Below, piece after piece: positions 1-64,000 of a stretch of DNA of 64,000 nt (its first letter is position 1; every line of letters begins with the position of its first letter). Under the pieces are notes generated by a model, which was not told the origin of the DNA, did no database searches, and worked only from the letters and a program-made list of their open reading frames with translations. A program made the translations under genes and the position numbers. The stretch is taken from assembly GCF_023516555.1 (NCBI RefSeq), contig NZ_JAMGBD010000002.1:248001-312000 (forward strand), written 5' to 3'. Source of the DNA: Sphingomonas alba (lineage in GTDB: Bacteria; Pseudomonadota; Alphaproteobacteria; Sphingomonadales; Sphingomonadaceae).

Positions 1-239
1 AGCTGACCGGCTCGCAGCGCCCCGTCGGCCTCATCTTCCCCGGCGACCAACTGCGCCAGGTCTTCCTCGGCACCATCACCCTCGGCGATGAGGTTCGTGC
101 CATGCAATATGGCAATGACCCCGACCGGGACGTCGCCGCCTTCGTCGAGCGCATCGGCGACGCGCGTTGGCGGATGGTCATTCCGCGACCAGCTTTTGAA
201 TCCAGGACGGACGTGATCGAGCTCGTTCCCGCCACTTGA
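1..239 (+). CDS. 3' end of a DUF4893-like protein (partial)
   Basis: The window opens inside a reading frame whose codons begin at position 3 and end at TGA 237-239. The visible 78 residues include RPVGLIFPGD, FLGTITLGDE and RWRMVIPRPAFES and end in IELVPAT. This pattern resembles the C-terminus of the DUF4893 family found in sphingomonads, whose function is unknown; the match is from memory. The start, signal peptide and upstream neighbours lie outside the window. Confidence 0.55.
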   Translation, partial: LTGSQRPVGLIFPGDQLRQVFLGTITLGDEVRAMQYGNDPDRDVAAFVERIGDARWRMVIPRPAFESRTDVIELVPAT

Positions 240-272
240 GGGGGAAAACGCAAACATGATAATCGATCATTG

Positions 273-446
273 ATGAACAGGGCTCAGCAGCAGCTGGTCT
301 GGTCCGGCGCCGTCTTCATGGCGCTGCTCGGCGTCGCCGCCCTCAAGGAAGCAAGCAGGCCCGGCCTTCATTGCAAGCAGGACATCGTCGGCTGGGTCGA
401 TGGGCGCGGCCGCTGGGTCCAGGCCAACAGCGGCCATTGCAAATAA
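273..446 (+). CDS. Small secreted or membrane protein, 57 aa, unknown function
   Basis: An ATG at 273 opens a 57-residue frame ending in TAA. Residues 8-26 form a hydrophobic segment (LVWSGAVFMALLGVAAL), followed by a short Cys- and Trp-containing tail with two cysteines (HCKQD and GHCK). One N-terminal membrane anchor or uncleaved signal with a small periplasmic domain is likely. It lies 33 bp after the preceding gene on the same strand and converges on the aldo/keto reductase. I do not recognise a family. Confidence 0.5.
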   Translation: MNRAQQQLVWSGAVFMALLGVAALKEASRPGLHCKQDIVGWVDGRGRWVQANSGHCK

Positions 447-449
447 GGC

Positions 450-1424
450 TCAGGCGCTCGCCTCGCTGATCCGCGCCAACTGATCTTCCGACAGTTCCAA
501 AGTCATCGACGCGATCAACTCGTCCGCCTGCTCGACGCTCGTGGCACTGGCGATTGGCGCGGTGATCGTCGGCTGCGCCGCCGTCCAGGCGAGCGCGACA
601 CTGGCCAGCGCCGCGCCGGTCTCTGCCGCGACCTCCTCGAGCGCCGCCAGCACCTTTGGCCCCTTGCCATCCAGATATTGCTCCGATCGGCCGCCGCGCA
701 CGCTTTTCTTGAGATCGTCCTTCGACCGGTACTTGCCGGTCAAAAAGCCATTGGCGAGGCTGTAGAACGGGAAGACGCCGAGGCCTTCCTTGATGGCGAC
801 ATCGCGCAGCGCGCCCTCATATTTCCCGCGCTCCATCATATTGTACCAGGGCTGGAAGGCGCTGACCGCCGGGAAGCCGTCGACGCGGGCGATGATGCAG
901 GCCTCGGCGAAGCGATCCGGCTCGAAATTGCTGAGGCCGATCGCCTTGATCTTGCCCGCCTTCGCGAGGTCGTCGAAGGTCTTCAGGCTTTCGGCCAGCG
1001 GGACCTTCAGATCGTCCTTGTGCTGGTAATAGACGTCGATCGTGTCGATCCCGAGCCGCTCGAGCGAGGCGTCGCAGGACTTGACGATGACCGCCGGGTC
1101 GAGCGCCGGCACATATTCGCCGTCGACCATCTTGCCGTCGTAATAGCCGACCTTGGTGGCGATCACGACCTTCTGCCGCTTCGACGGATCGCGCTTCAGC
1201 CAGTGGCCGATAATGGTCTCGCTCTCGCCGCCTTGGTGACCCGGCACCCAGGCCGAATAGACGTCGGCGGTGTCGATCATGTTGCCGCCGGCATCGACGA
1301 AGGCGTCCAGGATGCGGAAACTGGTCGCTTCGTCCGCGGTCCAGCCAAAGACATTGCCGCCGAGCGCCAGCGGCGCGACCTTCAATTTGCTCGTCCCGAT
1401 GGGGCGCTTTTCGATATTTGCCAT
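450..1424 (-). CDS. Aldo/keto reductase
   Basis: A 324-residue protein of normal length for the aldo/keto reductase superfamily, which reduces carbonyls with NAD(P)H on a TIM barrel. The catalytic tetrad is readable: Asp and Tyr in DTADVYSAW, Lys in VIATKVGYY and His in VYYQHKDD. The AKR signature GLSNFEPDRF follows, and a C-terminal stretch (ITAPIASATSVEQADEL) fits cofactor binding. It probably belongs with cytosolic reductases of the YajO/YhdN type. The ATG at 1424 directly precedes the conserved beta-hairpin, so the start is well supported. It is divergent from prsK. The natural substrate cannot be inferred. Confidence 0.92.
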   Translation of the reverse strand: MANIEKRPIGTSKLKVAPLALGGNVFGWTADEATSFRILDAFVDAGGNMIDTADVYSAWVPGHQGGESETIIGHWLKRDPSKRQKVVIATKVGYYDGKMVDGEYVPALDPAVIVKSCDASLERLGIDTIDVYYQHKDDLKVPLAESLKTFDDLAKAGKIKAIGLSNFEPDRFAEACIIARVDGFPAVSAFQPWYNMMERGKYEGALRDVAIKEGLGVFPFYSLANGFLTGKYRSKDDLKKSVRGGRSEQYLDGKGPKVLAALEEVAAETGAALASVALAWTAAQPTITAPIASATSVEQADELIASMTLELSEDQLARISEASA

Positions 1425-1482
1425 GCACGCATTCTAGCGTCTCATTTAGGCTTTGTTTGTAAATTTATCCGACACTCTGGCC

Positions 1483-3555
1483 ATGTCGGCGGATTTGACA
1501 CTGACGAACTTCTGGAGCCACGCGATGGCGGCGGCCCTGTTCCTGTCGCTCATCATGTGGCGGGTGAAGATCGGCGTGCGCCATCCTGCGCAGCGATTGA
1601 TGCTTGCAGGCTTTGCGCTCACCGCCTGCTGGGCGTGGCTGACGGCCATCGCTCCTGCGAGCCAGATTCCCGCGCTCGCCGAGACCGTCCGCAACCTCAT
1701 CTGGGTCAGTGTCCTCTACCGCCTGTCGAGCGGTGCGGACGGCGAGCGGCAGCATGGCGTGCGCTGGGTCTACGGCGCGATCGGCGCCGTGCTCGGCATG
1801 CAACTGGTCGCCGACATGATGCCGATCCTACTGGGCGCGGATGCCGGCGCTTCGGTCGTCGAGACTGCTACGATCCTCCGCATCACGGCCGCCGCCGGGT
1901 CCCTCGTGCTGGTCCACAACGTCTATGGCCAGGCCGCGCCGGAAAGCCGCGCAGCCATTGGCATGGCGATGCTCGCGCTGGTCGTCACTTGGGGATACGA
2001 CCTCAACCTCTACACCTTGCTCTACCTCGATCCGCAATCCGGCCGCGGCCTGCTCGACTGGCGCGGCGCGGTGATCGCAATGACAGCGCCTCTGTTCGCC
2101 TTGGGCGCCGGCCAGCAGGACGGCTGGAAGATGCGCCTGTCGCGCGCCGCCACTTTCCAGTCTCTGTCGCTGCTCGCCATCTGTGGTTACTTCGCCGTCA
2201 TGACCATCCTCGCCACCGCGCTTCGCGGTACCGGCTGGGACTGGTCGCGGGCGCTCCTTGTGCTCAGCATCTCCGCCATGACGCTGGCGGCGATGGTGCT
2301 GCTGCCCTCGCCCAAGGCGCGCGCCTGGGCAAAGGTAAAGCTCGCCAAGCATTTGTTCGAGCATCGCTACGACTATCGCGCCGAATGGCTGCGCTTCGCC
2401 GACACCGTTGGCCGCAGCGGCCCGCAGGCGCCGCCGATTGGCGAGCGGCTGGTCAAGGCCTTCGCCGACATCGTCGATGCGCCCGGCGGCCTCCTGCTCA
2501 CCATCGACGAGAATGGCGCCATCACCGAGGCATCGGAATGGAACTGGCAGGGCCGGCCCTTCACGCCCGATCCGCAGGATGCCGCCCGCTGGCGCGAGCT
2601 CGAAGCGCGGCCGATGATCCTCGACATCGATGCGATGCGCGACGGCACGTCGGAAGGCGGCATGGGCCTTCCGCTCCCCGAATGGCTGACGAAGGACAAG
2701 ACGGCATGGGCCGGCGTCCCGCTCGTCCACAATGAGCGGCTGGTCGGCCTCGTCCTGCTTGCCGCGCCCGGTTATCGCCGCCCGCTCGACTGGGAGGATT
2801 TCGACCTCCTGAAGACTGCGGGCCGCCAGGCGGCGAGCAGCCTTGCCGAGGCACATGGCCAGCAGGCGCTGTCGCAGGCTCAGCGCTTCGACGAGTTCAA
2901 TCGCCGGTTCGCCTTCATCCTGCACGACGTGAAGAACCTCGTGAGCCAATTGTCCCTGGTCGCCCGCAATGCCGAGCGCCACGCCGATAATCCCGAGTTC
3001 CGGGCCGACATGGTGGCGACCCTGCAGAGCTCGGTCGGCAAGATGAACGACCTGCTTGAGCGCCTCGCGCCAAAAGCCGGCTCGCGCCCCGTCAACCCTG
3101 AGGCGCAGCCGCTGAAACCCATCCTCGAAGCCGCCATCCTCGCCAGCAACCGCGGTCGCGAGGTCCGTCTGCGCGGCAATCAGGGCCTGTGGGCGATCGC
3201 CGATGCCGAAGCGCTCGAACAGGCGATCAGCCACCTGCTGCGCAACGCCCTCGACGCCAGTGCCGAGTACCAGCCGGTGATGATCGACGCGCTCGCCGAC
3301 GGCAGTGAAACCGCCATCAGCGTCATCGACGAAGGCAAGGGCATGACGCCCGACTTCGTCCGCGACCAATTGTTCCAGCCCTTTGCCTCGACCAAGGACG
3401 GCGGCTTCGGCGTCGGCGCCTTCGAGGCCCGTACGCTCGTCGCCGCCATGGGCGGACGCCTCACCGTCCAGAGCCGCCCGGGCAAGGGCAGCCGCTTCAC
3501 CATTCACCTGCCGGCGCCGGAGCCGGTCCAAGAACCGAAACGGAAACGCGCATGA
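1483..3555 (+). CDS. prsK: PEP-CTERM system sensor histidine kinase PrsK
   Basis: About 690 residues. The first 280 or so contain many hydrophobic helices (a MASE-like membrane sensor). A GAF-like region follows, then the kinase core with phosphoacceptor box FILHDVKNLVSQLS, N-box LLRNALDAS, G1 DEGKGM and a G2 region GGFGVGAFEA. The HDVKN form of the H-box and the order of domains fit PrsK, the kinase of the exosortase/PEP-CTERM exopolysaccharide system. The stop overlaps prsR by ATGA, so the two are co-translated. ATG 1483 is preferred; an upstream TTG at 1453 adds ten residues of no family character. No exosortase genes lie in the window. Confidence 0.9.
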   Translation: MSADLTLTNFWSHAMAAALFLSLIMWRVKIGVRHPAQRLMLAGFALTACWAWLTAIAPASQIPALAETVRNLIWVSVLYRLSSGADGERQHGVRWVYGAIGAVLGMQLVADMMPILLGADAGASVVETATILRITAAAGSLVLVHNVYGQAAPESRAAIGMAMLALVVTWGYDLNLYTLLYLDPQSGRGLLDWRGAVIAMTAPLFALGAGQQDGWKMRLSRAATFQSLSLLAICGYFAVMTILATALRGTGWDWSRALLVLSISAMTLAAMVLLPSPKARAWAKVKLAKHLFEHRYDYRAEWLRFADTVGRSGPQAPPIGERLVKAFADIVDAPGGLLLTIDENGAITEASEWNWQGRPFTPDPQDAARWRELEARPMILDIDAMRDGTSEGGMGLPLPEWLTKDKTAWAGVPLVHNERLVGLVLLAAPGYRRPLDWEDFDLLKTAGRQAASSLAEAHGQQALSQAQRFDEFNRRFAFILHDVKNLVSQLSLVARNAERHADNPEFRADMVATLQSSVGKMNDLLERLAPKAGSRPVNPEAQPLKPILEAAILASNRGREVRLRGNQGLWAIADAEALEQAISHLLRNALDASAEYQPVMIDALADGSETAISVIDEGKGMTPDFVRDQLFQPFASTKDGGFGVGAFEARTLVAAMGGRLTVQSRPGKGSRFTIHLPAPEPVQEPKRKRA

Positions 3556-4928
3556 CCGACACGTCTGATCTTCCCGTCCTGCTTGTCATCGAGGACGACG
3601 AGGGCCTGCAGCGCCAGCTAAAATGGGCCTATGAAGGCTATCGCGTGGTTGCGGCGACCGACCGCGCCCAGGCAATCGACATGCTTCGCCTGCATGAGCC
3701 TTCGGTGATCACGCTCGACCTAGGCCTGCCGCCCGACCCGGACGGCACCAGCGAAGGTTTCTCGACCCTGTCGGAAATCCTGGCGCTTAAGCCCGACGCC
3801 AAGGTCATCGTCGCTTCCGGCCACGGCGCCCGCGAAAGCGCGCTCAAGGCCATTTCGCTCGGCGCCTATGATTTCTACCGCAAGCCGGTCGACATCGACG
3901 ATCTCGGACTCATCGTTGCCCGCGCATTCCATTTGCATGAAATCGAGGCGGAGAATCGCCGGCTCGAAGCCAGTGGCGCGCCCGTCGACACCGTCATCGG
4001 CTCGATCATCAGCGCCGCCCCGGAAATGCTGAAGGTTGCCCGCACGATCGAGCGCGTTGCCACCACCGACGTCTCGGTCATGCTGCTGGGCGCCAGCGGT
4101 ACCGGCAAGGAATTGCTCGCCAGGGCCCTGCACGAAAAAGGCCCGCGCGCCGGCGAGTCGTTCGTCGCCATCAATTGCGCGGCGATCCCGGAGAACCTGC
4201 TCGAGGCCGAGCTATTCGGCTATGAACGCGGCGCTTTCACCGGTGCCGTCAAGACGACGCCCGGCAAGATCGAACTTGCCCAGGGCGGTACTCTGTTCCT
4301 CGACGAAGTGGGCGACATCCCGCTGCCGCTGCAAGTCAAGCTGCTGCGCTTCCTGCAGGAGCGGGTGATCGAACGCATCGGCGGCCGTTCCCCAATCGCG
4401 GTCGATACCCGCATCGTCTGTGCGACGCATCAGGACCTCGACGCCATGACCGCCGACGGCCGCTTCCGCGAAGACCTCTATTATCGTCTCGCCGAAATCG
4501 TCGTGAAGATCCCGAGCCTGGCCGAGCGTACGGGTGACGCGGTCCTGCTCGCCCGTCACTTCGCGGCCCGCTTCGCTCGCGAGATGAATACAAAGGTGCA
4601 AGGCCTGTCTGCCGACGCCATCGATGCGGTCGACGGCTACGCCTGGCCGGGCAACGTCCGCGAATTGGAAAACCGGATCAAGCGCGCGGTCATCATGGCC
4701 GACGGCAAGCTGGTGACCGCCGCCGACCTCGATCTCGGCAATGCCGTGCCGGCCGAGGAAGGCCCGGTCGCCATCAACCTGCGCGCCGTCCGCGAAGTCG
4801 CCGACCGCAGGGCGATCCGCCAGGCCCTCGCCCGCACCGACAACAATATCTCCGGCGCTGCGAAGCTGCTCGGGATCAGCCGGCCCACGCTTTACGACCT
4901 TTTGAAACAGTACCACCTTCAGGCTTAG
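3552..4928 (+). CDS. prsR: PEP-CTERM response regulator PrsR (NtrC family, sigma-54 activator)
   Basis: A 458-residue three-domain regulator. The N-terminal receiver has acidic pocket EDDE and phosphoacceptor region ITLDLGLPPD. The central AAA+ sigma-54 interaction domain carries Walker A GASGTGKELLARAL, the sigma-54 contact loop GAFTGA and a Walker B-type LFLDEVGDIPL. A C-terminal Fis-type helix-turn-helix ends in ISRPTLYDLLKQYHL. It is translationally coupled to prsK and is presumably its cognate partner. In this family PrsR activates sigma-54 promoters of exopolysaccharide and PEP-CTERM genes; those targets are not recognisable here. Confidence 0.93.
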   Translation: MTDTSDLPVLLVIEDDEGLQRQLKWAYEGYRVVAATDRAQAIDMLRLHEPSVITLDLGLPPDPDGTSEGFSTLSEILALKPDAKVIVASGHGARESALKAISLGAYDFYRKPVDIDDLGLIVARAFHLHEIEAENRRLEASGAPVDTVIGSIISAAPEMLKVARTIERVATTDVSVMLLGASGTGKELLARALHEKGPRAGESFVAINCAAIPENLLEAELFGYERGAFTGAVKTTPGKIELAQGGTLFLDEVGDIPLPLQVKLLRFLQERVIERIGGRSPIAVDTRIVCATHQDLDAMTADGRFREDLYYRLAEIVVKIPSLAERTGDAVLLARHFAARFAREMNTKVQGLSADAIDAVDGYAWPGNVRELENRIKRAVIMADGKLVTAADLDLGNAVPAEEGPVAINLRAVREVADRRAIRQALARTDNNISGAAKLLGISRPTLYDLLKQYHLQA

Positions 4929-5027
4929 TGCTCCTGCGAAGGCAGGAGCCCAGTCGCGCGAAGCGCTTCTTGGGTTCAAAGCTCGCGCCAAGGCGCTCGG
5001 ACTAGGCTCCTGCGTTTGCAGGAGCAC
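4928..5027 (+). repeat. Inverted pair of REP-like palindromes
   Basis: Two near-identical palindromic units in opposite orientation flank a 54 bp spacer: GTGCTCCTGCGAAGGCAGG... at 4928-4950 and GGCTCCTGCGTTTGCAGG... at 5005-5027. Each unit folds on itself (GCTCCTGC with GCAGGAGC), and the two units can also pair with each other. The arrangement resembles a bacterial interspersed mosaic element between prsR and the DUF885 gene. Possible roles are transcript end protection or termination. Confidence 0.7.
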
Positions 5028-5130
5028 ACCGGTGCGATCTGCAAACGCGCGGCGACCATCGACAAACGCCCTTGCGCGGCGCGCATCGGCTCCTAGTCTC
5101 CCCGGCAAAATCCACCGGGGAGACTCACTC

Positions 5131-6963
5131 ATGGACCGCCGTTCCTTCCTTTCCGCCGGAAGCGCCGCTGCGCTCGTTCCGATCCTCGCCGCCGCGACGC
5201 CCAAAGTTGCCAACGCAGCGGTCGCTGCGCCCGCCAAATCGTCGGGGGACGCTGCACTCAACGCCGCTTTCGACGAAATTTTCAACGTGATCATGAAGAA
5301 CAGCCCGGGCTATGCGACGGCGCTCGGCCTCGACAAGGGCGACCTCGCTTATCTTCGCCGGACGTTCGATCCAAAGCCTATCGATGCAACACTGCGCGAC
5401 CAGCTGGCGAGGGCCAAGGCGGCGATTGCCCTGCTGAGCGGGATCAACCCCGCAACTCTCTCGCCGACGGCGGCGCTAAACCGCGAGATAGTCCTCTATG
5501 GACTGGAGCAAGATACCGTCGCTTACCCGAAGTTCGGGCTCGGCAGTGTCCAGCGACCCTATGACATCACGCAGCAGGACGGGAATTACTTCGGAATCCC
5601 CGATTTCCTGGATAGCACGCACCCGGTGGAGAATGCGTCGGATGCCGAGGCCTATCTCTCGCGCCTCGCCGAGTTCTCCAAGCTTCTCGATTACGAAACA
5701 GAGCATCAGCGCGCCGAGGCCGCGCGCGGCTTCCTCGCTCCTGCCTGGTCGCTCGACCTCGCACTCGGACAGATCGCCAAGCTCCGCAATCAGCCGGCAG
5801 CGACGAACGGCCTCGTCACGTCGCTTGTCAATCGCGCCAAGGCCAAGAACATCCCGGGCGATTGGGCCGGTCGCGCCACCAAGATCGTCGAAACGCAGGT
5901 ATATCCGGCGATCGACCGCCAGGTGGCGATGCTCAATCAGCTGAAGCCGACAACTCGCCCCGGCGACGGAGCCACCCGTCTCCCGAACGGCGAAGCGATC
6001 TACGCGGCTGCTTTGGCTGAAGCGACGACGACCAACATGACCCCGGACGAGGTGCACAAGCTCGGTCTTTCACAGGTCGCGGAATATACCGGCATCATTG
6101 ACGGGATCCTCAAATCCAACGGCTTCACGCAAGGCTCGGTCGGGGAGCGTCTCTCGGCCCTCAACACCAACCCGACCCAGCTCTACGCCGACACGGATGC
6201 CGGTCGCGCCGAACTGATCGCCAGCCTCAACGCCAATGTGAAGATGATGAGCGGCCTGCTACCGAAGGCGTTCGCGACGCTCCCCGGCCAGCCGCTGGAA
6301 ATCCGCCGTGTACCGCCGGACATCCAGGACGGCGCTCCCAACGGTTATTACAACCCGGCGACCCTCGATGGCTCGCGGCCGGCTATCTACTGGATCAACC
6401 TCAAATCGACCCACGACTGGCCGAAATATTCGCTGCCTTCGCTTACCTATCACGAGGGCGTTCCGGGCCACCATCTGCAGATCAGCCTCGCACAGGAGTC
6501 CAAGGACATCCCGATGCTGCGCAAGATCAGCTTCTACAATTCCTACCTCGAAGGCTGGGCGCTCTATGCCGAACAGCTGTCGGACGAGATCGGCGGCTAC
6601 TCAGGCATCGAACGCGCCGGCTATCTCCAGTCCTTCCTGTTCCGTTCGGCGCGCCTCGTCGTCGACACCGGCCTTAACGCCAAGGGCTGGAGCCGCGAAA
6701 AGGCCGTCGACTACATGGTCGGCGTCACCGGCTTCCCGCGGCCGCGCGTGCAGCGCGAGGTCGAGCGCTATTGCGCCTCGATCGGCCAGGCCTGCAGCTA
6801 CAAGGTCGGCCACCTCGCCTGGCTCCGCGCCCGCGACAGCGCCAAGAAGATCCTTGGGCCCAAGTTCGACATCCACCAGTTCCACGAAGTGCTGAAGGAT
6901 GGCGCCATGCCGCTGACGATCCTCCAGCGCAGGGTCGAGGAACGCGCCCGCGCCCTCGCATAA
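5131..6963 (+). CDS. Tat-exported DUF885 family protein (first tandem copy)
   Basis: Starts at ATG 5131 with MDRRSFLSAGSAAA, a twin-arginine-type leader followed by a hydrophobic stretch; a longer upstream frame lacks an export signal. About 610 residues. The C-terminal half carries the DUF885 hallmark YHEGVPGHHLQ, the expected metal-binding helix of this predicted metallohydrolase/peptidase family, followed by EGWALYAEQL and a late Cys-containing segment (ERYCASIGQACSYKVG). Activity is predicted, not known, and is probably periplasmic. It is followed after a palindromic spacer by a close paralogue, so the pair arose by tandem duplication. Confidence 0.88.
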   Translation: MDRRSFLSAGSAAALVPILAAATPKVANAAVAAPAKSSGDAALNAAFDEIFNVIMKNSPGYATALGLDKGDLAYLRRTFDPKPIDATLRDQLARAKAAIALLSGINPATLSPTAALNREIVLYGLEQDTVAYPKFGLGSVQRPYDITQQDGNYFGIPDFLDSTHPVENASDAEAYLSRLAEFSKLLDYETEHQRAEAARGFLAPAWSLDLALGQIAKLRNQPAATNGLVTSLVNRAKAKNIPGDWAGRATKIVETQVYPAIDRQVAMLNQLKPTTRPGDGATRLPNGEAIYAAALAEATTTNMTPDEVHKLGLSQVAEYTGIIDGILKSNGFTQGSVGERLSALNTNPTQLYADTDAGRAELIASLNANVKMMSGLLPKAFATLPGQPLEIRRVPPDIQDGAPNGYYNPATLDGSRPAIYWINLKSTHDWPKYSLPSLTYHEGVPGHHLQISLAQESKDIPMLRKISFYNSYLEGWALYAEQLSDEIGGYSGIERAGYLQSFLFRSARLVVDTGLNAKGWSREKAVDYMVGVTGFPRPRVQREVERYCASIGQACSYKVGHLAWLRARDSAKKILGPKFDIHQFHEVLKDGAMPLTILQRRVEERARALA

Positions 6964-6965
6964 GG

Positions 6966-7077
6966 TAACTCCCCTCCCCTCGATGGGGAGGGGTTCGGGG
7001 TGGGGTGACCTCGCCGCAGGCAGTACCTGCTCGAACGTCACCCCCCACCCCACCCTTCCCCCCATCAAGGGGGAGGA
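6966..7077 (+). repeat. GC-rich nested inverted repeat
   Basis: The gap between the two DUF885 genes is almost wholly palindromic. CCCCTCCCCTCGATGGGGAG folds on itself, GGGGTGGGGTGAC pairs with GTCACCCCCCACCCC about 30 bases later, and the centre holds GCAGGCAGTACCTGC. It ends in a second small hairpin (TTCCCCCCATCAAGGGGGAG). This looks like an intergenic REP or MITE-type repeat. It also could separate expression of the two paralogues as a stem-loop in the transcript. Confidence 0.65.
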
Positions 7078-7104
7078 ATTTCAAGAACAAAGGACCAAGC
7101 CTCC

Positions 7105-8943
7105 ATGGACCGCCGCCAGTTCCTGACCACCTCGTCGATTGCCGCCGCCACCGCTCTTGTCCCCGCCGCCGTCAAGGCCGCCACCCAGGCCGCCGTTCCC
7201 GCCGCCAACGGCGACGCCAAGCTCAATGCGGTCTTCGAGGATATCTTCCAGGACCGCGTGAAGCGGAACCCGGAGTTCGCCACCTCGCTCGGTCTCGACA
7301 AGGGCCCGCTGGCGCACCTGAAGTCGGAGCTCGACGTTCGTCCCGCCGCCCATGCACGCAAGGAAGATTTGGCCCTCGCCAAGAAGAACCTCGCGGCGAT
7401 TAAGTCGGTCCCGCCCGCCAGCCTCTCCGACTCCGGCAAGCTCAACCGCGACGTCGTCGTCTACCAGCTCGAAACCGGCATTACGGCCGCCGAGAAGTTC
7501 AACATTGATAGCGTCCAGCGCCCCTATCCGATCTTCCAGCAGGGCGGCGCATATTTCTCGACGCCCGACTTCCTCAACAGTGCGCACACGATCGAAAATG
7601 CCGCCGACGCCGAGGCCTATCTTTCCCGCCTCGCTTTGGTCGGCAAGGAATTTGATAACGACACCGAAAACCAGCGGGAGCAGGCCGCCCGGGGCTTCCT
7701 CGCTCCCGCCTGGTCGATCGACCTCACCCTCGGCCAGATGCGCAAGCTGCGCGAGCCCGCGCCGGAAGCGAACACGATGGTCGATTCCATCGTCAAGCGC
7801 GCCGCAGCCAAGGGCATCGCCGGCGACTGGCAGGCCCGGGCCGCCAAGATTGTCGCCGACAGCGTCTATCCAGCGCTCGACCGCCAGATCGCCATGATGG
7901 AGAAGCTTAAGCCGACAACCCGGCCCGGCGACGGCGCCCAGCGCCTGCCGGGCGGCGATGCCATCTACGCCGCCGCTCTCGCCCAGGCCACGACCACCAA
8001 TTTCACGCCGGACGAAGTCCACCGCATGGGCCTGTCGCAGGTCGCGGACTTGACCGCCCAGCTCGAAGCCATCCTGACCGCCGCCGGCCTCACCAAGGGC
8101 ACCGTCGGCGAGCGTCTGAACGCCCTCAACCGCGACCCGGCCCAGCTCTATCCGGACACGCCCGCCGGCCGCGCCGAACTGCTGGCCAGCCTCAATGCCG
8201 GCGTCAAGGACATGTACGCCCGCCTGCCGCGCGACTTCGCGACCCTGCCCAATGCCCCGCTCGAGATTCGCGCGGTACCGGTCGAGATCCAGGACGGCGC
8301 CTCCAACGGCTATTACCGTCGCGCTGCCCTCGATAACTCGCGTCCGGCCATCTACTTCATCAACCTGAAGGATGTCGGCGACTGGCCGAAATATTCGCTG
8401 CCGACCTTGAGCTATCACGAGGGCGTCCCCGGCCATCACCTGCAGATCAGCATCAGCCAGGAATCGAAGGACATCCCGACCCTGCGCAAGATCGGCGGCT
8501 TCTCGGCCTATTCCGAAGGCTGGGCGCTCTATGCCGAGCAGGTCGCGGACGAACTCGGCGCCTACGCCAACGATCCCATCGGCCGCGCCGGCATGCTGCA
8601 AAGCTACTTGTTCCGCGCCACCCGGCTCGTCGTCGACACCGGCCTCCATTCCAAAGGCTGGAGCCGCGAGAAGGCCACCGACTACATGGTCGGCACCACC
8701 GGATTCGCTCGCCCCCGAACCCAGCGCGAGGTCGAGCGCTACTGTACGCAGATCGGCCAGGCCTGCAGCTACAAGGTCGGTCACATGGCGTGGATCCGCG
8801 CCCGCACCGAGGCCCAGAAGGCGCTCGGCGCCAAGTTTGACATCAAGCAGTTCCACGAGGTCCTGCGCGACGGCGCCATGCCGCTGGCGATCTTGGAGCA
8901 GCGCATCCGCGCTCGCACTCAAGCCGCCCTGCGCGGAGCCTAG
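7105..8943 (+). CDS. Tat-exported DUF885 family protein (second tandem copy)
   Basis: A 612-residue paralogue of the preceding gene with the same architecture: Tat-like leader MDRRQFLTTSSIAAA, metal-binding motif YHEGVPGHHLQ, EGWALYAEQV and the same Cys-containing tail (ERYCTQIGQACSYKVG). The two proteins can be aligned by eye over their whole length. Start ATG 7105 places the leader at the very N-terminus. Its TAG stop at 8941-8943 is immediately followed, in the same frame, by the MHS transporter reading frame, and a GGAG inside this gene's end probably serves as that gene's ribosome binding site. Confidence 0.88.
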   Translation: MDRRQFLTTSSIAAATALVPAAVKAATQAAVPAANGDAKLNAVFEDIFQDRVKRNPEFATSLGLDKGPLAHLKSELDVRPAAHARKEDLALAKKNLAAIKSVPPASLSDSGKLNRDVVVYQLETGITAAEKFNIDSVQRPYPIFQQGGAYFSTPDFLNSAHTIENAADAEAYLSRLALVGKEFDNDTENQREQAARGFLAPAWSIDLTLGQMRKLREPAPEANTMVDSIVKRAAAKGIAGDWQARAAKIVADSVYPALDRQIAMMEKLKPTTRPGDGAQRLPGGDAIYAAALAQATTTNFTPDEVHRMGLSQVADLTAQLEAILTAAGLTKGTVGERLNALNRDPAQLYPDTPAGRAELLASLNAGVKDMYARLPRDFATLPNAPLEIRAVPVEIQDGASNGYYRRAALDNSRPAIYFINLKDVGDWPKYSLPTLSYHEGVPGHHLQISISQESKDIPTLRKIGGFSAYSEGWALYAEQVADELGAYANDPIGRAGMLQSYLFRATRLVVDTGLHSKGWSREKATDYMVGTTGFARPRTQREVERYCTQIGQACSYKVGHMAWIRARTEAQKALGAKFDIKQFHEVLRDGAMPLAILEQRIRARTQAALRGA

Positions 8944-10236
8944 ATCACGAGCGAGCGGCCCGCCATCGACCACGGCCACCGCGCCGTCTCGCGCGGGTCG
9001 CTCATCGTCGCCGCCTTCTCGACCATCGTCGAATGGTACGACTTCACGCTCTACCTCTATTTCGCGACGGTCCTGTCCCGCGTCTTCTACGGCGGCGGCG
9101 CGGCTTCGCTGGCGCTGACGCTCGGCAGCTTCGCCGTCGCCTATCTCATGCGACCGCTAGGCGCTGCCGTCTTCGGCCATGTCGGCGACAAGATCGGGCG
9201 GCGGCACATGCTGCTCTGGTCGGTTACCGTCATGACGGCAGCGATGCTCGCAACCGCTCTCCTGCCGACCCACGCGCAGATTGGCGCCGCCGCCGGCTGG
9301 CTGCTCTTCCTCCTGCGCTGCGTCATGGGCTTCTCGGTCGGCGGCGAATATAGCGGCGTCGTCGCCTATCTTCTCGAAGGCGCGCGCCCCAGCCGCCGCG
9401 GCCTCATCGCCAGTTCCGCCTCCGCCGCCAGCGAGATCGGCGCCCTGCTCGCCGTTGGCGTCTCGGCCCTCACCGTCGCCTCGCTGAGCGAAGCCGATCT
9501 CGCGAGCTGGGGCTGGCGCATCCCCTTCTTCGTCGGCGCGGTGCTCGCCGGCAGCGTCTGGATCGCCCGTTCCACCATGCAGGAATCGCCCGAGTTCGAA
9601 CGCCAGCGCGCCGCGGGCACCGTCCCCCACCAGCCATGGCGGCACAGCCTCGCCAACCACAAGCTCGGCATCTTCCGCGCCTTCTCCATCTCGGCGCTCG
9701 GCTCGATCACTTATTATGTTGGCATCACCTACGTGCCCGCTTTCCTCACCTCGTCCGGATCATTGAGCGAAAGAGAAAGCTTGTGGCTTGCAACCATTGC
9801 GGCTGTCGCGGTCATCCTGGTGACCCCGCTGACCGGCATCCTCTCCGATCGCTACGGCCGCAAGCCGGTGCTGATCGCCGTCAGCCTGCTCAGCGCCGCG
9901 CTGCCCGTCACCCTCTTCTCGATCATGGCCAGCGGCAGCCATGCGCAGGCGCTCGGCGGCGCCATCCTGCTGGCCTGCGTCGCCGGGGCGATGAGTGCAG
10001 TCGGCGCCGTCGCCACCGCCGAGCAATTCCCCGGCGAGGGCCGGGTCACCGGCCTCGCCTTCGGCGCCACCGGCGCGACCGCCATCTTCGGCGGCCTTAC
10101 CCCTTATGTCGCGCAGCTCTTGCTGGAGCGCACCGGCAACCACGCCGTCCCCGGCATCATGATTGCCGTCGTCGCGCTCGCGGTCCTGCCGGTCTTCCTG
10201 ACCCTCAGCGAAACCGCCCCCGCCAAGCTCCGTTAG
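8944..10236 (+). CDS. MFS transporter, metabolite:H+ symporter (MHS) family, apparent ATC start
   Basis: From 8944 the frame encodes SERPAIDHGHRAVSRG, then TIVEWYDFTLYLYFA, the characteristic first helix of MHS symporters (ShiA/KgtP/ProP group), then LMRPLG and GDKIGRRHMLLWSV, the loop 2-3 motif. The whole frame gives about 430 residues and twelve predicted helices, normal for the family. No ATG, GTG or TTG occurs in frame before 9148, which lies inside helix 3. A GGAG at 8935-8938 sits five bases before ATC 8944, so I place the start there. Substrate is likely an organic acid or osmolyte; unknown. It probably forms an operon with the DUF885 genes. Confidence 0.82.
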   Translation: MTSERPAIDHGHRAVSRGSLIVAAFSTIVEWYDFTLYLYFATVLSRVFYGGGAASLALTLGSFAVAYLMRPLGAAVFGHVGDKIGRRHMLLWSVTVMTAAMLATALLPTHAQIGAAAGWLLFLLRCVMGFSVGGEYSGVVAYLLEGARPSRRGLIASSASAASEIGALLAVGVSALTVASLSEADLASWGWRIPFFVGAVLAGSVWIARSTMQESPEFERQRAAGTVPHQPWRHSLANHKLGIFRAFSISALGSITYYVGITYVPAFLTSSGSLSERESLWLATIAAVAVILVTPLTGILSDRYGRKPVLIAVSLLSAALPVTLFSIMASGSHAQALGGAILLACVAGAMSAVGAVATAEQFPGEGRVTGLAFGATGATAIFGGLTPYVAQLLLERTGNHAVPGIMIAVVALAVLPVFLTLSETAPAKLR

Positions 10237-10790
10237 CGGCGGATCGGCGAGATTTTCGAGCCTTCCAGCCCGATCCCCGCCATCAGCCCCTTCTGCCCGA
10301 ACGGCATGGCGTAGACGTCCTTGGCGACCGTCGTCGAGGTCGTGCTCATCGCCGCGCCCTGGTCGATCACGACCACGCTCGGCCCCGACCCGATCGCCCA
10401 GCCGTCGCTCTTGCGCAAATAGGTCAGCGCCTTGTCGTTCATGAAGAACAAGGCATAGCTGAACGACTGGCCACCGGCCTGCAGGCCGTATGACACCGCA
10501 TTGATCTTGTAATAACCCGCCGGCTTGCCGTGGACGAACAGCACGCCCTCGCCGCCCTGCCCGCCGATCACCAGGCCTGCCTTGAGGATCTTCGGGAAGA
10601 CCAGGATGGCGCGTGCGTCACGCGCATAGCGCTTGGCCCGGTCCGACTTGGAATAGAGGAGATTCAGCGCCGCCTGCCCGCGCGAATTCAGCTCGGCGGC
10701 GGTCGCCGCCTGGGCCGGTGTGGCGACCGACCCCGCCATGCCCGCGACCATGATGCCGAGCGCCAGAAACCCGTTCCGAATGATCTTCAT
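10233..10790 (-). CDS. SYLF-domain lipid-binding protein, exported
   Basis: About 185 residues beginning MKIIRNGFLALGIMVAG with a cleavable signal ending near TPAQAA. The mature part matches the SYLF (Ysc84-like) family: KRYARDARAILVFPKILKAGLVIGG, GYYKINAVSYGLQAGGQ and LRKSDGWAIGSGPSVVV. SYLF proteins bind membrane lipids; bacterial members are exported and poorly characterised. ATG 10790 is chosen because an upstream in-frame start adds 14 residues before the signal. Its stop overlaps the MFS stop by four bases (convergent). Confidence 0.88.
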   Translation of the reverse strand: MKIIRNGFLALGIMVAGMAGSVATPAQAATAAELNSRGQAALNLLYSKSDRAKRYARDARAILVFPKILKAGLVIGGQGGEGVLFVHGKPAGYYKINAVSYGLQAGGQSFSYALFFMNDKALTYLRKSDGWAIGSGPSVVVIDQGAAMSTTSTTVAKDVYAMPFGQKGLMAGIGLEGSKISPIRR

Positions 10791-10927
10791 CGCATGTGCC
10801 TTCCCAGTATTTCCCCCATGGGATGTGCCCAACGAAACAGCCCGCGCCCATCGGGAATAGCCACGAGACGCGTGGGAGTGGAAGGCTAATGGCAGGTTTG
10901 AGTGAAACGCATTGTCGCGTCAGCTAA

Positions 10928-11395
10928 TCATTTCTCCAGACCAGCTGCCTGCTGCTCTGCCGCGGTAACGACGCCGTCCTGATTGCCATCGACACGGTCG
11001 AAACGGTTCAGCTTCACCGTTCGATATTCCACCTGGCTGATCCCGCCATCACGATTGGTGTCGTAGCGGATCAGGAGGGGTTGGGGGTCAATCTTGGTGG
11101 CAGGAGTCAAAGCGCGGAACTCGGCCGGGCTGATCTGGCCATTTTTGTCCGCGTCGAGCTGGGTAAAAAGGGCGTGGTTCCGGGCTCCGGACTCCGCGAC
11201 GCTGACCAAACGTTGAAAGTCCGCGACCTCGGAACGCGTCACGATGCCGTTCTTGTCAGCATCCATCTTTCGAAACTCTCCGTCGATGGCGCTCAGGAAG
11301 TTCGCTCGAGGAAGGGAGGCCTGCGGCTGTGCCGTTGCGATACCGGAAACCATCGCAACCACACTGCTGGACATCATGATGTGACGAATTGACAC
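10928..11395 (-). CDS. Exported EF-hand calcium-binding protein
   Basis: A GTG at 11395 lies six bases after a strong AGAGGAGA ribosome site and gives MSIRHIMMSSSVVAMVSGIA, a signal peptide. Four EF-hand loops follow: DADKNGIVTRSE, DADKNGQISPAE, DTNRDGGISQVE and DGNQDGVVTAAE, with Asp/Asn at calcium positions 1, 3 and 5 and Glu at 12. These proteins are probably periplasmic calcium buffers or sensors. It lies 28 bp downstream of the TPR-sulfotransferase on the same strand and may be cotranscribed with it. Confidence 0.85.
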   Translation of the reverse strand: MSIRHIMMSSSVVAMVSGIATAQPQASLPRANFLSAIDGEFRKMDADKNGIVTRSEVADFQRLVSVAESGARNHALFTQLDADKNGQISPAEFRALTPATKIDPQPLLIRYDTNRDGGISQVEYRTVKLNRFDRVDGNQDGVVTAAEQQAAGLEK

Positions 11396-11423
11396 GCAAG
11401 TCTCCTCTGTTCGAATGCGTCGG

Positions 11424-13049
11424 TCACGCCGGCGTTCGATCCCAATCAAAAAGATTTGGCCCGAGAGCTTCCTTCAGCTCGTCCAGCCAGGTTTCATAAT
11501 GGCGCCAGGCGTCCAGACCGTCGCTGTTGATGGGCCTCCTGACCTGCTCGGCGCTCGGGGTGCTGACCGCTCTCTTCGTCCGGTGGAAATCAAGGCATGC
11601 CGGATCGAAAGGCACCTGGATAAAATCGAGAAGCCGTCGAATCTCGCCTTCGGGGTCGGCGACGAGACGTTCGTTCAGCAGGTGATGAATTGCGCCGGGT
11701 TGGACCTCATCGAAGTGTTGCATCAAGCGCAGGTAATCGACGTAGAATCGGCCGATCGATTGAAGGCTGTACGCAAACGCAACGCCCGTTGCGTAGTGCT
11801 GTTTGAAATTGGAAAATCCACAGGCCATTGGGTGCCGCCGCGCATCAATAATCCTGGCATTCGGCAGCACCGCACGAATGAGGCCGACCATCATCCAGTT
11901 TGCCGGCAGCTTGTCGACAAACAGAGGGCGGTCAGTACGCCGGAACGGCTTGACCCTGGCGAAATAATCCTCGCCAATAGCCTTGAGGCGAGCCGGGTTC
12001 GATTCCGCGAGCGCTTCCCAGACGGTTTTGCCCTCTCGAGCGGCGTCCTTTCCAAGGTCTCCCCATAGTTGCTGCAAGGCCAGCAGCTCGGTCGTGCCCT
12101 CGATCAGCGGATGGCTGGCGACGATCTGTTCGATCAGGGTGGAACCGGAGCGTTGCAAACCAACGACGAAGATCGGGCCCGTTTCCGGATGACCGTGGGT
12201 TCCAACGCTTGCGAAGAAGGAGCGGTCGAGGCTGGCGATCGCCTGATCGACGAACGGCGTGACGACCAACTGCTCCGGCCGGAAGCCGGCACTGCGGATG
12301 CGGTTTCCTTCGGCGTAGTGGCGGAAGGAGTGCTCATATTCACGCCGGTCTTCCAGCGCTTTGCCCAGCGCAAAATGCAAATGGAGGGCGTCGATGTCCT
12401 GAACGCCGCCACGCAGCGCTTTCCGCATCGCGCGCAGATCCGACGCTTCAAATCGTGCCGTCTTCACATTGGCGAGGCTCCACCAGGCTTCGCCATAGCT
12501 TGGGCGGATTTTTACGGCGCGCCTCAGTGCGACGAGGCTTTCTTCCGTCCGCCCAGCATATTTGAGGGCGTTACCGAGAGAGTTCCAAAGGGCCGGATGA
12601 TCGGGACTGTCGCAGGTTAAGCCCTGGTAGATTGCAATTTCACCTTCATGGTCGCCCAACTTGCCGAGCAGGCTTGCTTCCAGAGCCCGAACCGCAAAAG
12701 AATGACGCAATGGGCCAGTGATCGCGTTGAGTTGCGCGCGTGCGGTCTCGACATGATCCTGGGCGTCCAGCAAGCGCGCGAGACCCAATTTGATCTCATT
12801 GTTGGCCGGAAGCACTCCGGCTGCCCGCTGCAACATCATCGTGGCTTCCGGTAGCCGTCCCTGACGGCCAAGCAATTCACTGAGCAGCAGCAATGCCGGC
12901 GCGTCATTGAACGACGTAGAAATATGGTTTCGAAGCAGGGTCTCCGCTTCGACTAAGTTCCCGGATTGGGCGCAAAACCTCGCCATCTGGCAGATGCCTT
13001 GCGAGGCGCGAGCGGCATCTTTGTCCGCTGGCCTAAGTAGCTCGATCAT
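11424..13049 (-). CDS. TPR-repeat sulfotransferase
   Basis: About 541 residues from ATG 13049. The N-terminal half has several tetratricopeptide repeats (for example LWNSLGNALKYAGRTEESL and GEAWWSLANV). The C-terminal half is a sulfotransferase domain with the PAPS-binding loop FVVGLQRSGSTLIEQIVAS and a downstream FVDKLPANWMMVGLI segment. It should transfer sulfate from PAPS to an acceptor such as a polysaccharide or protein tyrosine; the acceptor is unknown. A TTG at 13106 would add 19 residues with no recognisable feature. The neighbouring surface adhesin and exopolysaccharide regulators make a surface substrate plausible, but that is inference. Confidence 0.88.
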   Translation of the reverse strand: MIELLRPADKDAARASQGICQMARFCAQSGNLVEAETLLRNHISTSFNDAPALLLLSELLGRQGRLPEATMMLQRAAGVLPANNEIKLGLARLLDAQDHVETARAQLNAITGPLRHSFAVRALEASLLGKLGDHEGEIAIYQGLTCDSPDHPALWNSLGNALKYAGRTEESLVALRRAVKIRPSYGEAWWSLANVKTARFEASDLRAMRKALRGGVQDIDALHLHFALGKALEDRREYEHSFRHYAEGNRIRSAGFRPEQLVVTPFVDQAIASLDRSFFASVGTHGHPETGPIFVVGLQRSGSTLIEQIVASHPLIEGTTELLALQQLWGDLGKDAAREGKTVWEALAESNPARLKAIGEDYFARVKPFRRTDRPLFVDKLPANWMMVGLIRAVLPNARIIDARRHPMACGFSNFKQHYATGVAFAYSLQSIGRFYVDYLRLMQHFDEVQPGAIHHLLNERLVADPEGEIRRLLDFIQVPFDPACLDFHRTKRAVSTPSAEQVRRPINSDGLDAWRHYETWLDELKEALGPNLFDWDRTPA

Positions 13050-13298
13050 CGCTTCAACTGTCGTGGACGGGCAGAAGTGCGTGTGGAAATGTTCAAACCG
13101 TGTCAACTATTATTCAAATGTAAAGCTGCATATTCCAGCCTGCTAGATAGTTACGGTAGCGAAACGAAAGTAACGTTGAAGTATTTGCATTAATTATTGT
13201 TAATCTCATCAACATTGATGATCGGTGACTATTTCATTCCGTAGCTTAATGCAGACGTGACGCTGCTTTCATGGCGTCTGGTATCAGGGAAGTATTTC

Positions 13299-14663
13299 AT
13301 GAAAAATACGAGAATGATGGTCGCCGCATCGGCGATTGCGATGGGATTCGCATTGACGTTCGCCACTCCGGCAGCGGCTCAGGAAGTTTGCGACGTCGCC
13401 GGTGCGCCGTCGGGTACCGCAGCTGGCACGCCTTCACTCGCTTGTGGCGCCGGCGCCAACGCCAGCGGCAATTTTTCGACCGCCCTTGGCCAGAACTCTG
13501 TCGCTTCCGGCCAGTACGCCACAGCGGTCGGCAACTTTGCCCAAGCCACGGGCTTCGATGCCACGGCCGTCGGCGTGAATTCGCTGGCGACCGACTTCGG
13601 GACCGCTTTCGGGTTCAGTTCGCGCGCGACCGCTCCGGCCACGACCGCGATCGGCAACAATGCGACCGCGACGCTTGATGGCGCGACCGCCGTTGGCTGG
13701 TATTCAACGGCGACCGGCCTCAATTCCACGGCAGTCGGACGTTATGCGCAGGCGAATGGCGACGGCTCCGTTGCGCTCGGGCGGATCGCGGTTGCTGATG
13801 GCATCGATGGTGTCGCCATCGGGCGCTACGCCGACAACGCCGGCTTCGACAATTCCGTCGCACTTGGCGCGGGCTCGGTAAACACGGCAGACAACCAGGT
13901 CCACGTCGGCGGCCGCACTGTCAGCGGCGTGGCCAACGGCGCGATTGCGGCCGGTTCAACCGACGCGATCAACGGCGGTCAGATCAATACGATCGTGACC
14001 GCTCAGGACGCTCGCGACGACGCCCAGGATGCCTTGATCGGCGCGCTCGTCACCGACGACGATTTGTATGTGCAGATCAACAGCACGGGAGCGCCCGCAA
14101 GCGCTACCGGTGTCGACGCCATCGCCATTGGCGGAGATTCAGTTTCGTCGGGCGCCGGCGCGATTGCGCTGGGTGAGAATTCGACGGCTGGCTTTGCGAA
14201 TTCCGTAGCGATCGGAACTGGCACGGCGACGACGGCGGCCAACCAGGTCAACGTTGGAAATCGCACGATTGGCGGCGTGTCAGCAGGCGCAATTACGGCG
14301 ACGTCGACCGATGCCGTGAACGGTTCGCAGCTGTTTGCTACCAACCAGGCAGTGAACGCGCTCGATAATCGCGTGGACGCGCTGGAAACGCTTGCACTCG
14401 ACTTCGATTCCAGGCTCGACCGGGTCGATGACCGTGCTTCGGCCGGCACCGCCGTGGCAATTGCCTTGGGCGGCAGCACCTTCTTGCCGGGCAAGCAGTT
14501 CAACATCTCCGGCAACGTCGGCACCTATCGCGGTGCCTATGCTGGTTCACTGCAGATCGGTGCCATGATCGGCGAGAATGCGGCCGTCAACGCGGGCGTT
14601 GCCAGCGGCTTCAACAAGGGCGGCAAGCTCGGCGCTCGCGCCGGCGTGACGTTCGGTTTCTAA
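13299..14663 (+). CDS. YadA-like trimeric autotransporter adhesin
   Basis: 454 residues from ATG 13299, eight bases after an AGGGA site; the signal peptide MKNTRMMVAASAIAMGF ends in PAAAQE. The passenger is a left-handed beta-roll made of about 14-residue repeats of the form SxAxGxxAxAxG (NFSTALGQNSVASGQYATAVG), with head insertion motifs NQVHVGGRTVSGVANG and NQVNVGNRTIGGVSAG. A short coiled coil (DNRVDALETLALDFDSRLDRV) leads to a C-terminal YadA anchor ending in aromatic GVTFGF. It is expected to trimerise in the outer membrane and mediate adhesion. At 454 residues it is a compact member. Confidence 0.92.
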   Translation: MKNTRMMVAASAIAMGFALTFATPAAAQEVCDVAGAPSGTAAGTPSLACGAGANASGNFSTALGQNSVASGQYATAVGNFAQATGFDATAVGVNSLATDFGTAFGFSSRATAPATTAIGNNATATLDGATAVGWYSTATGLNSTAVGRYAQANGDGSVALGRIAVADGIDGVAIGRYADNAGFDNSVALGAGSVNTADNQVHVGGRTVSGVANGAIAAGSTDAINGGQINTIVTAQDARDDAQDALIGALVTDDDLYVQINSTGAPASATGVDAIAIGGDSVSSGAGAIALGENSTAGFANSVAIGTGTATTAANQVNVGNRTIGGVSAGAITATSTDAVNGSQLFATNQAVNALDNRVDALETLALDFDSRLDRVDDRASAGTAVAIALGGSTFLPGKQFNISGNVGTYRGAYAGSLQIGAMIGENAAVNAGVASGFNKGGKLGARAGVTFGF

Positions 14664-14678
14664 TGGAATGAAATGGAA

Positions 14679-14704
14679 GGCGGGGTCTTCGGGCCCCGCC
14701 TTTT
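14679..14704 (+). terminator. Rho-independent terminator of the adhesin gene
   Basis: GGCGGGGTC and GGCCCCGCC form a nine-pair stem (one G-T pair) closed by a TTCG tetraloop and followed directly by TTTT. It begins 16 bases after the adhesin stop codon. Confidence 0.9.
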
Positions 14705-14736
14705 CGCAGTTTCTTGCGCAATTAGGTGCTTGGCTC

Positions 14737-16818
14737 TTAGCGAACCTGCCCGCCTGACCCATAAGCGAGCGGAATTGCCACGTGCACGGTAGTGCCTCGT
14801 ACGCGGCGATCGACATCCATTCGCCCGCCTAGCTGCTGTACACGGGCCGCCATGCCCGGAAGCCCGACACCAAGTCTCAGCCTCTCGCCGAGTTCTCGCC
14901 CATTGTTAAACTGAATGCCTTTCCCATCGTCGCTCACAACCAAGTGGACGACGTCCGAAATGCACCGGACGGCAACGGTGACATTGCTGGCCCTGGCATG
15001 CCGGTGAACATTGCTGAGGCTCTCTTGTGTAATCCGCAGGATGGCATGCTGCTGTTCGGCGGACAGGAGATCGGCGAGCGGGTTGACGCGAAGCGAAGCG
15101 GTTACGCCAGTCCTGCTGGCAAATCCCGGAACATATTGCCTCAAGACGCCGCTGAGGCCGATGCGCCCAAGCTGCGGCGGATGCAGCAGGTAAGAGAAGG
15201 TCCGCACTTCCATCAATGCTTCGTGAAGCGACTTGAGTCCCAGCGCGAGGATGCCACGTGTCTCGGGCGCGCGAACCCGCGTCTTGAGCGAAGACAGGTT
15301 GAGCTTCGCGGCGACGAGATGCTGGGCGGTTGAATCGTGCAGCTCCTCGGCGATCCGGCGGCGTTCGTCTTCCTTCAGGTTAGCCAGGCGCCTGCGAAGT
15401 TCCTCGGCCTCCAAATGGGCGAGGACGCGCTCCGTGACGTCCCGGAAGACGCCGCTGACTTGCATCTTATTGTCGCTCCCCAGCTCCGAATGCACTTGGA
15501 GTTGCAGCCAGCGCGCCTCGCTCTCATTGCCAATCCGAAAATCTTGTGCGGGCAGCTGTTCTGTCGAGGAGAGCGCCAGCTTAATGGCGGCTTCGAAGCG
15601 CTGTCGATCCAGTGGATGAACGGAAGCGAGGAACGACATGGGTGTCTGCCCGTCGCCGGCTCCAAGTCCGAACATTTCCCGGCAATGGTCGGAAGCCCAG
15701 AGCGACTTCGTCCCCGAATCCCATTGCCAGAGTCCCGTGTCGGTTGCCGAAGCAACGACGTTCATTCGCGCTTCGGACAGGCGAAGGAGGGCGGCGGTCC
15801 ACCGTCGCTCGTCCATCAGCGCCGCAAGCAAGATCAACGGGATCGAAATGGTCACCAGGAAGGCTTGCAGCGAAATGACGTCCCTTGCCGGCGACTGCAG
15901 CGCAAATGGCCCATGATGCCAGAGCGCCTGGACGATGGTCGCTGACGCGAGCACGAGCAAGGAGACGCTTGTGCCGCCAACCCCCAATCGCACTGCAGCC
16001 CAGATCAGGAACGGAAACGGGGCCAGGAACAGTGCGGGCCAGCTGGTTGTGTTCGCGGCTGCGCCGAACGCTTCGAAACTGAATGCAAACAGCAGTGCGA
16101 TCAGCAGCAGCAGTTCCAGGCGGGGACTTGGCGATGCCGACGGTTGGCCGGTCAGCCGCCCGTTGGCCGCCAGGACCAGGACGGGCGGGATCGTGATCGT
16201 CGGAAAGATCCCTGCGATCATCCATTGCCTCCAGGCGAGCCAGAAGTCGTGCGTCCACCCGGTTGAAAGGTGCACCGCGAGGATCAGTGAATTGACGACG
16301 GCCGGCACGCCAAGGCCGGCGACAAGGATGAAGGTTACCAGCGTACTGAAGCTGTCGAACCTGACCCGCGCTCCGACTGCCTTTTGAACCGCGACGACCG
16401 TTGCCAGGGCCAGGATCAGATTGCCGCCGATTTGCGTCACGACCACGGGAATGGGCGCTCCGGGCTGCAGGGTTGCGGCAATATAGAAATGCGTTGGAAT
16501 GACCGCGGCAACGCAGAGCCACCAGCGGCTCGGAGCGATGATGAGAAATGTCGAAACCAGGAAGGCGGTGGCGGGCCAAATGATAGCGAAGCCCGACGGC
16601 GGCACGCTCAGCAGGGTCCCGACGAGCGCACTCACATAGTAGCCAAGGGCACAGCCCGCGGCGACGAGGAGGTCAGGAACCAGTCTTCCAAGACGGGTTT
16701 GATTTTCATTTGCAGGCGAAGCCGCGCCAGAGGCCTCGCGACGCGTCTCGCGTCCGCGCCAATATGCTTTTCGAAGAATGTTAGCGTTCGGCACCATCAA
16801 CCGGCTTACAGATTGCAT
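14737..16818 (-). CDS. MASE1-PAS-HisKA_3 sensor histidine kinase (orphan)
   Basis: About 693 residues. Residues 45-330 form a multi-helix MASE1-type membrane sensor (GYYVSALVGTLLSVPPSGFAI and FAIIWPATAFLV). A PAS domain follows, then a NarL-type kinase core with H-box ERRRIAEELHDSTAQHLVA, N-box ITQESLSNVHRHARA, G1 DDGKGI and G2 GVGLPGMAARV. Such kinases normally pair with a LuxR-type response regulator; none adjoins it. It converges on the adhesin terminator. Several closely spaced starts exist (ATG 16818, ATG 16797); 16818 was chosen, with only a weak ribosome site. Confidence 0.87.
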   Translation of the reverse strand: MQSVSRLMVPNANILRKAYWRGRETRREASGAASPANENQTRLGRLVPDLLVAAGCALGYYVSALVGTLLSVPPSGFAIIWPATAFLVSTFLIIAPSRWWLCVAAVIPTHFYIAATLQPGAPIPVVVTQIGGNLILALATVVAVQKAVGARVRFDSFSTLVTFILVAGLGVPAVVNSLILAVHLSTGWTHDFWLAWRQWMIAGIFPTITIPPVLVLAANGRLTGQPSASPSPRLELLLLIALLFAFSFEAFGAAANTTSWPALFLAPFPFLIWAAVRLGVGGTSVSLLVLASATIVQALWHHGPFALQSPARDVISLQAFLVTISIPLILLAALMDERRWTAALLRLSEARMNVVASATDTGLWQWDSGTKSLWASDHCREMFGLGAGDGQTPMSFLASVHPLDRQRFEAAIKLALSSTEQLPAQDFRIGNESEARWLQLQVHSELGSDNKMQVSGVFRDVTERVLAHLEAEELRRRLANLKEDERRRIAEELHDSTAQHLVAAKLNLSSLKTRVRAPETRGILALGLKSLHEALMEVRTFSYLLHPPQLGRIGLSGVLRQYVPGFASRTGVTASLRVNPLADLLSAEQQHAILRITQESLSNVHRHARASNVTVAVRCISDVVHLVVSDDGKGIQFNNGRELGERLRLGVGLPGMAARVQQLGGRMDVDRRVRGTTVHVAIPLAYGSGGQVR

Positions 16819-16863
16819 CCGCAAGAGAACAGCGCACCTGCGGTTTCCCCCTAGAATCAGCCT

Positions 16864-17151
16864 TTATGGCGTCGCGCTCGCCCTGACCCGGGTGCACCCC
16901 GGCAACGGACGGTCGTCGGCGACGAAGGCGGCGAAGTCGCCGTCGAGGTAGAGCGTCGCCTTGGCGCTCGCATATTTGACCGCGATCGCCGACGGCTTGC
17001 GCGGCAGTCGATATTCGCCGTTCTTGAACCGGACGACCGCCTGGCCCTCAGACAGGACGAGGGTGAATGTGGTCTCGTCGAAACAGCGATAGTCGCGCTT
17101 TTCCAATGCCGGCTGTGCGGCCTCGCCTGCCAGAAACACCAGAAAACTCAT
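16864..17151 (-). CDS. MliC-like (C-type lysozyme inhibitor) small exported protein
   Basis: 95 residues. A weak hydrophobic start (MSFLVFLAGEAAQPAL) precedes a domain with two cysteines (YRCFDE and PGCTRV) and the pattern TFTLVLSEGQAVVRFKNGEYRLP ... AVKYASAKATLYLDGDFAAF. This spacing resembles the MliC/PliC fold, in which periplasmic or lipid-anchored proteins block host lysozyme. No lipobox is visible. An AT-rich segment 17200-17283 upstream probably carries its promoter. The family call is by pattern and is moderate. Confidence 0.6.
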   Translation of the reverse strand: MSFLVFLAGEAAQPALEKRDYRCFDETTFTLVLSEGQAVVRFKNGEYRLPRKPSAIAVKYASAKATLYLDGDFAAFVADDRPLPGCTRVRASATP

Positions 17152-17283
17152 GCCCGCTCTTGCCCCAGAAACCTTTGCCGAACCCGCTCACGGCCCGGTC
17201 GATTCAAAGGTTCAACAGTCTTTTCAGTCTTTTAGGCATAGTTAACTTTGGATATAATTGAAAGATGGTTAACGTAATTTAAC

Positions 17284-19077
17284 TCAAGCCAATTGCTCAG
17301 CGAGCTCCGCCACCTCCAGCCACCGCAATTCCGCTGCCTCAACCTCCGCGCGGTGGCGCGCGATGCGCTCGGTCAACTCGGCGAACAGCGCCGGATCTCG
17401 CGAAAACAGATCGGGATCGTGCAATTTCTCTTCATCCGCCGCGATTTCGCGCTCCAGCCGCTCGATTTCGCCCGGCAAACGGTCGAAATCCCGCTGGTCC
17501 TTGTAGGAAAGCTTCTTCGCCGGCCCGCCGCGAACCTCATTCTTTGAAACCGCTGCAGTGTCCGGTTTGGCCGCGGCTTTCGCCGGCCGATGGTCCTCGA
17601 ACCTTTTCCGGACCCAATCCTCATAGCCACCGGCCACCACGTCAACCTTGCCCGACCCGTCGAGGCCCAGGGTCACCGTCACGGTCCGGTCCAGGAAGTC
17701 GCGGTCGTGGCTGACGATCAGCACCGTCCCGTCATAGTCTGCGATGACTTCCTGCAAGAGGTCCAGAGTCTCGAGGTCGAGATCGTTGGTCGGCTCATCG
17801 AGCACCAGCAGGTTCGATTCCCGCGCAAACTCCCTCGCCAGTAGCAGCCGCGACCGTTCGCCGCCGGACAGGGAGCCGACCGGCGCCTCGGTCAGCGAGG
17901 GATCGAACAGGAACTCCTTGAGATAGCCCTTGATATGCTTCTTGTGGCCGCGGACTTCGATCCAGTCGCCGCCCTCGGCCAGCACGTCGCGGACCCGCTT
18001 GGTTGGGGTCATCAGCTTGCGCTGCTGGTCGATGACGATGCCCGACAGGGTCTTGGCCTTGGTCACCGAGCCGGAATCCGGCGGCAGTTCCCCCGTCAGC
18101 AGCCGCAGCAGCGTCGTCTTACCCGAGCCGTTGGCGCCGACAAGGCCGATACGGTCGCCGCGTTGCACCCTCAATGAGAAGTCGCGGATGATCTGCCGCT
18201 CCCCGAAGCTCTTTGAGACCCGCTCGGCGTCAATCACCGTCTTCGATTTGATGTCGTCCTTTGCCAGCGCCAGCTTCGCCGCGCCCGGCGGACCGAGCAT
18301 CGCCGCCCGCTGCGCGCGCATCTCGTGCAGCTTTGCAAGGCGGCCCTGGTTGCGACGGCGGCGCGCGGTGACTCCGCGCTGCAGCCAATGCGCCTCGATC
18401 GCCAGCTTGGCGTCGAGCTTCTCCGCTGCGCGCGCCTCCTCGGCATAGGCCGCCTCAGTCCAGGCTTCGAACCCCCCGAAGCCGATTTCCGCCCGGCGCA
18501 GAGTGCCCCGGTCGAGCCAAATGCAGCTCTTGGTCAGCCGCGCCAGGAAGGTGCGGTCGTGGCTGATGACGATGAAGGCGCCCTTGAAGCGATTCAGCCA
18601 TGCCTCCAGCCAGCCGATCGCCGCGAGGTCGAGGTGGTTGGTCGGTTCGTCGAGCAGCAGCACATCGGGATTCTGAGCCAATGCGCGAACGATCGCTGCT
18701 CGCCGCCGCTCGCCGCCACTTGCTGTGGTTGCCGGCCGCGCCAGATCGATTCCAAGCTGCTGAGCAATTGCGTCGGCCTCGTGCGGCGCCGGCGCGTCGT
18801 CCCCCGCCAACACCCACACGCCCAGCGAGTCATGCGCGCTCATGTCCGGGTCCTGCTCCAGAAGCACGACCTTGGTGCCAGGAACGATGGTTCGTCGCCC
18901 TTCGTCCGTTTCGATCATGCCCGCGAGGCATTTGAACAGGGTCGTCTTGCCGGCACCGTTGCGGCCAATAAGCGCCAAGCGATCCCGGGGGCCGATGAAC
19001 GCATCGATCCCACGAAACAGCCAGCCTTCGCCCTGAACGAGCCCGAGACCTTCGTAAGACAAAATAGGGGGTGCCAT
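17284..19077 (-). CDS. ABC-F family ATPase (Uup-like)
   Basis: 597 residues with two ATP-binding cassettes and no membrane segments. Cassette 1 has Walker A GRNGAGKTTLFKCLAG, signature SGGERRRAA and DEPTNHLDL; cassette 2 has GANGSGKTTLLRLL, LSGGERSRLLLARE and DEPTNDLDLETLD. A charged linker and a C-terminal coiled coil (LPGEIERLEREIAADEEKLH) match Uup. ABC-F proteins act at the ribosome or on branched DNA intermediates; Uup-type proteins affect transposon excision and translation. Start ATG 19077 gives the canonical MAPPILSYEGLGL. Confidence 0.92.
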   Translation of the reverse strand: MAPPILSYEGLGLVQGEGWLFRGIDAFIGPRDRLALIGRNGAGKTTLFKCLAGMIETDEGRRTIVPGTKVVLLEQDPDMSAHDSLGVWVLAGDDAPAPHEADAIAQQLGIDLARPATTASGGERRRAAIVRALAQNPDVLLLDEPTNHLDLAAIGWLEAWLNRFKGAFIVISHDRTFLARLTKSCIWLDRGTLRRAEIGFGGFEAWTEAAYAEEARAAEKLDAKLAIEAHWLQRGVTARRRRNQGRLAKLHEMRAQRAAMLGPPGAAKLALAKDDIKSKTVIDAERVSKSFGERQIIRDFSLRVQRGDRIGLVGANGSGKTTLLRLLTGELPPDSGSVTKAKTLSGIVIDQQRKLMTPTKRVRDVLAEGGDWIEVRGHKKHIKGYLKEFLFDPSLTEAPVGSLSGGERSRLLLAREFARESNLLVLDEPTNDLDLETLDLLQEVIADYDGTVLIVSHDRDFLDRTVTVTLGLDGSGKVDVVAGGYEDWVRKRFEDHRPAKAAAKPDTAAVSKNEVRGGPAKKLSYKDQRDFDRLPGEIERLEREIAADEEKLHDPDLFSRDPALFAELTERIARHRAEVEAAELRWLEVAELAEQLA

Positions 19078-19196
19078 GCGCGGGCCACTAGACTAGCTTG
19101 GCGAACACGTCATCTGGCCGGATGAACAGGGGATTTCGGGCCATTCATAGGATATTCAATGCCTTGTCCGTAACAGGCGGTCAGAGAGTTAAGCCA

Positions 19197-19493
19197 ATGA
19201 GCCTGTTTCGTACCCTTCTAGGCGGCATGATCGCCGTCGGCCTCCTCGCCTCCCCCGCTTTGGCAGACCGCCCGCGGGATCAGGATCGTGCGTTCCAGGC
19301 AACCCGCGACGGCAAGTCGATGCCGCTGCCGATGATCGAGCGCCGCGTCATGCCTTTCATGGGAGGCGCCGAATATCTTGGCCCGGAGCTTCGCGGCGAT
19401 TCCTACCGCCTGAAATTCATGCGGGACGGCCGTGTGATCTGGGTCGACGTCGATGCCGCCACTGGCCGCATTATCGGCAAATCCGGCCACTGA
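19197..19493 (+). CDS. PepSY-like periplasmic protein of a sensory operon
   Basis: 98 residues from ATG 19197: signal peptide MSLFRTLLGGMIAVGLLAS ending in PALADR, then a PepSY-type domain (GDSYRLKFMRDGRVIWVDVDAATGRIIG). The end of the domain, VDVDAATGRIIG, is typical of PepSY. Genes of this kind often precede an OmpR regulator and kinase, as here (110 bp gap), and are thought to modulate the kinase or a peptidase. It does not belong to the divergent ABC-F gene. Confidence 0.78.
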   Translation: MSLFRTLLGGMIAVGLLASPALADRPRDQDRAFQATRDGKSMPLPMIERRVMPFMGGAEYLGPELRGDSYRLKFMRDGRVIWVDVDAATGRIIGKSGH

Positions 19494-19603
19494 TTTCTCA
19501 AGCGCCAATTGACTTTTCGGCGCTTCTCCCTTCGTTGCGGTGAAGCAACCGTTCAGGTTGCCGCGTGTTTGAGTAGCCAAACGCAATTTTCAGGGATGCA
19601 GAC

Positions 19604-20269
19604 ATGCGTGTGTTGATCGTCGAGGACGAGCCGAACCTGGGGCGTCAGTTACGCTCGACGTTGGAAGGCGCCGGCTATGCCATCGACCTCGCCACCGACG
19701 GCGAAGACGGCCATTACCTCGGGGCCACCGAAACTTATGACGCCGTCGTCCTCGATCTCGGCTTGCCCGAGGTCGACGGCCTGACCGTGCTAGACCGTTG
19801 GCGCAAGGAGGGCCGTAAGATGCCGGTCCTGGTGCTGACCGCGCGCGACAGCTGGTCGGACAAGGTGGCGGGCCTCGACGCCGGCGCCGACGACTATCTC
19901 GCCAAGCCGTTCCAGACCGAAGAGCTGATTGCCCGCCTGCGCGCCCTGATCCGCCGCTCAGCGGGCATCGCCAGCTCGGAACTTCATGCTGGCGACATCC
20001 GTCTCGACACTCGTTCAGGCAAGGTCACAAAGGCCGGTGAACCGGTGAAGCTGACGGCGCAGGAATACAAGCTGCTGAGCTACCTCATGCATCACAAGGG
20101 CAAGGTGGTTAGCCGCACCGAACTGATAGAGCATATCTACGACCAGGATTTCGACCGAGACTCCAACACAATCGAGGTCTTCGTCACCCGTATCCGCAAG
20201 AAGCTTGGCGCCGACGTGATCACCACGATCCGTGGTCTCGGCTATAGTCTTGAGGACCCGGACAAATAG
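19604..20269 (+). CDS. OmpR/PhoB-family response regulator
   Basis: 221 residues. Receiver domain with acidic pair VEDEPNLG, phosphoacceptor AVVLDLGLPEVDG, Thr in VLTARDSW and Lys in YLAKPFQ; winged-helix output domain with VKLTAQEYKLLSYLM and FDRDSNTIEVFVTRIRKKLG. Typical length. It overlaps the kinase by one base (TAGTG), so they are co-translated. Closest in plan to PhoP/FeuP-type regulators that respond to envelope signals or cations; the actual signal is unknown. Confidence 0.93.
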   Translation: MRVLIVEDEPNLGRQLRSTLEGAGYAIDLATDGEDGHYLGATETYDAVVLDLGLPEVDGLTVLDRWRKEGRKMPVLVLTARDSWSDKVAGLDAGADDYLAKPFQTEELIARLRALIRRSAGIASSELHAGDIRLDTRSGKVTKAGEPVKLTAQEYKLLSYLMHHKGKVVSRTELIEHIYDQDFDRDSNTIEVFVTRIRKKLGADVITTIRGLGYSLEDPDK

Positions 20270-21666
20270 TGACCGAGCCGGCCGCGGTTGATTCAGTACC
20301 CGCGGCTGGGCAGGCCCCAGCGCCGCGGAAACGTCCACTGACGTCGCTGACGCGGCGTATCATCGGCATCGCCGCGATCTGGATCACCGTGCTTTTGCTC
20401 GGCGGCGGCTATGCGCTCGACAGGGTCCTGACGAGCTCCCTCGTCGAGAATTTCGACAAGCAACTGGAATATGTCCTCAATGCCATGATCGCCGCCTCGG
20501 AAATCGGGCCGGACGGCGAGGTGCGTTTCAACCGGCCGCCTGCGGACCAGCGCTTCCTGGAGCCTTATTCCGGCGTCTATTTCCAGGTCTCGGGCGAAGG
20601 CGCCGATACGTTCCCATCACGATCTCTTTGGGACCGCCGGCTTCACGTTGACCCAGGTCACTATGACGTCCGACTTCACACCTACGATAGCCGTGAATTC
20701 GAGGATGAACCGCTGCGCATCGTCGAGCGCGACGTTATCCTTCCAAGTTCCAATATCCGCTGGCGTTTCCAGGTCGCACAGTCGCGCGAGATCATCGATC
20801 ACCAGATCAAGGAATTGCGGACGACGCTAATCCGCGCCTTCGCGGCGCTCGGGATTGGACTACTCGTGCTGGCTGCCCTTCAGGCTTTCTACGGCCTGTG
20901 GCCGTTACGGCGCGTACGCAAGGAAGTCGTCGCAATCCGATCCGGCACGCAGCGACGCATTAGCGAGGACTTCCCGCGCGAAATCTTTCCGCTGGTCAAT
21001 GAGTTGAACCAACTGCTCGCCCATGGCGAAGAACAGGCCGAGGAAGCGCGGCGACATGCGGGCAATCTCGCCCATGCCTTGAAGACGCCGCTGACGGTCA
21101 TCACCAATGCCGCGACCGCTCAGGCGCCCGATCTTGCCGACACCGTTTGCAGAGAGGCAACCACGATGCGCCGGCAGGTCGACCATCACCTCGCCCGTGC
21201 TCGGGCCATTGGCCGCCGGGCGTCGGCACACGCGCGTGCCCAGGTCTGGGACAGCGTCGAGGCCGTCGAGCGCGCAGTCACCCGCCTCTATCCGGACGTC
21301 ACGGTCGATATCGCCGGAGACAAGCAAGCAGCGGTCGCAATTGAGCGCCAGGATCTCGACGAAATGCTCGGCAATTTGGTCGAAAATGCCGCGAAATATG
21401 GCAACGGCCGCGTCTTCGTCACCGTCGAGCAGGTTGGCGACAAGGGGGTCGAAATCCTGGTCGAGGACGACGGCCCCGGAATCCCCGCCGCCGAGCGCGA
21501 GTCCATTTTCCAGCGCGGCGCGCGGCTCGACACCGACAAACCCGGCACCGGCCTCGGCCTCGCCATCGTCCGCGATGTTGCCGAAATCTATGGTGGCTCG
21601 ATCCGCCTGGAAGAAAGTGAAGATCTTGGCGGCCTGCTCGCCCGGCTCTGCCTGCCGCCAGCCTGA
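20269..21666 (+). CDS. Sensor histidine kinase partner of the OmpR-type regulator
   Basis: 465 residues starting at GTG 20269, which overlaps the regulator stop. Two membrane helices (about residues 32-52 and 190-212) bracket a periplasmic sensor domain; a HAMP-like linker then leads to H-box AGNLAHALKTPLTVI, N-box LGNLVENAAKYGN, G1 VEDDGPGIP and G2 GTGLGLAIVRDVAEIYGG. The layout is PhoQ-like. Together with the PepSY protein it forms a complete envelope-sensing operon. Confidence 0.92.
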   Translation: MTEPAAVDSVPAAGQAPAPRKRPLTSLTRRIIGIAAIWITVLLLGGGYALDRVLTSSLVENFDKQLEYVLNAMIAASEIGPDGEVRFNRPPADQRFLEPYSGVYFQVSGEGADTFPSRSLWDRRLHVDPGHYDVRLHTYDSREFEDEPLRIVERDVILPSSNIRWRFQVAQSREIIDHQIKELRTTLIRAFAALGIGLLVLAALQAFYGLWPLRRVRKEVVAIRSGTQRRISEDFPREIFPLVNELNQLLAHGEEQAEEARRHAGNLAHALKTPLTVITNAATAQAPDLADTVCREATTMRRQVDHHLARARAIGRRASAHARAQVWDSVEAVERAVTRLYPDVTVDIAGDKQAAVAIERQDLDEMLGNLVENAAKYGNGRVFVTVEQVGDKGVEILVEDDGPGIPAAERESIFQRGARLDTDKPGTGLGLAIVRDVAEIYGGSIRLEESEDLGGLLARLCLPPA

Positions 21667-21748
21667 GCCTCCCCTTCGTCGAAAAGCCGCTTGCGTCCGG
21701 CACGCCCGCCGATAGGGTTCCGGCCAATCCGTTGGGGAGTAAAAATCG

Positions 21749-23767
21749 ATGAATGTTCGTCACTTGCTGCTGGGCACGACTTTACTCGCAGCGGCTCCCG
21801 CGCTTGCGGCCACGCCGAAGTTTGGCGACTGGGGCTATGACTCCAGTTCGATGGACAACGCCGTCAAGCCCGGCGACGACTTCTTCGATTTCGTCAACGG
21901 CTCCTGGGCAAAGCGCACAGAGATCGCGGCTGACCGCACATTCGTCGGCATCGATTCCGTTCTCAATGACCAGATCGACAAGGACGTCCGCGCCGTCGTC
22001 GAGGACATGGCAAAGAACTCCGCTTCCTCCGGCAAGATCGGCCAGCAGGTCGGCGATTTCTATGCCAGCTGGATGGATGAGGCCGGAATTGAAAAGCGCG
22101 GCCTCGCGCCGCTGAAGCCCTACTTAGCGCGCGTCGCGGCGGTGAAGGACAAGACCGCTCTCACCCACTTGTTCGTCGACCCATCCTATGCGGGACCGGT
22201 TGGTCTCGGCATCATCCCCGATCCACAGGATCCGACGCGCTACGTCGCCATTGCCGGCCAAGGCGGGCTCGGCATGCCTAACCGCGATTACTACCTGCTG
22301 CAGGGCGCGAAATATGACGGCTATCGCAAGGCGTATCGCGACTACGTAATCAAAATCCAGACGCTCGCCGGCATTACCGATGCCGCGGCAAAGGCGGACA
22401 AGATCATCGCTCTTGAGACCGCCATCGCCAAGGACCAGTGGACGCCCGAGCGCAGCCGCGAGATCAAGGACATCTACAACCCGATGGATCGGGCGAAGAT
22501 GGCCACGCTCGCGCCCCAGTTCGACTGGAACGGCATGCTGAAGCAGGCGGGTCTCGCGAACATGCCAACTGTGGTCGTCCTGCAGCCGAGCGCTATCCAG
22601 TCGGCCGGCAAGCTGGTCGATACCGTGCCGCTGCAGACCTGGAAGGACTATGTCGCGTACCATTTCGTCAGCAGCCACGCCCAGTTCCTCCCCAAGGCGC
22701 TCGATCAGGCGAATTTTGACTTCTTCTCAAAGACGCTCCGCGACGTTCCGACCCAGCGCGATCGATGGAAGCGCGGCGTTGCCCTCGTCAATGGCGCGCT
22801 CGGTGAGGGCGTGGGCCAGATCTACGTCCAGCGCCATTATCCCGCCGAAAGCGACAGGCAGATGGGTGAGCTCATCGCCAACATCCGTGCCGCGCTGAAA
22901 GAGAAGATCGAGACGAACAGCTGGATGGATACCGGCACCAGGAAGGAGGCGCTGGCCAAGCTCGCGAGCTTCGACCCGCGCACCGGCCACCCGGTCAAGT
23001 ATATCGACTATTCGTCTTTGAACGTCAGCCGTACCGACCTGCTAGGCAATGCCGTGCGATCGGACGAGTTCGACTGGAACCTGCAGTTGTCGCGGCTGCC
23101 CAAGCCGGTCGATCGCACCCTCTGGGACATGACCCCCCAGACGAACAATGCCTACTACGACCCGTTCATGAACCAGATCACGTTCCCGGCTGCGATCCTG
23201 CAGCCGCCCTATTTCGATCCGAACGCCGATCCGGCCTCCAACTACGGCAGCATCGGCGCGACCATCGGCCATGAAATCGGCCATGGTTTCGACGACCAGG
23301 GCCGGCAGTTCGATGCCAAGGGCCGCCTACGCGATTGGTGGACCCCGGCAACGGCCAAGCTCTACACCGATCACGCGCAGGCCTTGGTGAAGCAGTACGA
23401 CAGTTACGAGCCGATCCCGGGAGTCCGTATCAAGGGACAACTCACGCTCGGCGAAAACCTCGGAGACCTTGGCGGGCTTGAAGTCGCCTATGCCGCCTAT
23501 CGACGTTACGTCGCCCAGCATGGCGAACCGCCAGTGATCGACGGCATGACGGGCGATCAGCGCTTCTTCGTGGCCTATGGCTATAGTTGGCAGACTAAGA
23601 CCCGCGAGGGTGCGCTCCGTGCCCAGCTGCTGACCAATGAACATTCGCCGGCCAAGTATCGCGTGAACGGCGTCGTTCGGAACATCGACGCCTGGTATAA
23701 GGCATTCAACATCCAGCCGAGCGACAAAATGTACCTCCCGCCCGAACAGCGGGTCCACGTTTGGTAG
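21749..23767 (+). CDS. M13 family zinc metallopeptidase (PepO/neprilysin type)
   Basis: 672 residues with signal peptide MNVRHLLLGTTLLAAAPALA. Zinc motif GATIGHEIGHGFDDQGRQ (HExxH) and third ligand Glu in GENLGDLGGL are intact; NAYYDPFMNQITFPAAILQPP just upstream matches the NAYY/F substrate-binding signature of the family. Expected to be periplasmic or lipid-free secreted and to cut small peptides. ATG 21749 follows a GGGGAG ribosome site by about eight bases. It precedes the polyprenyl synthase by 43 bp. Confidence 0.93.
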   Translation: MNVRHLLLGTTLLAAAPALAATPKFGDWGYDSSSMDNAVKPGDDFFDFVNGSWAKRTEIAADRTFVGIDSVLNDQIDKDVRAVVEDMAKNSASSGKIGQQVGDFYASWMDEAGIEKRGLAPLKPYLARVAAVKDKTALTHLFVDPSYAGPVGLGIIPDPQDPTRYVAIAGQGGLGMPNRDYYLLQGAKYDGYRKAYRDYVIKIQTLAGITDAAAKADKIIALETAIAKDQWTPERSREIKDIYNPMDRAKMATLAPQFDWNGMLKQAGLANMPTVVVLQPSAIQSAGKLVDTVPLQTWKDYVAYHFVSSHAQFLPKALDQANFDFFSKTLRDVPTQRDRWKRGVALVNGALGEGVGQIYVQRHYPAESDRQMGELIANIRAALKEKIETNSWMDTGTRKEALAKLASFDPRTGHPVKYIDYSSLNVSRTDLLGNAVRSDEFDWNLQLSRLPKPVDRTLWDMTPQTNNAYYDPFMNQITFPAAILQPPYFDPNADPASNYGSIGATIGHEIGHGFDDQGRQFDAKGRLRDWWTPATAKLYTDHAQALVKQYDSYEPIPGVRIKGQLTLGENLGDLGGLEVAYAAYRRYVAQHGEPPVIDGMTGDQRFFVAYGYSWQTKTREGALRAQLLTNEHSPAKYRVNGVVRNIDAWYKAFNIQPSDKMYLPPEQRVHVW

Positions 23768-23779
23768 GTGCTAGGAAAA

Positions 23780-23808
23780 CGCCCGCCGTGCGGCTAGTGC
23801 GGCGGGCG
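23780..23808 (+). promoter_or_regulatory. GC hairpin directly upstream of the polyprenyl synthase start
   Basis: CGCCCGCCG and CGGCGGGCG form a perfect nine-pair stem with an 11-base loop; the stem ends two bases before the ATG at 23811. There is no T-run, so it is a poor terminator by itself. Its 3' arm occupies the place of the ribosome binding site, so it could limit initiation. Confidence 0.55.
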
Positions 23809-23810
23809 CC

Positions 23811-24824
23811 ATGACTGCCACGGTCCATACTCTGCAGGCCAATCGAGCTCCGTCCCTGGAACCGATGATGGCGCTGACAACCAGCGGCATGAATGCCGTC
23901 AATGCTGTGATCCTCGACAGGATGCAGTCAAAGGTTGCGCTCATCCCTGAGCTCGCTGGACATCTGATCGCAGGCGGCGGCAAGCGGATGCGACCGATGC
24001 TGACGCTCGCGAGCGCGGCCTTGTTTGATTACCCGGGAACGCGGCACCACAAGCTCGCCGCAGCAGTCGAGTTTATCCACACAGCCACCCTGCTTCACGA
24101 TGACGTAGTGGATGGCTCAGGCCTGCGCCGCGGCCGACGAACCGCCAACATCATCTGGGGCAACCCGTCGAGCGTGCTGGTCGGCGACTTCCTGTTCAGC
24201 CGCGCTTTCGAGCTGATGGTGGAGGACGGCAGCCTCAAGGTGCTGAAGATCCTGTCATCGGCGTCGGCAATCATCGCCGAGGGAGAGGTCGATCAACTGA
24301 CAGCCCAACGCCGTATTGATACCGATGAAGACCATTATCTGCAGATCATCGCCGCGAAGACCGCGGCGCTTTTCGCCGCCGCCTGCCGCATCGCCCCGGT
24401 TGTCGCGGAGGCGGGAGAGGAAGCGGAGGACGCGCTCGACACGTATGGCCGCAACCTCGGTATCGCGTTCCAGTTGGTGGATGACGCCATCGACTACAGT
24501 TCCGACAGCGCCACCATGGGAAAAGGCGTCGGTGACGATTTCCGCGACGGGAAGATGACCTTGCCGGTCATTCTCGCTTACGCGCGTGGCACTGACGGAG
24601 ACCGCGACTTCTGGCGTTCCGCGATTTCCGGCGATCGCGTCGCCGATGAGGATCTGGCCCGGGCCATCGATCTTGTCAGGTCGACCGGCGCGCTGGCGGA
24701 TACGCTGGAGCGGGCCCGCATCTATGCCCGCCGGGCCGTCGATTCACTTGGAAGTTTCCCGGCCGGGAAGGCGAAATCGGCAATGATCGAAGCAGCCGAA
24801 TTCGCGGTCGCCCGCGCCTATTGA
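23811..24824 (+). CDS. ispB: Polyprenyl diphosphate synthase (octaprenyl/decaprenyl type)
   Basis: 337 residues, all-trans prenyl synthase of the IspB group. First Asp-rich motif LLHDDVVDGSGLRRG and second QLVDDAIDYSSDSATMGKG are intact, as is GGGKRMRPML near the N-terminus and the GDDFRDGKMTLPVI tail of the active site. It chains isopentenyl diphosphate to make the ubiquinone side chain. A small residue pattern before the first Asp motif (FIHTATLLHDD) fits long-chain products. The exact chain length cannot be read. Its stop overlaps the convergent DUF4402 gene. Confidence 0.92.
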   Translation: MTATVHTLQANRAPSLEPMMALTTSGMNAVNAVILDRMQSKVALIPELAGHLIAGGGKRMRPMLTLASAALFDYPGTRHHKLAAAVEFIHTATLLHDDVVDGSGLRRGRRTANIIWGNPSSVLVGDFLFSRAFELMVEDGSLKVLKILSSASAIIAEGEVDQLTAQRRIDTDEDHYLQIIAAKTAALFAAACRIAPVVAEAGEEAEDALDTYGRNLGIAFQLVDDAIDYSSDSATMGKGVGDDFRDGKMTLPVILAYARGTDGDRDFWRSAISGDRVADEDLARAIDLVRSTGALADTLERARIYARRAVDSLGSFPAGKAKSAMIEAAEFAVARAY

Positions 24825-25330
24825 TAGTCGACCGTCACGTCGACGACCCCAGTGTAGAGGCCTTCGCCAGTCGTCGGCGTAATGACGAACGATCCGCCGA
24901 TCGCAAAATCGCTTCCAGGCGCTCCCGAATTGGTCAGCGTGACACTCGCTGGCCCGATCGGGGTCAACGTCAGAGTCGCGCCATTGACGCTGTTGCGCAA
25001 CGTGCTCAAGTTCTTGTTGATCGTGATGACCTGCTTGTTGGTTCCCTGGACATTATAGGTCGGGACCGATGTCGCACCGGAGCAAACCAGCTCCGTCGTG
25101 TTCCCGCAGGTCAACACGTTCGCCGCGCTAAGGCTGATCGTGCGGTTAGCCGTGATCTTGTTGATGACGATCGTGCCGAAATTCAGGGACCCCGTCGCCG
25201 TGAGCACGACGGGCCTCACCACATTGGCATTGACCTGGGCACTGGCGGTTGCCGCCGACGCAGGGGTGCTCGCAAGCGCCGCCAATGGCAGCGCCAGCAA
25301 AGCACCGTACTTGCCTGGTCCCCCGGACAT
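24818..25330 (-). CDS. DUF4402 exported protein
   Basis: About 170 residues with signal peptide (GALLALPLAALASTPASAA). The mature part fits the DUF4402 family of sphingomonads: VNANVVRPVVLTATGSLNFG near the start, one Cys pair (LTCGNTTELVCSG) and a beta-rich tail ending GLYTGVVDVTVDYQ. These resemble pilin- or spore-coat-U-like beta proteins, function unknown. ATG 25330 is preferred; a GTG at 25345 is also possible and neither has a clear ribosome site. Overlaps ispB tail to tail by seven bases. Confidence 0.8.
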   Translation of the reverse strand: MSGGPGKYGALLALPLAALASTPASAATASAQVNANVVRPVVLTATGSLNFGTIVINKITANRTISLSAANVLTCGNTTELVCSGATSVPTYNVQGTNKQVITINKNLSTLRNSVNGATLTLTPIGPASVTLTNSGAPGSDFAIGGSFVITPTTGEGLYTGVVDVTVDYQ

Positions 25331-25400
25331 GCGTGGGACTATCACCGAAAATGGTTAAGACGCCATTAGCCCTGTTCCGATTCGGTCGTGGCTTGGCGAC

Positions 25401-26003
25401 TTATTGTGCCGGTTCGCCGATCGGGATCATCAGGTGCGCATAAGGCGTGCCGGCGAACATCACGTAAGGCGCCTTGGTGTCCGGCTGCTCGCCAGTCGGA
25501 TAACCCGCCAGTATCTCCTTGGAACCGACAACCATGACGTGCGGGCCTGTCTCGACCCATTTGGCGCCTTCCGCCGGCTTGGTGCCCCACGGGTCAGTGT
25601 TGCTGGCGTCGCTGCCGCCCTCCAGCATGTACATCAGGCCGACGGCGCCTGCCGGCGGATCCTTGTGTGCCATCCACGCCTGCGCCCACTTCAACCCATT
25701 GGCGTCCATGCACATCGGATCATGACCCGGTGTTTGCGGATTATCGGGCATGCAGGTCCAGCCGTTGCCGCCCTGCCGTAGCACCTTCATCGAGCCGTCC
25801 GCCGCGGCCTGGATCACCGTTGCATTCGCGGACACGGAGGACGGCGCAGCCGCGGTCGCGCTTTCGATTGGGTCGGTCGGAATGGACTTCTTGGCCTCCG
25901 CTTTCGATTCCGGCTTCGCGGGGGATGCCTCATACTTCTGGCAGGCCATAAGCGGCATCGATGCCGCCGCGACGAGCAGGATGGCGCACTTCGACATTGT
26001 CAT
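25401..26003 (-). CDS. Lipoprotein of unknown function
   Basis: 200 residues. ATG 26003 lies five bases after a GGGAGG site. Signal and lipobox are clear: AILLVAAASMPLMACQK. A low-complexity Ala/Lys/Glu linker follows, then a globular domain with two cysteines (WTCMPDNPQTPGHDPMCMD) and Met/Trp-rich text (KWAQAWMAHKDPP, GLMYMLEGGSDAS, HVMVVG). I recall similar uncharacterised proteins in several bacterial phyla but cannot name the family. Probably lipid-anchored in the outer or inner membrane. Confidence 0.75.
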   Translation of the reverse strand: MTMSKCAILLVAAASMPLMACQKYEASPAKPESKAEAKKSIPTDPIESATAAAPSSVSANATVIQAAADGSMKVLRQGGNGWTCMPDNPQTPGHDPMCMDANGLKWAQAWMAHKDPPAGAVGLMYMLEGGSDASNTDPWGTKPAEGAKWVETGPHVMVVGSKEILAGYPTGEQPDTKAPYVMFAGTPYAHLMIPIGEPAQ

Positions 26004-26080
26004 GACTTCCTCCCTCGTGAGGAGGGCGTCCTATAGCATCGCGCTGGCCAATTGTCCGCAGGCTGGGCAAGGGTGTTCGA

Positions 26081-28540
26081 GTGAGCGAGTACCCCGTCCG
26101 CGATGTCCTGCCAGAACTGTTGGCCGCGTTGCGCGAAGGCACGCGCGCATTGCTCGTCGCTCCCCCCGGCGCCGGCAAGACCACAATGGTCGCACCGGCC
26201 CTGCTTGATGAGCCCTGGATCAACGGCGGCCAGATCCTCCTGCTGGTCCCGCGCCGCCTCGCTGCCCGCGCCGCCGCCGAGTTCATCGCGTCACAGCATG
26301 GCGAGCAGGCTGGCGAGACATTCGGATACGCAACGCGGCTCGACAGCAAGGTGGGCAAGGCAACCCGCGTCATTGCGATGACCCACGGCGTCTTTTTGGC
26401 GCGCATCCAGGCCGACCCGGAGCTCAAAGGTGTCGCCGCCGTCCTGTTCGATGAAGCCCATGAGCGCAGCCTCGACAACGACCTGGCACTAGCCTTTGCC
26501 CTGGATGCGGCGTCCGCGCTGCGCCCGGATCTACGCCTCGTCGCCATGTCGGCGACGATGGATGGCGCCCGCTTCGGCGCGTTGCTCGGCGACCCGCCGC
26601 GGATCGTCAGCGAAGGCAAGGCCTTTCCGCTGACCATCGACCATGTTGGCCGCGATGCGACGGCGCGCATCGAGCCGCAAATGGCCACCGCCATCCGTCG
26701 TGCTTTGGCCGAGCATGACGGATCGCTGCTCGCCTTTCTTCCCGGCGTGGCTGAGATCGAGCGAACGACTGAAGCGCTGGGCGCGCCGCCCGACGACGTC
26801 ATCCTCCACCGCTTGCACGGAGGCGTCGAACCCGCTGCCCAGCGCGCCGCCTTGGCCGCTCCGCCATTGGGAAAACGGAAGCTCGTCCTAGCCTCTGCGA
26901 TTGCCGAAACCAGCCTGACACTCGACGACGTCCGAATCGTCGTCGATTCCGGGCTTGCCCGGCGCCCGCGTTATGATCGCGGCGCCGGACTGACCCGGCT
27001 CGTCACCGAGCGTGCCAGCCGTGCCGCCGTCACTCAGCGGGCCGGACGCGCCGCTCGCCAGGGTCCGGGCATCGCTATCCGCCTTTGGGAAGAAGCAGCG
27101 ACGGGCTCGCTGCCAACGCAGGATCCCCCTGAGATTCTCGAGGCAGATCTGTCGGCACTTCTGGTGGCCTGCCTGATGTGGGGCGAAGCCGATCCGGCCC
27201 GCCTGCCCTTTCTCGACCCTCCGCCCGCGCCTGCGATCGCAGAAGCTCGGCGTCGCCTGGCAACGATCAGCGCACTGGACGAGACCGGACAGCTAACACC
27301 GCACGGCCGGGCGATCGCCGGCTGGCCACTTGAGCCACGCCTTGCACATATGATGATCGAGGCGGCCGCACGCGGGATGGCGGGCGCAGCTGCGGGCGCC
27401 GCCGCGTTGCTGACGGAGCGCGGCCTTGGCGGGAATGACGCCGACCTCGAACTCCGTTGGCGCCGTTGGCGATCGGACAAGGGCCCGCGAGCGAATGCCG
27501 CGCGACGAATGACCGAACATTGGGTCAAGCGCGCTGGTGGGAAATCCAATCATCCGGCACACGAGCTTGGCAGAGGTATCGCCCTTGCTTTCCCCGACCG
27601 GCTTTCGCGGCGCCGCGACGCGAGCGGCGAGCAATGGCAGTCGGTGGGAGGCCGCGGCTTCCGGCTCGACCCGGCCTCCCCACTGGCGCGGAGCCAATGG
27701 CTCGCGGTTGCGGAGGTCGCGGGCCACGCTTCGGGAGCCCGAATCCTGTCCGCCGCCGCGCTTGAAGAGCAGGACGTCATCGACCTGTTCGGCGACAGGA
27801 TCGAAACCCGCCACGACGGCGCCTTCGACCCCGCTACGGGGTCAGTGACTCCAACGCGTAGCCGCCGCCTTGGCGCCATCCGCCTCTCCAGCGGCCCCGA
27901 TCCCAAGCCCGATCAGGCCGCCATCGAAGCCGCACTGGTCGATGGCGTACGCGAGCATGGCCTTGATTTGTTACCGTGGAGCGAGAGCGCCTCATCATTC
28001 CGAGCACGAGCCGCCTTCGCCCGGGAGTTCGATCCCTCCCTTCCCGCGCTCGATGATGAGGCCCTGATGGAACGGCTTGAAGAGTGGCTACCATCGCTCG
28101 TCACAGGTAAGCGCAGCCTGAAGCATATTGATGTCGCGGCCCTTCGTTCTGCGATGGATGGGCTGCTCGGATATGATGCCGTGCGCACGATCAGTCGCCT
28201 CGCTCCTCCCGAATTCTCCAGCCCGGCCGGAAGCCACCACGCCATCGACTATCGGGCACCCGGCGGCCCGACAGTCGAAGTGCGTGCTCAGGCCCTCTAC
28301 GGTCTGTCGGAACACCCCATGGTCGCCGGCGGCCGCGTCCCGCTAACGCTCGCTATTACCTCGCCCGCGCATCGGCCGATCCAGACCACCAAGGACCTGC
28401 CCGCCTTTTGGAATGGCAGTTGGCGCGAGGTCGCGAAGGAAATGCGCGGCCGCTACCCTAAACACCTTTGGCCCGACGACCCCGCCTCAGCCGCCGCCAC
28501 CTTGCGCACGAAGAAGGCCGGCGGTAGTCGGCGTGCATGA
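26081..28540 (+). CDS. hrpB: ATP-dependent helicase HrpB
   Basis: 819 residues starting at GTG 26081. Motif I APPGAGKTTMVAPALL, motif II FDEAHERSLDNDL (DEAH), motif III AMSATMDG and motif VI TQRAGRAARQGPG are all present, followed by the HrpB-specific C-terminal region ending near FWNGSWREVAKEMRGRYPKH. It is a DExH-box nucleic acid helicase whose role in bacteria is poorly defined. Its stop overlaps the next gene by ATGA, so the two are coupled. Confidence 0.95.
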   Translation: MSEYPVRDVLPELLAALREGTRALLVAPPGAGKTTMVAPALLDEPWINGGQILLLVPRRLAARAAAEFIASQHGEQAGETFGYATRLDSKVGKATRVIAMTHGVFLARIQADPELKGVAAVLFDEAHERSLDNDLALAFALDAASALRPDLRLVAMSATMDGARFGALLGDPPRIVSEGKAFPLTIDHVGRDATARIEPQMATAIRRALAEHDGSLLAFLPGVAEIERTTEALGAPPDDVILHRLHGGVEPAAQRAALAAPPLGKRKLVLASAIAETSLTLDDVRIVVDSGLARRPRYDRGAGLTRLVTERASRAAVTQRAGRAARQGPGIAIRLWEEAATGSLPTQDPPEILEADLSALLVACLMWGEADPARLPFLDPPPAPAIAEARRRLATISALDETGQLTPHGRAIAGWPLEPRLAHMMIEAAARGMAGAAAGAAALLTERGLGGNDADLELRWRRWRSDKGPRANAARRMTEHWVKRAGGKSNHPAHELGRGIALAFPDRLSRRRDASGEQWQSVGGRGFRLDPASPLARSQWLAVAEVAGHASGARILSAAALEEQDVIDLFGDRIETRHDGAFDPATGSVTPTRSRRLGAIRLSSGPDPKPDQAAIEAALVDGVREHGLDLLPWSESASSFRARAAFAREFDPSLPALDDEALMERLEEWLPSLVTGKRSLKHIDVAALRSAMDGLLGYDAVRTISRLAPPEFSSPAGSHHAIDYRAPGGPTVEVRAQALYGLSEHPMVAGGRVPLTLAITSPAHRPIQTTKDLPAFWNGSWREVAKEMRGRYPKHLWPDDPASAAATLRTKKAGGSRRA

Positions 28541-28818
28541 CCATTGCCCGCATCGTCGAAGCTGACCGCAAGGCCACCCAGTCCGGCAAATTTGGCACCG
28601 GCCGATGGCAGCTGGAATTTGAACGCAGCCAGGCGCAGCGCCCCGACCCGCTTACCGGGTGGAACGGCAGCGGGGACACGCGCACTCAAGTGCGCCTGAG
28701 CTTCAAGACCAAGGAAGACGCCATTGCCTATGCTGAGAAGCAAGGCTTTGACTATCACGTGGTGCCGGCGGCGAAGACCAGCCTGAAGATTCAGGCCTAC
28801 GCGGACAACTTCCGCTAG
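28537..28818 (+). CDS. NDUFS4-like accessory subunit of respiratory complex I
   Basis: 93 residues: MTIARIVEADRKATQSG, WQLEFERSQAQRPDPLTGW, TRTQVRLSFKTKEDAIAYAEKQG and a C-terminal DNFR. This is the ETC complex I subunit conserved region, the alphaproteobacterial relative of mitochondrial NDUFS4 (18 kDa), which sits at the NADH-oxidising arm. Full length for the bacterial family. It is translationally coupled to hrpB; the rest of complex I is elsewhere. Confidence 0.9.
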   Translation: MTIARIVEADRKATQSGKFGTGRWQLEFERSQAQRPDPLTGWNGSGDTRTQVRLSFKTKEDAIAYAEKQGFDYHVVPAAKTSLKIQAYADNFR

Positions 28819-28821
28819 GTT

Positions 28822-29679
28822 CTAGCCCGTCCCCCGCTCGGTCAGAAACGCGCGCATCATCGGCTGAAGGTTACTGTTGTAGCTTGCGAGCACGTTTCGC
28901 GGGCCCGCAATCTCGAAATGCGTCAGCAACGTCTGACCATCCCAATAATGCAGCGCATAGCCCGGAGCATCGGCGATGATCAGCGCCCGGCCGTCAGGGT
29001 GCTGCGGATCGACGGCATCGAGGTCCAGCGCCACTTGCGGCGCGGTCGACGGCGAGACGATCAGCGGCTTGCCAGCGAAACTCGTCGCAATTGGCCGATG
29101 CACATGACCGGCAATCAGGCAGATAACCTGGCTTGCCGGGCGGACAATCGCCTCCAACCGCTTCACCCATTGTTCTGTCGGAAGCGCGCTCATCCACTCT
29201 ATTCCAGTGTCGACCGGTGGGTGATGGAGCAGGATGACCGTCGGTACATCCACCTTTTCGCGCAAGCGCTCTGCGAGCCACCAAGCGCGCTTCTCGCAGA
29301 TCATGCCGCCATGGCGGCCTTCGTCCAGCGTATCGAGAACGATCCAGCGCAGGCCGCCCTGCTCGATCTCATATTGAACGAAGCCGTTCTCATCGGTCGG
29401 CACGTCCGGCAATTCGCGCCTGAAATTTGCACGAGAATCGTGGTTCCCGACTAGCCAGAGCTTTGGCCCCTGCCATCGTCCGACAAGCGCATGTGCATGG
29501 TGATAGGCGTCGATGTCGTCGCCATTCTCGACGAGGTCGCCGGTGATCAACAGCAACTCGGGACGCGGGGACATTTCGTTAAGCTCGTCGATCACCAGGT
29601 TCAGCCGGCGGACGTTGAGCTCGTGCGGGTTGCCGCGGTCAAAGCCGACATGGAGGTCGGTAATCTGGGCGATCAGCAT
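28822..29679 (-). CDS. CpdA-like metallophosphoesterase
   Basis: 285 residues. The calcineurin-type metal ligands appear in order: DLHVG, TGDLVENGDD, VGNHDSR, LHHPPVD and GHVHRP. The arrangement fits class III cyclic-nucleotide phosphodiesterases (CpdA group), which hydrolyse cAMP or other phosphodiesters with two metal ions. Start MLIAQITDLHVG is canonical. It converges on the NDUFS4-like gene with only three bases between the stops. Substrate is not proven by sequence. Confidence 0.87.
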   Translation of the reverse strand: MLIAQITDLHVGFDRGNPHELNVRRLNLVIDELNEMSPRPELLLITGDLVENGDDIDAYHHAHALVGRWQGPKLWLVGNHDSRANFRRELPDVPTDENGFVQYEIEQGGLRWIVLDTLDEGRHGGMICEKRAWWLAERLREKVDVPTVILLHHPPVDTGIEWMSALPTEQWVKRLEAIVRPASQVICLIAGHVHRPIATSFAGKPLIVSPSTAPQVALDLDAVDPQHPDGRALIIADAPGYALHYWDGQTLLTHFEIAGPRNVLASYNSNLQPMMRAFLTERGTG

Positions 29680-29837
29680 GTCGCCAACGCCCGATTTGAA
29701 GGTAGACGCAATTCATCCCCCCGGGGCGCCCAGTCCATGCGCCCGAATAATCGTTCCTATACTGCAACTTCTTCCAATGCCAGCTTGCTTGCCGCGAACT
29801 TCCTCTGCATCATTGACGTGCCGAGCTAGGGGGAAGG

Positions 29838-30950
29838 CTGTCCAGTAAGCGTATCGACATCATAGTCGGCACCCGCCCAGAAGCGATCAAACTAGCACCC
29901 GTTGTCTCAGCACTTGACCGGCGCGGCATGCGGCTGCGCCTCATTTTGACTGGCCAGCATCCGCTGAGCGCGGCCGATTACGGCTTGTCAGCTCATGAGC
30001 ACATCAGGCTTGGTTGCAGTGGAGGCTCTGATCCGCGCGACCTGGTTGAACGCGTCTCCAGGTCTGTTTCACCGCTGCTAGCCGAACGGCCAGGCCTGAT
30101 TATCGTGCATGGCGATACTGCAAGTGCCTTCGGGGGTGCCTTGACCGCATTTGCTACGCGCATCCCGGTCGCCCACGTTGAGGCCGGATTGCGCAGCTTC
30201 GACCCGCAAATGCCCTGGCCGGAGGAAGAGTTCCGAACGGCGATCGATGCGCGCGCCGACCTCCTTTTCGCGCCGACCGAGATCAGCGCTGCAAACCTGG
30301 AGGCCGAGAATGTTCCGGGTCGGATTTTCGTCACTGGAAACACCGGAATCGATGCTCTGTTGGCGGTTCTTGATCGACTGCCTCGGACCAGCCCGGATTC
30401 AGGACGATCGCTCGTCCTACTGGTGACGTGCCACCGCCGCGAAAGCTGGGGCGATGGCCTGAGATCGATCGCAGCCGCGTTGAGCGATCTTGCAGGCCGG
30501 CATCCCTTGGAGATCAGGCTCGTTCTTCACCCCAACCCGGCAGTCGCAAGCGTCATGCGCGAGTTGCTGCCAGATAAATCGGGAGTGCGACTGCTCGAAC
30601 CTGTGACCCATGAGCAGATGATCAAGACCATGCTCGCGGCCGATATCATCCTCAGCGATTCCGGAGGCATGCAGGAAGAGGCGCCCGCACTCGGCGTTCC
30701 ATTGCTTGTCTTGAGGGAAAAGACCGAGCGGCCTGAAGGCGTGGCGAGCGGCAACATGTTGCTGGTTGGCACCGACCGCAATCGGATCGTCGCCAGCGTC
30801 GAGTTCTTGCTCGATCCAGGCGTGCGTGCCGCAATGAGCCGCCGCGCCTTTCCCTATGGCGATGGCCAGTCTGCCGAGCGGATCGCGGGGCATATCGCCG
30901 AATACCTGGCGCTTGAAGCAAACCCCGCCACGCAGCTGCGGCAGGCATGA
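29838..30950 (+). CDS. wecB: UDP-N-acetylglucosamine 2-epimerase (non-hydrolysing), apparent CTG start
   Basis: About 370 residues. Motifs in order: IIVGTRPEAIKLAPVV, VHGDTASAFGG, HVEAGLRSFDP, NTGIDALL, TCHRRESWGD, LHPNP and SDSGGMQEEAPALGVP, the last being the UDP-binding loop. It converts UDP-GlcNAc to UDP-ManNAc for surface polysaccharide. The conserved GTRPEAIK region lies upstream of the first ATG (29928); between the in-frame stop at 29814-29816 and that ATG there is no ATG, GTG or TTG. CTG 29838, preceded by AGGGGGAAGG, gives the expected length and N-terminus. Confidence 0.87.
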   Translation: MSSKRIDIIVGTRPEAIKLAPVVSALDRRGMRLRLILTGQHPLSAADYGLSAHEHIRLGCSGGSDPRDLVERVSRSVSPLLAERPGLIIVHGDTASAFGGALTAFATRIPVAHVEAGLRSFDPQMPWPEEEFRTAIDARADLLFAPTEISAANLEAENVPGRIFVTGNTGIDALLAVLDRLPRTSPDSGRSLVLLVTCHRRESWGDGLRSIAAALSDLAGRHPLEIRLVLHPNPAVASVMRELLPDKSGVRLLEPVTHEQMIKTMLAADIILSDSGGMQEEAPALGVPLLVLREKTERPEGVASGNMLLVGTDRNRIVASVEFLLDPGVRAAMSRRAFPYGDGQSAERIAGHIAEYLALEANPATQLRQA

Positions 30951-30998
30951 TTGACGAACCGTGCCGAAACCCACATATGCGCGCCTCGCAATCGCTTT

Positions 30999-31074
30999 GG
31001 CCCCTTCGTCTAGCGGTCTAGGACGTCGCCCTCTCACGGCGAAAACACGGGTTCGAGTCCCGTAGGGGTCACCA
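30999..31074 (+). tRNA. tRNA-Glu (anticodon CTC)
   Basis: A complete 76-base cloverleaf. Acceptor GGCCCCT pairs with AGGGGTC (one G-T pair) and CCA is encoded. The anticodon arm has loop CTCTCAC with anticodon CTC, and the T arm is ACGGGTTCGAGTCCCGT. Its 3' half is the insertion site of the element that follows; the element regenerates an intact gene. Confidence 0.93.
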
Positions 31075-31076
31075 GC
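31029..31076 (+). repeat. Left attachment repeat (attL) within tRNA-Glu
   Basis: 48 bases from the anticodon arm to two bases past CCA, identical to 52399-52446. The match starts CCCTCTCACGGCG and ends GGGGTCACCAGC; it breaks on both sides. Confidence 0.93.
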
Positions 31077-31105
31077 GAAATCAGATACTTAGCGGCGGCG
31101 CGGCG

Positions 31106-31131
31106 AAACTTCCCCCTCAATTTCCCTAATA
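31106..31131 (+). repeat. Left copy of an integrase-arm-like repeat
   Basis: A 26-base sequence with core TCCCCCTCAATTTCCC, 30 bases inside attL. It recurs in the same orientation at 52266-52291 with two mismatches. Positions just inside both ends suggest integrase arm-binding sites. Confidence 0.6.
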
Positions 31132-31259
31132 AGCGGGTTGGAATTCGACCGTTGGCGGCGAGCAGAAAGGCCCGACCGCAGCCAGCGACAGCAACCCCCA
31201 TAACGCTCTACGCAACGTCATAGCGGGGGAAGCTGCCACGGCTGAGGCCGCTTCGCAAA

Positions 31260-31565
31260 TCAGGCCGCTGCTAGCATTCGCAGCATAGTCGGCGCCTCGC
31301 GCAGCGTTACGGTTAGCTCAATGCCGTCACCGGGGGAGAGCGTAACCAAATCGTCCAAGTCAGCATCGCGCCACTGCAGGTTAGCCAGGCGGCGCTCCAA
31401 GCAAACCAATCGACCTGCGATCATCTCCCGGTCTTGATGCCGAAGGGCTCGGGCTATCTCTTGGGCTTCGTCGATTGCCCTAGTCCATGACGTAGCGCCG
31501 TGGCGCATGAACTCGACCTCTGAACGCTTGGCGTGGTCGAAGGTAATGACGTTGTTTGTAGGCAT
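31260..31565 (-). CDS. Hypothetical protein of the element's left end
   Basis: 101 residues from ATG 31565, seven bases after an AAGGAG site; a longer frame upstream is not needed. Begins MPTNNVITFDHAKRSEVEF and continues with helical, charged text (AIDEAQEIARALRHQDREMIAGRLVCLERRL), ending in LREAPTMLRMLAAA. No family recognised. It reads toward attL and diverges from the AlpA-like gene across a 520 bp control region. Confidence 0.55.
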   Translation of the reverse strand: MPTNNVITFDHAKRSEVEFMRHGATSWTRAIDEAQEIARALRHQDREMIAGRLVCLERRLANLQWRDADLDDLVTLSPGDGIELTVTLREAPTMLRMLAAA

Positions 31566-32085
31566 GATTGCGCTCCTTTTCGTGCATCGGAGCCAGCGAA
31601 CTATTCGGCGGAAATACCGTCTGTCAAAGAGGATGTTGTCGGTCGTCATTGTCGACAGGAACCAACGCCTCGATCCATCCCCCGGCCTCGCTGATCGGTG
31701 AGCTCGGGACGGTGTGCCATGCCATGAGATAGAAGCGAGAGCATCGCAGCGCTGCGCTCGTCATGGGGTGGGGGGCTTTGCTTATAGGGCCCGCCACGCT
31801 GCCCACCCCCCGGCACCACCCGTGCGCCGGCCGTCATTTCTATTCCGGTCGCCCGCACTAATTTATTTTCGCAGAAGTTGCTTCCTACAAGTTGTCGGAA
31901 CCTCACAACACGTAAATCACTGATATTCCAACTAAAGCTATTTAAAATCATACAAAATCCGACAGGTGTTTCCTACACTTTGTCGGAAAAGTCATTTGGT
32001 TTCAAAGATTTAATACTTGCGCTGCGAATGCCAGTGATTATGTGCGCTGACAGGTGAAGCAAAAGAACATCTGGAAGCGCGACAC
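31566..32085. other. Divergent control region of the element, no gene seen
   Basis: About 520 bp between the divergent left-end gene and the AlpA-like gene. It holds the paired 19 bp palindromes described separately and an AT-rich segment around 31915-31960. A minus-strand frame at 31646-31951 lacks a ribosome site and protein-like composition. Confidence 0.5.
31882..31988 (+). promoter_or_regulatory. Two 19 bp near-palindromic operators
   Basis: TTCCTACAAGTTGTCGGAA (31882-31900) and TTCCTACACTTTGTCGGAA (31970-31988) are direct copies 88 bp apart, each an imperfect palindrome of plan TTCC-ACAA-TTGT-GGAA. A half-site TCCGACA lies at 31958. The second copy is 97 bp upstream of the AlpA-like gene. 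Likely binding sites for an element regulator. Confidence 0.6.
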
Positions 32086-32298
32086 ATGACTGGACAAACT
32101 CAGCTCTTGGAGCCCCTGGCTTACTCGGTCCCCGATGCATGTGCCGCGCTCGGTATCGGAATGACCCAGCTTTATAAGGAGATTGGGGCGGGCCGGTTGA
32201 CGGTCTGCAAGGTCGGCAAGCGCACCTTGATAGAGCGGAGTGAAGCGCTCCGCTGGCTGGCGTCTTTGCGCGTCGCTGCTGTTTCGGCGGTGCACTGA
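32086..32298 (+). CDS. AlpA/excisionase-like DNA-binding protein
   Basis: 70 residues. A winged or MerR-type helix-turn-helix is readable: YSVPDACAALGIGMTQLYKEIGAGRL then KVGKRTLIERSEALRWLASL. This is the plan of AlpA and excisionase (helix_turn_helix_17) proteins, which switch integrase and lytic or replication genes in satellites and islands. GGAAG lies seven bases before the ATG. Its stop overlaps the next start (GATG), so it heads an operon with the coiled-coil genes. Confidence 0.8.
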   Translation: MTGQTQLLEPLAYSVPDACAALGIGMTQLYKEIGAGRLTVCKVGKRTLIERSEALRWLASLRVAAVSAVH

Positions 32299-32756
32299 TG
32301 GGCGCGCGGGGTGAGCGGCTGGCTGCGGCGCAGCAGGCGGTGGCTTCGGCTGAGGCTAAGCATGATGCTGCTATGGGCGAGTGGAAGGCGGCTGACATTG
32401 TTGAGCAGGGCGCGTGGGCATCCGAAGCGGCGGTACTGTTTGCGCGTCGCAAGGTCGCGGCTGGCGAAGCGCGACTTGAACCGGACCAGCTTCGCGAGCG
32501 GTTGGTTCGTGACCTTGGCGGGTGTGCTGGTCGCGAAGAGATTGGCTTTGCGGTCCTGTGGGCAATTGCGCGCAGCATGGACGGCGGCTCGACGGGCTTG
32601 CTGGACGATTGTTCTCCGATTGGCATGAGCGCGGTTGAGCTGAGGGCCCGGGCTGAAGAGCTTTGGGACGAGGGTGAGCGGGCGAAGTTCGATCTGAGTG
32701 AGGCGAGGCGTCGACTGCACGACATTGAAAAGGAGATTTCAAAGCGCGGCGCCTGA
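32298..32756 (+). CDS. Small coiled-coil protein of unknown function
   Basis: 152 residues, mostly helical and Ala/Glu/Arg-rich (RLAAAQQAVASAEAKHDAAMG and LSEARRRLHDIEKEISKRG), with a central non-coiled part (REEIGFAVLWAIARSMDGGS). It is coupled to the AlpA-like gene and sits 31 bp before the large coiled-coil ATPase, whose N-terminus has similar composition, so the two products may interact. No family recognised. Confidence 0.6.
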   Translation: MGARGERLAAAQQAVASAEAKHDAAMGEWKAADIVEQGAWASEAAVLFARRKVAAGEARLEPDQLRERLVRDLGGCAGREEIGFAVLWAIARSMDGGSTGLLDDCSPIGMSAVELRARAEELWDEGERAKFDLSEARRRLHDIEKEISKRGA

Positions 32757-32787
32757 GTGGTGCCGGTAATTGGTGGGTGGGATTACG

Positions 32788-35199
32788 ATGAACAACGACA
32801 GGATTGGATCACTTCGGGCGGATGTAGACTTTCGCGAGGATGTCTTGGCTTTGCGGGAACGCGCGCTCAGTGAAGCGTCGGCTAATACCAAGGAAGCATC
32901 CGACCGGATTGCTGAGCTGAAGGCCAGCCAGCCGGAGCGCGTTGAGAAGGCGCGCGAGGCGTTTGCTGCGGCCAAGGAAGCCAAGCGGCTTTCTGACGAG
33001 GCGAGGGCCGCGGCCAGGCGGGAAGTTGATGCGGCACAGCGTCGGGTCCAAGTCCTGCAGCGCGCGCATGCCTACATCGGCCCGCATGACCCCAAGGAAA
33101 TTGCGAAAGGTGCCGTAGACGCATTGCGCGAAAGCGAAGCACTGACTGAAGGCGACAATTTGCCGGAGCGCTTGGGAGTGGCGGCTGAACTGACTGACGG
33201 CGACTTTCGGGAAACGGTGACTGAGCTTATTGAAGAGGCAAGCCGCAGTGCTGCGATAGCTCGAGAGAGGCTTGCTGGGTTGCCGTCCGCCGCAGCGGTT
33301 GTGACCTCGTGGGGCCTGTCTCATCGCTCGCCGGCCGATATCGACACGGCCCGCTTAGATCAGGCGGTCGCGGATGCTGAGCGAGCCCTTGAACACGCGG
33401 AGCGCGAGCCTGACACGTCCCACTTGAAGCTGTGCCGCGATGCGGAGACGAGCGCGGCTGAGGCTGTGGCCGCGGCCAAATCTGAAATTGCCGCTGCAAG
33501 GGAGGCGCTTGCTGTTGGGGAGAGCGAGCTTGAGGAAGAGGCTCGCCAACGGGCGAGGATCCGAGAGGCTGCGGGCATCGGCGCTGTCGAGGCCGGAGAG
33601 TACCGGGCCTATTCGGTCAATGTCGACTTTCATTTGAGCCTGAATGGCATCGGCATAGAAGAAGTTCGCGCGCTTCATTCGAGTGAGGATTGCGATTTCT
33701 GCGAGCTGAGCTTTGAACAGGTCCAGCTGGTCCATAAAGAGCTGCGGTCGCGGATGTCGCGCTGGCATGAAGCACTTAGGCGGATGGGCTGCGTTGCTGG
33801 CGGCTTGATTGAGGCGCCTTACACCGGGGTCACCGACACGGGTTATTTCCTGCTGGTGCGCGGCGATGCCGACCTGCCGATATACAGCCCGCATTGGGAC
33901 GCGGATGGGGAGCAACTTCCTTGCCTTGGCATGCTCTCTCAGATTCCGGTTGAAGGCGTTCCGGGCGCTGAGCTTTCCCTTGTGGCGTGGGCTCATCCGT
34001 CCTCCATCGAGGAGGCCTATGACGCTCTGATCAATCTTTCTCACAGCCACCCGGTTGATGAATGGGGAGCCAAGCGAACGCCTGGCCGACTTCCGAAGGC
34101 CGATGAGCAGGTGTCTGACTGGCTGGCGCGTGTTGCGCTTTCGCAGAAGGCGACGAAGTTTTACGGCCGGCGCCTGAGGACGTTTGGTCTTAACCTACTG
34201 GCTGCGGTGAACTACCCGCATCCCGATGCTCCTGCCCGTCCTAAGGCACTTATCGACGGCCTGCTGTTCAGCGGTTACGTGGCGGTTCTGGGCGGCGCGG
34301 GCGGCGCGGGTAAGTCGACGTTCCTGCACAACATGCTCGCGGTGCTGAACGCACCGATAGACGCGCCCAATCAATTTCTTGGGCGGGATGTCACCAGGCA
34401 ATTCCCCGTCGCGTTCTTCGCCAGCGAGGGGACCGAGGAAGAGTTCGCTTACCGGTCGGATCACTACGAACGGCGCTGGGGCGATAGCTCGCTCCTCTAT
34501 CAGCGCGTCAATGCGGACGAGCTGAGCGCCCGTCTGGACGAACTGCGCGACCTGATCCTTCGGTCTGAAATGGAGGTTGGCGCGCTGGTGGTCGACAGCT
34601 TTCGCGGCACGACAAGCGCCAGTGAGAATTCGTCCGAGGAAGTCAGGGGCTACTATCAGCGGCTCATCGACTTTGCGGAAGAGACCGACTGGGCGGTCGT
34701 CGTCTCGCATCACTTGACCAAGGGCGATCCTAAGAGTTTTGCCGACCTGAAGAGCAAGATGCGCGGCTCTGGCGAGCATCTGAATTCGGTGCGGCTCGCG
34801 TTCGGCCTTATGTCGAGGAAGAACGGGCAGAGGGAATTCGGCGTTCTCAAAAGCAACGTGCCTCGCGAATTCATGTGGCTTGGTGAGGGTGAGAGCGTCA
34901 CGCTCCATAGCGATGCCGAGACGCACAGCTTTGAGTTGGTGGAAGCCAATCCTCAGAAGGAAGCTCAGGCCGCTACCGTGTCCGATGCGGAGCTGCAGCG
35001 TGTTCTCAGTGCTGTCGCGGCATGCAACGCGTCCGGCGTCGCTGTCCGTCGCTCCGGCTCGTCCGGCATATTTGAGCTTAGGTTGCCGGAGCTGGAGGGC
35101 ATGTCGCGTTCTGTCGCCCGATCCGCTTTCGATACCTTGGTTGCCTCCGACCGGCTGAGAGCCGGAGCGAATGGCATGACCGCGATGGAAGCTGGCTGA
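32788..35199 (+). CDS. Coiled-coil / RepA-like (AAA_25-type) ATPase
   Basis: 803 residues from ATG 32788, behind a GGGTGGGA site. Residues 1 to about 265 are coiled coil. A Cys-containing domain follows (SSEDCDFCELSF). Then comes a RecA-fold ATPase: Walker A GGAGGAGKSTFLHN near 502-515, Walker B ALVVDSFRG near 598, and a sensor-like VVSHHLTKGD. A winged-helix-like tail begins around 735 (AELQRVLSAVAACNASG). The core matches AAA_25/RepA hexameric helicase-type proteins of plasmids and phages. The long N-terminal coiled coil is not usual for RepA. Role inferred: replication or maintenance of the element. Confidence 0.75.
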   Translation: MNNDRIGSLRADVDFREDVLALRERALSEASANTKEASDRIAELKASQPERVEKAREAFAAAKEAKRLSDEARAAARREVDAAQRRVQVLQRAHAYIGPHDPKEIAKGAVDALRESEALTEGDNLPERLGVAAELTDGDFRETVTELIEEASRSAAIARERLAGLPSAAAVVTSWGLSHRSPADIDTARLDQAVADAERALEHAEREPDTSHLKLCRDAETSAAEAVAAAKSEIAAAREALAVGESELEEEARQRARIREAAGIGAVEAGEYRAYSVNVDFHLSLNGIGIEEVRALHSSEDCDFCELSFEQVQLVHKELRSRMSRWHEALRRMGCVAGGLIEAPYTGVTDTGYFLLVRGDADLPIYSPHWDADGEQLPCLGMLSQIPVEGVPGAELSLVAWAHPSSIEEAYDALINLSHSHPVDEWGAKRTPGRLPKADEQVSDWLARVALSQKATKFYGRRLRTFGLNLLAAVNYPHPDAPARPKALIDGLLFSGYVAVLGGAGGAGKSTFLHNMLAVLNAPIDAPNQFLGRDVTRQFPVAFFASEGTEEEFAYRSDHYERRWGDSSLLYQRVNADELSARLDELRDLILRSEMEVGALVVDSFRGTTSASENSSEEVRGYYQRLIDFAEETDWAVVVSHHLTKGDPKSFADLKSKMRGSGEHLNSVRLAFGLMSRKNGQREFGVLKSNVPREFMWLGEGESVTLHSDAETHSFELVEANPQKEAQAATVSDAELQRVLSAVAACNASGVAVRRSGSSGIFELRLPELEGMSRSVARSAFDTLVASDRLRAGANGMTAMEAG

Positions 35200-35264
35200 A
35201 ATTCGTTTCGGCAGTAGAACGTACCACCGTCCCTAACCACCAGCCCCAGAAGGACATTTTGCCT

Positions 35265-35420
35265 ATGCGTACACTGCACACGATTTTCGTTCGGCCTGGC
35301 ACCCCTATGGCGGACGTGTTTTCTCATTGGCACCGCACCCGGCCGGAAAACTCGCTTGGGTGCTTCAGCTATCGCGTCGATGCCAACGCGCCGCCGATAC
35401 CCGTATGCGAGATTTTCTAG
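35265..35420 (+). CDS. Small hypothetical protein, 51 aa
   Basis: ATG 35265, ten bases after AAGGA, opens MRTLHTIFVRPGTPMADVF and ends VCEIF. It lies in the operon direction, 65 bp after the ATPase gene. Its last 16 bases overlap the next small frame. No family recognised; reality rests on the ribosome site and protein-like composition. Confidence 0.45.
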   Translation: MRTLHTIFVRPGTPMADVFSHWHRTRPENSLGCFSYRVDANAPPIPVCEIF

Positions 35421-35569
35421 CTCTCGCCCTCTACAGCTACGCCGCAGTCGGGGCTCCCAACCCCGGCTCCGGCAAGCGGTTCATGGCGAGCTGGGCGCGC
35501 TCGGCTTTTCTATTCATCGCAGCCCTCGATCCGTTTCCCGTCATCTATGTCGACGCTAGCAAGCTGTAG
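35405..35569 (+). CDS. Small hypothetical membrane-associated protein, 54 aa
   Basis: ATG 35405 lies within the end of the previous small gene. The product starts MRDFLALALYSYAAVGAPN and has a second hydrophobic stretch ARSAFLFIAALDPFPVIY, so one or two membrane-embedded helices are possible. It ends six bases before the zinc-ribbon gene. Translation would depend on coupling, as no ribosome site is visible. Confidence 0.4.
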   Translation: MRDFLALALYSYAAVGAPNPGSGKRFMASWARSAFLFIAALDPFPVIYVDASKL

Positions 35570-35574
35570 GGCCC

Positions 35575-36063
35575 ATGCTGCGAACGAACCTTTTCAAGTA
35601 TTGCCCCCGGTGTGAGCAGTCGAAGCTGCGCGCCGAATTCAACAAGGAAGCCAGAAACAAGGACGGCCTGGCGCGGCGCTGCAAGCTATGTAGCCGGGCG
35701 CTGCACAAGGCATGGAGGGATTCCAAGCCCAAGGCGCCGCATAAGACTACCGATTTCGGCCCGTGGTTCGATCCGTGGCGAATCAAGCCTTACCGGCAGA
35801 ACCGCGTCAGGGATGTGGTTAGAGCGGCCTCTGGACCGTTGCTGATGAGTGAGGTCGCGGCCAAGGCTCGTCTTCATATCTACACCGTCAATCGCTGCCT
35901 CCTTCGGCTGCACGAAAGGGGCCTAGTCTCCCGTCACAAGCTGCCGATGCGGGTAGCTGCGTTCTGTTGGAAGACGCGAACAAGGAAGCCCGGCACGGGC
36001 ACGCGAATGCTGTACGTTTATAGCTGGTCTGGGCCCGTCGAATCCTCCCCCAATCGGCCATGA
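35575..36063 (+). CDS. Zinc-ribbon plus winged-helix protein
   Basis: 162 residues. The N-terminal part has two CxxC knuckles, KYCPRCEQSK and RRCKLCSRA, separated by a basic segment EFNKEARNKDGLA; this resembles the zinc knuckle of endonuclease VII/HNH-type phage proteins but no HNH core is seen. The C-terminal part looks like a winged helix (MSEVAAKARLHIYTVNRCL then LHERGLVSRHKLP). Probably a DNA-binding regulator or nuclease accessory of the element. Confidence 0.6.
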   Translation: MLRTNLFKYCPRCEQSKLRAEFNKEARNKDGLARRCKLCSRALHKAWRDSKPKAPHKTTDFGPWFDPWRIKPYRQNRVRDVVRAASGPLLMSEVAAKARLHIYTVNRCLLRLHERGLVSRHKLPMRVAAFCWKTRTRKPGTGTRMLYVYSWSGPVESSPNRP

Positions 36064-36160
36064 ATTTCCCAATTATCCACTAGGAGATGCGAGCAATTCG
36101 GGTAGTATGATACCCGGGCATTAGCCGGGCTTCGGCGCGGCAAACGGTGGGGAAGTCATT

Positions 36161-37294
36161 ATGGCGCGCGGCTCTAACCCCTTCTACTACGGCGCTGAAC
36201 GCAACTTAGGCGATGCGCTCGGCCAAACGCTCGGGCGCGCGATCTTTGGTGATCCTGAGCTGAGGGCCCAGCAGGAGCTTCAGCGTCAGCAGACCGCGAA
36301 TTACGCCGCACAGGCTGCTGAGGCTCAGGCCCACAGCGGGCTCTACGGCGCGCAGGCGGCGGACCAAGCGGCGCGCACGGCAGCTCGCAATCAGTTCGGT
36401 TCGCTTGCGCAATCGCTGCTTGATGCGTCTCTACCGCAGCTTGTCGCGGCTCCGGCCGGCGCTGACCCTCTGGCCCCTCTTCCTGATCCGGCGCCCGCAT
36501 TCGACCGGCAAGGGTTCCAGCGCTCCATTGTCCCGTTCATCGCGGCGCTCGCCGGGGCGCAGGAAAACCCGAACGTGGGCGACACTGTGCAGGCTCTCGG
36601 GGCCTATCTTGGCGATGACCAATTCGCTCGCCGTGCGCTGGTTGCTGGCGGCAAGACGCCTGGCAAGGAATTCGCTCTTACGGCGGATCGCGCCGACGCG
36701 ATCGCGGCGCAGGAATACGCCAAGGACCGCGACGTTGCGACGATCAACAACGCCAGCGATATTCCGATTGCGCGCATACAAGCCGCGACTGCAGCTCGCG
36801 GTCAGGACATCGGCGCTGCGACAACGCGCCGCGGTCAAGACATCGGCGCCTCGACCACGAGGCGCGGGCAGGACGTCACCGCCGCGACGACGCGCCGGGG
36901 CGTGAGTGCGAGTCCGCCTAGGGTCAGCCAAGAAATGCTTACGAATCTCTTCGGCGATGGAACGGAAACCAAAACTGAGAAGAAAGGCGAGCTTGGTCGC
37001 CAGCTCGTGGCTCGCGGCTATCCTGAAGGCCTGAGCGACAAAGGCGAGGCCTCGGTACGCGGCGAAATCATCAGCCGCTTTCAGCAGACTGGGAACCCCG
37101 TTCAGGCGGTAAAAGACACGCTGGACGGTCGGCAAAAGCAGATCGACGCCCGCAAGAACAGGGCACTGGCGCAGAAGGTTCAGGGATATAGTGCCGACGA
37201 ACTCAAGAGCGAGGCGAGGGAGGCGATCGGTAGGGGCGCCTCCCCTCAGGTGGTGCGCCAGCGCTTCAAGTCTCTGACCGGACAGAACCTCTAA
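36161..37294 (+). CDS. Phage-like Ala/Gln-rich protein with RGQDIGAxTTR repeats
   Basis: 377 residues. Begins MARGSNPFYYGAERNLGDAL, then a long Ala/Gln-rich helix. Around residues 213-248 there are three to four tandem copies of an 11-residue unit (RGQDIGAATTR, RGQDIGASTTR, RGQDVTAATTR). A basic helical C-terminus follows. The composition recalls internal virion or scaffold-like proteins of podoviruses, but I cannot name a family. No capsid, portal or terminase gene accompanies it, so it may be a remnant or a satellite-specific protein. Confidence 0.55.
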   Translation: MARGSNPFYYGAERNLGDALGQTLGRAIFGDPELRAQQELQRQQTANYAAQAAEAQAHSGLYGAQAADQAARTAARNQFGSLAQSLLDASLPQLVAAPAGADPLAPLPDPAPAFDRQGFQRSIVPFIAALAGAQENPNVGDTVQALGAYLGDDQFARRALVAGGKTPGKEFALTADRADAIAAQEYAKDRDVATINNASDIPIARIQAATAARGQDIGAATTRRGQDIGASTTRRGQDVTAATTRRGVSASPPRVSQEMLTNLFGDGTETKTEKKGELGRQLVARGYPEGLSDKGEASVRGEIISRFQQTGNPVQAVKDTLDGRQKQIDARKNRALAQKVQGYSADELKSEAREAIGRGASPQVVRQRFKSLTGQNL

Positions 37295-37359
37295 ATGGCC
37301 GGAGTGATGGCCAGGGTGGAAGCTGGGCGGGGCCCGGCGAAATGGTGGGAGATCGACTG

Positions 37360-37704
37360 ATGTGTTTTTTCGGAAATCGTGTCGTGCAGGCGCTTGGTAA
37401 GGGCTTTAATGACTATCAAGAGCGGCAACAGAAACGTGCTGAAGCTGAGGATCAGGCGGTTGCGGAACGAGATGCCAAGAATGCGGGCATCGATGCCGTG
37501 CTAGGAACATTGAATTCGGAAAGGCAAGCGACCAGTCAGGAGCTGCAGGCGGTGGGTCAATCGCTGCAACAGCTCCCCGTGAATGCGCTTATTACGAGTC
37601 AGGACATGGCCGCTTTGGGCCTGTCGCCGCTTGCCTCTGCCATCGCAGACATAGGTCGATACGGGCTTGGTCCGCGCTCCCAAGGCGTACAACAGTTCTA
37701 TTAG
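37360..37704 (+). CDS. Hypothetical helical protein
   Basis: 114 residues from ATG 37360, about eight bases after GGGAG (a second ATG at 37342 lies before that site). MCFFGNRVVQALGKGFNDYQ leads to a charged coiled region (QERQQKRAEAEDQAVAERDAK) and ends GRYGLGPRSQGVQQFY. It sits 65 bp after the repeat-bearing gene and may be its partner. Family unknown. Confidence 0.55.
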   Translation: MCFFGNRVVQALGKGFNDYQERQQKRAEAEDQAVAERDAKNAGIDAVLGTLNSERQATSQELQAVGQSLQQLPVNALITSQDMAALGLSPLASAIADIGRYGLGPRSQGVQQFY

Positions 37705-37832
37705 GCGACGCCGCCCGCGTTCGCCGCCTCGCCGTCGCCAGACACACCCCCACCCACGTTGTCCGGTGGCGGCGAGGCAATCCTGTCTATGATCCGGCCT
37801 GTTGGCTTCTAAGCCCAAGCCACGAAAGCCGC

Positions 37833-38132
37833 TTAAGGAGAAGCCTCGGGAGGCTCGTCAGCCGTATGTGGGTGATGGAATTTCGAAGGCTCGCCCACTG
37901 CCTTGGGATCAGAAGTATCGACCCTCATGAGGTAATACCTTGGCTTTGGCACTGGCGGGATGCCCAAGGGAGGCGGATTTGCTTCGTGCCGCGTCCGCTC
38001 AACTTCGATCTCAATGTCGGCCAGTTGCTGCGACAGTCTTGAGAACGTGTTCATGAATAGAAGCAGCGATTGCTCTGCGATCTCGGCGCGCCTGTTGCGC
38101 GCGTGATTCAAACTGCACTCGGGACAAGCCAA
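37833..38132 (-). CDS. Hypothetical protein with N-terminal CxxC, TTG start
   Basis: 99 residues. TTG 38132 lies six bases after a perfect GGAGG. The product begins MACPECSLNHARNRRAEIAEQ, has a helical centre (RLSQQLADIEIEVERTR) and a Pro-rich tail. The CxxC could be half of a metal knuckle. The tail is antisense to a small basic plus-strand frame, so only one of the two may be real there. Confidence 0.45.
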   Translation of the reverse strand: MACPECSLNHARNRRAEIAEQSLLLFMNTFSRLSQQLADIEIEVERTRHEANPPPLGIPPVPKPRYYLMRVDTSDPKAVGEPSKFHHPHTADEPPEASP

Positions 38133-38254
38133 ACCTTACCTCCGTTCGCCCGAGCAACATCCGTTATGGTTGTGAAATGAAACCCGTCAAGCCCAATATT
38201 GATTTGTAGGACTCGCAATTCTAACAACTGAATTCGGCGTGCCGAATGCCGTTA

Positions 38255-38290
38255 GCCCGCCAGTTTACAAGACTGGCGGGCCTCTTTTTC
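38255..38290 (+). terminator. Rho-independent terminator upstream of the RHS locus
   Basis: GCCCGCCAGT and ACTGGCGGGC form a perfect ten-pair stem with a seven-base loop, followed by CTCTTTTT. It insulates the RHS genes from upstream transcription on the plus strand. Confidence 0.88.
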
Positions 38291-38396
38291 TTAACCGATA
38301 TTTAACCATCATTGGCCGGGCCGCGCAGGGGACCCTTCCCCCGAGTTCGAAATCGTGTACGGTTACGGAGCCGAATCGAATCGCGGGAGTGCTGCG

Positions 38397-38627
38397 ATGC
38401 GACGATTTGTGCGTTCTGAAATCATCACTGGCTTGCTGACTGCTACGGGCGTGGCGCTCGCCATGAGCGCCGAGGCGTCGGAAACCATCAACTACACCTA
38501 TGACGCGCGCGGGCGGCTGATCACCGTCAATCGAACGGGCTCGGTCAACAATGGGGTCAACACGACCTACAACATCGACAAGGCCGAGAACCGTCTGAAC
38601 AAGACTACGACCGGCTCACCCAACTAG
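38397..38627 (+). CDS. Mini RHS protein: signal peptide plus single YD repeat
   Basis: 76 residues from ATG 38397, seven bases after GGGAG. A signal peptide (VRSEIITGLLTATGVALAMS) is followed by one RHS/YD repeat, INYTYDARGRLITVNRTGS, and a short tail (NIDKAENRLNKTTTG). It stands 66 bp before the full-length RHS gene. Either an exported accessory protein or a relic of a duplicated RHS core. Confidence 0.6.
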   Translation: MRRFVRSEIITGLLTATGVALAMSAEASETINYTYDARGRLITVNRTGSVNNGVNTTYNIDKAENRLNKTTTGSPN

Positions 38628-38693
38628 CCCTGACGCTCCTCCCGCTACTCGGTGCGGGCTCTCCCAAAATCATCCTGTTCAAAGGAAAGCCTT

Positions 38694-41600
38694 GTGATTC
38701 ATCGAGCATTGCGTTTCGCCATATTGGCCAGCAGCGCGCTTGCCGCGCCCGTCTACGGACAGGCCGTTCTTGTCCCGCCAACGCGCCAGCTGATCGACGA
38801 CAACAGCGTCGACCTGTTTCGCGGCCTCTACACGGTCGATGAGCCGGTCGCGACAATCGGCGGCAGCCAAGGGCTAGACCTCCGCAGGATCAACGTAGGT
38901 GCGGGCTGGACAAATAACATCATTGCCAATTTGCAGAGCAGCGGGAGCACCTTCTTCGCGACCGTCAATGGCCGCACCGACCGCTTTACAAAGTCAGGCA
39001 GTACTTACACCCCGACCGAAGCCAATGGCTCCTCGCTAACATTCGCCAGCAATATTTACACCTACACGGCCCGCGACGGGACGACCGTCACCTTCAACAA
39101 GGCGATCGTCAACACGGGCTTCGACCCTTACGGCAACGAAGGATTGGTGACCGCCATTGTCAGGCCAAACGGCCAGCGGCTCGACTACAACTACGACCTG
39201 CGCACCTACTGCGTCTTCTTCAATGGGGATTTCTGCCAGGGTGGGTTCAAGGACGTCCGTCGGCTCCAGTCGGTGACGACGGCTTACGGCTATATCGCGG
39301 AATATTCTTATTTCACCGACGATCTCGATGACGCCTCGGGGCTGACGAGCTGGTTCTTGGTAACCGACATCACGCTTCGTAACCGGTCATACGACCCGGC
39401 GAGCCAGACATGGCCCAGCCAGACGAATCCCAATCAATTGCTGAATACCTTTACCGGCACCGCCATTACCGGGGTCAAACGCCCCGGCAGCTCCAGCAAT
39501 GACATTACCATTGCCTATTCGAGCGGCAAGGTGAGCTCGATCACCGATCATGCCGGCACCACGACCTATGGCTATGCTGATGCTTCCGGGAACCGGACGG
39601 TCACCGTTACTAACAGCTTGAGCCAGGTCAGCACCTACGTCTTCAATATCAGCAGCGAGCGGCTCACCAGCTTCACTGACGCGCTCAGCAACACGACGAC
39701 CTACGCTTACGACAGCAGCGCCCGGCTAACCAAGATCACCAAGCCGGAAGGCAATTACACGCAATACACCTATGACGCGCGAGGCAACGTCACAGAAGTA
39801 CGGAACGTCGACAAGACCGGCACTTCGAGTAGCGCCGACATCGTCACGACGGCATCTTTCCCATCCTCCTGCACCAGCCCCGTCACGTGCAACCAGCCGA
39901 CCAGCACCACCGACGCGCGCGGCAATACGACCGACTATACCTACGATTCCACCCACGGAGGCGTTCTGACTGTCACTGGCCCGGCGCCGACCAGTGGCGC
40001 GACCCGGCCCAAGCAAACCTTCACTTATGTCACCGCCCAGGCACAAATCAGGAATACGTCGGGGACAATCGTCGGCACCGGGCAGAACGTCACGCTTCCC
40101 CAGTCCATCTCGCAATGCGCGACGACGGCGAGCTGCTCGGGCGGGTCGGACGAGGTCAAATTCACCGTCACCTACGGCACGACTGGAGTGGCCAACAATT
40201 TGCTGCCGACACAGGTCGCGAAGGGCAACGGGACCGGCACGCTGACCGCCACCACCAAGCTCGCCTATGACACCATAGGCAATCTAACCTCGGTCGACGG
40301 ACCGCTTTCCGGTACCGACGACACAACCACCGCACTGTATGACAGCCTTCGTCGACAGATCGGTGTCATCTCCGCTGACCCGGATGGCGCCGGAGGACGC
40401 CCGCGGCTCGCGTCGAAGAAGACATTCGCCACCAACGGAGACTTGACCAAGATCGAGACCGGCACGGTCACGGGGACCACGTTCAGCGACCTCAACTCCA
40501 TGACCGTCGCCCAGACCGTCGATATGACCTATGACGCCGATGGGCTGAAGTTGACCGACAAGTTGAGCGGCGGTGGGTCGGCCCAGACACTCACCCAATT
40601 TAGTTACGATACTGCCCACCGCCTGCAATGCACCGCGCAGCGGATGAACCCTTCGGAATTCGGTAGCCTGCCAGGCGACGCCTGCACTCTCGACACGCAG
40701 GGAAGCTACGGCCCGGATCGCATCACCAAGACTTTGAGGGACAGCGACGGGCGCCCGAATGAGATCAAGGTCGCGTTCGGCATATCGGGCGAGGAGGCCA
40801 GCGAGCGCAAGCTGAGCTACAACGCCAACGGTACGCTGCAGTATTTGATCGACGCGAATAACAATCGCACGACCTATGAGTATGACGGTTTCGATCGGCT
40901 GGTGAAGACACGCTACCCGATCACGACGATCGGTTCGAACAGCTCCAGCACCACCGATTATGAGCAGCTGTCGCTCGACAAGAACGGAAATGTCACCAGC
41001 CGCCGCCTGCGCGACGGAAACAGCATCGGCTACACCTATGACGGGCTCAACCGGCTGACCGACAAAGACTTGCCAGGCAGCGAACCGGACGCGGCCTACG
41101 CCTACGACTTACTCAATCGCCTGACCTCGGCAGTCCAAAACTCGCTGACAACCAGCCTGACTTGGGATGCGTTGTCGCGTAAGCTTACGGAAGCAACGAC
41201 CGGGCTCGGCACGGTCACCAGCGAATACGACCTCGCCGGCCGCCGCACAAAAGTCACGCTGCCGGGTTCGACCAGCCTCTTCGGCAATTACGACTACGAC
41301 GTGCTGGGGAACACGACGTCCATCCGGGAGAACGGGGCATCCTCCGGCGTCGGCGTGCTTGCTACCTATCAATATGACAGTCTCAGCCGCCGCAGCAGCG
41401 TCACGTTTGGGAACGGCGTGGTGCAGGACTACACCTATGACAACGCCTCGCGGCTGGCGACGCAGTCCAACGACCTCGCCTCAACTGCGAATGATCTCAC
41501 TCAGACCTTCAGCTACAGCCCCGCCAGCCAGATCACGAGTGTCGCCCGCAGCAACGATGCCTACGCATGGACCGGTCACAACAATGTCAATCTCTCGTCC

Positions 41601-42815
41601 ACGCCGAACGGATTGAACCAGATCGGCAATGTTGGCTCGGCCACCGTCACCCACGACAGCAAGGGCAATATAACTGCGGTCGGCAGCGACAGTTATGGCT
41701 ATTCAAGTGAGAATTTTCTGACCTCGGGGCCGGGAAGTACGACGCTGGGCTACGATCCGATGGGGCGGCTCTATCAGGTCGCCAATGGCTCAGGCACGAC
41801 CCGTGTGGGCTATGACGGCTTGGATCGGATCGCGGAATATGATGGCAGCAATGGCATTCTTCGCCGTTACATCCACGGGCCGGGCGTCGATAACCCGTTG
41901 GTTGCTTACGAAGGTACCGGCGCGAGCAGTCGCAGCTTCCTGTCATCCGACGAACGCGGCTCGGTCCTCACATCGACTGACAGCTCTGGCGCACTCTCAG
42001 CCGACAACAAGTATGATGAGTATGGCGTCCCGCAATCCAGCAACTCGGGCGCGTTCGGGTATACGGGCCAAGCTTGGGTGCCGGAGATCTCACTCTGGTA
42101 TTACAAGGCGCGGTTCTATCGCTCCGACATAGGCCGGTTCATGCAGACAGACCCAATCGGATACGAAGACAGCCCCAACGTTTATGCATACGTCGTGGGC
42201 GATCCGGTAAATCTGCTCGATCCGTCTGGGCTTGGTGGTACCATCCCGTGTCCCACGACGAGTGACGCTTGCCCAACCGGTCCGCGGAATCCGTGTTTCA
42301 GCAATCCGAGCTCCTGCGTTAACGGTGATCCGAACGGTGGGATCGCGTTTGCGGGCCCAAACCTGTTTTGGACCCTGCAGCGAGAAGATACAGGAGGGCC
42401 GGGCGATCGAGAGACGGTAGACGAGGAGATCGTCGTTACCGCCAAGAAAAAATCGGCAGTGGATAAGGTCGTCCAGTGCGCGCTTGATCAGTTTGGCATT
42501 ACCGGATTACTTGACCTTGGGACGGCATTGCTGGGCATACCGCAGGAGGGCAGCAAGCGTTTCGTGACTCCTGGATCATCAAGAGGCACCTCCGCACTTT
42601 CCGAGGGCTTGGCGCGGCGCTTTCCTCAGCGGATAGGAGAAACCAACTTTGGTCAGCGTTTCGGTGTTAATAGAATTTGGACGCCTCGATTGGCGCAGCT
42701 AAATCGAGCCACACCAGTCATTGGCCGCGCCGCTGGTCGCCTTATTCCAATTGCTGGTGGAATCTTATTGGCCAAAGACGTTGTAATGATCGTTGTCTGC
42801 TCGCGAAGGAGTTAG
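38694..42815 (+). CDS. Exported RHS-repeat polymorphic toxin
   Basis: 1373 residues from GTG 38694, eight bases after AAGGA. An N-terminal signal peptide (IHRALRFAILASSALAAPV) precedes an RHS shell with many YD repeats (YTYDARGNVTEV, YEYDGFDRLVKT, YDYDVLGNTTSI). The conserved end-of-core FYRSDIGRFMQTDPIGY ... DPSGL lies near residues 1135-1180. The roughly 190 residues after DPSGL are the variable toxin tip, with a Gly/Ala-rich helix near the end (VIGRAAGRLIPIAGGILLAK); its activity is not recognised. No T6SS (VgrG, PAAR) motif is seen, so export is probably Sec-dependent. The gene behind it is the likely immunity factor. Confidence 0.85.
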   Translation: MIHRALRFAILASSALAAPVYGQAVLVPPTRQLIDDNSVDLFRGLYTVDEPVATIGGSQGLDLRRINVGAGWTNNIIANLQSSGSTFFATVNGRTDRFTKSGSTYTPTEANGSSLTFASNIYTYTARDGTTVTFNKAIVNTGFDPYGNEGLVTAIVRPNGQRLDYNYDLRTYCVFFNGDFCQGGFKDVRRLQSVTTAYGYIAEYSYFTDDLDDASGLTSWFLVTDITLRNRSYDPASQTWPSQTNPNQLLNTFTGTAITGVKRPGSSSNDITIAYSSGKVSSITDHAGTTTYGYADASGNRTVTVTNSLSQVSTYVFNISSERLTSFTDALSNTTTYAYDSSARLTKITKPEGNYTQYTYDARGNVTEVRNVDKTGTSSSADIVTTASFPSSCTSPVTCNQPTSTTDARGNTTDYTYDSTHGGVLTVTGPAPTSGATRPKQTFTYVTAQAQIRNTSGTIVGTGQNVTLPQSISQCATTASCSGGSDEVKFTVTYGTTGVANNLLPTQVAKGNGTGTLTATTKLAYDTIGNLTSVDGPLSGTDDTTTALYDSLRRQIGVISADPDGAGGRPRLASKKTFATNGDLTKIETGTVTGTTFSDLNSMTVAQTVDMTYDADGLKLTDKLSGGGSAQTLTQFSYDTAHRLQCTAQRMNPSEFGSLPGDACTLDTQGSYGPDRITKTLRDSDGRPNEIKVAFGISGEEASERKLSYNANGTLQYLIDANNNRTTYEYDGFDRLVKTRYPITTIGSNSSSTTDYEQLSLDKNGNVTSRRLRDGNSIGYTYDGLNRLTDKDLPGSEPDAAYAYDLLNRLTSAVQNSLTTSLTWDALSRKLTEATTGLGTVTSEYDLAGRRTKVTLPGSTSLFGNYDYDVLGNTTSIRENGASSGVGVLATYQYDSLSRRSSVTFGNGVVQDYTYDNASRLATQSNDLASTANDLTQTFSYSPASQITSVARSNDAYAWTGHNNVNLSSTPNGLNQIGNVGSATVTHDSKGNITAVGSDSYGYSSENFLTSGPGSTTLGYDPMGRLYQVANGSGTTRVGYDGLDRIAEYDGSNGILRRYIHGPGVDNPLVAYEGTGASSRSFLSSDERGSVLTSTDSSGALSADNKYDEYGVPQSSNSGAFGYTGQAWVPEISLWYYKARFYRSDIGRFMQTDPIGYEDSPNVYAYVVGDPVNLLDPSGLGGTIPCPTTSDACPTGPRNPCFSNPSSCVNGDPNGGIAFAGPNLFWTLQREDTGGPGDRETVDEEIVVTAKKKSAVDKVVQCALDQFGITGLLDLGTALLGIPQEGSKRFVTPGSSRGTSALSEGLARRFPQRIGETNFGQRFGVNRIWTPRLAQLNRATPVIGRAAGRLIPIAGGILLAKDVVMIVVCSRRS

Positions 42816-42816
42816 C

Positions 42817-43080
42817 GTGGATAAAAGCGATCAAAAAGTCTTAGAAAAACTAGCAGTTATCCTTGCTGAGCAGCAAGGTATCTCCAGCCCGGTCTCCGCT
42901 GGCCAGCGCCTCTGTCGCGATCTTGGCGTTTGCGGTGGCGACTTCCAAGACTTTATGAGCGCCGCCTGGGAAGCAAACGGGTTACCGAACTCTGGCGGGG
43001 TCGAACTCGGGATTCCGGAAGATGCAATCACACTAGCTGACGTCGTCAAAATAATTGGGGCCGCTCGACTACGGTCATAA
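42817..43080 (+). CDS. Probable immunity protein for the RHS toxin
   Basis: 87 residues from GTG 42817, one base after the toxin stop and just behind AAGGAG, which lies inside the toxin's last codons. The text VSAGQRLCRDLGVCGGDFQ and VELGIPEDAITLADVVKIIG recalls DUF1493/acyl-carrier-like small proteins, a fold seen among immunity proteins; this is a tentative pattern match. It is AT-richer than the RHS core, like the toxin tip, consistent with the two moving together. Confidence 0.6.
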   Translation: MDKSDQKVLEKLAVILAEQQGISSPVSAGQRLCRDLGVCGGDFQDFMSAAWEANGLPNSGGVELGIPEDAITLADVVKIIGAARLRS

Positions 43081-43186
43081 TGAGCACTCGTACCCTTTGG
43101 AACGATATTAAATAGAAACCCGGAATTAATGTGACGGTTTACTAAATACACTAAATTCAGCTCCTCGTCTGCCCCGCCTTCCCATC

Positions 43187-43230
43187 GTCCTCCCGGTAGG
43201 ATTCGAACCAGAAACCTTATGCTCAAAGGA
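43187..43230 (-). other. tRNA 3'-half-like fragment (uncertain)
   Basis: On the minus strand the segment reads GGTTTCTGGTTCGAATCC then TACCGGGAGGAC, with a loop TTCGAAT as in a T arm. No matching 5' half follows and the T stem pairs poorly. It may be an attachment-site scar from another insertion, or chance. Confidence 0.25.
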
Positions 43231-43367
43231 CCTAGGTCTGCCCCAAATCCGAAATCTCGCCGCCTAGACGGTTCACCTTACCGCACGGTCACTCGGAGGT
43301 TGCCTAACGCGGCCGCTACGCAAATGGGCCTAGCCAGCTGTTCTCATGATGTTCCACAATCGCGGCC

Positions 43368-43643
43368 ATGCTTCGAGTCGACGACCCAACCGACAATCAA
43401 GGCCAGGGCTGGCGAGAAATGACCGGCCATGAAATCGCGGAGCTTCTCTATTTCACGGTCCGCACCGCGCCGAAGCACCTAATGAACGACCTGACCAACC
43501 GCGATGCCGCGAAGGGTGATCGGGCGGCCAAGCGAATTGCCGAGCTGCTGGCGGAGCGCCTGCGCGGCTATCCCGTTTTCTGTGCCGCCCGTGCTAGGGA
43601 TTGGGGCGGCTTTCCCGGTCCTTCGGGTGGATCGATCGGCTAG
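43368..43643 (+). CDS. Hypothetical protein
   Basis: 91 residues from ATG 43368; an internal ATG at 43419 is the alternative start. The text MTGHEIAELLYFTVRTAPKH then DRAAKRIAELLAERLRGYP is helical and protein-like; the C-terminus is Gly-rich. No family recognised. It ends four bases into the convergent small membrane protein gene. Confidence 0.4.
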   Translation: MLRVDDPTDNQGQGWREMTGHEIAELLYFTVRTAPKHLMNDLTNRDAAKGDRAAKRIAELLAERLRGYPVFCAARARDWGGFPGPSGGSIG

Positions 43644-43789
43644 GCCCTGACCGGGATTATTGCCGCCAGCCGCCGAATACCGAACCAACCGAGCGAAAGA
43701 GCGATGGCAACGCCTAGGCTCGTTCCGTGAAAGTAGGCGACGAACATGCAGACGGTCACAACGCCAGCGGGGCTGAGACGCTCAGGCAA
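43640..43789 (-). CDS. Small membrane protein, 49 aa, TTG start
   Basis: Begins three bases after the SRAP stop at TTG 43789, with GAGG about eight bases upstream. MPERLSPAGVVTVCMFVAYF and SLGVAIALSLGWFGIRRLA give two short hydrophobic stretches. Downstream position on the same strand suggests coupling to the SRAP gene. No family recognised. Confidence 0.4.
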   Translation of the reverse strand: MPERLSPAGVVTVCMFVAYFHGTSLGVAIALSLGWFGIRRLAAIIPVRA

Positions 43790-43792
43790 GGC

Positions 43793-44392
43793 TCAGCGCC
43801 TCACCCAAGGCTCTTGAGTGCGCTCAACCGTCATCAACCCTTCGAAGGGCCTGCAGAGGATTCCAGCGGTGTCTGGAGAGCCGTCCAGCCAATCGCCCCA
43901 ATCGCTGGGCGGCAGGATCGCGGGCATGCGGTCGTGAATACCCTGTACATGCTCGCAGGCCTCGGTCATCACCATCGAATAGGCCGGCCCCCATTCGTCC
44001 GTGTCGCGCCAGATGCCGGCGACGGCGAACAGGTCCTGATCGGGCAGCGAGAACCAGGTGCGGGTCTTGGCGCCCTTCTCTCCTTCCGCTTCGCAAAAGG
44101 CGCTGACCGGGATCAGGCAGCGCCGGTCCTGGAACGAATAGCGCCACATGAAGCTGTCGAGCTTGTCGGTGCGGCAATTGTTGACCGGCTTGGGCTTCAG
44201 CGGCTGGCCGTTCTTGCCCTTGAGCGTCAGCGGGAAGCCCCAGGTCATCTGCCTGACGCGGCCCTCTGCAACGACGAGGCCGGGATAGCCGGGATAGACA
44301 TTCTCCCCGGCATTGCCGCGCGGGTCGGGATCGGCCCGGAACAGCCGGGCGACCTCATCGACGTTCTTCCGCATGTTGTAGAGATTGCACAT
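43793..44392 (-). CDS. SRAP domain protein (YedK/HMCES family)
   Basis: 199 residues. The catalytic Cys follows the initiator Met (MCNLYNM), as the family requires. NNCRTDKLDSFMWRYSF, CLIPVSAFCEAEG (active Glu) and IHDRMPAIL (active His) complete the SRAP site. These proteins form a stable thiazolidine crosslink with abasic sites in single-stranded DNA and protect forks. Mobile elements often carry them, plausibly to protect their own replication or transfer intermediates. Confidence 0.92.
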   Translation of the reverse strand: MCNLYNMRKNVDEVARLFRADPDPRGNAGENVYPGYPGLVVAEGRVRQMTWGFPLTLKGKNGQPLKPKPVNNCRTDKLDSFMWRYSFQDRRCLIPVSAFCEAEGEKGAKTRTWFSLPDQDLFAVAGIWRDTDEWGPAYSMVMTEACEHVQGIHDRMPAILPPSDWGDWLDGSPDTAGILCRPFEGLMTVERTQEPWVRR

Positions 44393-44401
44393 GCGGACCC
44401 G

Positions 44402-45394
44402 TTAGTGGTGCGACCGGTACATAGCGACAGCCTGAGCGCGATTGGCAACTGGGCCGGTTTCGAAATCGCTTTCGCATACCGATTCTATGACGCCGAAAAT
44501 CATGGAATCTGGGGATGCGTATGAAACTTTGTTGCTATCTATTTTTGCCTGACTTTCAAACTCGTCGTCGGCAAAATACTTCCTGTCCAGTTCACGGTAG
44601 GCTTTGTTGCTGCAATTCGCCTCGAAGAGGGCCACCGCCTTGTTCACGCCTTCCACTCTTTCGGACCACCAGGATTCGTCCCAAAACTGAACCGTAGTTC
44701 CGCTTCTCCGTATCTCGTCGGTGTTCACGAAATGGATGGTTTTGTTGTCCGGCGAGCGGGCACTCACGCGCCAGCCGCCCAGGGTTTTTGGCGGAGGTGT
44801 GTTCAATTGTACTAACGGCGGCGGCGAAACGGTCGTCTCCTCAGACTCAAGTATCTTGAAGTCGATTCCAGAGGTTCCCCGATCTGAAGCACCAAGCCAA
44901 CGAATGGACGAAGGGGGAGCGCTAGTCGCGAAGATGATGGACCGCTCGGGCAACTCCAACTGCGTGAGATATCTGCCGACGAGCGCATTACCCACACCCG
45001 TCTCAATCTGCCTTCCGCCCTCCTCCAGATAGGTTGCATGAAATCCAACCCTGCCCGTCGGAGCCAAGAACTTACTTTCCCCGGCGACCCAGATGAGCGC
45101 GCATGAGGAAGCGCATACTTCACGGTCGGGAACGTATGTCGCAAAGCCCATCAGATGGATCGCCTTGCCGATCTCGAGCGCCGGAATGAGAAGACCACCG
45201 TTGCTGCTAAGCGCCACGACAGCATTCGGATACTGCGCCGCCATCCGCCGGAATTTTGCATCGTCCCCCTTTTGGATGTCGCCCACGATGGCGATCAGCT
45301 CAAACCCCTTTTCGACGGGCTCATGCAGAATCTCGGCGGCCGAAGCTGCCGACGAAGATGCCAGAAACGCGAGACCAATCTTCAGCCAATTCAT
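44402..45394 (-). CDS. Periplasmic ClpP/crotonase-like protein (COG3904-type)
   Basis: 330 residues; AAGGAG precedes ATG 45394, and a signal peptide MNWLKIGLAFLASSSAASAA follows. The N-terminal domain has ClpP-like features: ALSSNGGLLIPALEIGKAIHL, VCASSCALIWVAGESKF (probable nucleophile Ser in ASSC) and RVGFHATY (probable His). The C-terminal domain (GGWRVSARSPDNKTIHFVN) resembles surface-adhesin-E-type beta domains. Probably a periplasmic serine hydrolase of unknown target. It lies nine bases upstream of the SRAP start on the same strand. Confidence 0.75.
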   Translation of the reverse strand: MNWLKIGLAFLASSSAASAAEILHEPVEKGFELIAIVGDIQKGDDAKFRRMAAQYPNAVVALSSNGGLLIPALEIGKAIHLMGFATYVPDREVCASSCALIWVAGESKFLAPTGRVGFHATYLEEGGRQIETGVGNALVGRYLTQLELPERSIIFATSAPPSSIRWLGASDRGTSGIDFKILESEETTVSPPPLVQLNTPPPKTLGGWRVSARSPDNKTIHFVNTDEIRRSGTTVQFWDESWWSERVEGVNKAVALFEANCSNKAYRELDRKYFADDEFESQAKIDSNKVSYASPDSMIFGVIESVCESDFETGPVANRAQAVAMYRSHH

Positions 45395-45510
45395 GACTGA
45401 AACTCCTTAGACACACTGCCAACCTGTCAACGACTCCTATATACCCATTAGGATCAAGCTTAAGATCAGGAAAAGCCCAACAAATGCGGATGCGTTTAGG
45501 GTCTTCCTGA

Positions 45511-45927
45511 TCAGCATCTGTGATTGCCCCAATAGCGTTGCCAAACTACGACGCCGCCTGCACGGACAGCCGCGCAGGATAGGTCGCCGAAAGCTGGCGA
45601 TGTGCACCATGCAGCAGTGCGCGATCCGCCAGCTGAGCCTTCCGACAAGCAGCGCATCGCGGGTGAGCGCACCTTAATGTGACCCGTCGAAAGTGTGCCT
45701 TTTGGACCGCCAAACAGCACTACCAATCGGTTGCGGGCCTCGACGCCTCCAACAGCGGGGCAGGGCTGGTTTGACTTGCAGGTCTCGTCGATCTCACGCG
45801 CAGCTACGCCCGCTATCCTGATCCGCGGGCCTTCCGCGCACCAAATCGGGCCGTCACCGTCCCACACGGCTGTCGGAGTGCAGGTGAATGTCTGGCCGGC
45901 TGCCACGACTGCGACGGCAAGCAGCAT
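45511..45927 (-). CDS. SNase-like (thermonuclease-fold) exported protein
   Basis: 138 residues. Signal-like start MLLAVAVVAAGQTFTCTPT, then VWDGDGPIWCAEGPRIRIAG and AREIDETCKSNQPCPAVGG, the opening of the staphylococcal nuclease fold with Asp-Gly-Asp, and further Cys-rich text. The classical catalytic Arg/Glu pair is not clearly placed, so activity is uncertain. ATG 45927 overlaps the stop of the preceding gene by one base (TAATG). Confidence 0.7.
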   Translation of the reverse strand: MLLAVAVVAAGQTFTCTPTAVWDGDGPIWCAEGPRIRIAGVAAREIDETCKSNQPCPAVGGVEARNRLVVLFGGPKGTLSTGHIKVRSPAMRCLSEGSAGGSRTAAWCTSPAFGDLSCAAVRAGGVVVWQRYWGNHRC

Positions 45928-46379
45928 TATTTCGAGAACTTGGTGCAGGCAGCTTTGCGCCAGGATTCCCCGATGCTTCCGGGGACAATTGGGTCGGCAG
46001 CAAATGGCCCTTCCGAGCCGACTGTCTCTCCGGATGCCGAATAATAGACACGCCGCTCAACTCGGATTGTGTCGGCCATGCAGTCGATCTCAACCAGCGC
46101 CTTGGTCTCGCGATAAGTGACTGTCGAGTTTTTCCGGTGATAACCGCGGATCCACACCCGTGGAAATGCACTGCGGTTTGTCAGCGATCTGTAAAGGTCG
46201 TTAGCAAGGATGGCGTAGTCATCACGCGCTCCAACCTTGTTCGTGTTGATCCACAGCTTTCCGTCTAGCGTGATATCCATGCCAAACGGCGCATGATCTG
46301 TGGCCCAATCTAAGGGAGGGCCGTCAATAAGCGGCTCGGCTGGCGGCTCGGCAATTAGCATCAATCCTGCCAAAATCAT
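45927..46379 (-). CDS. Surface-adhesin E-like exported protein
   Basis: 150 residues from ATG 46379, overlapping the Excalibur gene stop by ATGA. A hydrophobic start MILAGLMLIAEPPAEPL is followed by a beta-rich domain with two cysteines: YRETKALVEIDCMADTIRV and a late PGSIGESWRKAACTKF. This layout matches the surface-adhesin protein E domain (PF16747-type), normally a small secreted protein. Cargo of the element; role unknown. Confidence 0.6.
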   Translation of the reverse strand: MILAGLMLIAEPPAEPLIDGPPLDWATDHAPFGMDITLDGKLWINTNKVGARDDYAILANDLYRSLTNRSAFPRVWIRGYHRKNSTVTYRETKALVEIDCMADTIRVERRVYYSASGETVGSEGPFAADPIVPGSIGESWRKAACTKFSK

Positions 46380-46693
46380 TCGCAGCCAACCCCATCTCCG
46401 TCGCGATCCAAGTGACGGCCATAGCCAGGATCGCCCGCCCTGACCGGCGCGGCACCGGCAGCACGCGCTTCGGAGCAATTCCGGAAGGCGCGGCCGGTCG
46501 GTCCCGAACTCATGACTTGGGATTGCGCAGATCGATTAGCCGAAGCTCCGCGTTGGCAATGATAGCCGCCATTCTTACGATCATGGTGACAGCCGTTTGC
46601 GTCGAGCCCGCCGGGGTGCGCGAAGATCGATGTGGCTGGCACCGCCACAATCAACGCAAACACGCAAAATGCACAAAAGCTCGGCAGCCTCAT
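46376..46693 (-). CDS. Exported YHYH-like / Excalibur calcium-binding domain protein
   Basis: 105 residues from ATG 46693. Signal peptide MRLPSFCAFCVFALIVAV; then HPGGLDANGCHHDRKNGGYH, a His/Cys cluster of YHYH type; then the Excalibur domain with FRNCSEARAAGAAPV and HLDRDGDGVGCE, a DxDxDGxxCE calcium loop. The Excalibur domain often accompanies extracellular SNase-like nucleases, as here two genes downstream. Confidence 0.85.
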   Translation of the reverse strand: MRLPSFCAFCVFALIVAVPATSIFAHPGGLDANGCHHDRKNGGYHCQRGASANRSAQSQVMSSGPTGRAFRNCSEARAAGAAPVRAGDPGYGRHLDRDGDGVGCE

Positions 46694-46785
46694 GACCGCA
46701 TCCCCCACAACCCGAGCGGCATCGAACAAACGCCCTACCGCTGTCGCTGTCAACCGGGACAAATCATAACCCGGCAGGCGCCAGG

Positions 46786-47133
46786 TCACTCGTCCTCGCC
46801 CTCTTCTCCGTAAGCGGACGCTTCTTCGTCGATCGCTTCACCGTAGGCCTCGCAGCCTTCTTGAAACGACTGACTTTCTCCGCCGCAGTCGGCTGGATCG
46901 GTCACCCCATTTTCCTTGGCCCACTCAAATCCGGCATCGTGACCGCTGCAATCGTCAGTGCACAGGCTGGTGTCTCCCACGTCCTCGTAGGATTCAGAGC
47001 TCACATCGTCACTTGCGCGGTCGTATGCCTCGTCGAGCCGAGCATCTTCTTCAGCTTCTGTTGGCTCGCTGCTGCCACAACCAAACAACGGAACAGGCAG
47101 CGCGAACAGCGCCGCAATTACCAGTACTCGCAT
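46786..47133 (-). CDS. Acidic lipoprotein
   Basis: 115 residues from ATG 47133. Lipobox VPLFGCGSS follows a short hydrophobic signal. The mature part is strongly acidic (Asp/Glu-rich) with four cysteines (SLCTDDCSGH, PADCGGES, QEGCEAYG) and could bind cations. An alternative GTG lies six bases upstream. It abuts the YecR-like gene. No family name recognised. Confidence 0.65.
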   Translation of the reverse strand: MRVLVIAALFALPVPLFGCGSSEPTEAEEDARLDEAYDRASDDVSSESYEDVGDTSLCTDDCSGHDAGFEWAKENGVTDPADCGGESQSFQEGCEAYGEAIDEEASAYGEEGEDE

Positions 47134-47139
47134 GATCAC

Positions 47140-47664
47140 TTATTTGCCCGAAAGACTGCTGCACCTTGGCATGGCATCGCTGACTGCCGGTCGACTTGAA
47201 GCGCCGGTGCCGACGTAATCGTCCGGGACATCTAGACAATATCCGGAGAGCGTTTTGGCCCTGACCATATGTACGCCGGAAGCCGCGGCCGGTGCCGCCT
47301 GAGTGGGCCCAGCCTGGGCCGCTACCAATGGAGGTGGCGAAACGACCTGAGTGCCGGCGGCTCCCGTGCATTGGTACTCCACGGTCGCAAACCACTGAGT
47401 GCAACCGTACGTCGACATCGCTTGGCATTGGCGGGTGACGCCGCCGAACGGCTCAGCACCCCCATAGCCCCACGTTGCGCATCTCTGCTGCGCGGTCACC
47501 AAGGCGCTGGCCTGGTCGATCTGAACCTTGTCGAACATGCCGTACTCAAACGAGAGTCTGACTACACCGTCCGCCCGGCTCCCGCCTGTCGCCGTCATCT
47601 GTGAAACTGTCGCACAACCCGCAACGCCGACCAAAGCTACGGCGATCAGAACACGCTTCAGCAT
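47140..47664 (-). CDS. YecR-like lipoprotein
   Basis: 174 residues from ATG 47664. Lipobox LVGVAGCAT. The mature domain matches the YecR-like family: ATGGSRADGVVRLSFEYGMF, QQRCATWGYGGAEPFGG and FATVEYQCTG. In enterobacteria yecR lies in the flagellar regulon but its function is unknown. A C-terminal extension of about 60 residues (after PPPLVAAQAG) is not part of the family core. Cargo gene. Confidence 0.8.
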   Translation of the reverse strand: MLKRVLIAVALVGVAGCATVSQMTATGGSRADGVVRLSFEYGMFDKVQIDQASALVTAQQRCATWGYGGAEPFGGVTRQCQAMSTYGCTQWFATVEYQCTGAAGTQVVSPPPLVAAQAGPTQAAPAAASGVHMVRAKTLSGYCLDVPDDYVGTGASSRPAVSDAMPRCSSLSGK

Positions 47665-47777
47665 ATGCGCCCCCGTACATATGTTAACCGAGCGGTTATG
47701 AACGTAAATTAAATAAACGGATCGTGCAATCGCCGTGGGCAACGGGCCCCCGGCCGGAGCCAAACTGGGCTAGTGGC

Positions 47778-47945
47778 ATGAACGGATCAAAAAACTTGCC
47801 GCTCGCAGCGGCCAGCTTAACATTCTTTTTAACGGCAAGCGTGTGTAGCCCTTACGCACCTCAGGATGTTGCGTTGCCTCCAGTCTTATATCCGTCGCCT
47901 GTGGTATCATCTGTTCCTAGTTGGCCGCTGCCCTGTTTGCGGTGA
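47778..47945 (+). CDS. Possible small exported protein, 55 aa
   Basis: ATG 47778 opens MNGSKNLPLAAASLTFFLTA, which looks like a signal, followed by a Pro/Val-rich tail (VALPPVLYPSPVVSSVPSW). The ribosome site is weak. It diverges from the YecR-like gene. Reality uncertain. Confidence 0.3.
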   Translation: MNGSKNLPLAAASLTFFLTASVCSPYAPQDVALPPVLYPSPVVSSVPSWPLPCLR

Positions 47946-48097
47946 GCCGGGGTCGATCGATGAACCCGAACATGAGGAGTGCCGGGCAATCCATGCCATG
48001 ACGCCTTAGCTTGCTTCGCTTCCAACAGAGTGGCGACGCTGGGTGGAAAGCGGACGTTGCGAAGTTATTCGTCAATGGCTTGCGGGTCGTCCTGTCG

Positions 48098-48589
48098 TTA
48101 TCGTCCCGCAGCGTCCTCGGGGACAAGATCATCAAAAACACCGGAAGGCCCTTTTTCGATCATCATCGTATCGTCGACATTCATGACGTTTTCTGCCTGG
48201 CCGGCCTCATCGCTGCGGATGAGAGTCCAGAGCCCCACGGCTGCGACCAGCAGGGCGATAGCCGCGCCGATCCAGAACCGGGGACGTCTTCTGATGGCTT
48301 GCCTGAACCGTGGGGCAGCTCTTCCGAGCGGCAGGAGGTAGGCCTGGCCATGGGCTTTCCACGTTGATCCGGGGGCGCCTTGGCGGGAACAGAGCAGGGA
48401 GAACAGGACGGCGCCAACCAAGGCGATGATCAGCCCCCAAATGAGAGCGTTATCTCGTGCGGCGGTGGCGCGGATCACGCAAGATGCACTGTCGTCGCAG
48501 ATTTCAATTCGCCGCTCAGCCAGCCACCATGAGAGGGCGACAATCCCAGCCCAGCCCATCAGTGCACGCAACGCTACTCGCCTAACCAT
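48098..48589 (-). CDS. Membrane protein of unknown function
   Basis: 163 residues from ATG 48589, behind a GGGGGG site. Three hydrophobic helices can be read: LMGWAGIVALSWWLA, LIWGLIIALVGAVLFSLL and FWIGAAIALLVAAVGLWTL, with a Cys pair after the first (EICDDSASCVIRA). The C-terminal tail is acidic. Nothing identifies a family. Confidence 0.5.
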   Translation of the reverse strand: MVRRVALRALMGWAGIVALSWWLAERRIEICDDSASCVIRATAARDNALIWGLIIALVGAVLFSLLCSRQGAPGSTWKAHGQAYLLPLGRAAPRFRQAIRRRPRFWIGAAIALLVAAVGLWTLIRSDEAGQAENVMNVDDTMMIEKGPSGVFDDLVPEDAAGR

Positions 48590-49278
48590 GCCTACCCCCC
48601 GATAATACGCGCCAGCTATCGCCCGCGTCCCCCGGCCCGATGACAACCGGCAGCAAAGCCGGGCCTGGAACCGAGAAACGCGAAGCTGTGGCCCCGCCGC
48701 CTCCGGTCGATTGACGGGGAAGCGGATCAACGGTGCGGACACGGACATGACCGCGATGGTGCCCGGGCCGATCCCCCGGTACTAAGGCCACCGCCCCGGC
48801 CGCAACGAAGGTCACGCGTGCTGCGGATGACGGTCAGGACGAATTCCCTGACCCCGTGGCTTTGCTTCACCCACAACGGAGGACGGACGCGCTGCGGTTC
48901 CGGCCGGGACGGCTCCCCCGGCTGCGAAGCAAGTACGGACATAAGCGCTCATCCGACCGCCAGAAAGCTTATCATTTGTTGGCGATGTTAATTTGAACGT
49001 ACCCACCTGTATGAGGCGAAGGTGTCGCCGTTTGCTGGAGGTTTCCCCTATCCTCTCTCCGTTGGGTCCTTCGTTGCACTACTGTGGAGGGCGTGGTTTG
49101 TCTGATGCAGCTTTCCGGTGGCGGGTGAATGCGCTTGGGATTCGGAGCGCGCGAGTTGAGGTCACTTCGCCTAACCGGCGATGGCGAGGCTGCTCCGTCT
49201 CTGAAGGTGTAGACCTACCAAACCAAGGCGGCGGCAGAAGAGGGGATTGCAAACCTCCCGCGGTAATCCGGCGGCGTC
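48590..49278. other. About 690 bp with no convincing gene
   Basis: Between the membrane protein and the nuclease-like gene. Frames present lack ribosome sites and have biased, Arg/Gly-rich composition. It should contain the promoters of both flanking genes; I see no strong palindrome or repeat. Confidence 0.5.
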
Positions 49279-50160
49279 ATGTTTGACGACATCCCAGAAG
49301 AACTAAACCAGTGGGTTCTAAATGCGCCGGAGGAACTGAGAGAACCTTACGCGTTTGGCAATTTGGCTATCCAGGCTGTAATCGCATTTTACCTAGGCAA
49401 GCTACTCGACCGTAAGGCCGCATTTCTCGATTTTCCGGACAATAGCCCGGGCCGGATTCCGTGGCAGCAAACCATACGTCTTACTCAGATAGCGCAGGCC
49501 CTATTCGTCCTGCGGCGACAGCCCGGATTTCGCGAGGTTTGCCGCCGCCTCGGGACGCGCGAAGACATGCGATCAGCGGCCTTTGAAGCATTTGCAGCGC
49601 AGATGTTTGGAGAGCGGGGATTCAGTGTGATGGCTCGCCCAGAGACAGGGCGGCTGGGTGAGGATTTCGACTTCGCGGTAAGGGCCGACGACGGCATGGA
49701 GATCAATGTTGAGGCCACTTCCCTTACCGTGCGCTCATTCAGCGAAGGCACAATCATGTCGGCACTGCGCAAAAAGCGCAGCCAATTGCCTAACGACAAG
49801 CCTGCCGTGATTGTGTGCTTTCTGCCCGGCACATGGAGAGAGCAAATCGGAGATCTGGTCGGCGTCCTTACGCCAATCGCGTTGAGGTTTCTTCGAGGGA
49901 CGAAGCGGATAAATCACCTCGTATTTTGCGAAGACCTAATGTCTCCATTCGAGAAGGGCGGTTCGGCCTCGTTTCACATTATAGGCTTCCGAAATCATTT
50001 CGTTCGTTTCGCCGCACCTAGGCTCGATAGGATGATTGTGGAGCGCCTGTGGAATGACAAAGAGGTGACGGAGTTTTTATCTTCGGAAACGCCCGAGGGT
50101 TTCAGCGGTTCAAGCGAACTGTTTCATTGGATTGAGTGGTTGAAGTGCCGCTTGGCCTAG
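49279..50160 (+). CDS. PD-(D/E)XK-like nuclease protein (restriction-endonuclease fold)
   Basis: 293 residues. The helical N-terminus (PEELREPYAFGNLAIQAVI) leads to a likely nuclease core: Glu103 in RSAAFEAFAAQMFGERGF, acidic pair in GRLGEDFDFAV (Asp129/Asp131) and Glu145 in MEINVEATSLT. The usual Lys of the ExK motif is replaced by Thr147, so catalysis is uncertain. The last third (NHFVRFAAPRLDRMIVERL) is unfamiliar. No methyltransferase partner is present. A solitary cargo gene of this type may be a defence or anti-competitor factor. Confidence 0.55.
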   Translation: MFDDIPEELNQWVLNAPEELREPYAFGNLAIQAVIAFYLGKLLDRKAAFLDFPDNSPGRIPWQQTIRLTQIAQALFVLRRQPGFREVCRRLGTREDMRSAAFEAFAAQMFGERGFSVMARPETGRLGEDFDFAVRADDGMEINVEATSLTVRSFSEGTIMSALRKKRSQLPNDKPAVIVCFLPGTWREQIGDLVGVLTPIALRFLRGTKRINHLVFCEDLMSPFEKGGSASFHIIGFRNHFVRFAAPRLDRMIVERLWNDKEVTEFLSSETPEGFSGSSELFHWIEWLKCRLA

Positions 50161-50239
50161 CGCTGCGTTAACCGGATGCGAAAAAGGCGGATAACAAAAC
50201 TTAACTAGGGGTCGGTCTTCAGAAAATGGCGGAAAGTCG

Positions 50240-50480
50240 CCGTTGCCGCGAGGTTTTGGCAACGGAAAATGGTGGGTGAACGCAGGTGAAAAGCCGATCT
50301 CGCTAAGCCATTGTATGACCAGCCTTTTCCGTTGCCGTGGTCATGACCGGCAACGCGGCAACGGGCGGCAACGGGTGGCAACGGAACGGCTAAGCCATTG
50401 GAATAATTGGATTTCCCGTTGCCGGTCACGGTTGACCATAATTCCGTTAAGTCATTGAAATCATTACCGTTACCGTTGCC
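50240..50480 (+). repeat. Iteron-like array of GGCAACGG motifs with composite units
   Basis: Nine copies of GGCAACGG or its complement CCGTTGCC occur in 241 bp: 50240, 50258, 50329, 50349 (one mismatch), 50357, 50367, 50377, 50416 and 50473. Three of the CCGTTGCC copies are each preceded, exactly 25 bases upstream, by TAAGCCATTG or TAAGTCATTG (50304, 50391, 50448). The region is non-coding. The regular spacing points to cooperative binding by an initiator or recombination protein. Confidence 0.8.
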
Positions 50481-50494
50481 GACTACCCTATAGT

Positions 50495-50529
50495 AGTAGT
50501 TCCAAGGAACAGGGCTTCCTTGGACTACT
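50495..50529 (+). repeat. Long hairpin beside the iteron array
   Basis: AGTAGTTCCAAGGAA and TTCCTTGGACTACT pair over 14 positions with one bulged T and a six-base loop. It starts 15 bases after the last iteron. No T-run follows, so a structural role (origin or accessory site) is as likely as termination. Confidence 0.65.
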
Positions 50530-50922
50530 TACTCTTTAGGTCGGGAGGGCAGCTGGCAACGAACGCGAGCGGGAAGATCTAGGATCGAAAGGGCGCGGTC
50601 ATGAAGAGAAGTTGGAGGGCGCCAGGCCGGACGGGGAGAGAGCGGAGCGGTCAGCGCGGTTCAGCTAGAGGATGTCGGGGGATCGCCGTGGATCAAGCGG
50701 TGAGATACCGATTGATGATATGATGTATCATTTAACATAATACGGCCACCATCGAAGGCATCCTGCGGGAATTACGGTGGGGCTAGAGCGCACCCTACCC
50801 GCCTATCTCGATAGCGGTTTAAACGGACTCAGAGGCACCGCAGGACTCAAAGAAAGGGGTGCCCGCTACCCACCTAGCTGACACCCCTAGAAAGCGCTGT
50901 ACGGGCCTTAAAACGACTCCTT
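50530..50922. other. Non-coding segment with AT-rich palindrome
   Basis: About 390 bp between the hairpin and the integrase stop. No gene seen. An AT-rich island at 50705-50745 contains the palindrome TGATATGATGTATCA (50716-50730), out of keeping with the surrounding GC-rich DNA. Confidence 0.5.
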
Positions 50923-52248
50923 TTAGGTGGCCTTCGCAGCGGTGATAGAGACCACGTTTTCACCTCGGTCTTCCTCAACCATCGGCACGATTGCTTTGCG
51001 CGCCACGTCTTCCAGAGCGTGAGCCATGAAGCGGGTATAGTTGCGCTCGATCATTGCGATGCTGGTGTCATGCAGCTGGGCGACCAGGCGCACCGGCAAT
51101 CCCTCGCGGAGAGCGCGAACGATAGAGCTGTGCCGGAATGAATAGGCGGATACGGAGTCACCCAGTTCTGCGGATTTGACGGCTGCGCGGATCGGGCGGG
51201 CCAGCTCTGCGGCGGACTGCCATGCTCCCCGGCTATCGCGCTCCCACGTCGCCGGGCCCGTCTGTTTATGACGCCAGCGCTCTAGCAGCGGCTCGCTCGC
51301 CTTGCGGCCCTTGGTGACCGGCAACAGGGCGTCGATGACGTCTTGCCCAACCGGAACGGGGACGCTGGCTCGCTGGGCGCTACCAACGCGGCCCTTGCGG
51401 GAAGCTGGCACCATGACGCGAAGCCGCGCGCCCTGAACGTCGCCAACGGTCAGGCGGCGGAGCTGGGCGAAGCGGGCGCCCGTCGCGGCCATAAGTAGGG
51501 CCATGCGGTAAAGATCGCCGTCCACGTCGCTGGCGTGGATCGCCTTCAGCAGCTTGCGCGTCTCCTGATCGGTCAGCAGCTTGCTCGCGTCGGCGGCTTC
51601 TTCGGCCGGCGCGTGGCTCTCGCCCTTGGGAGAGGCCAAGCCCTCCTTGATGATCAACTTCAGGGCAGCAGTCGGCGCGGATTCATTGAGCGCGGCCTTC
51701 AAGTCGTTGGTGACGCGCTGGCGGGTTGCAGGGGCAACGGCTAGCCCGGCGCGCCATTTGCGAAGCTGGGCAGCGGTGAGCGTATGCAGCTCCTTCGCGG
51801 CCAGATCAGCGTTGGAAACGACATGGCGGTTGAGCGCGCTGCCACAGCGGGCTTTGATGGGGCGACCCTCCTGCTTGGTGAGCCGCGCGTTCATCGCCTT
51901 GATGTAGCGCTCGACCGCATCCTTGACGGTCGACGCTTCGCCGTCGCCCAAGGCGTCGGTCTCGGTCGCCACCTTGTCGAACCAATCTCGGGCGGCGGCC
52001 TGCGCCTGGCCGAAGTTGAAAACGTCTGCGCCGTTGGCGTCCAGCGTGTCGTCCGCCGTGCCCAGCCGCTTCTCTCGGTAGCTCCCCGGCTCGCCTGTGC
52101 GGGCGAACCATGTGCCGCCGCGCGGTCCCTTGTAATAGCCGATATGGCGGCCTGTCTCGATCGCTCGATAGTAGGGCTTCTTGCGCGGCTCCAATCGCTC
52201 CCGCGCTGCACGGCTATCCAGCCGCACATCCTTCACTGTTCTCGCCAC
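50923..52248 (-). CDS. int: Tyrosine recombinase (integrase) of the element
   Basis: 441 residues. N-terminal arm-binding type domain (GYYKGPRGGTWFARTG), core-binding domain, and catalytic domain with Arg259 in AATGARFAQLRR, Arg372 in AYSFRHSSIVRAL (the box II His is Tyr369, a known variant), His393 in VAQLHDTSIAMI and nucleophile Tyr404 in ERNYTRFM. It lies 150 bp inside attR and is transcribed away from it, toward the element interior. It should insert the island at the tRNA-Glu 3' end. Confidence 0.92.
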   Translation of the reverse strand: MARTVKDVRLDSRAARERLEPRKKPYYRAIETGRHIGYYKGPRGGTWFARTGEPGSYREKRLGTADDTLDANGADVFNFGQAQAAARDWFDKVATETDALGDGEASTVKDAVERYIKAMNARLTKQEGRPIKARCGSALNRHVVSNADLAAKELHTLTAAQLRKWRAGLAVAPATRQRVTNDLKAALNESAPTAALKLIIKEGLASPKGESHAPAEEAADASKLLTDQETRKLLKAIHASDVDGDLYRMALLMAATGARFAQLRRLTVGDVQGARLRVMVPASRKGRVGSAQRASVPVPVGQDVIDALLPVTKGRKASEPLLERWRHKQTGPATWERDSRGAWQSAAELARPIRAAVKSAELGDSVSAYSFRHSSIVRALREGLPVRLVAQLHDTSIAMIERNYTRFMAHALEDVARKAIVPMVEEDRGENVVSITAAKAT

Positions 52249-52265
52249 CTATTTCGCTCCTTTTC

Positions 52266-52291
52266 AAACGTCCCCCTCAATTTCCCCAATA
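52266..52291 (+). repeat. Right copy of the integrase-arm-like repeat
   Basis: Matches 31106-31131 at 24 of 26 positions in the same orientation, core TCCCCCTCAATTTCCC. It lies in the integrase promoter region, so binding could also autoregulate int. Confidence 0.6.
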
Positions 52292-52298
52292 CCCCTGC

Positions 52299-52379
52299 GC
52301 GAAGGCCGGTGAAGGCAGGCGAATGATTATTGGCAGTTTCTCTAGGGTTTGACGAATGTAGGCGAAGGCTGGTGAATGC
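52299..52379 (+). repeat. Pair of 18 bp direct repeats inside attR
   Basis: GCGAAGGCCGGTGAAGGC (52299-52316) and GCGAAGGCTGGTGAATGC (52362-52379) differ at two positions and are 63 bp apart. Further partial copies (GGCGAATG, ACGAATG) lie between them. Probable arm sites or excisionase sites. Confidence 0.5.
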
Positions 52380-52398
52380 ACAAAGGCTTATTTATTCC

Positions 52399-52446
52399 CC
52401 CTCTCACGGCGAAAACACGGGTTCGAGTCCCGTAGGGGTCACCAGC
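52399..52446 (+). repeat. Right attachment repeat (attR)
   Basis: Perfect 48-base copy of the tRNA-Glu 3' half. There is no 5' half here, so it is not a second tRNA gene. Confidence 0.93.
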
Positions 52447-52614
52447 AAAATCAACATCTTAAACGCGATCCAAGGCACTTGCCGATCAACTTCGGCAACA
52501 GTTCGGCAATAAGCGTGCGCTGTGTTTGAGTTGGAAGCATTCGACCACTTCAAGACTTGTGCGGGCGTACGGCACCGGTCGCCCATGGGCTTTGAGCAGC
52601 ACGAGAATGCTACC

Positions 52615-53190
52615 TTAAGTGAGCAGATATGAGCCATCGAACTCGCCAATATCCTCCAATTCTTGAGGGTGTTCGATGCGCAAACGCCGCTGGCCGAGGC
52701 TAATGAGACCTTCCTTTCGCATTCGCTGAATGACCCGGTTAGTGTGAACCGGCGTCATTTCGAGCGTGTCGGCCAATTGCTCCTGAGTGAGAGGCAGATC
52801 GAACTCTCCATCACCGACAACACCCGCCTGCTGGAGGCGTTGATGCAATTCGCAGATCAAGTGCGCCAGATGCTCGCGCCTTTTCGCGGCGTCCGAGACA
52901 GATCAACCATTCGCGAAGAATGGCCTGTTCGCTGAGGGCTAGCCGCAAGAGTCCCACAGCTAAGTCTGAATGAGAAATTATTGCTGATAGAAGCGCTTCG
53001 CGGTTCAGGAGGACAACCTCGGAGTCCGTCAGCGCCAGGGCTCTCCCGGCGGACCCGCCATCCAGGTTGGACAGGTCGCAAAAATCTCCGGGCAGCACGA
53101 AATCAGTAATTTGCTGCGAGCCGTCCTCGAGGACGGATATCCTCGCGGCCCAGCCGGACGTCAGGAGATGAAGAGCCTGGCTCCGGCTTC
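52615..53190 (-). pseudogene. Crp/Fnr (FixK-like) regulator, frameshifted
   Basis: Two frames together make a Crp/Fnr protein. The upstream frame encodes the end of the cNMP-type beta roll (TSGWAARISVLEDGSQQITDF, VLPGDFCDL). The downstream frame encodes the dimer helix and HTH (LPLTQEQLADTLEMTPVHTNR, RMRKEGLI). The break lies at a run of four T at 52881-52884 (AAAA on the coding strand); removing one base restores LGRRERREHLAHLICELHQRL. Further upstream another stop interrupts the N-terminus. It is adjacent to attR and close to fixLJ, where a FixK-type regulator would be expected. Sequencing error at the run cannot be excluded. Confidence 0.75.
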
Positions 53191-53466
53191 ACATGCTTGC
53201 AATGACCTTACCACGGCCGTAACGGCGCGTGCCCACTTGTGCGTGCTCCAGGGTTGCGCGTGCCGGCCCTCCGAGAACGCTTGCGGGTCCGAGCCTGAGT
53301 TGAAGCTGGTGAACCCAATGCTTCGTCATCAGCGGTCCTATCCGGTCCCAAATGAGAGGAAACGGCTCCCCGAGACTTGCGGGGTGGGGAGGTGGTTCGG
53401 GAGGTCCCGGAGAGCCTTGGACGAATCATGCAACGTTAGGAGCATCGTCCCAATACGTAGTCGCAC
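53191..53466. other. Remnant or intergenic stretch upstream of the Crp/Fnr pseudogene
   Basis: No intact gene. The minus strand retains short peptide matches to a Crp N-terminus in other frames. ATACGTAG at 53453-53460 resembles the FixJ site consensus GTAMGTAG I recall from rhizobia, at seven of eight positions. Confidence 0.35.
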
Positions 53467-54366
53467 TTAGTGCGCGATGACGATCGGCAGAGGCGCCCCC
53501 TTGAGCATGGCCCGCGTTACACCGCCGAATAGATATTCACCCGTCCGGCTATGACTGTATCCGCCCATCACGAGATAAGACGCGCCAACGGTTTCCGCTC
53601 GCGCGACGAGCATGTCTGGGACCAAGTCGCGATCCATCTTGGGCTCTGATTCAAACGTCAACTCAGCGTGGATGCCGTGGCGGGACAGAAATTCCAGCAA
53701 GCGAGTACCAGGAAAGCTCTCCTGCTTTTCTTCCTCGACCTGCAGGATGTGCACTGAGGATGCTTCTCCAAGCATGCCTAAGGTTCCCCTGACCGAGTTC
53801 GCCGCCTCATAGCTACCATCCCAAGCAACCAGGGCTGGCCCTGTGGGATCGCATACGGCACTTCCCTTCGGCGAGATAAAGAGCGGCGTCCTCGTTCGGC
53901 ACATAAGGTCACCAAGCAGCCCGACCGTCGCCCCGGCAAAGTCCGCGTGAAACGGTCGAGACCCCGTTACGACGAGGTCGGCAAGCGCGGCACGCCGAAC
54001 GATGCCGGTACCGATATTGCCGCGCACATCGTCATAGTCCCAGGTTACGTCTTCGCCGCGCAACTTGTGTTCGATCGCTGCCTGAAGTTCAGCTGAGCCC
54101 TCTTCGATGGCTTTCAGGATTTCAGGGACGACGTAGATGCCACCAAAGCTATCGAAGGCTGTGAATCCCTCGAGCGGCGTGACGTGCAAGCAGGAGATAT
54201 GAGCCGAGAAAGCCCGGGCGAGCGAAAGCGCGTGCTCAAGCCTCTGAGTACAGGATGATTTGTCTTCTATGTGAACTAGGATCGTCTTCGGCGCCGCATT
54301 AGAGGCGGTGGTTTTGGTTATGGTCTCCGCTGGACGGTTCACCAAGAGCTGTTCCGGAGCGCTCAT
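53467..54366 (-). CDS. Universal stress protein, two UspA domains
   Basis: 299 residues from ATG 54366, five bases after GAGGAGG (a second ATG lies three bases upstream). Domain 1 starts KTILVHIEDKSSCTQRLEHAL; domain 2 starts PALVAWDGSYEAANSVRGTL and ends with the nucleotide-loop text VMGGYSHSRTGEYLFGGVTRAML, close to the GxxGxxxxGxS(V/T) ATP motif of the family. Tandem UspA proteins are typical of oxygen-limitation and stress regulons, matching the neighbouring Hsp20 and fixLJ. Confidence 0.9.
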   Translation of the reverse strand: MSAPEQLLVNRPAETITKTTASNAAPKTILVHIEDKSSCTQRLEHALSLARAFSAHISCLHVTPLEGFTAFDSFGGIYVVPEILKAIEEGSAELQAAIEHKLRGEDVTWDYDDVRGNIGTGIVRRAALADLVVTGSRPFHADFAGATVGLLGDLMCRTRTPLFISPKGSAVCDPTGPALVAWDGSYEAANSVRGTLGMLGEASSVHILQVEEEKQESFPGTRLLEFLSRHGIHAELTFESEPKMDRDLVPDMLVARAETVGASYLVMGGYSHSRTGEYLFGGVTRAMLKGAPLPIVIAH

Positions 54367-54433
54367 CATTTCCTCCTCAAATTTGGGGAAACAATCGCTC
54401 CAACCGCCCTTCAGACATAATAAGGAGTTCCAC

Positions 54434-54940
54434 TTAATCGCCGGTGATGGGCAAGTAGCCCCAGTCATTGTCTTTGGCGGCTTCCATGATCGACAAGCCC
54501 GGGGTGCTGACCACCAGGTTGTCGGTATGTCCGACCCCCTTCGTAAAATCGAGGATCGAGACATATTTGCACGGGGCCCGCATCATTGCGGCCTTCGCGG
54601 CATCCGGAAGATCGAATTCCGAGAGGTTGGGATGACGTTGCATGAGTAACTCCCATGCGCGTTGCCGCTGCTTGGGGTCAGTAACCTCCGAAGCATGAGC
54701 GCCGGCGTAGACTGCCTTAATGTTGTGATAGTCATCCGGTTCGGTGGCGACGGCGATCGAGATCCGGTCATCCCGCTGAATATTCGCGAATTTCTGGCTG
54801 GCGCGCGAAATCAGGAAATAGAGCAAGACGCCGTCATTCGCGTAGCCGACCACGGTCGTTTGGGGCCACCCGTCCGGCCTCAAGGTGGAAACCGCCATGA
54901 TCCGGTGAGCGTCGAGGATTTCTGATGCCATTTGTTCCAT
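54434..54940 (-). CDS. PNPOx-like flavin-dependent oxidoreductase
   Basis: 168 residues with a split-barrel FMN fold: MAVSTLRPDGWPQTTVVGYA at the start, YFLISRASQKFANIQRDDRI in the middle, then IAVATEPDDYHNIKAVYAG. It belongs to the pyridoxamine 5'-phosphate oxidase-like superfamily; the specific reaction is unknown and need not be B6-related. It is 67 bp upstream of the universal stress protein gene on the same strand and may form an operon with it. Confidence 0.85.
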   Translation of the reverse strand: MEQMASEILDAHRIMAVSTLRPDGWPQTTVVGYANDGVLLYFLISRASQKFANIQRDDRISIAVATEPDDYHNIKAVYAGAHASEVTDPKQRQRAWELLMQRHPNLSEFDLPDAAKAAMMRAPCKYVSILDFTKGVGHTDNLVVSTPGLSIMEAAKDNDWGYLPITGD

Positions 54941-55042
54941 GATTCTTTCCCAAGGAGGGCTGCGTTCAGGACGGCAAAGAGGAGGGAGCCTTGTCCGGCA
55001 TCCCTCCTCCGGTGGCGGGCGCGCTGCCCGCGTCCGTGCCGC

Positions 55043-55546
55043 TTAGCTGTCCTTATGGACCTTGATCCGTCGCGCGGCCTTGGGATCGCCGTTCTTGGCA
55101 ATGGTGACCTTCAGAACGCCATTCTTGAACCGAGCTTCGATTTTCTGGCCATCAGCGGTCGCGGGCAGCTCGATCATTCGTTCGAACGCGCCATAACTGC
55201 GTTCAGACAGACGATAGCCACGCTCATTTTCATCGCGCTCGCTCTGCTTCTCGCCAGCGATGCGGAGAATATTGCCCTCGAAGGTGACCTCAACATTTTC
55301 CGGATCAATGCCTGGCAGCTCAGCCGTAATCTTGAAGGCCTTGCCTGTTTCGGTCATCTCAATCGGCGGCACCGCAAGCGTCATGCGCGGCAGGTGAAGA
55401 CTTGGCATCCGGAACGGAAAGCTCTCGAAGATGTGGTCAACCTCACTGCGCAGCTGATTGAACGGATCAATCAGTTGATCGGTGAAGTCACCAACTGGCC
55501 TCTTGGACAGGGACGACTTCTGGGCCTGATCGGTTGTGACGTTCAT
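55043..55546 (-). CDS. Hsp20/alpha-crystallin small heat-shock protein
   Basis: 167 residues from ATG 55546, behind AAGGAG. The alpha-crystallin domain is complete: PPIEMTETGKAFKITAELPG, ILRIAGEKQSERDENERGY, RSYGAFERMIELPATADG and FKNGVLKVTIAKNG. These ATP-independent chaperones hold unfolded proteins. The N-terminal arm (SEVDHIFESFPFRMPS) resembles stress Hsp20s linked to oxygen regulons. A TACGCAAA motif lies 55 bp upstream of the start. Confidence 0.93.
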   Translation of the reverse strand: MNVTTDQAQKSSLSKRPVGDFTDQLIDPFNQLRSEVDHIFESFPFRMPSLHLPRMTLAVPPIEMTETGKAFKITAELPGIDPENVEVTFEGNILRIAGEKQSERDENERGYRLSERSYGAFERMIELPATADGQKIEARFKNGVLKVTIAKNGDPKAARRIKVHKDS

Positions 55547-55600
55547 TGTCCTGCTCCTTCTGATACAGGACTGATGACCCAATCAGATAAAGCTGCGCGA

Positions 55601-55608
55601 TACGCAAA
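55601..55608 (+). promoter_or_regulatory. TACGCAAA motif, hsp20 / small-protein divergent region
   Basis: Lies 55 bp upstream of hsp20 (minus strand) and 43 bp upstream of the small gene at 55652. One of five similar sites around fixLJ. Confidence 0.4.
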
Positions 55609-55651
55609 TCTCCGGATCAATCTGAACCGAGTTTCCAAGTGCGATTCATAT

Positions 55652-55813
55652 ATGTTAAAAATTGCTCGAGCTTCGACTCCGGGGCGGTGGTTGGCCGTGG
55701 ACAAGTTCATCGCACGCGAAAACGTCAGGCGCTTCAAGGAACAGTTGCGCTTGTCTGATGATGAAGCTCAGAAGGCCACGCTTCGAAAGCTGATCATCGA
55801 AGAGGAAGCATAA
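55652..55813 (+). CDS. Small conserved basic/acidic helical protein
   Basis: 53 residues from ATG 55652. The core VDKFIARENVRRFKEQL then DEAQKATLRKLIIEEEA recalls short proteins common in Rhizobiales and sphingomonads that begin with a DKFIAxxNIxxF motif; a GTG at 55697 would start exactly there. Divergent from hsp20 and probably in the same stress regulon. Function unknown. Confidence 0.6.
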   Translation: MLKIARASTPGRWLAVDKFIARENVRRFKEQLRLSDDEAQKATLRKLIIEEEA

Positions 55814-55865
55814 TTGGGGCCTCTCAAGAATGAGATCCCGCAATCAGATGCATCATAAGTAATAT

Positions 55866-55873
55866 TACGCAAA
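55866..55873 (+). promoter_or_regulatory. TACGCAAA motif upstream of a membrane protein gene
   Basis: 49 bp upstream of the ATG at 55923; context ATATTACGCAAAGCC. Confidence 0.4.
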
Positions 55874-55922
55874 GCCGAACAGCGCCTCCCTGCGGGAAAC
55901 TGAGCCCGGAAGGAGAATAGCC

Positions 55923-56222
55923 ATGCGCCGCATCAATCCGGGCAAAGCCGCATTATCCGTCGGGGCAGTCGTTGGTTTCTATCATTTGGTCTGGATCGTG
56001 CTGGTCGCGACAGGCGCCGCCAAAACCATCATGGATTTCGTCCTGCGCCTTCATTTTATTCAGCTGCAGTATGAGATGCTCCCGTTCAGCCCAATCACCG
56101 CGCTTGGCCTGGTCGCCTTAACCTTCTCCGTCGGCGCGTTCTTCGGTCTGATATTCGCCTGTATCTGGAATTGGCTCGGCAATCAGCCCGCTGCCGAAGC
56201 TCCGGAACACAGTCGCGCCTGA
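55923..56222 (+). CDS. Two-helix membrane protein, unknown function
   Basis: 99 residues with AAGGAG before the ATG. Two long hydrophobic helices: ALSVGAVVGFYHLVWIVLVA and LGLVALTFSVGAFFGLIFA, with an amphipathic segment between (FVLRLHFIQLQYEMLPF). Resembles small uncharacterised membrane proteins of alphaproteobacteria near oxygen-response genes. Convergent with fixJ. Confidence 0.7.
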   Translation: MRRINPGKAALSVGAVVGFYHLVWIVLVATGAAKTIMDFVLRLHFIQLQYEMLPFSPITALGLVALTFSVGAFFGLIFACIWNWLGNQPAAEAPEHSRA

Positions 56223-56259
56223 CAGCAAGGCAAGTACGGGCGAAAGGGCTTTATGCGGC

Positions 56260-56874
56260 TCACTTGTCCTGCGCTGAAAACGCCAGCTTCAACGCCTCTG
56301 ACAGGCTGCGCACTCCGAGCTTGCTCATGAGATTAGCCCGATGGATTTCAACCGTCCGCGGGCTGATGCCAAGGTCGTAAGCAATCGTCTTGTTCGGTAA
56401 TCCTTGGGCCAACCCATCAAGGACATCCCTTTCGCGCGGAGTCAGAACTTGCAGGCGCACGGCCGCTTCATCGGCTCGATCACGACGGACATTCGATCGT
56501 CCGAGCAGCGCGAAGCCGTCCTCTATGGCAGATATCAAAGCCTCTTTCTCGAAAGGCTTTTCAATGAAGTCGATAGCGCCGGCCTTCATCGCCCGAACAG
56601 ACAGCGGCACGTCGCCATGGCCTGTCATGATGATAATCGGGTGGCGGACACCCCTATCCTGCAGCGCTTGCTGGATTTCGAGCCCATCCATCCCCGGCAT
56701 GCGAATATCCAGCAAGATACAACCTGGCTCCAGAGCCTTCACCACTTTCAGAAGCTCAGCGCCGGAAGCATAGGGCTTTACTCTATATCCTGACGTCTTG
56801 AGCATGAAGCCGACGGAGCGCCGGACAGATTCATCATCGTCTACTACATGAACGATTTTATTGCTCTCACTCAT
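56260..56874 (-). CDS. fixJ: FixJ-family response regulator
   Basis: 204 residues. Receiver: VVDDDESVRRS acidic pair, phosphoacceptor CILLDIRMPGMDG, MTGHGDVPLSV and IEKPFEKE. LuxR-type output helix-turn-helix: LTPRERDVLDGLAQGLPNKT and GISPRTVEIHRANLM. Its start overlaps the fixL stop (ATGA). In the FixLJ system phosphorylated FixJ switches on fixK and microaerobic genes. Confidence 0.92.
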   Translation of the reverse strand: MSESNKIVHVVDDDESVRRSVGFMLKTSGYRVKPYASGAELLKVVKALEPGCILLDIRMPGMDGLEIQQALQDRGVRHPIIIMTGHGDVPLSVRAMKAGAIDFIEKPFEKEALISAIEDGFALLGRSNVRRDRADEAAVRLQVLTPRERDVLDGLAQGLPNKTIAYDLGISPRTVEIHRANLMSKLGVRSLSEALKLAFSAQDK

Positions 56875-58016
56875 TGAGCCGCCTCCCCCGACGGTAAGGT
56901 GAAGTGGAATGCGGTGCCGCCTTCAGCTTTGTGTTCGAACCAGATTCTGCCACCGTGCGATTCAATGATGGTCCGGCATATCGAAAGGCCAATCCCCATG
57001 CCTGTCTGCTTAGTCGTGACGAAAGGCCGGAAGAGCTGATCGGCTACATCTGAGGCGATCCCAGATCCCGTATCCTCGACGCTAAGCGCCACCATATCAT
57101 CGGGCGCAGGCGCCGAACGAATTGTCAGTGAACGGATCGGGCTGTCCAGCATGGCATCGATTGCGTTGCGAATGAGATTGGTCAGAACCTGCTGGATTTG
57201 AATGCGATCGACGAACACCTCGTCTGCGTCTGGGTCGAGTTGCACCGAAACCTCGATGCCGTGTTCGCGGGACCCTACCAGTGCCAGGGCGTTTGCTTCG
57301 GTGACGAGACGCGCCAATGATTCCACGCGGCGATCCGCATCTCCGGGCCTCACGAACTCGCGCAATCTGTGAACAATCTGACCAGCGCGGATGGTTTCCT
57401 TGGCGGCTTCGTCTACCGCCTCGCGAACGAGCATCAAATTCGGGTCGCTAGTTTCTGGAATCAAATCGCGCGCGGCTTCGCAATAATTGGCGATGGCGGT
57501 CAGGGGTTGGTTAAGCTCATGAGCCAGCGATGAGGCTAGCGATGCCATCTCGCTGACGCGGCCGACATGGGCCAATTCCGACTGAAGATCCTGAAGGCGA
57601 AGATCGGTCTCCTGGCGATGGGTGATGTCGTGAATGAAGCCGGTGAAAATCCGTCTCTCGCCAAGCCAGGCTTCGCCAATCGAGAGTTCGATCGGAAACG
57701 TATAGCCGTCACGGTGCCGCGCAGTGGTCACTCGACCGATCCCGATGATCTTACGGTCGCCGGTTTTGCGGTAGTTCGCGAGATAGGCGTCGTGCCGTTC
57801 GCGGTCTGGCGAAGGCATCAACATTGCCACATTCTCTCCGATCACCTCAGCTTCCGCATAGCCGAACATCTTTTCCGCGGCTGCGCTGAACGAGATGATA
57901 TGACCCGTCTCGTCGATCACCACCATGGCATCCGGAACGGTTGCCAGGATCGATCGTAGGTGCGCCTCCCTCTCTTCCGGAGACACATAACGGGTTTGGT
58001 CACGCCGGCTGCTCAT
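56871..58016 (-). CDS. fixL: FixL-type PAS sensor histidine kinase, haem ligand conserved
   Basis: 381 residues, soluble (no membrane helix). The PAS domain (TVPDAMVVIDETGHIISFS) carries RERHDAYLANYRK and KIIGIGRV, in which His75 and Arg95 align with haem ligand His200 and gating Arg220 of Bradyrhizobium FixL, same spacing of 20. H-box SSLAHELNQPLTAIANYCEA, N-box LTNLIRNAIDAM, G1 EDTGSGI and G2 GMGIGLSICRTIIESHGG. An oxygen-sensing kinase co-translated with fixJ. Confidence 0.9.
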   Translation of the reverse strand: MSSRRDQTRYVSPEEREAHLRSILATVPDAMVVIDETGHIISFSAAAEKMFGYAEAEVIGENVAMLMPSPDRERHDAYLANYRKTGDRKIIGIGRVTTARHRDGYTFPIELSIGEAWLGERRIFTGFIHDITHRQETDLRLQDLQSELAHVGRVSEMASLASSLAHELNQPLTAIANYCEAARDLIPETSDPNLMLVREAVDEAAKETIRAGQIVHRLREFVRPGDADRRVESLARLVTEANALALVGSREHGIEVSVQLDPDADEVFVDRIQIQQVLTNLIRNAIDAMLDSPIRSLTIRSAPAPDDMVALSVEDTGSGIASDVADQLFRPFVTTKQTGMGIGLSICRTIIESHGGRIWFEHKAEGGTAFHFTLPSGEAAQ

Positions 58017-58047
58017 TGGCGGAGATTAGCAGCGCCGAGGCGAAAAA

Positions 58048-58419
58048 CTATGATTTGGCTGACGCGGCCCATCCGATGGCACGCATGCTCGCGACGCGAA
58101 ACTCATTCATTGTGCCATCGGCTTCGGAAACGGCGATTTGACTGTCCAGGCGAAACGGACCGGATTCGATCGCTCCGCAGCTTTCGTTGGCACTGCCTTT
58201 CCAGCGAAGTACCCAAAGGCCGTTGTCGTTTTCAACATTCCCGAACTTGTCGGGCTCGGGCGACCAAAACCGCCTAGCGGTGGCGCGCAATGGACTTCGA
58301 CCCAGCGCTGCGGCATCGATTCGGCCATCGTCGCGGACAGGTACGCGCAAAAGGTAAGCGCGGCTGGCAGAGCCCTGAGGGAAAGTCGCGGTAGGCGCCA
58401 GTTCGAGGCGAATGGTCAT
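58048..58419 (-). CDS. Conserved hypothetical protein
   Basis: 123 residues from ATG 58419 (MTIRLELAPTATFPQGSASR), with an alternative ATG nine bases upstream. Ends NEFRVASMRAIG. I recall a family of small proteins in sphingomonads with the same MTIRLELA start and a late FRV; function unknown. The text RFWSPEPDKFGNVE suggests a beta-rich soluble domain. A TACGCAAT motif sits 46 bp upstream. Confidence 0.65.
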   Translation of the reverse strand: MTIRLELAPTATFPQGSASRAYLLRVPVRDDGRIDAAALGRSPLRATARRFWSPEPDKFGNVENDNGLWVLRWKGSANESCGAIESGPFRLDSQIAVSEADGTMNEFRVASMRAIGWAASAKS

Positions 58420-58464
58420 CCAACTCATTACTCGCTGATATGGGAGACCTGTTCGGCACGCTTA

Positions 58465-58472
58465 TACGCAAT
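58465..58472 (+). promoter_or_regulatory. TACGCAAT motif upstream of a conserved hypothetical gene
   Basis: 46 bp upstream of the ATG at 58419 (minus strand); differs from the other sites at the last base. Confidence 0.35.
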
Positions 58473-58520
58473 GGTACGGATGTAGCGCTAAAGGGTTTGG
58501 CAAAGGTCTCGCGCGCTCGG

Positions 58521-59126
58521 TTACTTTTGCTTTTGATGCGGTAAAACGATGCTCGGCCCGAGGTCCGACATAACCTGCCGAGCGTTGAAAGGATGTCCCT
58601 CGCTGGTTGACATCGGCCCCTTCCCGACCACGATTTCGGCAACGGCTTCAAACGATTCGACGGTAGTTACGTCTATCTGGCTTGCCCAGAACGGATCGCC
58701 ACGCCACGGATACCAATCGTTCCAGCCGTAACCCGGCCGATAGTAGCGCCAATAAGGACGCCAGTACCCATATTGGCCACCATACCATGGCCGATAAAAT
58801 GGGTCTGGATGGACGTAAGTCTGCACTTCATGCTCGGTTTGTCGATCGACGATTGCGAACCAGTCGTATCCGCTTTGAACCGTCAGCTCCGCCGCCCGGT
58901 ATAGCATGTAGCCTTCGACCCGATCCCTGGTGGTCAACTCATTGCCGTGAAAGCGAACCAGGAAGCGGTTCTCGGCGAGACGTTGTTCTGAGTAACCGCC
59001 ATGAATGCCCGCCGTCAGCTCAGGCTCGTAAGGCTGATACGGGGTAGGCGTCATGCATCCCGAAGCGGCAGCCAGGATTGCGAGGGTCAAAAGCGCACGC
59101 GACGGATTTCGGAGTCCAGAATGCAT
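58521..59126 (-). CDS. CC0125/CC1285-family lipoprotein
   Basis: 201 residues. Signal and lipobox LAILAAASGCMTP. The core GGYSEQRLAENRFLVRFHGNE ... RVEGYMLYRAAELTVQSGYDWF matches the CC0125/CC1285 lipoprotein family known from Caulobacter and sphingomonads, function unknown. An aromatic Tyr/Trp/Gly-rich region follows (WYGGQYGYWRPYWRYY). Probably lipid-anchored in the outer membrane. Confidence 0.85.
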   Translation of the reverse strand: MHSGLRNPSRALLTLAILAAASGCMTPTPYQPYEPELTAGIHGGYSEQRLAENRFLVRFHGNELTTRDRVEGYMLYRAAELTVQSGYDWFAIVDRQTEHEVQTYVHPDPFYRPWYGGQYGYWRPYWRYYRPGYGWNDWYPWRGDPFWASQIDVTTVESFEAVAEIVVGKGPMSTSEGHPFNARQVMSDLGPSIVLPHQKQK

Positions 59127-59182
59127 GTCTCAACTCCAGCCAGAGACTGAAAACTGTTACTTCGACGCCAAGGCCGTGCGCA

Positions 59183-59190
59183 TACGCAAA
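59183..59190 (+). promoter_or_regulatory. TACGCAAA motif in a divergent intergenic region
   Basis: 57 bp upstream of the lipoprotein start (59126, minus) and 83 bp upstream of the small frame at 59274. Confidence 0.4.
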
Positions 59191-59273
59191 TACACATAGC
59201 GGACTTTTACTTATGGCTCGCGAACGGCCGGAGAGTGACCTTCGCCGCTCATTCAGTCGCTGAGGAGGCAAAG

Positions 59274-59384
59274 ATGAGCGTACGACACGAAGCCGCAGTC
59301 CTGAAAAGTGCTCGGGAGCTTACCTCTCCGCCCTTGCGCCGAGCGTGTGATGATCACAGTTTCGAGATGCCGACCGTTATCTAA
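59274..59384 (+). CDS. Possible small protein, 36 aa
   Basis: A strong GAGGAGG lies five bases before ATG 59274. The product is MSVRHEAAVLKSARELTSPP followed by a short tail ending FEMPTVI. It stops six bases before the next membrane gene, so it could be a leader or a coupled small gene. Supported mainly by its ribosome site. Confidence 0.45.
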   Translation: MSVRHEAAVLKSARELTSPPLRRACDDHSFEMPTVI

Positions 59385-59390
59385 GGCTTC

Positions 59391-59699
59391 ATGGCGGCCA
59401 TGTTTTTCGGGTTCGTGACGGTTATGGCGATCGGCTTTGCTCACCCGGAACTCGTCATTCCGATGGCGATCAATTTCATTTTCCTGATAGGCTTCTTCGG
59501 CATTCCTGTCCTGTTTGTCATCGGATCCCCGCGCAGACTGGAGCCAGGCGCTCGACGCTGGTCCGAGTTCATGCGGAACGGTCTGATCACTGCGACCGGT
59601 CGAACCTCAGGCGGCGAGGCCGTTGTCTTAACCTTGATGCTTCCATTCTTCATCTTTTGCTGGGCAATCGTGGCGGTCATCATTGCGGCTTTGGCCTGA
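59391..59699 (+). CDS. Small membrane protein, unknown function
   Basis: 102 residues. Two or three hydrophobic segments: FFGFVTVMAIGFAHPELVI, AINFIFLIGFFGIPVLFVIG and VVLTLMLPFFIFCWAIVAV, with a basic loop (SPRRLEPGARRWSEFMRNG). It ends 11 bp before the L,D-transpeptidase, suggesting an operon. Family not recognised. Confidence 0.6.
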   Translation: MAAMFFGFVTVMAIGFAHPELVIPMAINFIFLIGFFGIPVLFVIGSPRRLEPGARRWSEFMRNGLITATGRTSGGEAVVLTLMLPFFIFCWAIVAVIIAALA

Positions 59700-59710
59700 G
59701 CGATCTCGCG

Positions 59711-60667
59711 ATGAGAAAGCTTGGCTTTTTGATGGCAGTCGCGCTGGCAACGGCGGCGCAGGCTGAGCGTGTCGAACCTGGCGCGAAATCCGTGGTCGAG
59801 ACAGTCAAGCACCTAAAGGCTGGGCAATTCGTCTGGGCACCGGGCATCGCCCCAGCCGGGCCTGTGCTCCTGATTGTCAACGTGCAGACGCAGCGCGCCG
59901 TCCTCTATCGCAACGGCGTTCCAATCGGCGCGACGACAGTGTCGACGGGCAAGGCGGGCCACAGCACGCCCACGGGCGTTTTCTCAATCCTCCAAAAGCA
60001 GGTCGAGCATTATTCATCAAAATACGACAGCGCCCCCATGCCCTACATGCAACGCCTAACCTGGTACGGAGTAGCGCTCCACGCCGGCAAGTTGCCGGGA
60101 TACCCTGCCTCCCACGGATGCATTCGTCTGCCTGCCGAATTTGCCAAATTACTGTACGGCGTGACGAAGCTCGGCATGACGATTGTCGTGGCCGACAGAC
60201 CCTCGTCTCCCCGCCTGGCAGTGGAGGCATGGCCGTTGGGTGGCGATGCCTCGCCTAGCAACGATTATCAGTGGCAACCTCAACTGTCCCCTGCAGGCCC
60301 GGTCTCAATCATTGTGAGCATTGCCGACAAGAGAGCCGTCGTCCTGCGCAACGGCGTCGAGATCGGATCCGCGGTCGTTACCGTAGATTCCGTTGCTCCG
60401 GGGACATGGGCTTATGAGCTCCGATCGGCAGAGGGTCATGAACAATGGATACGCCTCGCGATCGACGGCAACGAAAGCGCCGAGACGGCCGTGCCGAGCG
60501 AGGAATGGCAGCGGTTCCACGCTCCGGATGCCTTTAGATCCCTCGTTGCATCGATTGTCGAACCTGGGACCACGGTTGTCGTAACAGGCGACTCCTTGGT
60601 CGATGCATCAGCTGGTAGCGTTCAGTCACTCATTGAGTCCGAAGCTGCGGCTAGCCAACAGGAATGA
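59711..60667 (+). CDS. L,D-transpeptidase (YkuD domain), exported
   Basis: 318 residues from ATG 59711 with signal peptide MRKLGFLMAVALATAAQA. The YkuD active site HAGKLPGYPASHGCIRLP holds catalytic Cys, His and Arg. The domain begins VLLIVNVQTQRAVLYRNG. A second half (SIIVSIADKRAVVLRNG) repeats the start of the fold but lacks the SHGC motif, so it is a degenerate duplicate or substrate-binding domain. The enzyme makes 3-3 peptidoglycan cross-links or anchors proteins. Confidence 0.9.
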   Translation: MRKLGFLMAVALATAAQAERVEPGAKSVVETVKHLKAGQFVWAPGIAPAGPVLLIVNVQTQRAVLYRNGVPIGATTVSTGKAGHSTPTGVFSILQKQVEHYSSKYDSAPMPYMQRLTWYGVALHAGKLPGYPASHGCIRLPAEFAKLLYGVTKLGMTIVVADRPSSPRLAVEAWPLGGDASPSNDYQWQPQLSPAGPVSIIVSIADKRAVVLRNGVEIGSAVVTVDSVAPGTWAYELRSAEGHEQWIRLAIDGNESAETAVPSEEWQRFHAPDAFRSLVASIVEPGTTVVVTGDSLVDASAGSVQSLIESEAAASQQE

Positions 60668-60668
60668 A

Positions 60669-61103
60669 TTAGCGCCTAGTCCCCACCTCTGCGATCACTT
60701 CAGCCACGCGGCCGGGACCTTTGAAGACCTTTTGCAGTGAGCCGCCGCGGCCGAAAACGAACACCGCGCCCTCGCTCCGAGTGAAATTGGCTCCTTCCGC
60801 CGCGCATCCGGACATTGCGTCCCAAGCTGCACCTGCCTCGTCCCTAACCACGGTGACTGGTGTTGCAGGAACATCTTGCTCTGATTCGACTATGGCAAGC
60901 AGCCAGGCGTCATGCTTCGTGACGTCGTCCAAATGTGCTGCGTAAGCCTCCAGTTCGCTCGCCGCCCCTTTTTTATCGCTCGGGGTGAACAATATGACCA
61001 ACTCGTGCCCGATGAAATCAGCTGGGCTGACCGAGCCCTCTCTCAGTCTCAGTCGCACGTCTGGTATGCAGTGAGGCGCGTCCCCCTTTTCGGGCCAGAT
61101 CAA
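60669..61103 (-). CDS. Thioredoxin-fold-like protein lacking catalytic cysteines
   Basis: 144 residues, apparently starting at TTG 61103, four bases after the DksA-like stop. VSPADFIGHELVILFTPSDK resembles the opening of peroxiredoxins, but the peroxidatic Cys is absent (Ser/Asp at that place) and only one Cys (MSGCAAEG) is present. The last third GAVFVFGRGGSLQKVFKGPG also fits the fold. Probably a redox-inactive relative. Third gene of a GNAT/DksA-like operon. Confidence 0.6.
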   Translation of the reverse strand: MIWPEKGDAPHCIPDVRLRLREGSVSPADFIGHELVILFTPSDKKGAASELEAYAAHLDDVTKHDAWLLAIVESEQDVPATPVTVVRDEAGAAWDAMSGCAAEGANFTRSEGAVFVFGRGGSLQKVFKGPGRVAEVIAEVGTRR

Positions 61104-61106
61104 TAT

Positions 61107-61433
61107 TCATCTGCGCGACTCCTGGTTCGCACATTCGATACAAAGCGAGGTTTCTGGCTTAGCGGCGAGGCGGGCCGCACTAATCGGAGATCGGCACCGA
61201 ATACAGGTGCCGTAACTACCGTCCGCCATCCGTTGGAGGGCCTGCTTCACTGCAGCGATCTCCTGATCGACGAGCCGCCGTTCGGCATCAAGCGCATCAT
61301 CGTCTTCGACCTCGATTGCAGCCTCATCGGAGTCCCGGCTCAGAGGCTCTGCGAGGTCCGCTGCAAGACGGGCCCGGCGGCTGTTCAGCTCGACCAACAG
61401 GGATTCGAGCTGCGACATTGCATCGGGCTTCAT
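61107..61433 (-). CDS. TraR/DksA-type zinc-finger protein
   Basis: 108 residues. A coiled N-terminus (LESLLVELNSRRARLAADL) leads to a zinc finger GTCIRCRSPISAARLAAKP then SLCIECANQ, the C4 arrangement of DksA/TraR. The coiled-coil tip carries DDALDAERR. Such proteins bind the RNA polymerase secondary channel; short non-essential homologues like this are common beside stress genes. It overlaps the GNAT gene by ATGA. Confidence 0.87.
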   Translation of the reverse strand: MKPDAMSQLESLLVELNSRRARLAADLAEPLSRDSDEAAIEVEDDDALDAERRLVDQEIAAVKQALQRMADGSYGTCIRCRSPISAARLAAKPETSLCIECANQESRR

Positions 61434-61972
61434 GGCAGGACCTTCGAAAGTACCGTCAGCGTCCCGTCTTCCGGATGCTGGTGAGCCTGAAATCCCAGCT
61501 CCTCCTCCAAGGCGATCGCGGGGCGATTATCGCTGCTTTCCACTGCCACGGCTTTACCGAACCCCAGCGCCGCTGCCTGTTCACAACAATGGTCGAGCAT
61601 CGACCAGCCGATGCCCTGCCCCTTCAAATCGGACCGAACCAGCACGGCAATTTCGGCCTCATCCTGTGCCGGCGCACCGGCGATCATGCCTGTCGCCGCC
61701 AGACTTCCGTCGGCAGCATCAAAGGCGAGAAGACTTTCGACGCTTCCCGTAGCCGCTGCGATGGTCCTGTCTGCCAGCGGCCGATCCGGTTTGACGGAAC
61801 TCAGAAAGCGAAAGCGAAGGTCAGTCGGCGTTACCCGGCGGTAGAAGCGACCCAAGGCTTCTTCATCACCTTTTCCTGCCGACCTCACGTTTAGCCTCCG
61901 GCCAGCCCTTGTCTTCAGTTGTGCGCTCCACTCGGGGAGCATCTTGGGTGATTGAATCGGTCCCTGTGACAT
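61430..61972 (-). CDS. GNAT-family N-acetyltransferase
   Basis: 180 residues from ATG 61972 (a longer frame upstream has no support). Acetyl-CoA loop region IAVLVRSDLKGQGIGWSMLDH with the Q/RxxGxG/A pattern, then GKAVAVESSDNRPAIALEEELGF. The N-terminal text LNVRSAGKGDEEALGRFYRRV ... DLRFRF resembles the acetyltransferase domain fused to acyl-CoA synthetases (Pat type), so protein lysine acetylation is possible. A TACGCAAA site lies 61 bp upstream. Confidence 0.82.
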   Translation of the reverse strand: MSQGPIQSPKMLPEWSAQLKTRAGRRLNVRSAGKGDEEALGRFYRRVTPTDLRFRFLSSVKPDRPLADRTIAAATGSVESLLAFDAADGSLAATGMIAGAPAQDEAEIAVLVRSDLKGQGIGWSMLDHCCEQAAALGFGKAVAVESSDNRPAIALEEELGFQAHQHPEDGTLTVLSKVLP

Positions 61973-62032
61973 CGGTCGCGTCCAAAGAATATTCCAAGGC
62001 TGGAGAATGGCGTGGCGGTCGGAGAATTGGAC

Positions 62033-62040
62033 TACGCAAA
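62033..62040 (+). promoter_or_regulatory. TACGCAAA motif between GNAT operon and sodC
   Basis: 61 bp upstream of the GNAT start (minus strand) and 126 bp upstream of sodC. Confidence 0.4.
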
Positions 62041-62166
62041 GATCCTTAGCCAAAACGGGACATTAGACCGACAGGTGCGGGCGGAGTCCTTGGCCCAGCC
62101 GCGCTGAGGTCTCAGCCAGCGCGCGGCGTCATTGTGGGCATAGGGAAACGTCGGGAGGAAAACATC

Positions 62167-62691
62167 ATGAGAAGACTGGTTGGTATTTCGCTCATCCTTG
62201 CGTCGCAGGGGCCTGCAATCCTTGCCCAACCGCCTGCAGTGTCAAGCTATGACATTGTCACGGACGGCGGGCGCAAGGCTGGAACGGTGAGCCTGACCGA
62301 AGCGCCGAAGGGCCTCCTCATCCGTGTCGAAGCGGCAGGCCTGACGCCGGGCTGGCATGGAATGCACATCCATTCCGTGGCGACCTGCGCCGATCCAGGG
62401 TTCAAGGCTTCCGGCGGCCATGTCCATGACGCGTCATCCACATCGGTCCACGGCCTTTTGAACGCCAATGAAACTGACCTCGGCGATTTGCCCAATATTT
62501 ATGCCGGCCCTGACGGAAAGGCTGCAGCCGAGGTGCTGGCGCCCAACGTCTCGCTCGGTACCGCGGACGGCCGGTTGAACTTGCTGGACACCGACGGCTC
62601 GGCGCTCGTCATCCATGCCTCGCCCGACGACCATAGCAGTCAGCCGATCGGCGGTGCCGGCGCGCGCGTTGCCTGCGCGGCAATCAAATAA
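62167..62691 (+). CDS. sodC: Cu/Zn superoxide dismutase, one zinc ligand substituted
   Basis: 174 residues from ATG 62167, behind GGGAGG, with a signal peptide ending ILAQPP. Copper ligands are His67 and His69 (HGMHIHS), bridging His85 (SGGHVHD) and His150 (LVIHASPDDH). For zinc, His95 and Asp107 are present, but the position before GDLPN that is normally His (HxGDLPN) is Asp104 here (TDLGDLPN). The Cys74-Cys170 disulfide is conserved. Periplasmic superoxide detoxification is the expected role; metal affinity may differ. Confidence 0.88.
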   Translation: MRRLVGISLILASQGPAILAQPPAVSSYDIVTDGGRKAGTVSLTEAPKGLLIRVEAAGLTPGWHGMHIHSVATCADPGFKASGGHVHDASSTSVHGLLNANETDLGDLPNIYAGPDGKAAAEVLAPNVSLGTADGRLNLLDTDGSALVIHASPDDHSSQPIGGAGARVACAAIK

Positions 62692-62696
62692 GCCCT

Positions 62697-63317
62697 CTAA
62701 AGCCGAACGACCGCCAGCAGGCCCTCGATCTCGCCGGGCAGAATGAGCGCGTCGATCTCAAAGTCGGCGCGACCGAGGCCGCTTTCCCTCAATTCGGATT
62801 CAAGATCCTGCCGGCTGAAATGTCGATGGGTGGCGGATCCCGCAAAGCGCCATTTCGCCATCGATTCCGCAGCGGTCACATAAATACCGAGCGACGCGCC
62901 CGGCCGAGCAACGCGGCGGCATTGGTCGATGAACGAAGGGACGTCTCGGCAGAAATAGAGGATATTCGAGGCCAACAGGCGATCGAACGAATTCGGCTCG
63001 TACGGCAGGTTCATCATGTCGCCCTGGACCAGGCTTGCGCGACCTTCGCGAAGCGGCCGGCGCAAGGCCTTGCCCGCAATGCTGAGCATCGTCGCCGACC
63101 GGTCCAATCCGCTCCGGTAAGCCGCTTGCGGTACGGCGGCCAGGGCTGTGCCGTCGCCGCAGCCGATATCGAGGACGCGATGCGTGGAATCGATTTGCAG
63201 CGCTCCAACCAATGCTTCGGTCGGTACCTTGTTGGCGACCCGCATGATGGCGCCGACCAGCCGCCCGCCGACCCCCGACGGATTTGCAAGTTGCCGGCCG
63301 ACAGCGGTCCAGCTCAT
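62697..63317 (-). CDS. SAM-dependent class I methyltransferase
   Basis: 206 residues from ATG 63317, overlapping the TPR gene stop (TGATG). SAM-binding motif VLDIGCGDGTALAAVP, then GLDRSATML, VQGDMMNLPYEPNSFDRLL and ILYFCRDVPSFIDQCRRVARPG. It resembles the Methyltransf_11 (UbiE-like) group; substrate unknown. Co-translated with the TPR gene upstream. Confidence 0.85.
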   Translation of the reverse strand: MSWTAVGRQLANPSGVGGRLVGAIMRVANKVPTEALVGALQIDSTHRVLDIGCGDGTALAAVPQAAYRSGLDRSATMLSIAGKALRRPLREGRASLVQGDMMNLPYEPNSFDRLLASNILYFCRDVPSFIDQCRRVARPGASLGIYVTAAESMAKWRFAGSATHRHFSRQDLESELRESGLGRADFEIDALILPGEIEGLLAVVRL

Positions 63318-63967
63318 CAGAGCTTGGCGAGAAGCGCTTTGACCTCGGCGCGGCGGCCCGCGTCCCACACTGGCCGGTCCGGGTTGGCCGGAGCCTGGAG
63401 CGCACGCTGCAGATATTGCTTCGCGGCGGCCTTGTGCCCTTCCTGGGAGAGGAAGTCGCCAAAGAAGAAATTGTTATCGAGCCCGCGCGGGTCTTCCGCC
63501 AGCGCCTCCTGGAAATAACGCTGGGCCTTGGCAGTGCTGCCGAACCCGATCGGCCAGCCGGGCACCTTGTAATAGAGGACGCCGAGGCTCATCGCCGCGC
63601 CACCATCCGCGACCTTGGGATTGATCGCATATGCCTGGGCAAGGATGTCGCGGGCTCGGGTCGCAAGCCCCAGTTGCTTCAATGTCGAGGCCCGTGCTGC
63701 CTCCTCGCTGACGACAATGCCTTCCCAAAGCAGGGGCTCCGCCTTGCCGGGATATTTCACGGTGACCTGGTGCGCTTCCTTCTCCAACGCCGCGAGCTGG
63801 TTATACTGCGCATTCTTGTCGCGCACCTGGTAGCGGATGTGCGCCCATCCATTGTTGATGCGCATGACGTCGCCGGCCATCGCCGAGCTATCCGCGGCGG
63901 CGGCGGGGGCCGCCAGCGCGGCGAGCGCGATTCCAATGAGGGTCATTCGCATGTAGCCAAGTGGCAT
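63317..63967 (-). CDS. Exported TPR-like protein
   Basis: 216 residues from ATG 63967, behind AAAGGAAAG. Signal peptide MTLIGIALAALAAPAAAAD. Helical repeats of TPR type: EAARASTLKQLGLATRARDIL, MSLGVLYYKVPGWPIGFGS, AKAQRYFQEALAEDPRGLDNN and KAAAKQYLQRALQAP. Probably a periplasmic scaffold protein; it resembles the TRAP transporter-associated TatT group only loosely. Its upstream promoter region runs to the window end. Confidence 0.75.
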   Translation of the reverse strand: MPLGYMRMTLIGIALAALAAPAAAADSSAMAGDVMRINNGWAHIRYQVRDKNAQYNQLAALEKEAHQVTVKYPGKAEPLLWEGIVVSEEAARASTLKQLGLATRARDILAQAYAINPKVADGGAAMSLGVLYYKVPGWPIGFGSTAKAQRYFQEALAEDPRGLDNNFFFGDFLSQEGHKAAAKQYLQRALQAPANPDRPVWDAGRRAEVKALLAKL

Positions 63968-64000
63968 TTGACTTTCCTTTTCGTGGCTTAGTTCGGGAAG

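Follow-up and report, generated by a model that had tools for sequence, protein, structure and literature searches.

What is the role of a crowded array of short repeats lying next to the integrase gene of an element integrated in the genome of Sphingomonas alba? The array occupies positions 50240–50480 of the window (the whole stretch of 64,000 nucleotides analyzed here, from contig NZ_JAMGBD010000002.1), and its repeat, CCGTTGCC/GGCAACGG, is found there in eight exact copies, four on each strand, within 241 bp. The initial annotation had counted nine copies, a figure that applies to the 7-mer CGTTGCC in the same 241 bp and has to be lowered to eight for the exact 8-mer. The array as such was confirmed, the 8-mer maximum being five copies in 1000 dinucleotide shuffles of 50160–50600 (0/1000 reaching the observed eight), and so were the three units in which a second motif precedes the iteron with a start-to-start offset of 25 bases (50304, 50391, and 50448). 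The region of interest exceeds the span first reported, extending over about 50225–50570, with the following features:

50225..50244, + strand: near-palindromic 20-bp box AAYGGCRGAAANNYGCCRTT, overlapping the first iteron
50240..50247, + strand: iteron CCGTTGCC, exact copy, overlapped by the box
50258..50265, − strand: iteron CCGTTGCC, exact copy
50275..50290, + strand: integrase-arm-like repeat GGTGAACGCAGGTGAA inside the array, with the pattern of the 52298–52376 repeats
50304..50336, + strand: composite unit 1, TAAGCCATTG-N15-CCGTTGCC
50349..50384, − strand: tandem run of four iterons (one mismatch in the first), at start-to-start distances of 8, 10, and 10 bp
50391..50423, + strand: composite unit 2
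50448..50480, + strand: composite unit 3, TAAGTCATTG-N15-CCGTTGCC, plus a one-mismatch iteron at 50467

The array is flanked by convergent genes, a 293-aa ORF (49279–50160, without a Pfam match) and the integrase, and overlapping ORFs of 71 and 74 aa cross this stretch on either strand, with no sign that they represent genes. The iteron blocks are opposed, with A or T at 17 of the 25 positions between 50391 and 50415, and within 50160–50922 an A+T content of at least 60% is reached only in the 40-base segments at 50440, 50700, and 50720.

The array belongs to an element of 21.4 kb that is bounded on either side by the same 48 bp from the 3′ part of tRNA-Glu; these exact repeats, together with the tyrosine integrase, support site-specific integration by an enzyme of its own. 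Its main features are:

31029..31076, + strand: left attachment repeat, 3′ part of tRNA-Glu (gene 30999–31074, ARAGORN), exact 48-bp repeat
32086..32298, + strand: AlpA/excisionase-like helix-turn-helix protein, 70 aa (Pfam HTH_17, 6.1e-7; PHROG 66, 1.4e-4)
32298–32756: small protein, no Pfam match
32770..35199, + strand: RepA-type (AAA_25) helicase, the proposed initiator (Pfam AAA_25, 1.2e-18)
35575–36063: winged-helix-like protein
50923..52248, − strand: tyrosine integrase, 441 aa (Pfam Phage_integrase, 5.8e-9)
52298..52376, + strand: attachment-proximal repeats GGYGAANGCNGGYGAA, three copies, one of them mismatched, putative arm-type sites
52399..52446, + strand: right attachment repeat, 48-bp exact copy of 31029–31076

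PHROG 66 is annotated as excisionase and transcriptional regulator, and the AlpA role is assigned from homology only; relatives of this gene are found upstream of the helicase in three other genomes (G008, G425, and G376, see below). The largest ORF of the element codes for an RHS-repeat protein (38652–42815).

No second cluster of CCGTTGCC exists in this element, and the 64-kb window has exactly three copies of TAAGYCATTG, all inside the array. The three exact units are the sole matches of TAAGYCATTG-N15-CCGTTGCC in the host genome; there was no further match in 397 genomes drawn from the family and none at all in IMG/VR, while loosening the spacing to N13–17 added one match in a set of 71 genus genomes, a lone N13 unit without an array. 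The search for the exact pair in relatives was fruitless because its motif is not constant; what succeeded was to compare the region downstream of the related integrase. The motif pair, which had been proposed as a query for other genomes, is unique to the window in its exact spelling, and its geometry recurs once, with a changed motif, in the sister element of G008.

The integrase of G008 is 81% identical to that of the window, the next two relatives among the 71 genus genomes reaching 47 and 45%. Its element is built alike, with tRNA-Glu, an AlpA-like gene, a helicase (33% identical to the window helicase), the integrase, and a 49-bp tRNA repeat; at the DNA level the two are similar only in int and at the tRNA ends, apart from a few patches. 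In the same place downstream of int lies an array of the one-base variant CCGTTCCC, with nine CGTTCCC copies (L022:15445–15684). It holds one TAAGYC (TAAGCC), exactly 25 bases ahead of CCGTTCCC, a coincidence with a chance on the order of 1% by our own arithmetic (about ten iterons in 341 bp, one TAAGYC taken as given). It had been suggested that the idea of a functional array would fall if this region were unconserved among related elements with their flanking genes kept; what we find is mixed, in that the array is kept in the sister and its letters are not. A 12-base sequence, ATTTAACATAAT, is common to both elements between array and int (50730 and L022:15953), and a small ORF starting about 0.3 kb past the G008 array resembles HTH proteins weakly, at a score under the Pfam cut-off. 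The attachment-side repeat of G008 differs, being built on CTTACG, and its element contains a run of ORFs (L022 2624–8857), the largest of which, with 1526 aa, belongs by its match (1.7e-37) with a family of phage internal virion proteins.

The window helicase has RSF1010 RepA as its best PDB match by profile (1g8y, 2.3e-11), and the core of its structure model resembles DnaB/RepA helicases. Its C-terminal 85 aa are predicted to form a winged helix; the long helical N part is modeled mostly with low confidence, the N-terminal half having no Pfam or PHROGs domain. In those element ORFs that were compared with Pfam and PHROGs, neither a dedicated initiator or primase gene or domain nor a match to RepC, RepB′, Rep_3, or RepA_N was recognized. 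Searches of the viral, phage, and plasmid collections found no relative of the window helicase; that of G376 has seven weak phage matches (∼27% identity) and none among plasmids, that of G425 is without a match in the plasmid collection, and a four-row helicase profile found 46 viral loci, all of them weak (22–35%).

A helicase search of the 397 family genomes, scoring the first two candidates per genome, gave relatives in G008, G425, and G376 only; because two candidates were scored per genome, further relatives may exist. G425 and G376 were picked by protein and not by array, and in both an array lies 0.05–0.2 kb 3′ of the helicase gene; G376 has six CCGTTCCC sites and G425 five GCCATCCCC sites, four of them exact in either case. 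These arrays are smaller and weakly above chance, their 8-mer counts being reached in 8/1000 (G376) and 4/1000 (G425) shuffles. Next to each of the two helicase genes lies an integrase gene of a different type, which has an Arm-DNA-bind_3 domain; a tblastn query with the integrase of the window gave no match in the 40 kb around either (best E 2.7). Since G376 shares the CCGTTCCC motif of G008 despite its other-type integrase and a helicase 24% identical to that of the window, we consider the motif tied to the helicase and not to the integrase. In pairwise alignments with the iterons masked, the G376–G425 pair alone beats all 500 shuffles; G008–G376 and G008–G425 scores were reached by 13 and 10 shuffles, and those of the three window pairs by 138, 165, and 261.

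The two motifs of the composite units look, from their letters, like two spellings of one YCRTT core. TAAGYCATTG has YCATT and CCGTTGCC has CCGTT, 21 bp (two helical turns) apart, and for this reason we treat them as one kind of site. The strict geometry had been attributed to a protein or dimer contacting two half-motifs; an initiator-like binding array is the best-supported reading of it, and the separate half-motifs are better replaced by the single core. CCRTT is present at 15 sites in 401 bp of the window array vs 1.5 expected, at 9 vs 1.3 in G008, at 7 vs 0.8 in G376, and at 3 vs 0.9 in G425, where the null maximum is 6. Same-strand iteron distances pooled from 12 arrays (including L087, whose nearly palindromic motif was counted on both strands) peak at 9–11 and 18–22 bp, and inverted pairs 15 bp apart start to start number two in the window, one each in G008 and G376, and none in G425. 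Such spacings are the pattern that a protein binding along one face of the DNA would give.

An 8-mer cluster scan of 86 integrase-relative loci (80 genomic and 6 viral) revealed arrays with quite different motifs (GCGCACC, TCAGTGA, CCTTATA, AAATGCGC, CCGTAG, AAACGGGT, and CCGGGAAA), sitting after AAA_25, DUF5906, or AEP-primase genes, and many of the 86 loci show no such array. The differing arrays by replication genes in L072, L087, L090, L091, L092, L122, and L128, alphaproteobacterial or viral, are candidate origins in their own right. A 7-mer with at least four copies in the 400 bp after the stop codon was found for 8/9 AAA_25/DUF5906 genes (excluding those of the window and G008, including G425 and G376; L075 is without an array) vs 70/1284 control ORFs, some of the 70 being the arrays themselves; the 8/9 count is biased, as the arrays of L072, L087, L090, L092, and L122 had drawn attention beforehand, the HMM was seeded by L072, L090, and L122 with L087 added by hand, and the L128 array had been seen in the cluster scan. 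The unbiased core of the array-after-helicase rule is 2/2 (G425 and G376). Among 15 integrase-relative loci besides G008, one (L034) has a comparable 7-mer cluster that is not GC-only, the clusters of L025 (16 CGCCGCC) and of L032, L024, L026, L033, and others (5–8 words) having been set aside as GC-only or CG-rich. In L034 (2426–2681; same record as L115) the repeats are TGCACCCC/GGGGTGCA, some of them forming palindromes GGGGTGCACCCC. This array lies 1.5 kb downstream of an integrase with 43% identity, and the contig ends 2.4 kb past it, with no helicase gene recognized there.

Besides the iterons, a box is common to four helicase-linked arrays (window 50225–50244, L022 15506–15525, L132 18321–18340, and L130 18186–18205). 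Its best 12-mer was reached in 0/100 shuffles for the window seed, 0/100 for G008, 3/100 for G376, and 1/100 for G425. A loosened version gave 42 matches in 31/119 family genomes, the window's own included, vs one for the reversed pattern, a control that may be unfair to terminator-like hairpins. As judged from ORF translations, many box sites adjoin ordinary chromosomal genes, one lying just upstream of a recF-like ORF; in the genome of S. alba itself, 10/11 other matches with up to two mismatches fall inside longest ORFs. Within 200 bp of 20 box loci the 7-mer copies were two or fewer in 14, three in four, four in one, and six in one, and among the 80 IMG/VR loci listed a 7-mer count of at least four was found near 35/86 boxes vs 8/80 random places. 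We rejected AAYGGCRGAAANNYGCCRTT as an origin mark, since it is present at chromosomal sites without iterons; it may represent a host-factor site or a hairpin class, and the literature search gave nothing usable on a known sphingomonad palindromic motif. GAAATC, the top 6-mer shared by the four arrays, was discarded as a second conserved box, being weak (four shared 6-mers vs a null mean of 0.67 and maximum of 4). As for the arm-like repeats, GGYGAANGCNGGYGAA has three copies by the attachment repeat and one exact copy in the array, with 0.3 expected in the whole window, and this last copy may couple recombination and replication.

We conclude that the array is probably the replication origin (oriV, with iterons) of a 21.4-kb tRNA-Glu-integrated, satellite-like element, served by the RepA-type helicase. 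This reading builds on the array and its geometry, the variant array in the sister, and the arrays directly 3′ of the helicase in two elements, all of which are observed. The course of events that we infer from them would begin with excision of the element as a circle by integrase and AlpA, in which the array would lie ∼3.7 kb from the helicase gene. Initiator molecules would line up on the YCRTT-core iterons along one face of the helix, using the direct copies 10 and 21 bp apart and the inverted pairs AAYGG-N10-CCRTT, and, once bound, would distort the neighboring DNA, the presumed site of melting, and load the hexameric helicase. The likeliest binder and initiator would be the helicase itself, through its modeled C-terminal winged helix. 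Speaking against an origin are the position of the array in the window and G008, beside int and about 13–15 kb from the helicase on the integrated map, and the modest AT-rich stretches. The same holds for the missing match to a dedicated initiator or primase in the ORFs searched, the unassigned N-terminal half of the helicase, the narrow margin of the G425 and G376 arrays over shuffles, and the occurrence of the shared box outside origins. A more specific version, which we offer tentatively and consider rather doubtful, is a self-sufficient initiator-helicase with its own winged helix, reading a YCRTT core in direct copies at 10/21 bp and in inverted copies with 10 bp between, whose iteron letters turn over between sisters with place and geometry maintained, so that sisters avoid each other's initiator.

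Other functions could be imagined for an array in this place. The array might bind the integrase, AlpA, or an architectural factor and set the direction of integration or excision, as its position next to int in both the window and G008, the arm-like GGTGAACGCAGGTGAA within it, the three others adjoining the attachment repeat, and the possible excisionase AlpA would suggest. We consider this unlikely, given that the attachment repeat is about 1.9 kb away from the array, the iteron is absent among the attachment-proximal repeats, in G376, which has an integrase of a different type, CCGTTCCC follows a helicase gene, and several int-family loci have their arrays kilobases from int, by replication genes. 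Plasmid initiators and recombination directionality factors had been named together as possible binders: the likeness to plasmid initiators holds, and the directionality factor is weakened by the 1.9 kb and by the arrays beside other-type integrases. Comparably low is the probability of an operator cluster bound by AlpA or by the winged-helix-like protein at 35575–36063 in control of transcription. It could account for the small HTH-like ORF starting past the G008 array and for ATTTAACATAAT between array and int in both elements, and it fits poorly with an array placed between convergent genes in the window and 3′ of the helicase gene in G376 and G425; in our judgement, so many copies at helical spacing also exceed what an operator needs.

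Quite improbable is a partition centromere or a packaging or helper-recognition site of a phage satellite. The internal-virion-protein relative in G008 makes a helper phage plausible, and motif turnover could track the helper, but the motif goes with the helicase, those element ORFs that were run against Pfam or PHROGs gave no ParA/ParB-like match, and cos and pac sites do not usually consist of multi-iteron arrays. We see hardly any chance that the inverted copies act by pairing in a transcript as a structured RNA, of which the P4 immunity RNA is an example: the folding z-scores (−3.4 and −4.6 for the two strands) would agree with it, but both strands fold well, as inverted repeats must, there is no Rfam match at gathering score, and the direct spacing of 10/21 bp fits a protein on one face of the DNA.

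An iteron origin remains the reading we prefer. It provides the satellite-like islands of alphaproteobacteria with a concrete candidate origin that can be tested; our search of open-licence PMC papers found none described for them. The sister pair offers a natural experiment on the joint change of initiator and iterons, and the layout with an array 3′ of the helicase gene is a way to annotate origins in many islands.

Among known systems, the phage-inducible elements of the PICI group (SaPI and EcCI type) share with ours the integrase, the AlpA-like protein, the helicase, site-specific integration, and element-specific short iterons. Passages of PMC6092414 place PICI origins, with iterons, immediately 3′ of rep and describe replication of a cloned rep-ori segment, and the two relatives G376 and G425, with the array directly 3′ of the replication gene, resemble that arrangement. 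The window differs: its proposed origin is beside int and not 3′ of the helicase, in the 400 bp that follow the helicase gene no 7-mer exceeds two copies, the array is ∼15 kb off, and the AAA_25 RepA-type helicase has no recognized primase part in the ORFs searched. The working plan is common to both, but because the proposed origin of the window and G008 elements sits so unusually, beside int, we have not classed the element as a PICI. With RSF1010/IncQ plasmids it has in common a RepA-family hexameric helicase (by profile and fold) and an iteron array, but RepC and RepB′ were not recognized among the ORFs searched, the helicase is extended by a long helical N part and, in the model, by a winged helix at its C terminus, and the iterons are 8-mers at 10-/21-bp spacing, those of IncQ being about 20 bp. 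The alpha protein of satellite P4, which acts with ori and crr, is a helicase with its own DNA-binding domain on iterons, as modeled here; unlike it, our helicase has no recognized primase domain, and CCGTTGCC has no second cluster in the element. The satellite PLE of Vibrio cholerae, in which RepA binds repeats in a non-coding region needed for replication (according to a passage of PMC7145576), is similar in having a satellite-encoded initiator on non-coding iterons, as proposed for the window element. The layout is of a known type, and the letters of the repeats vary from element to element.
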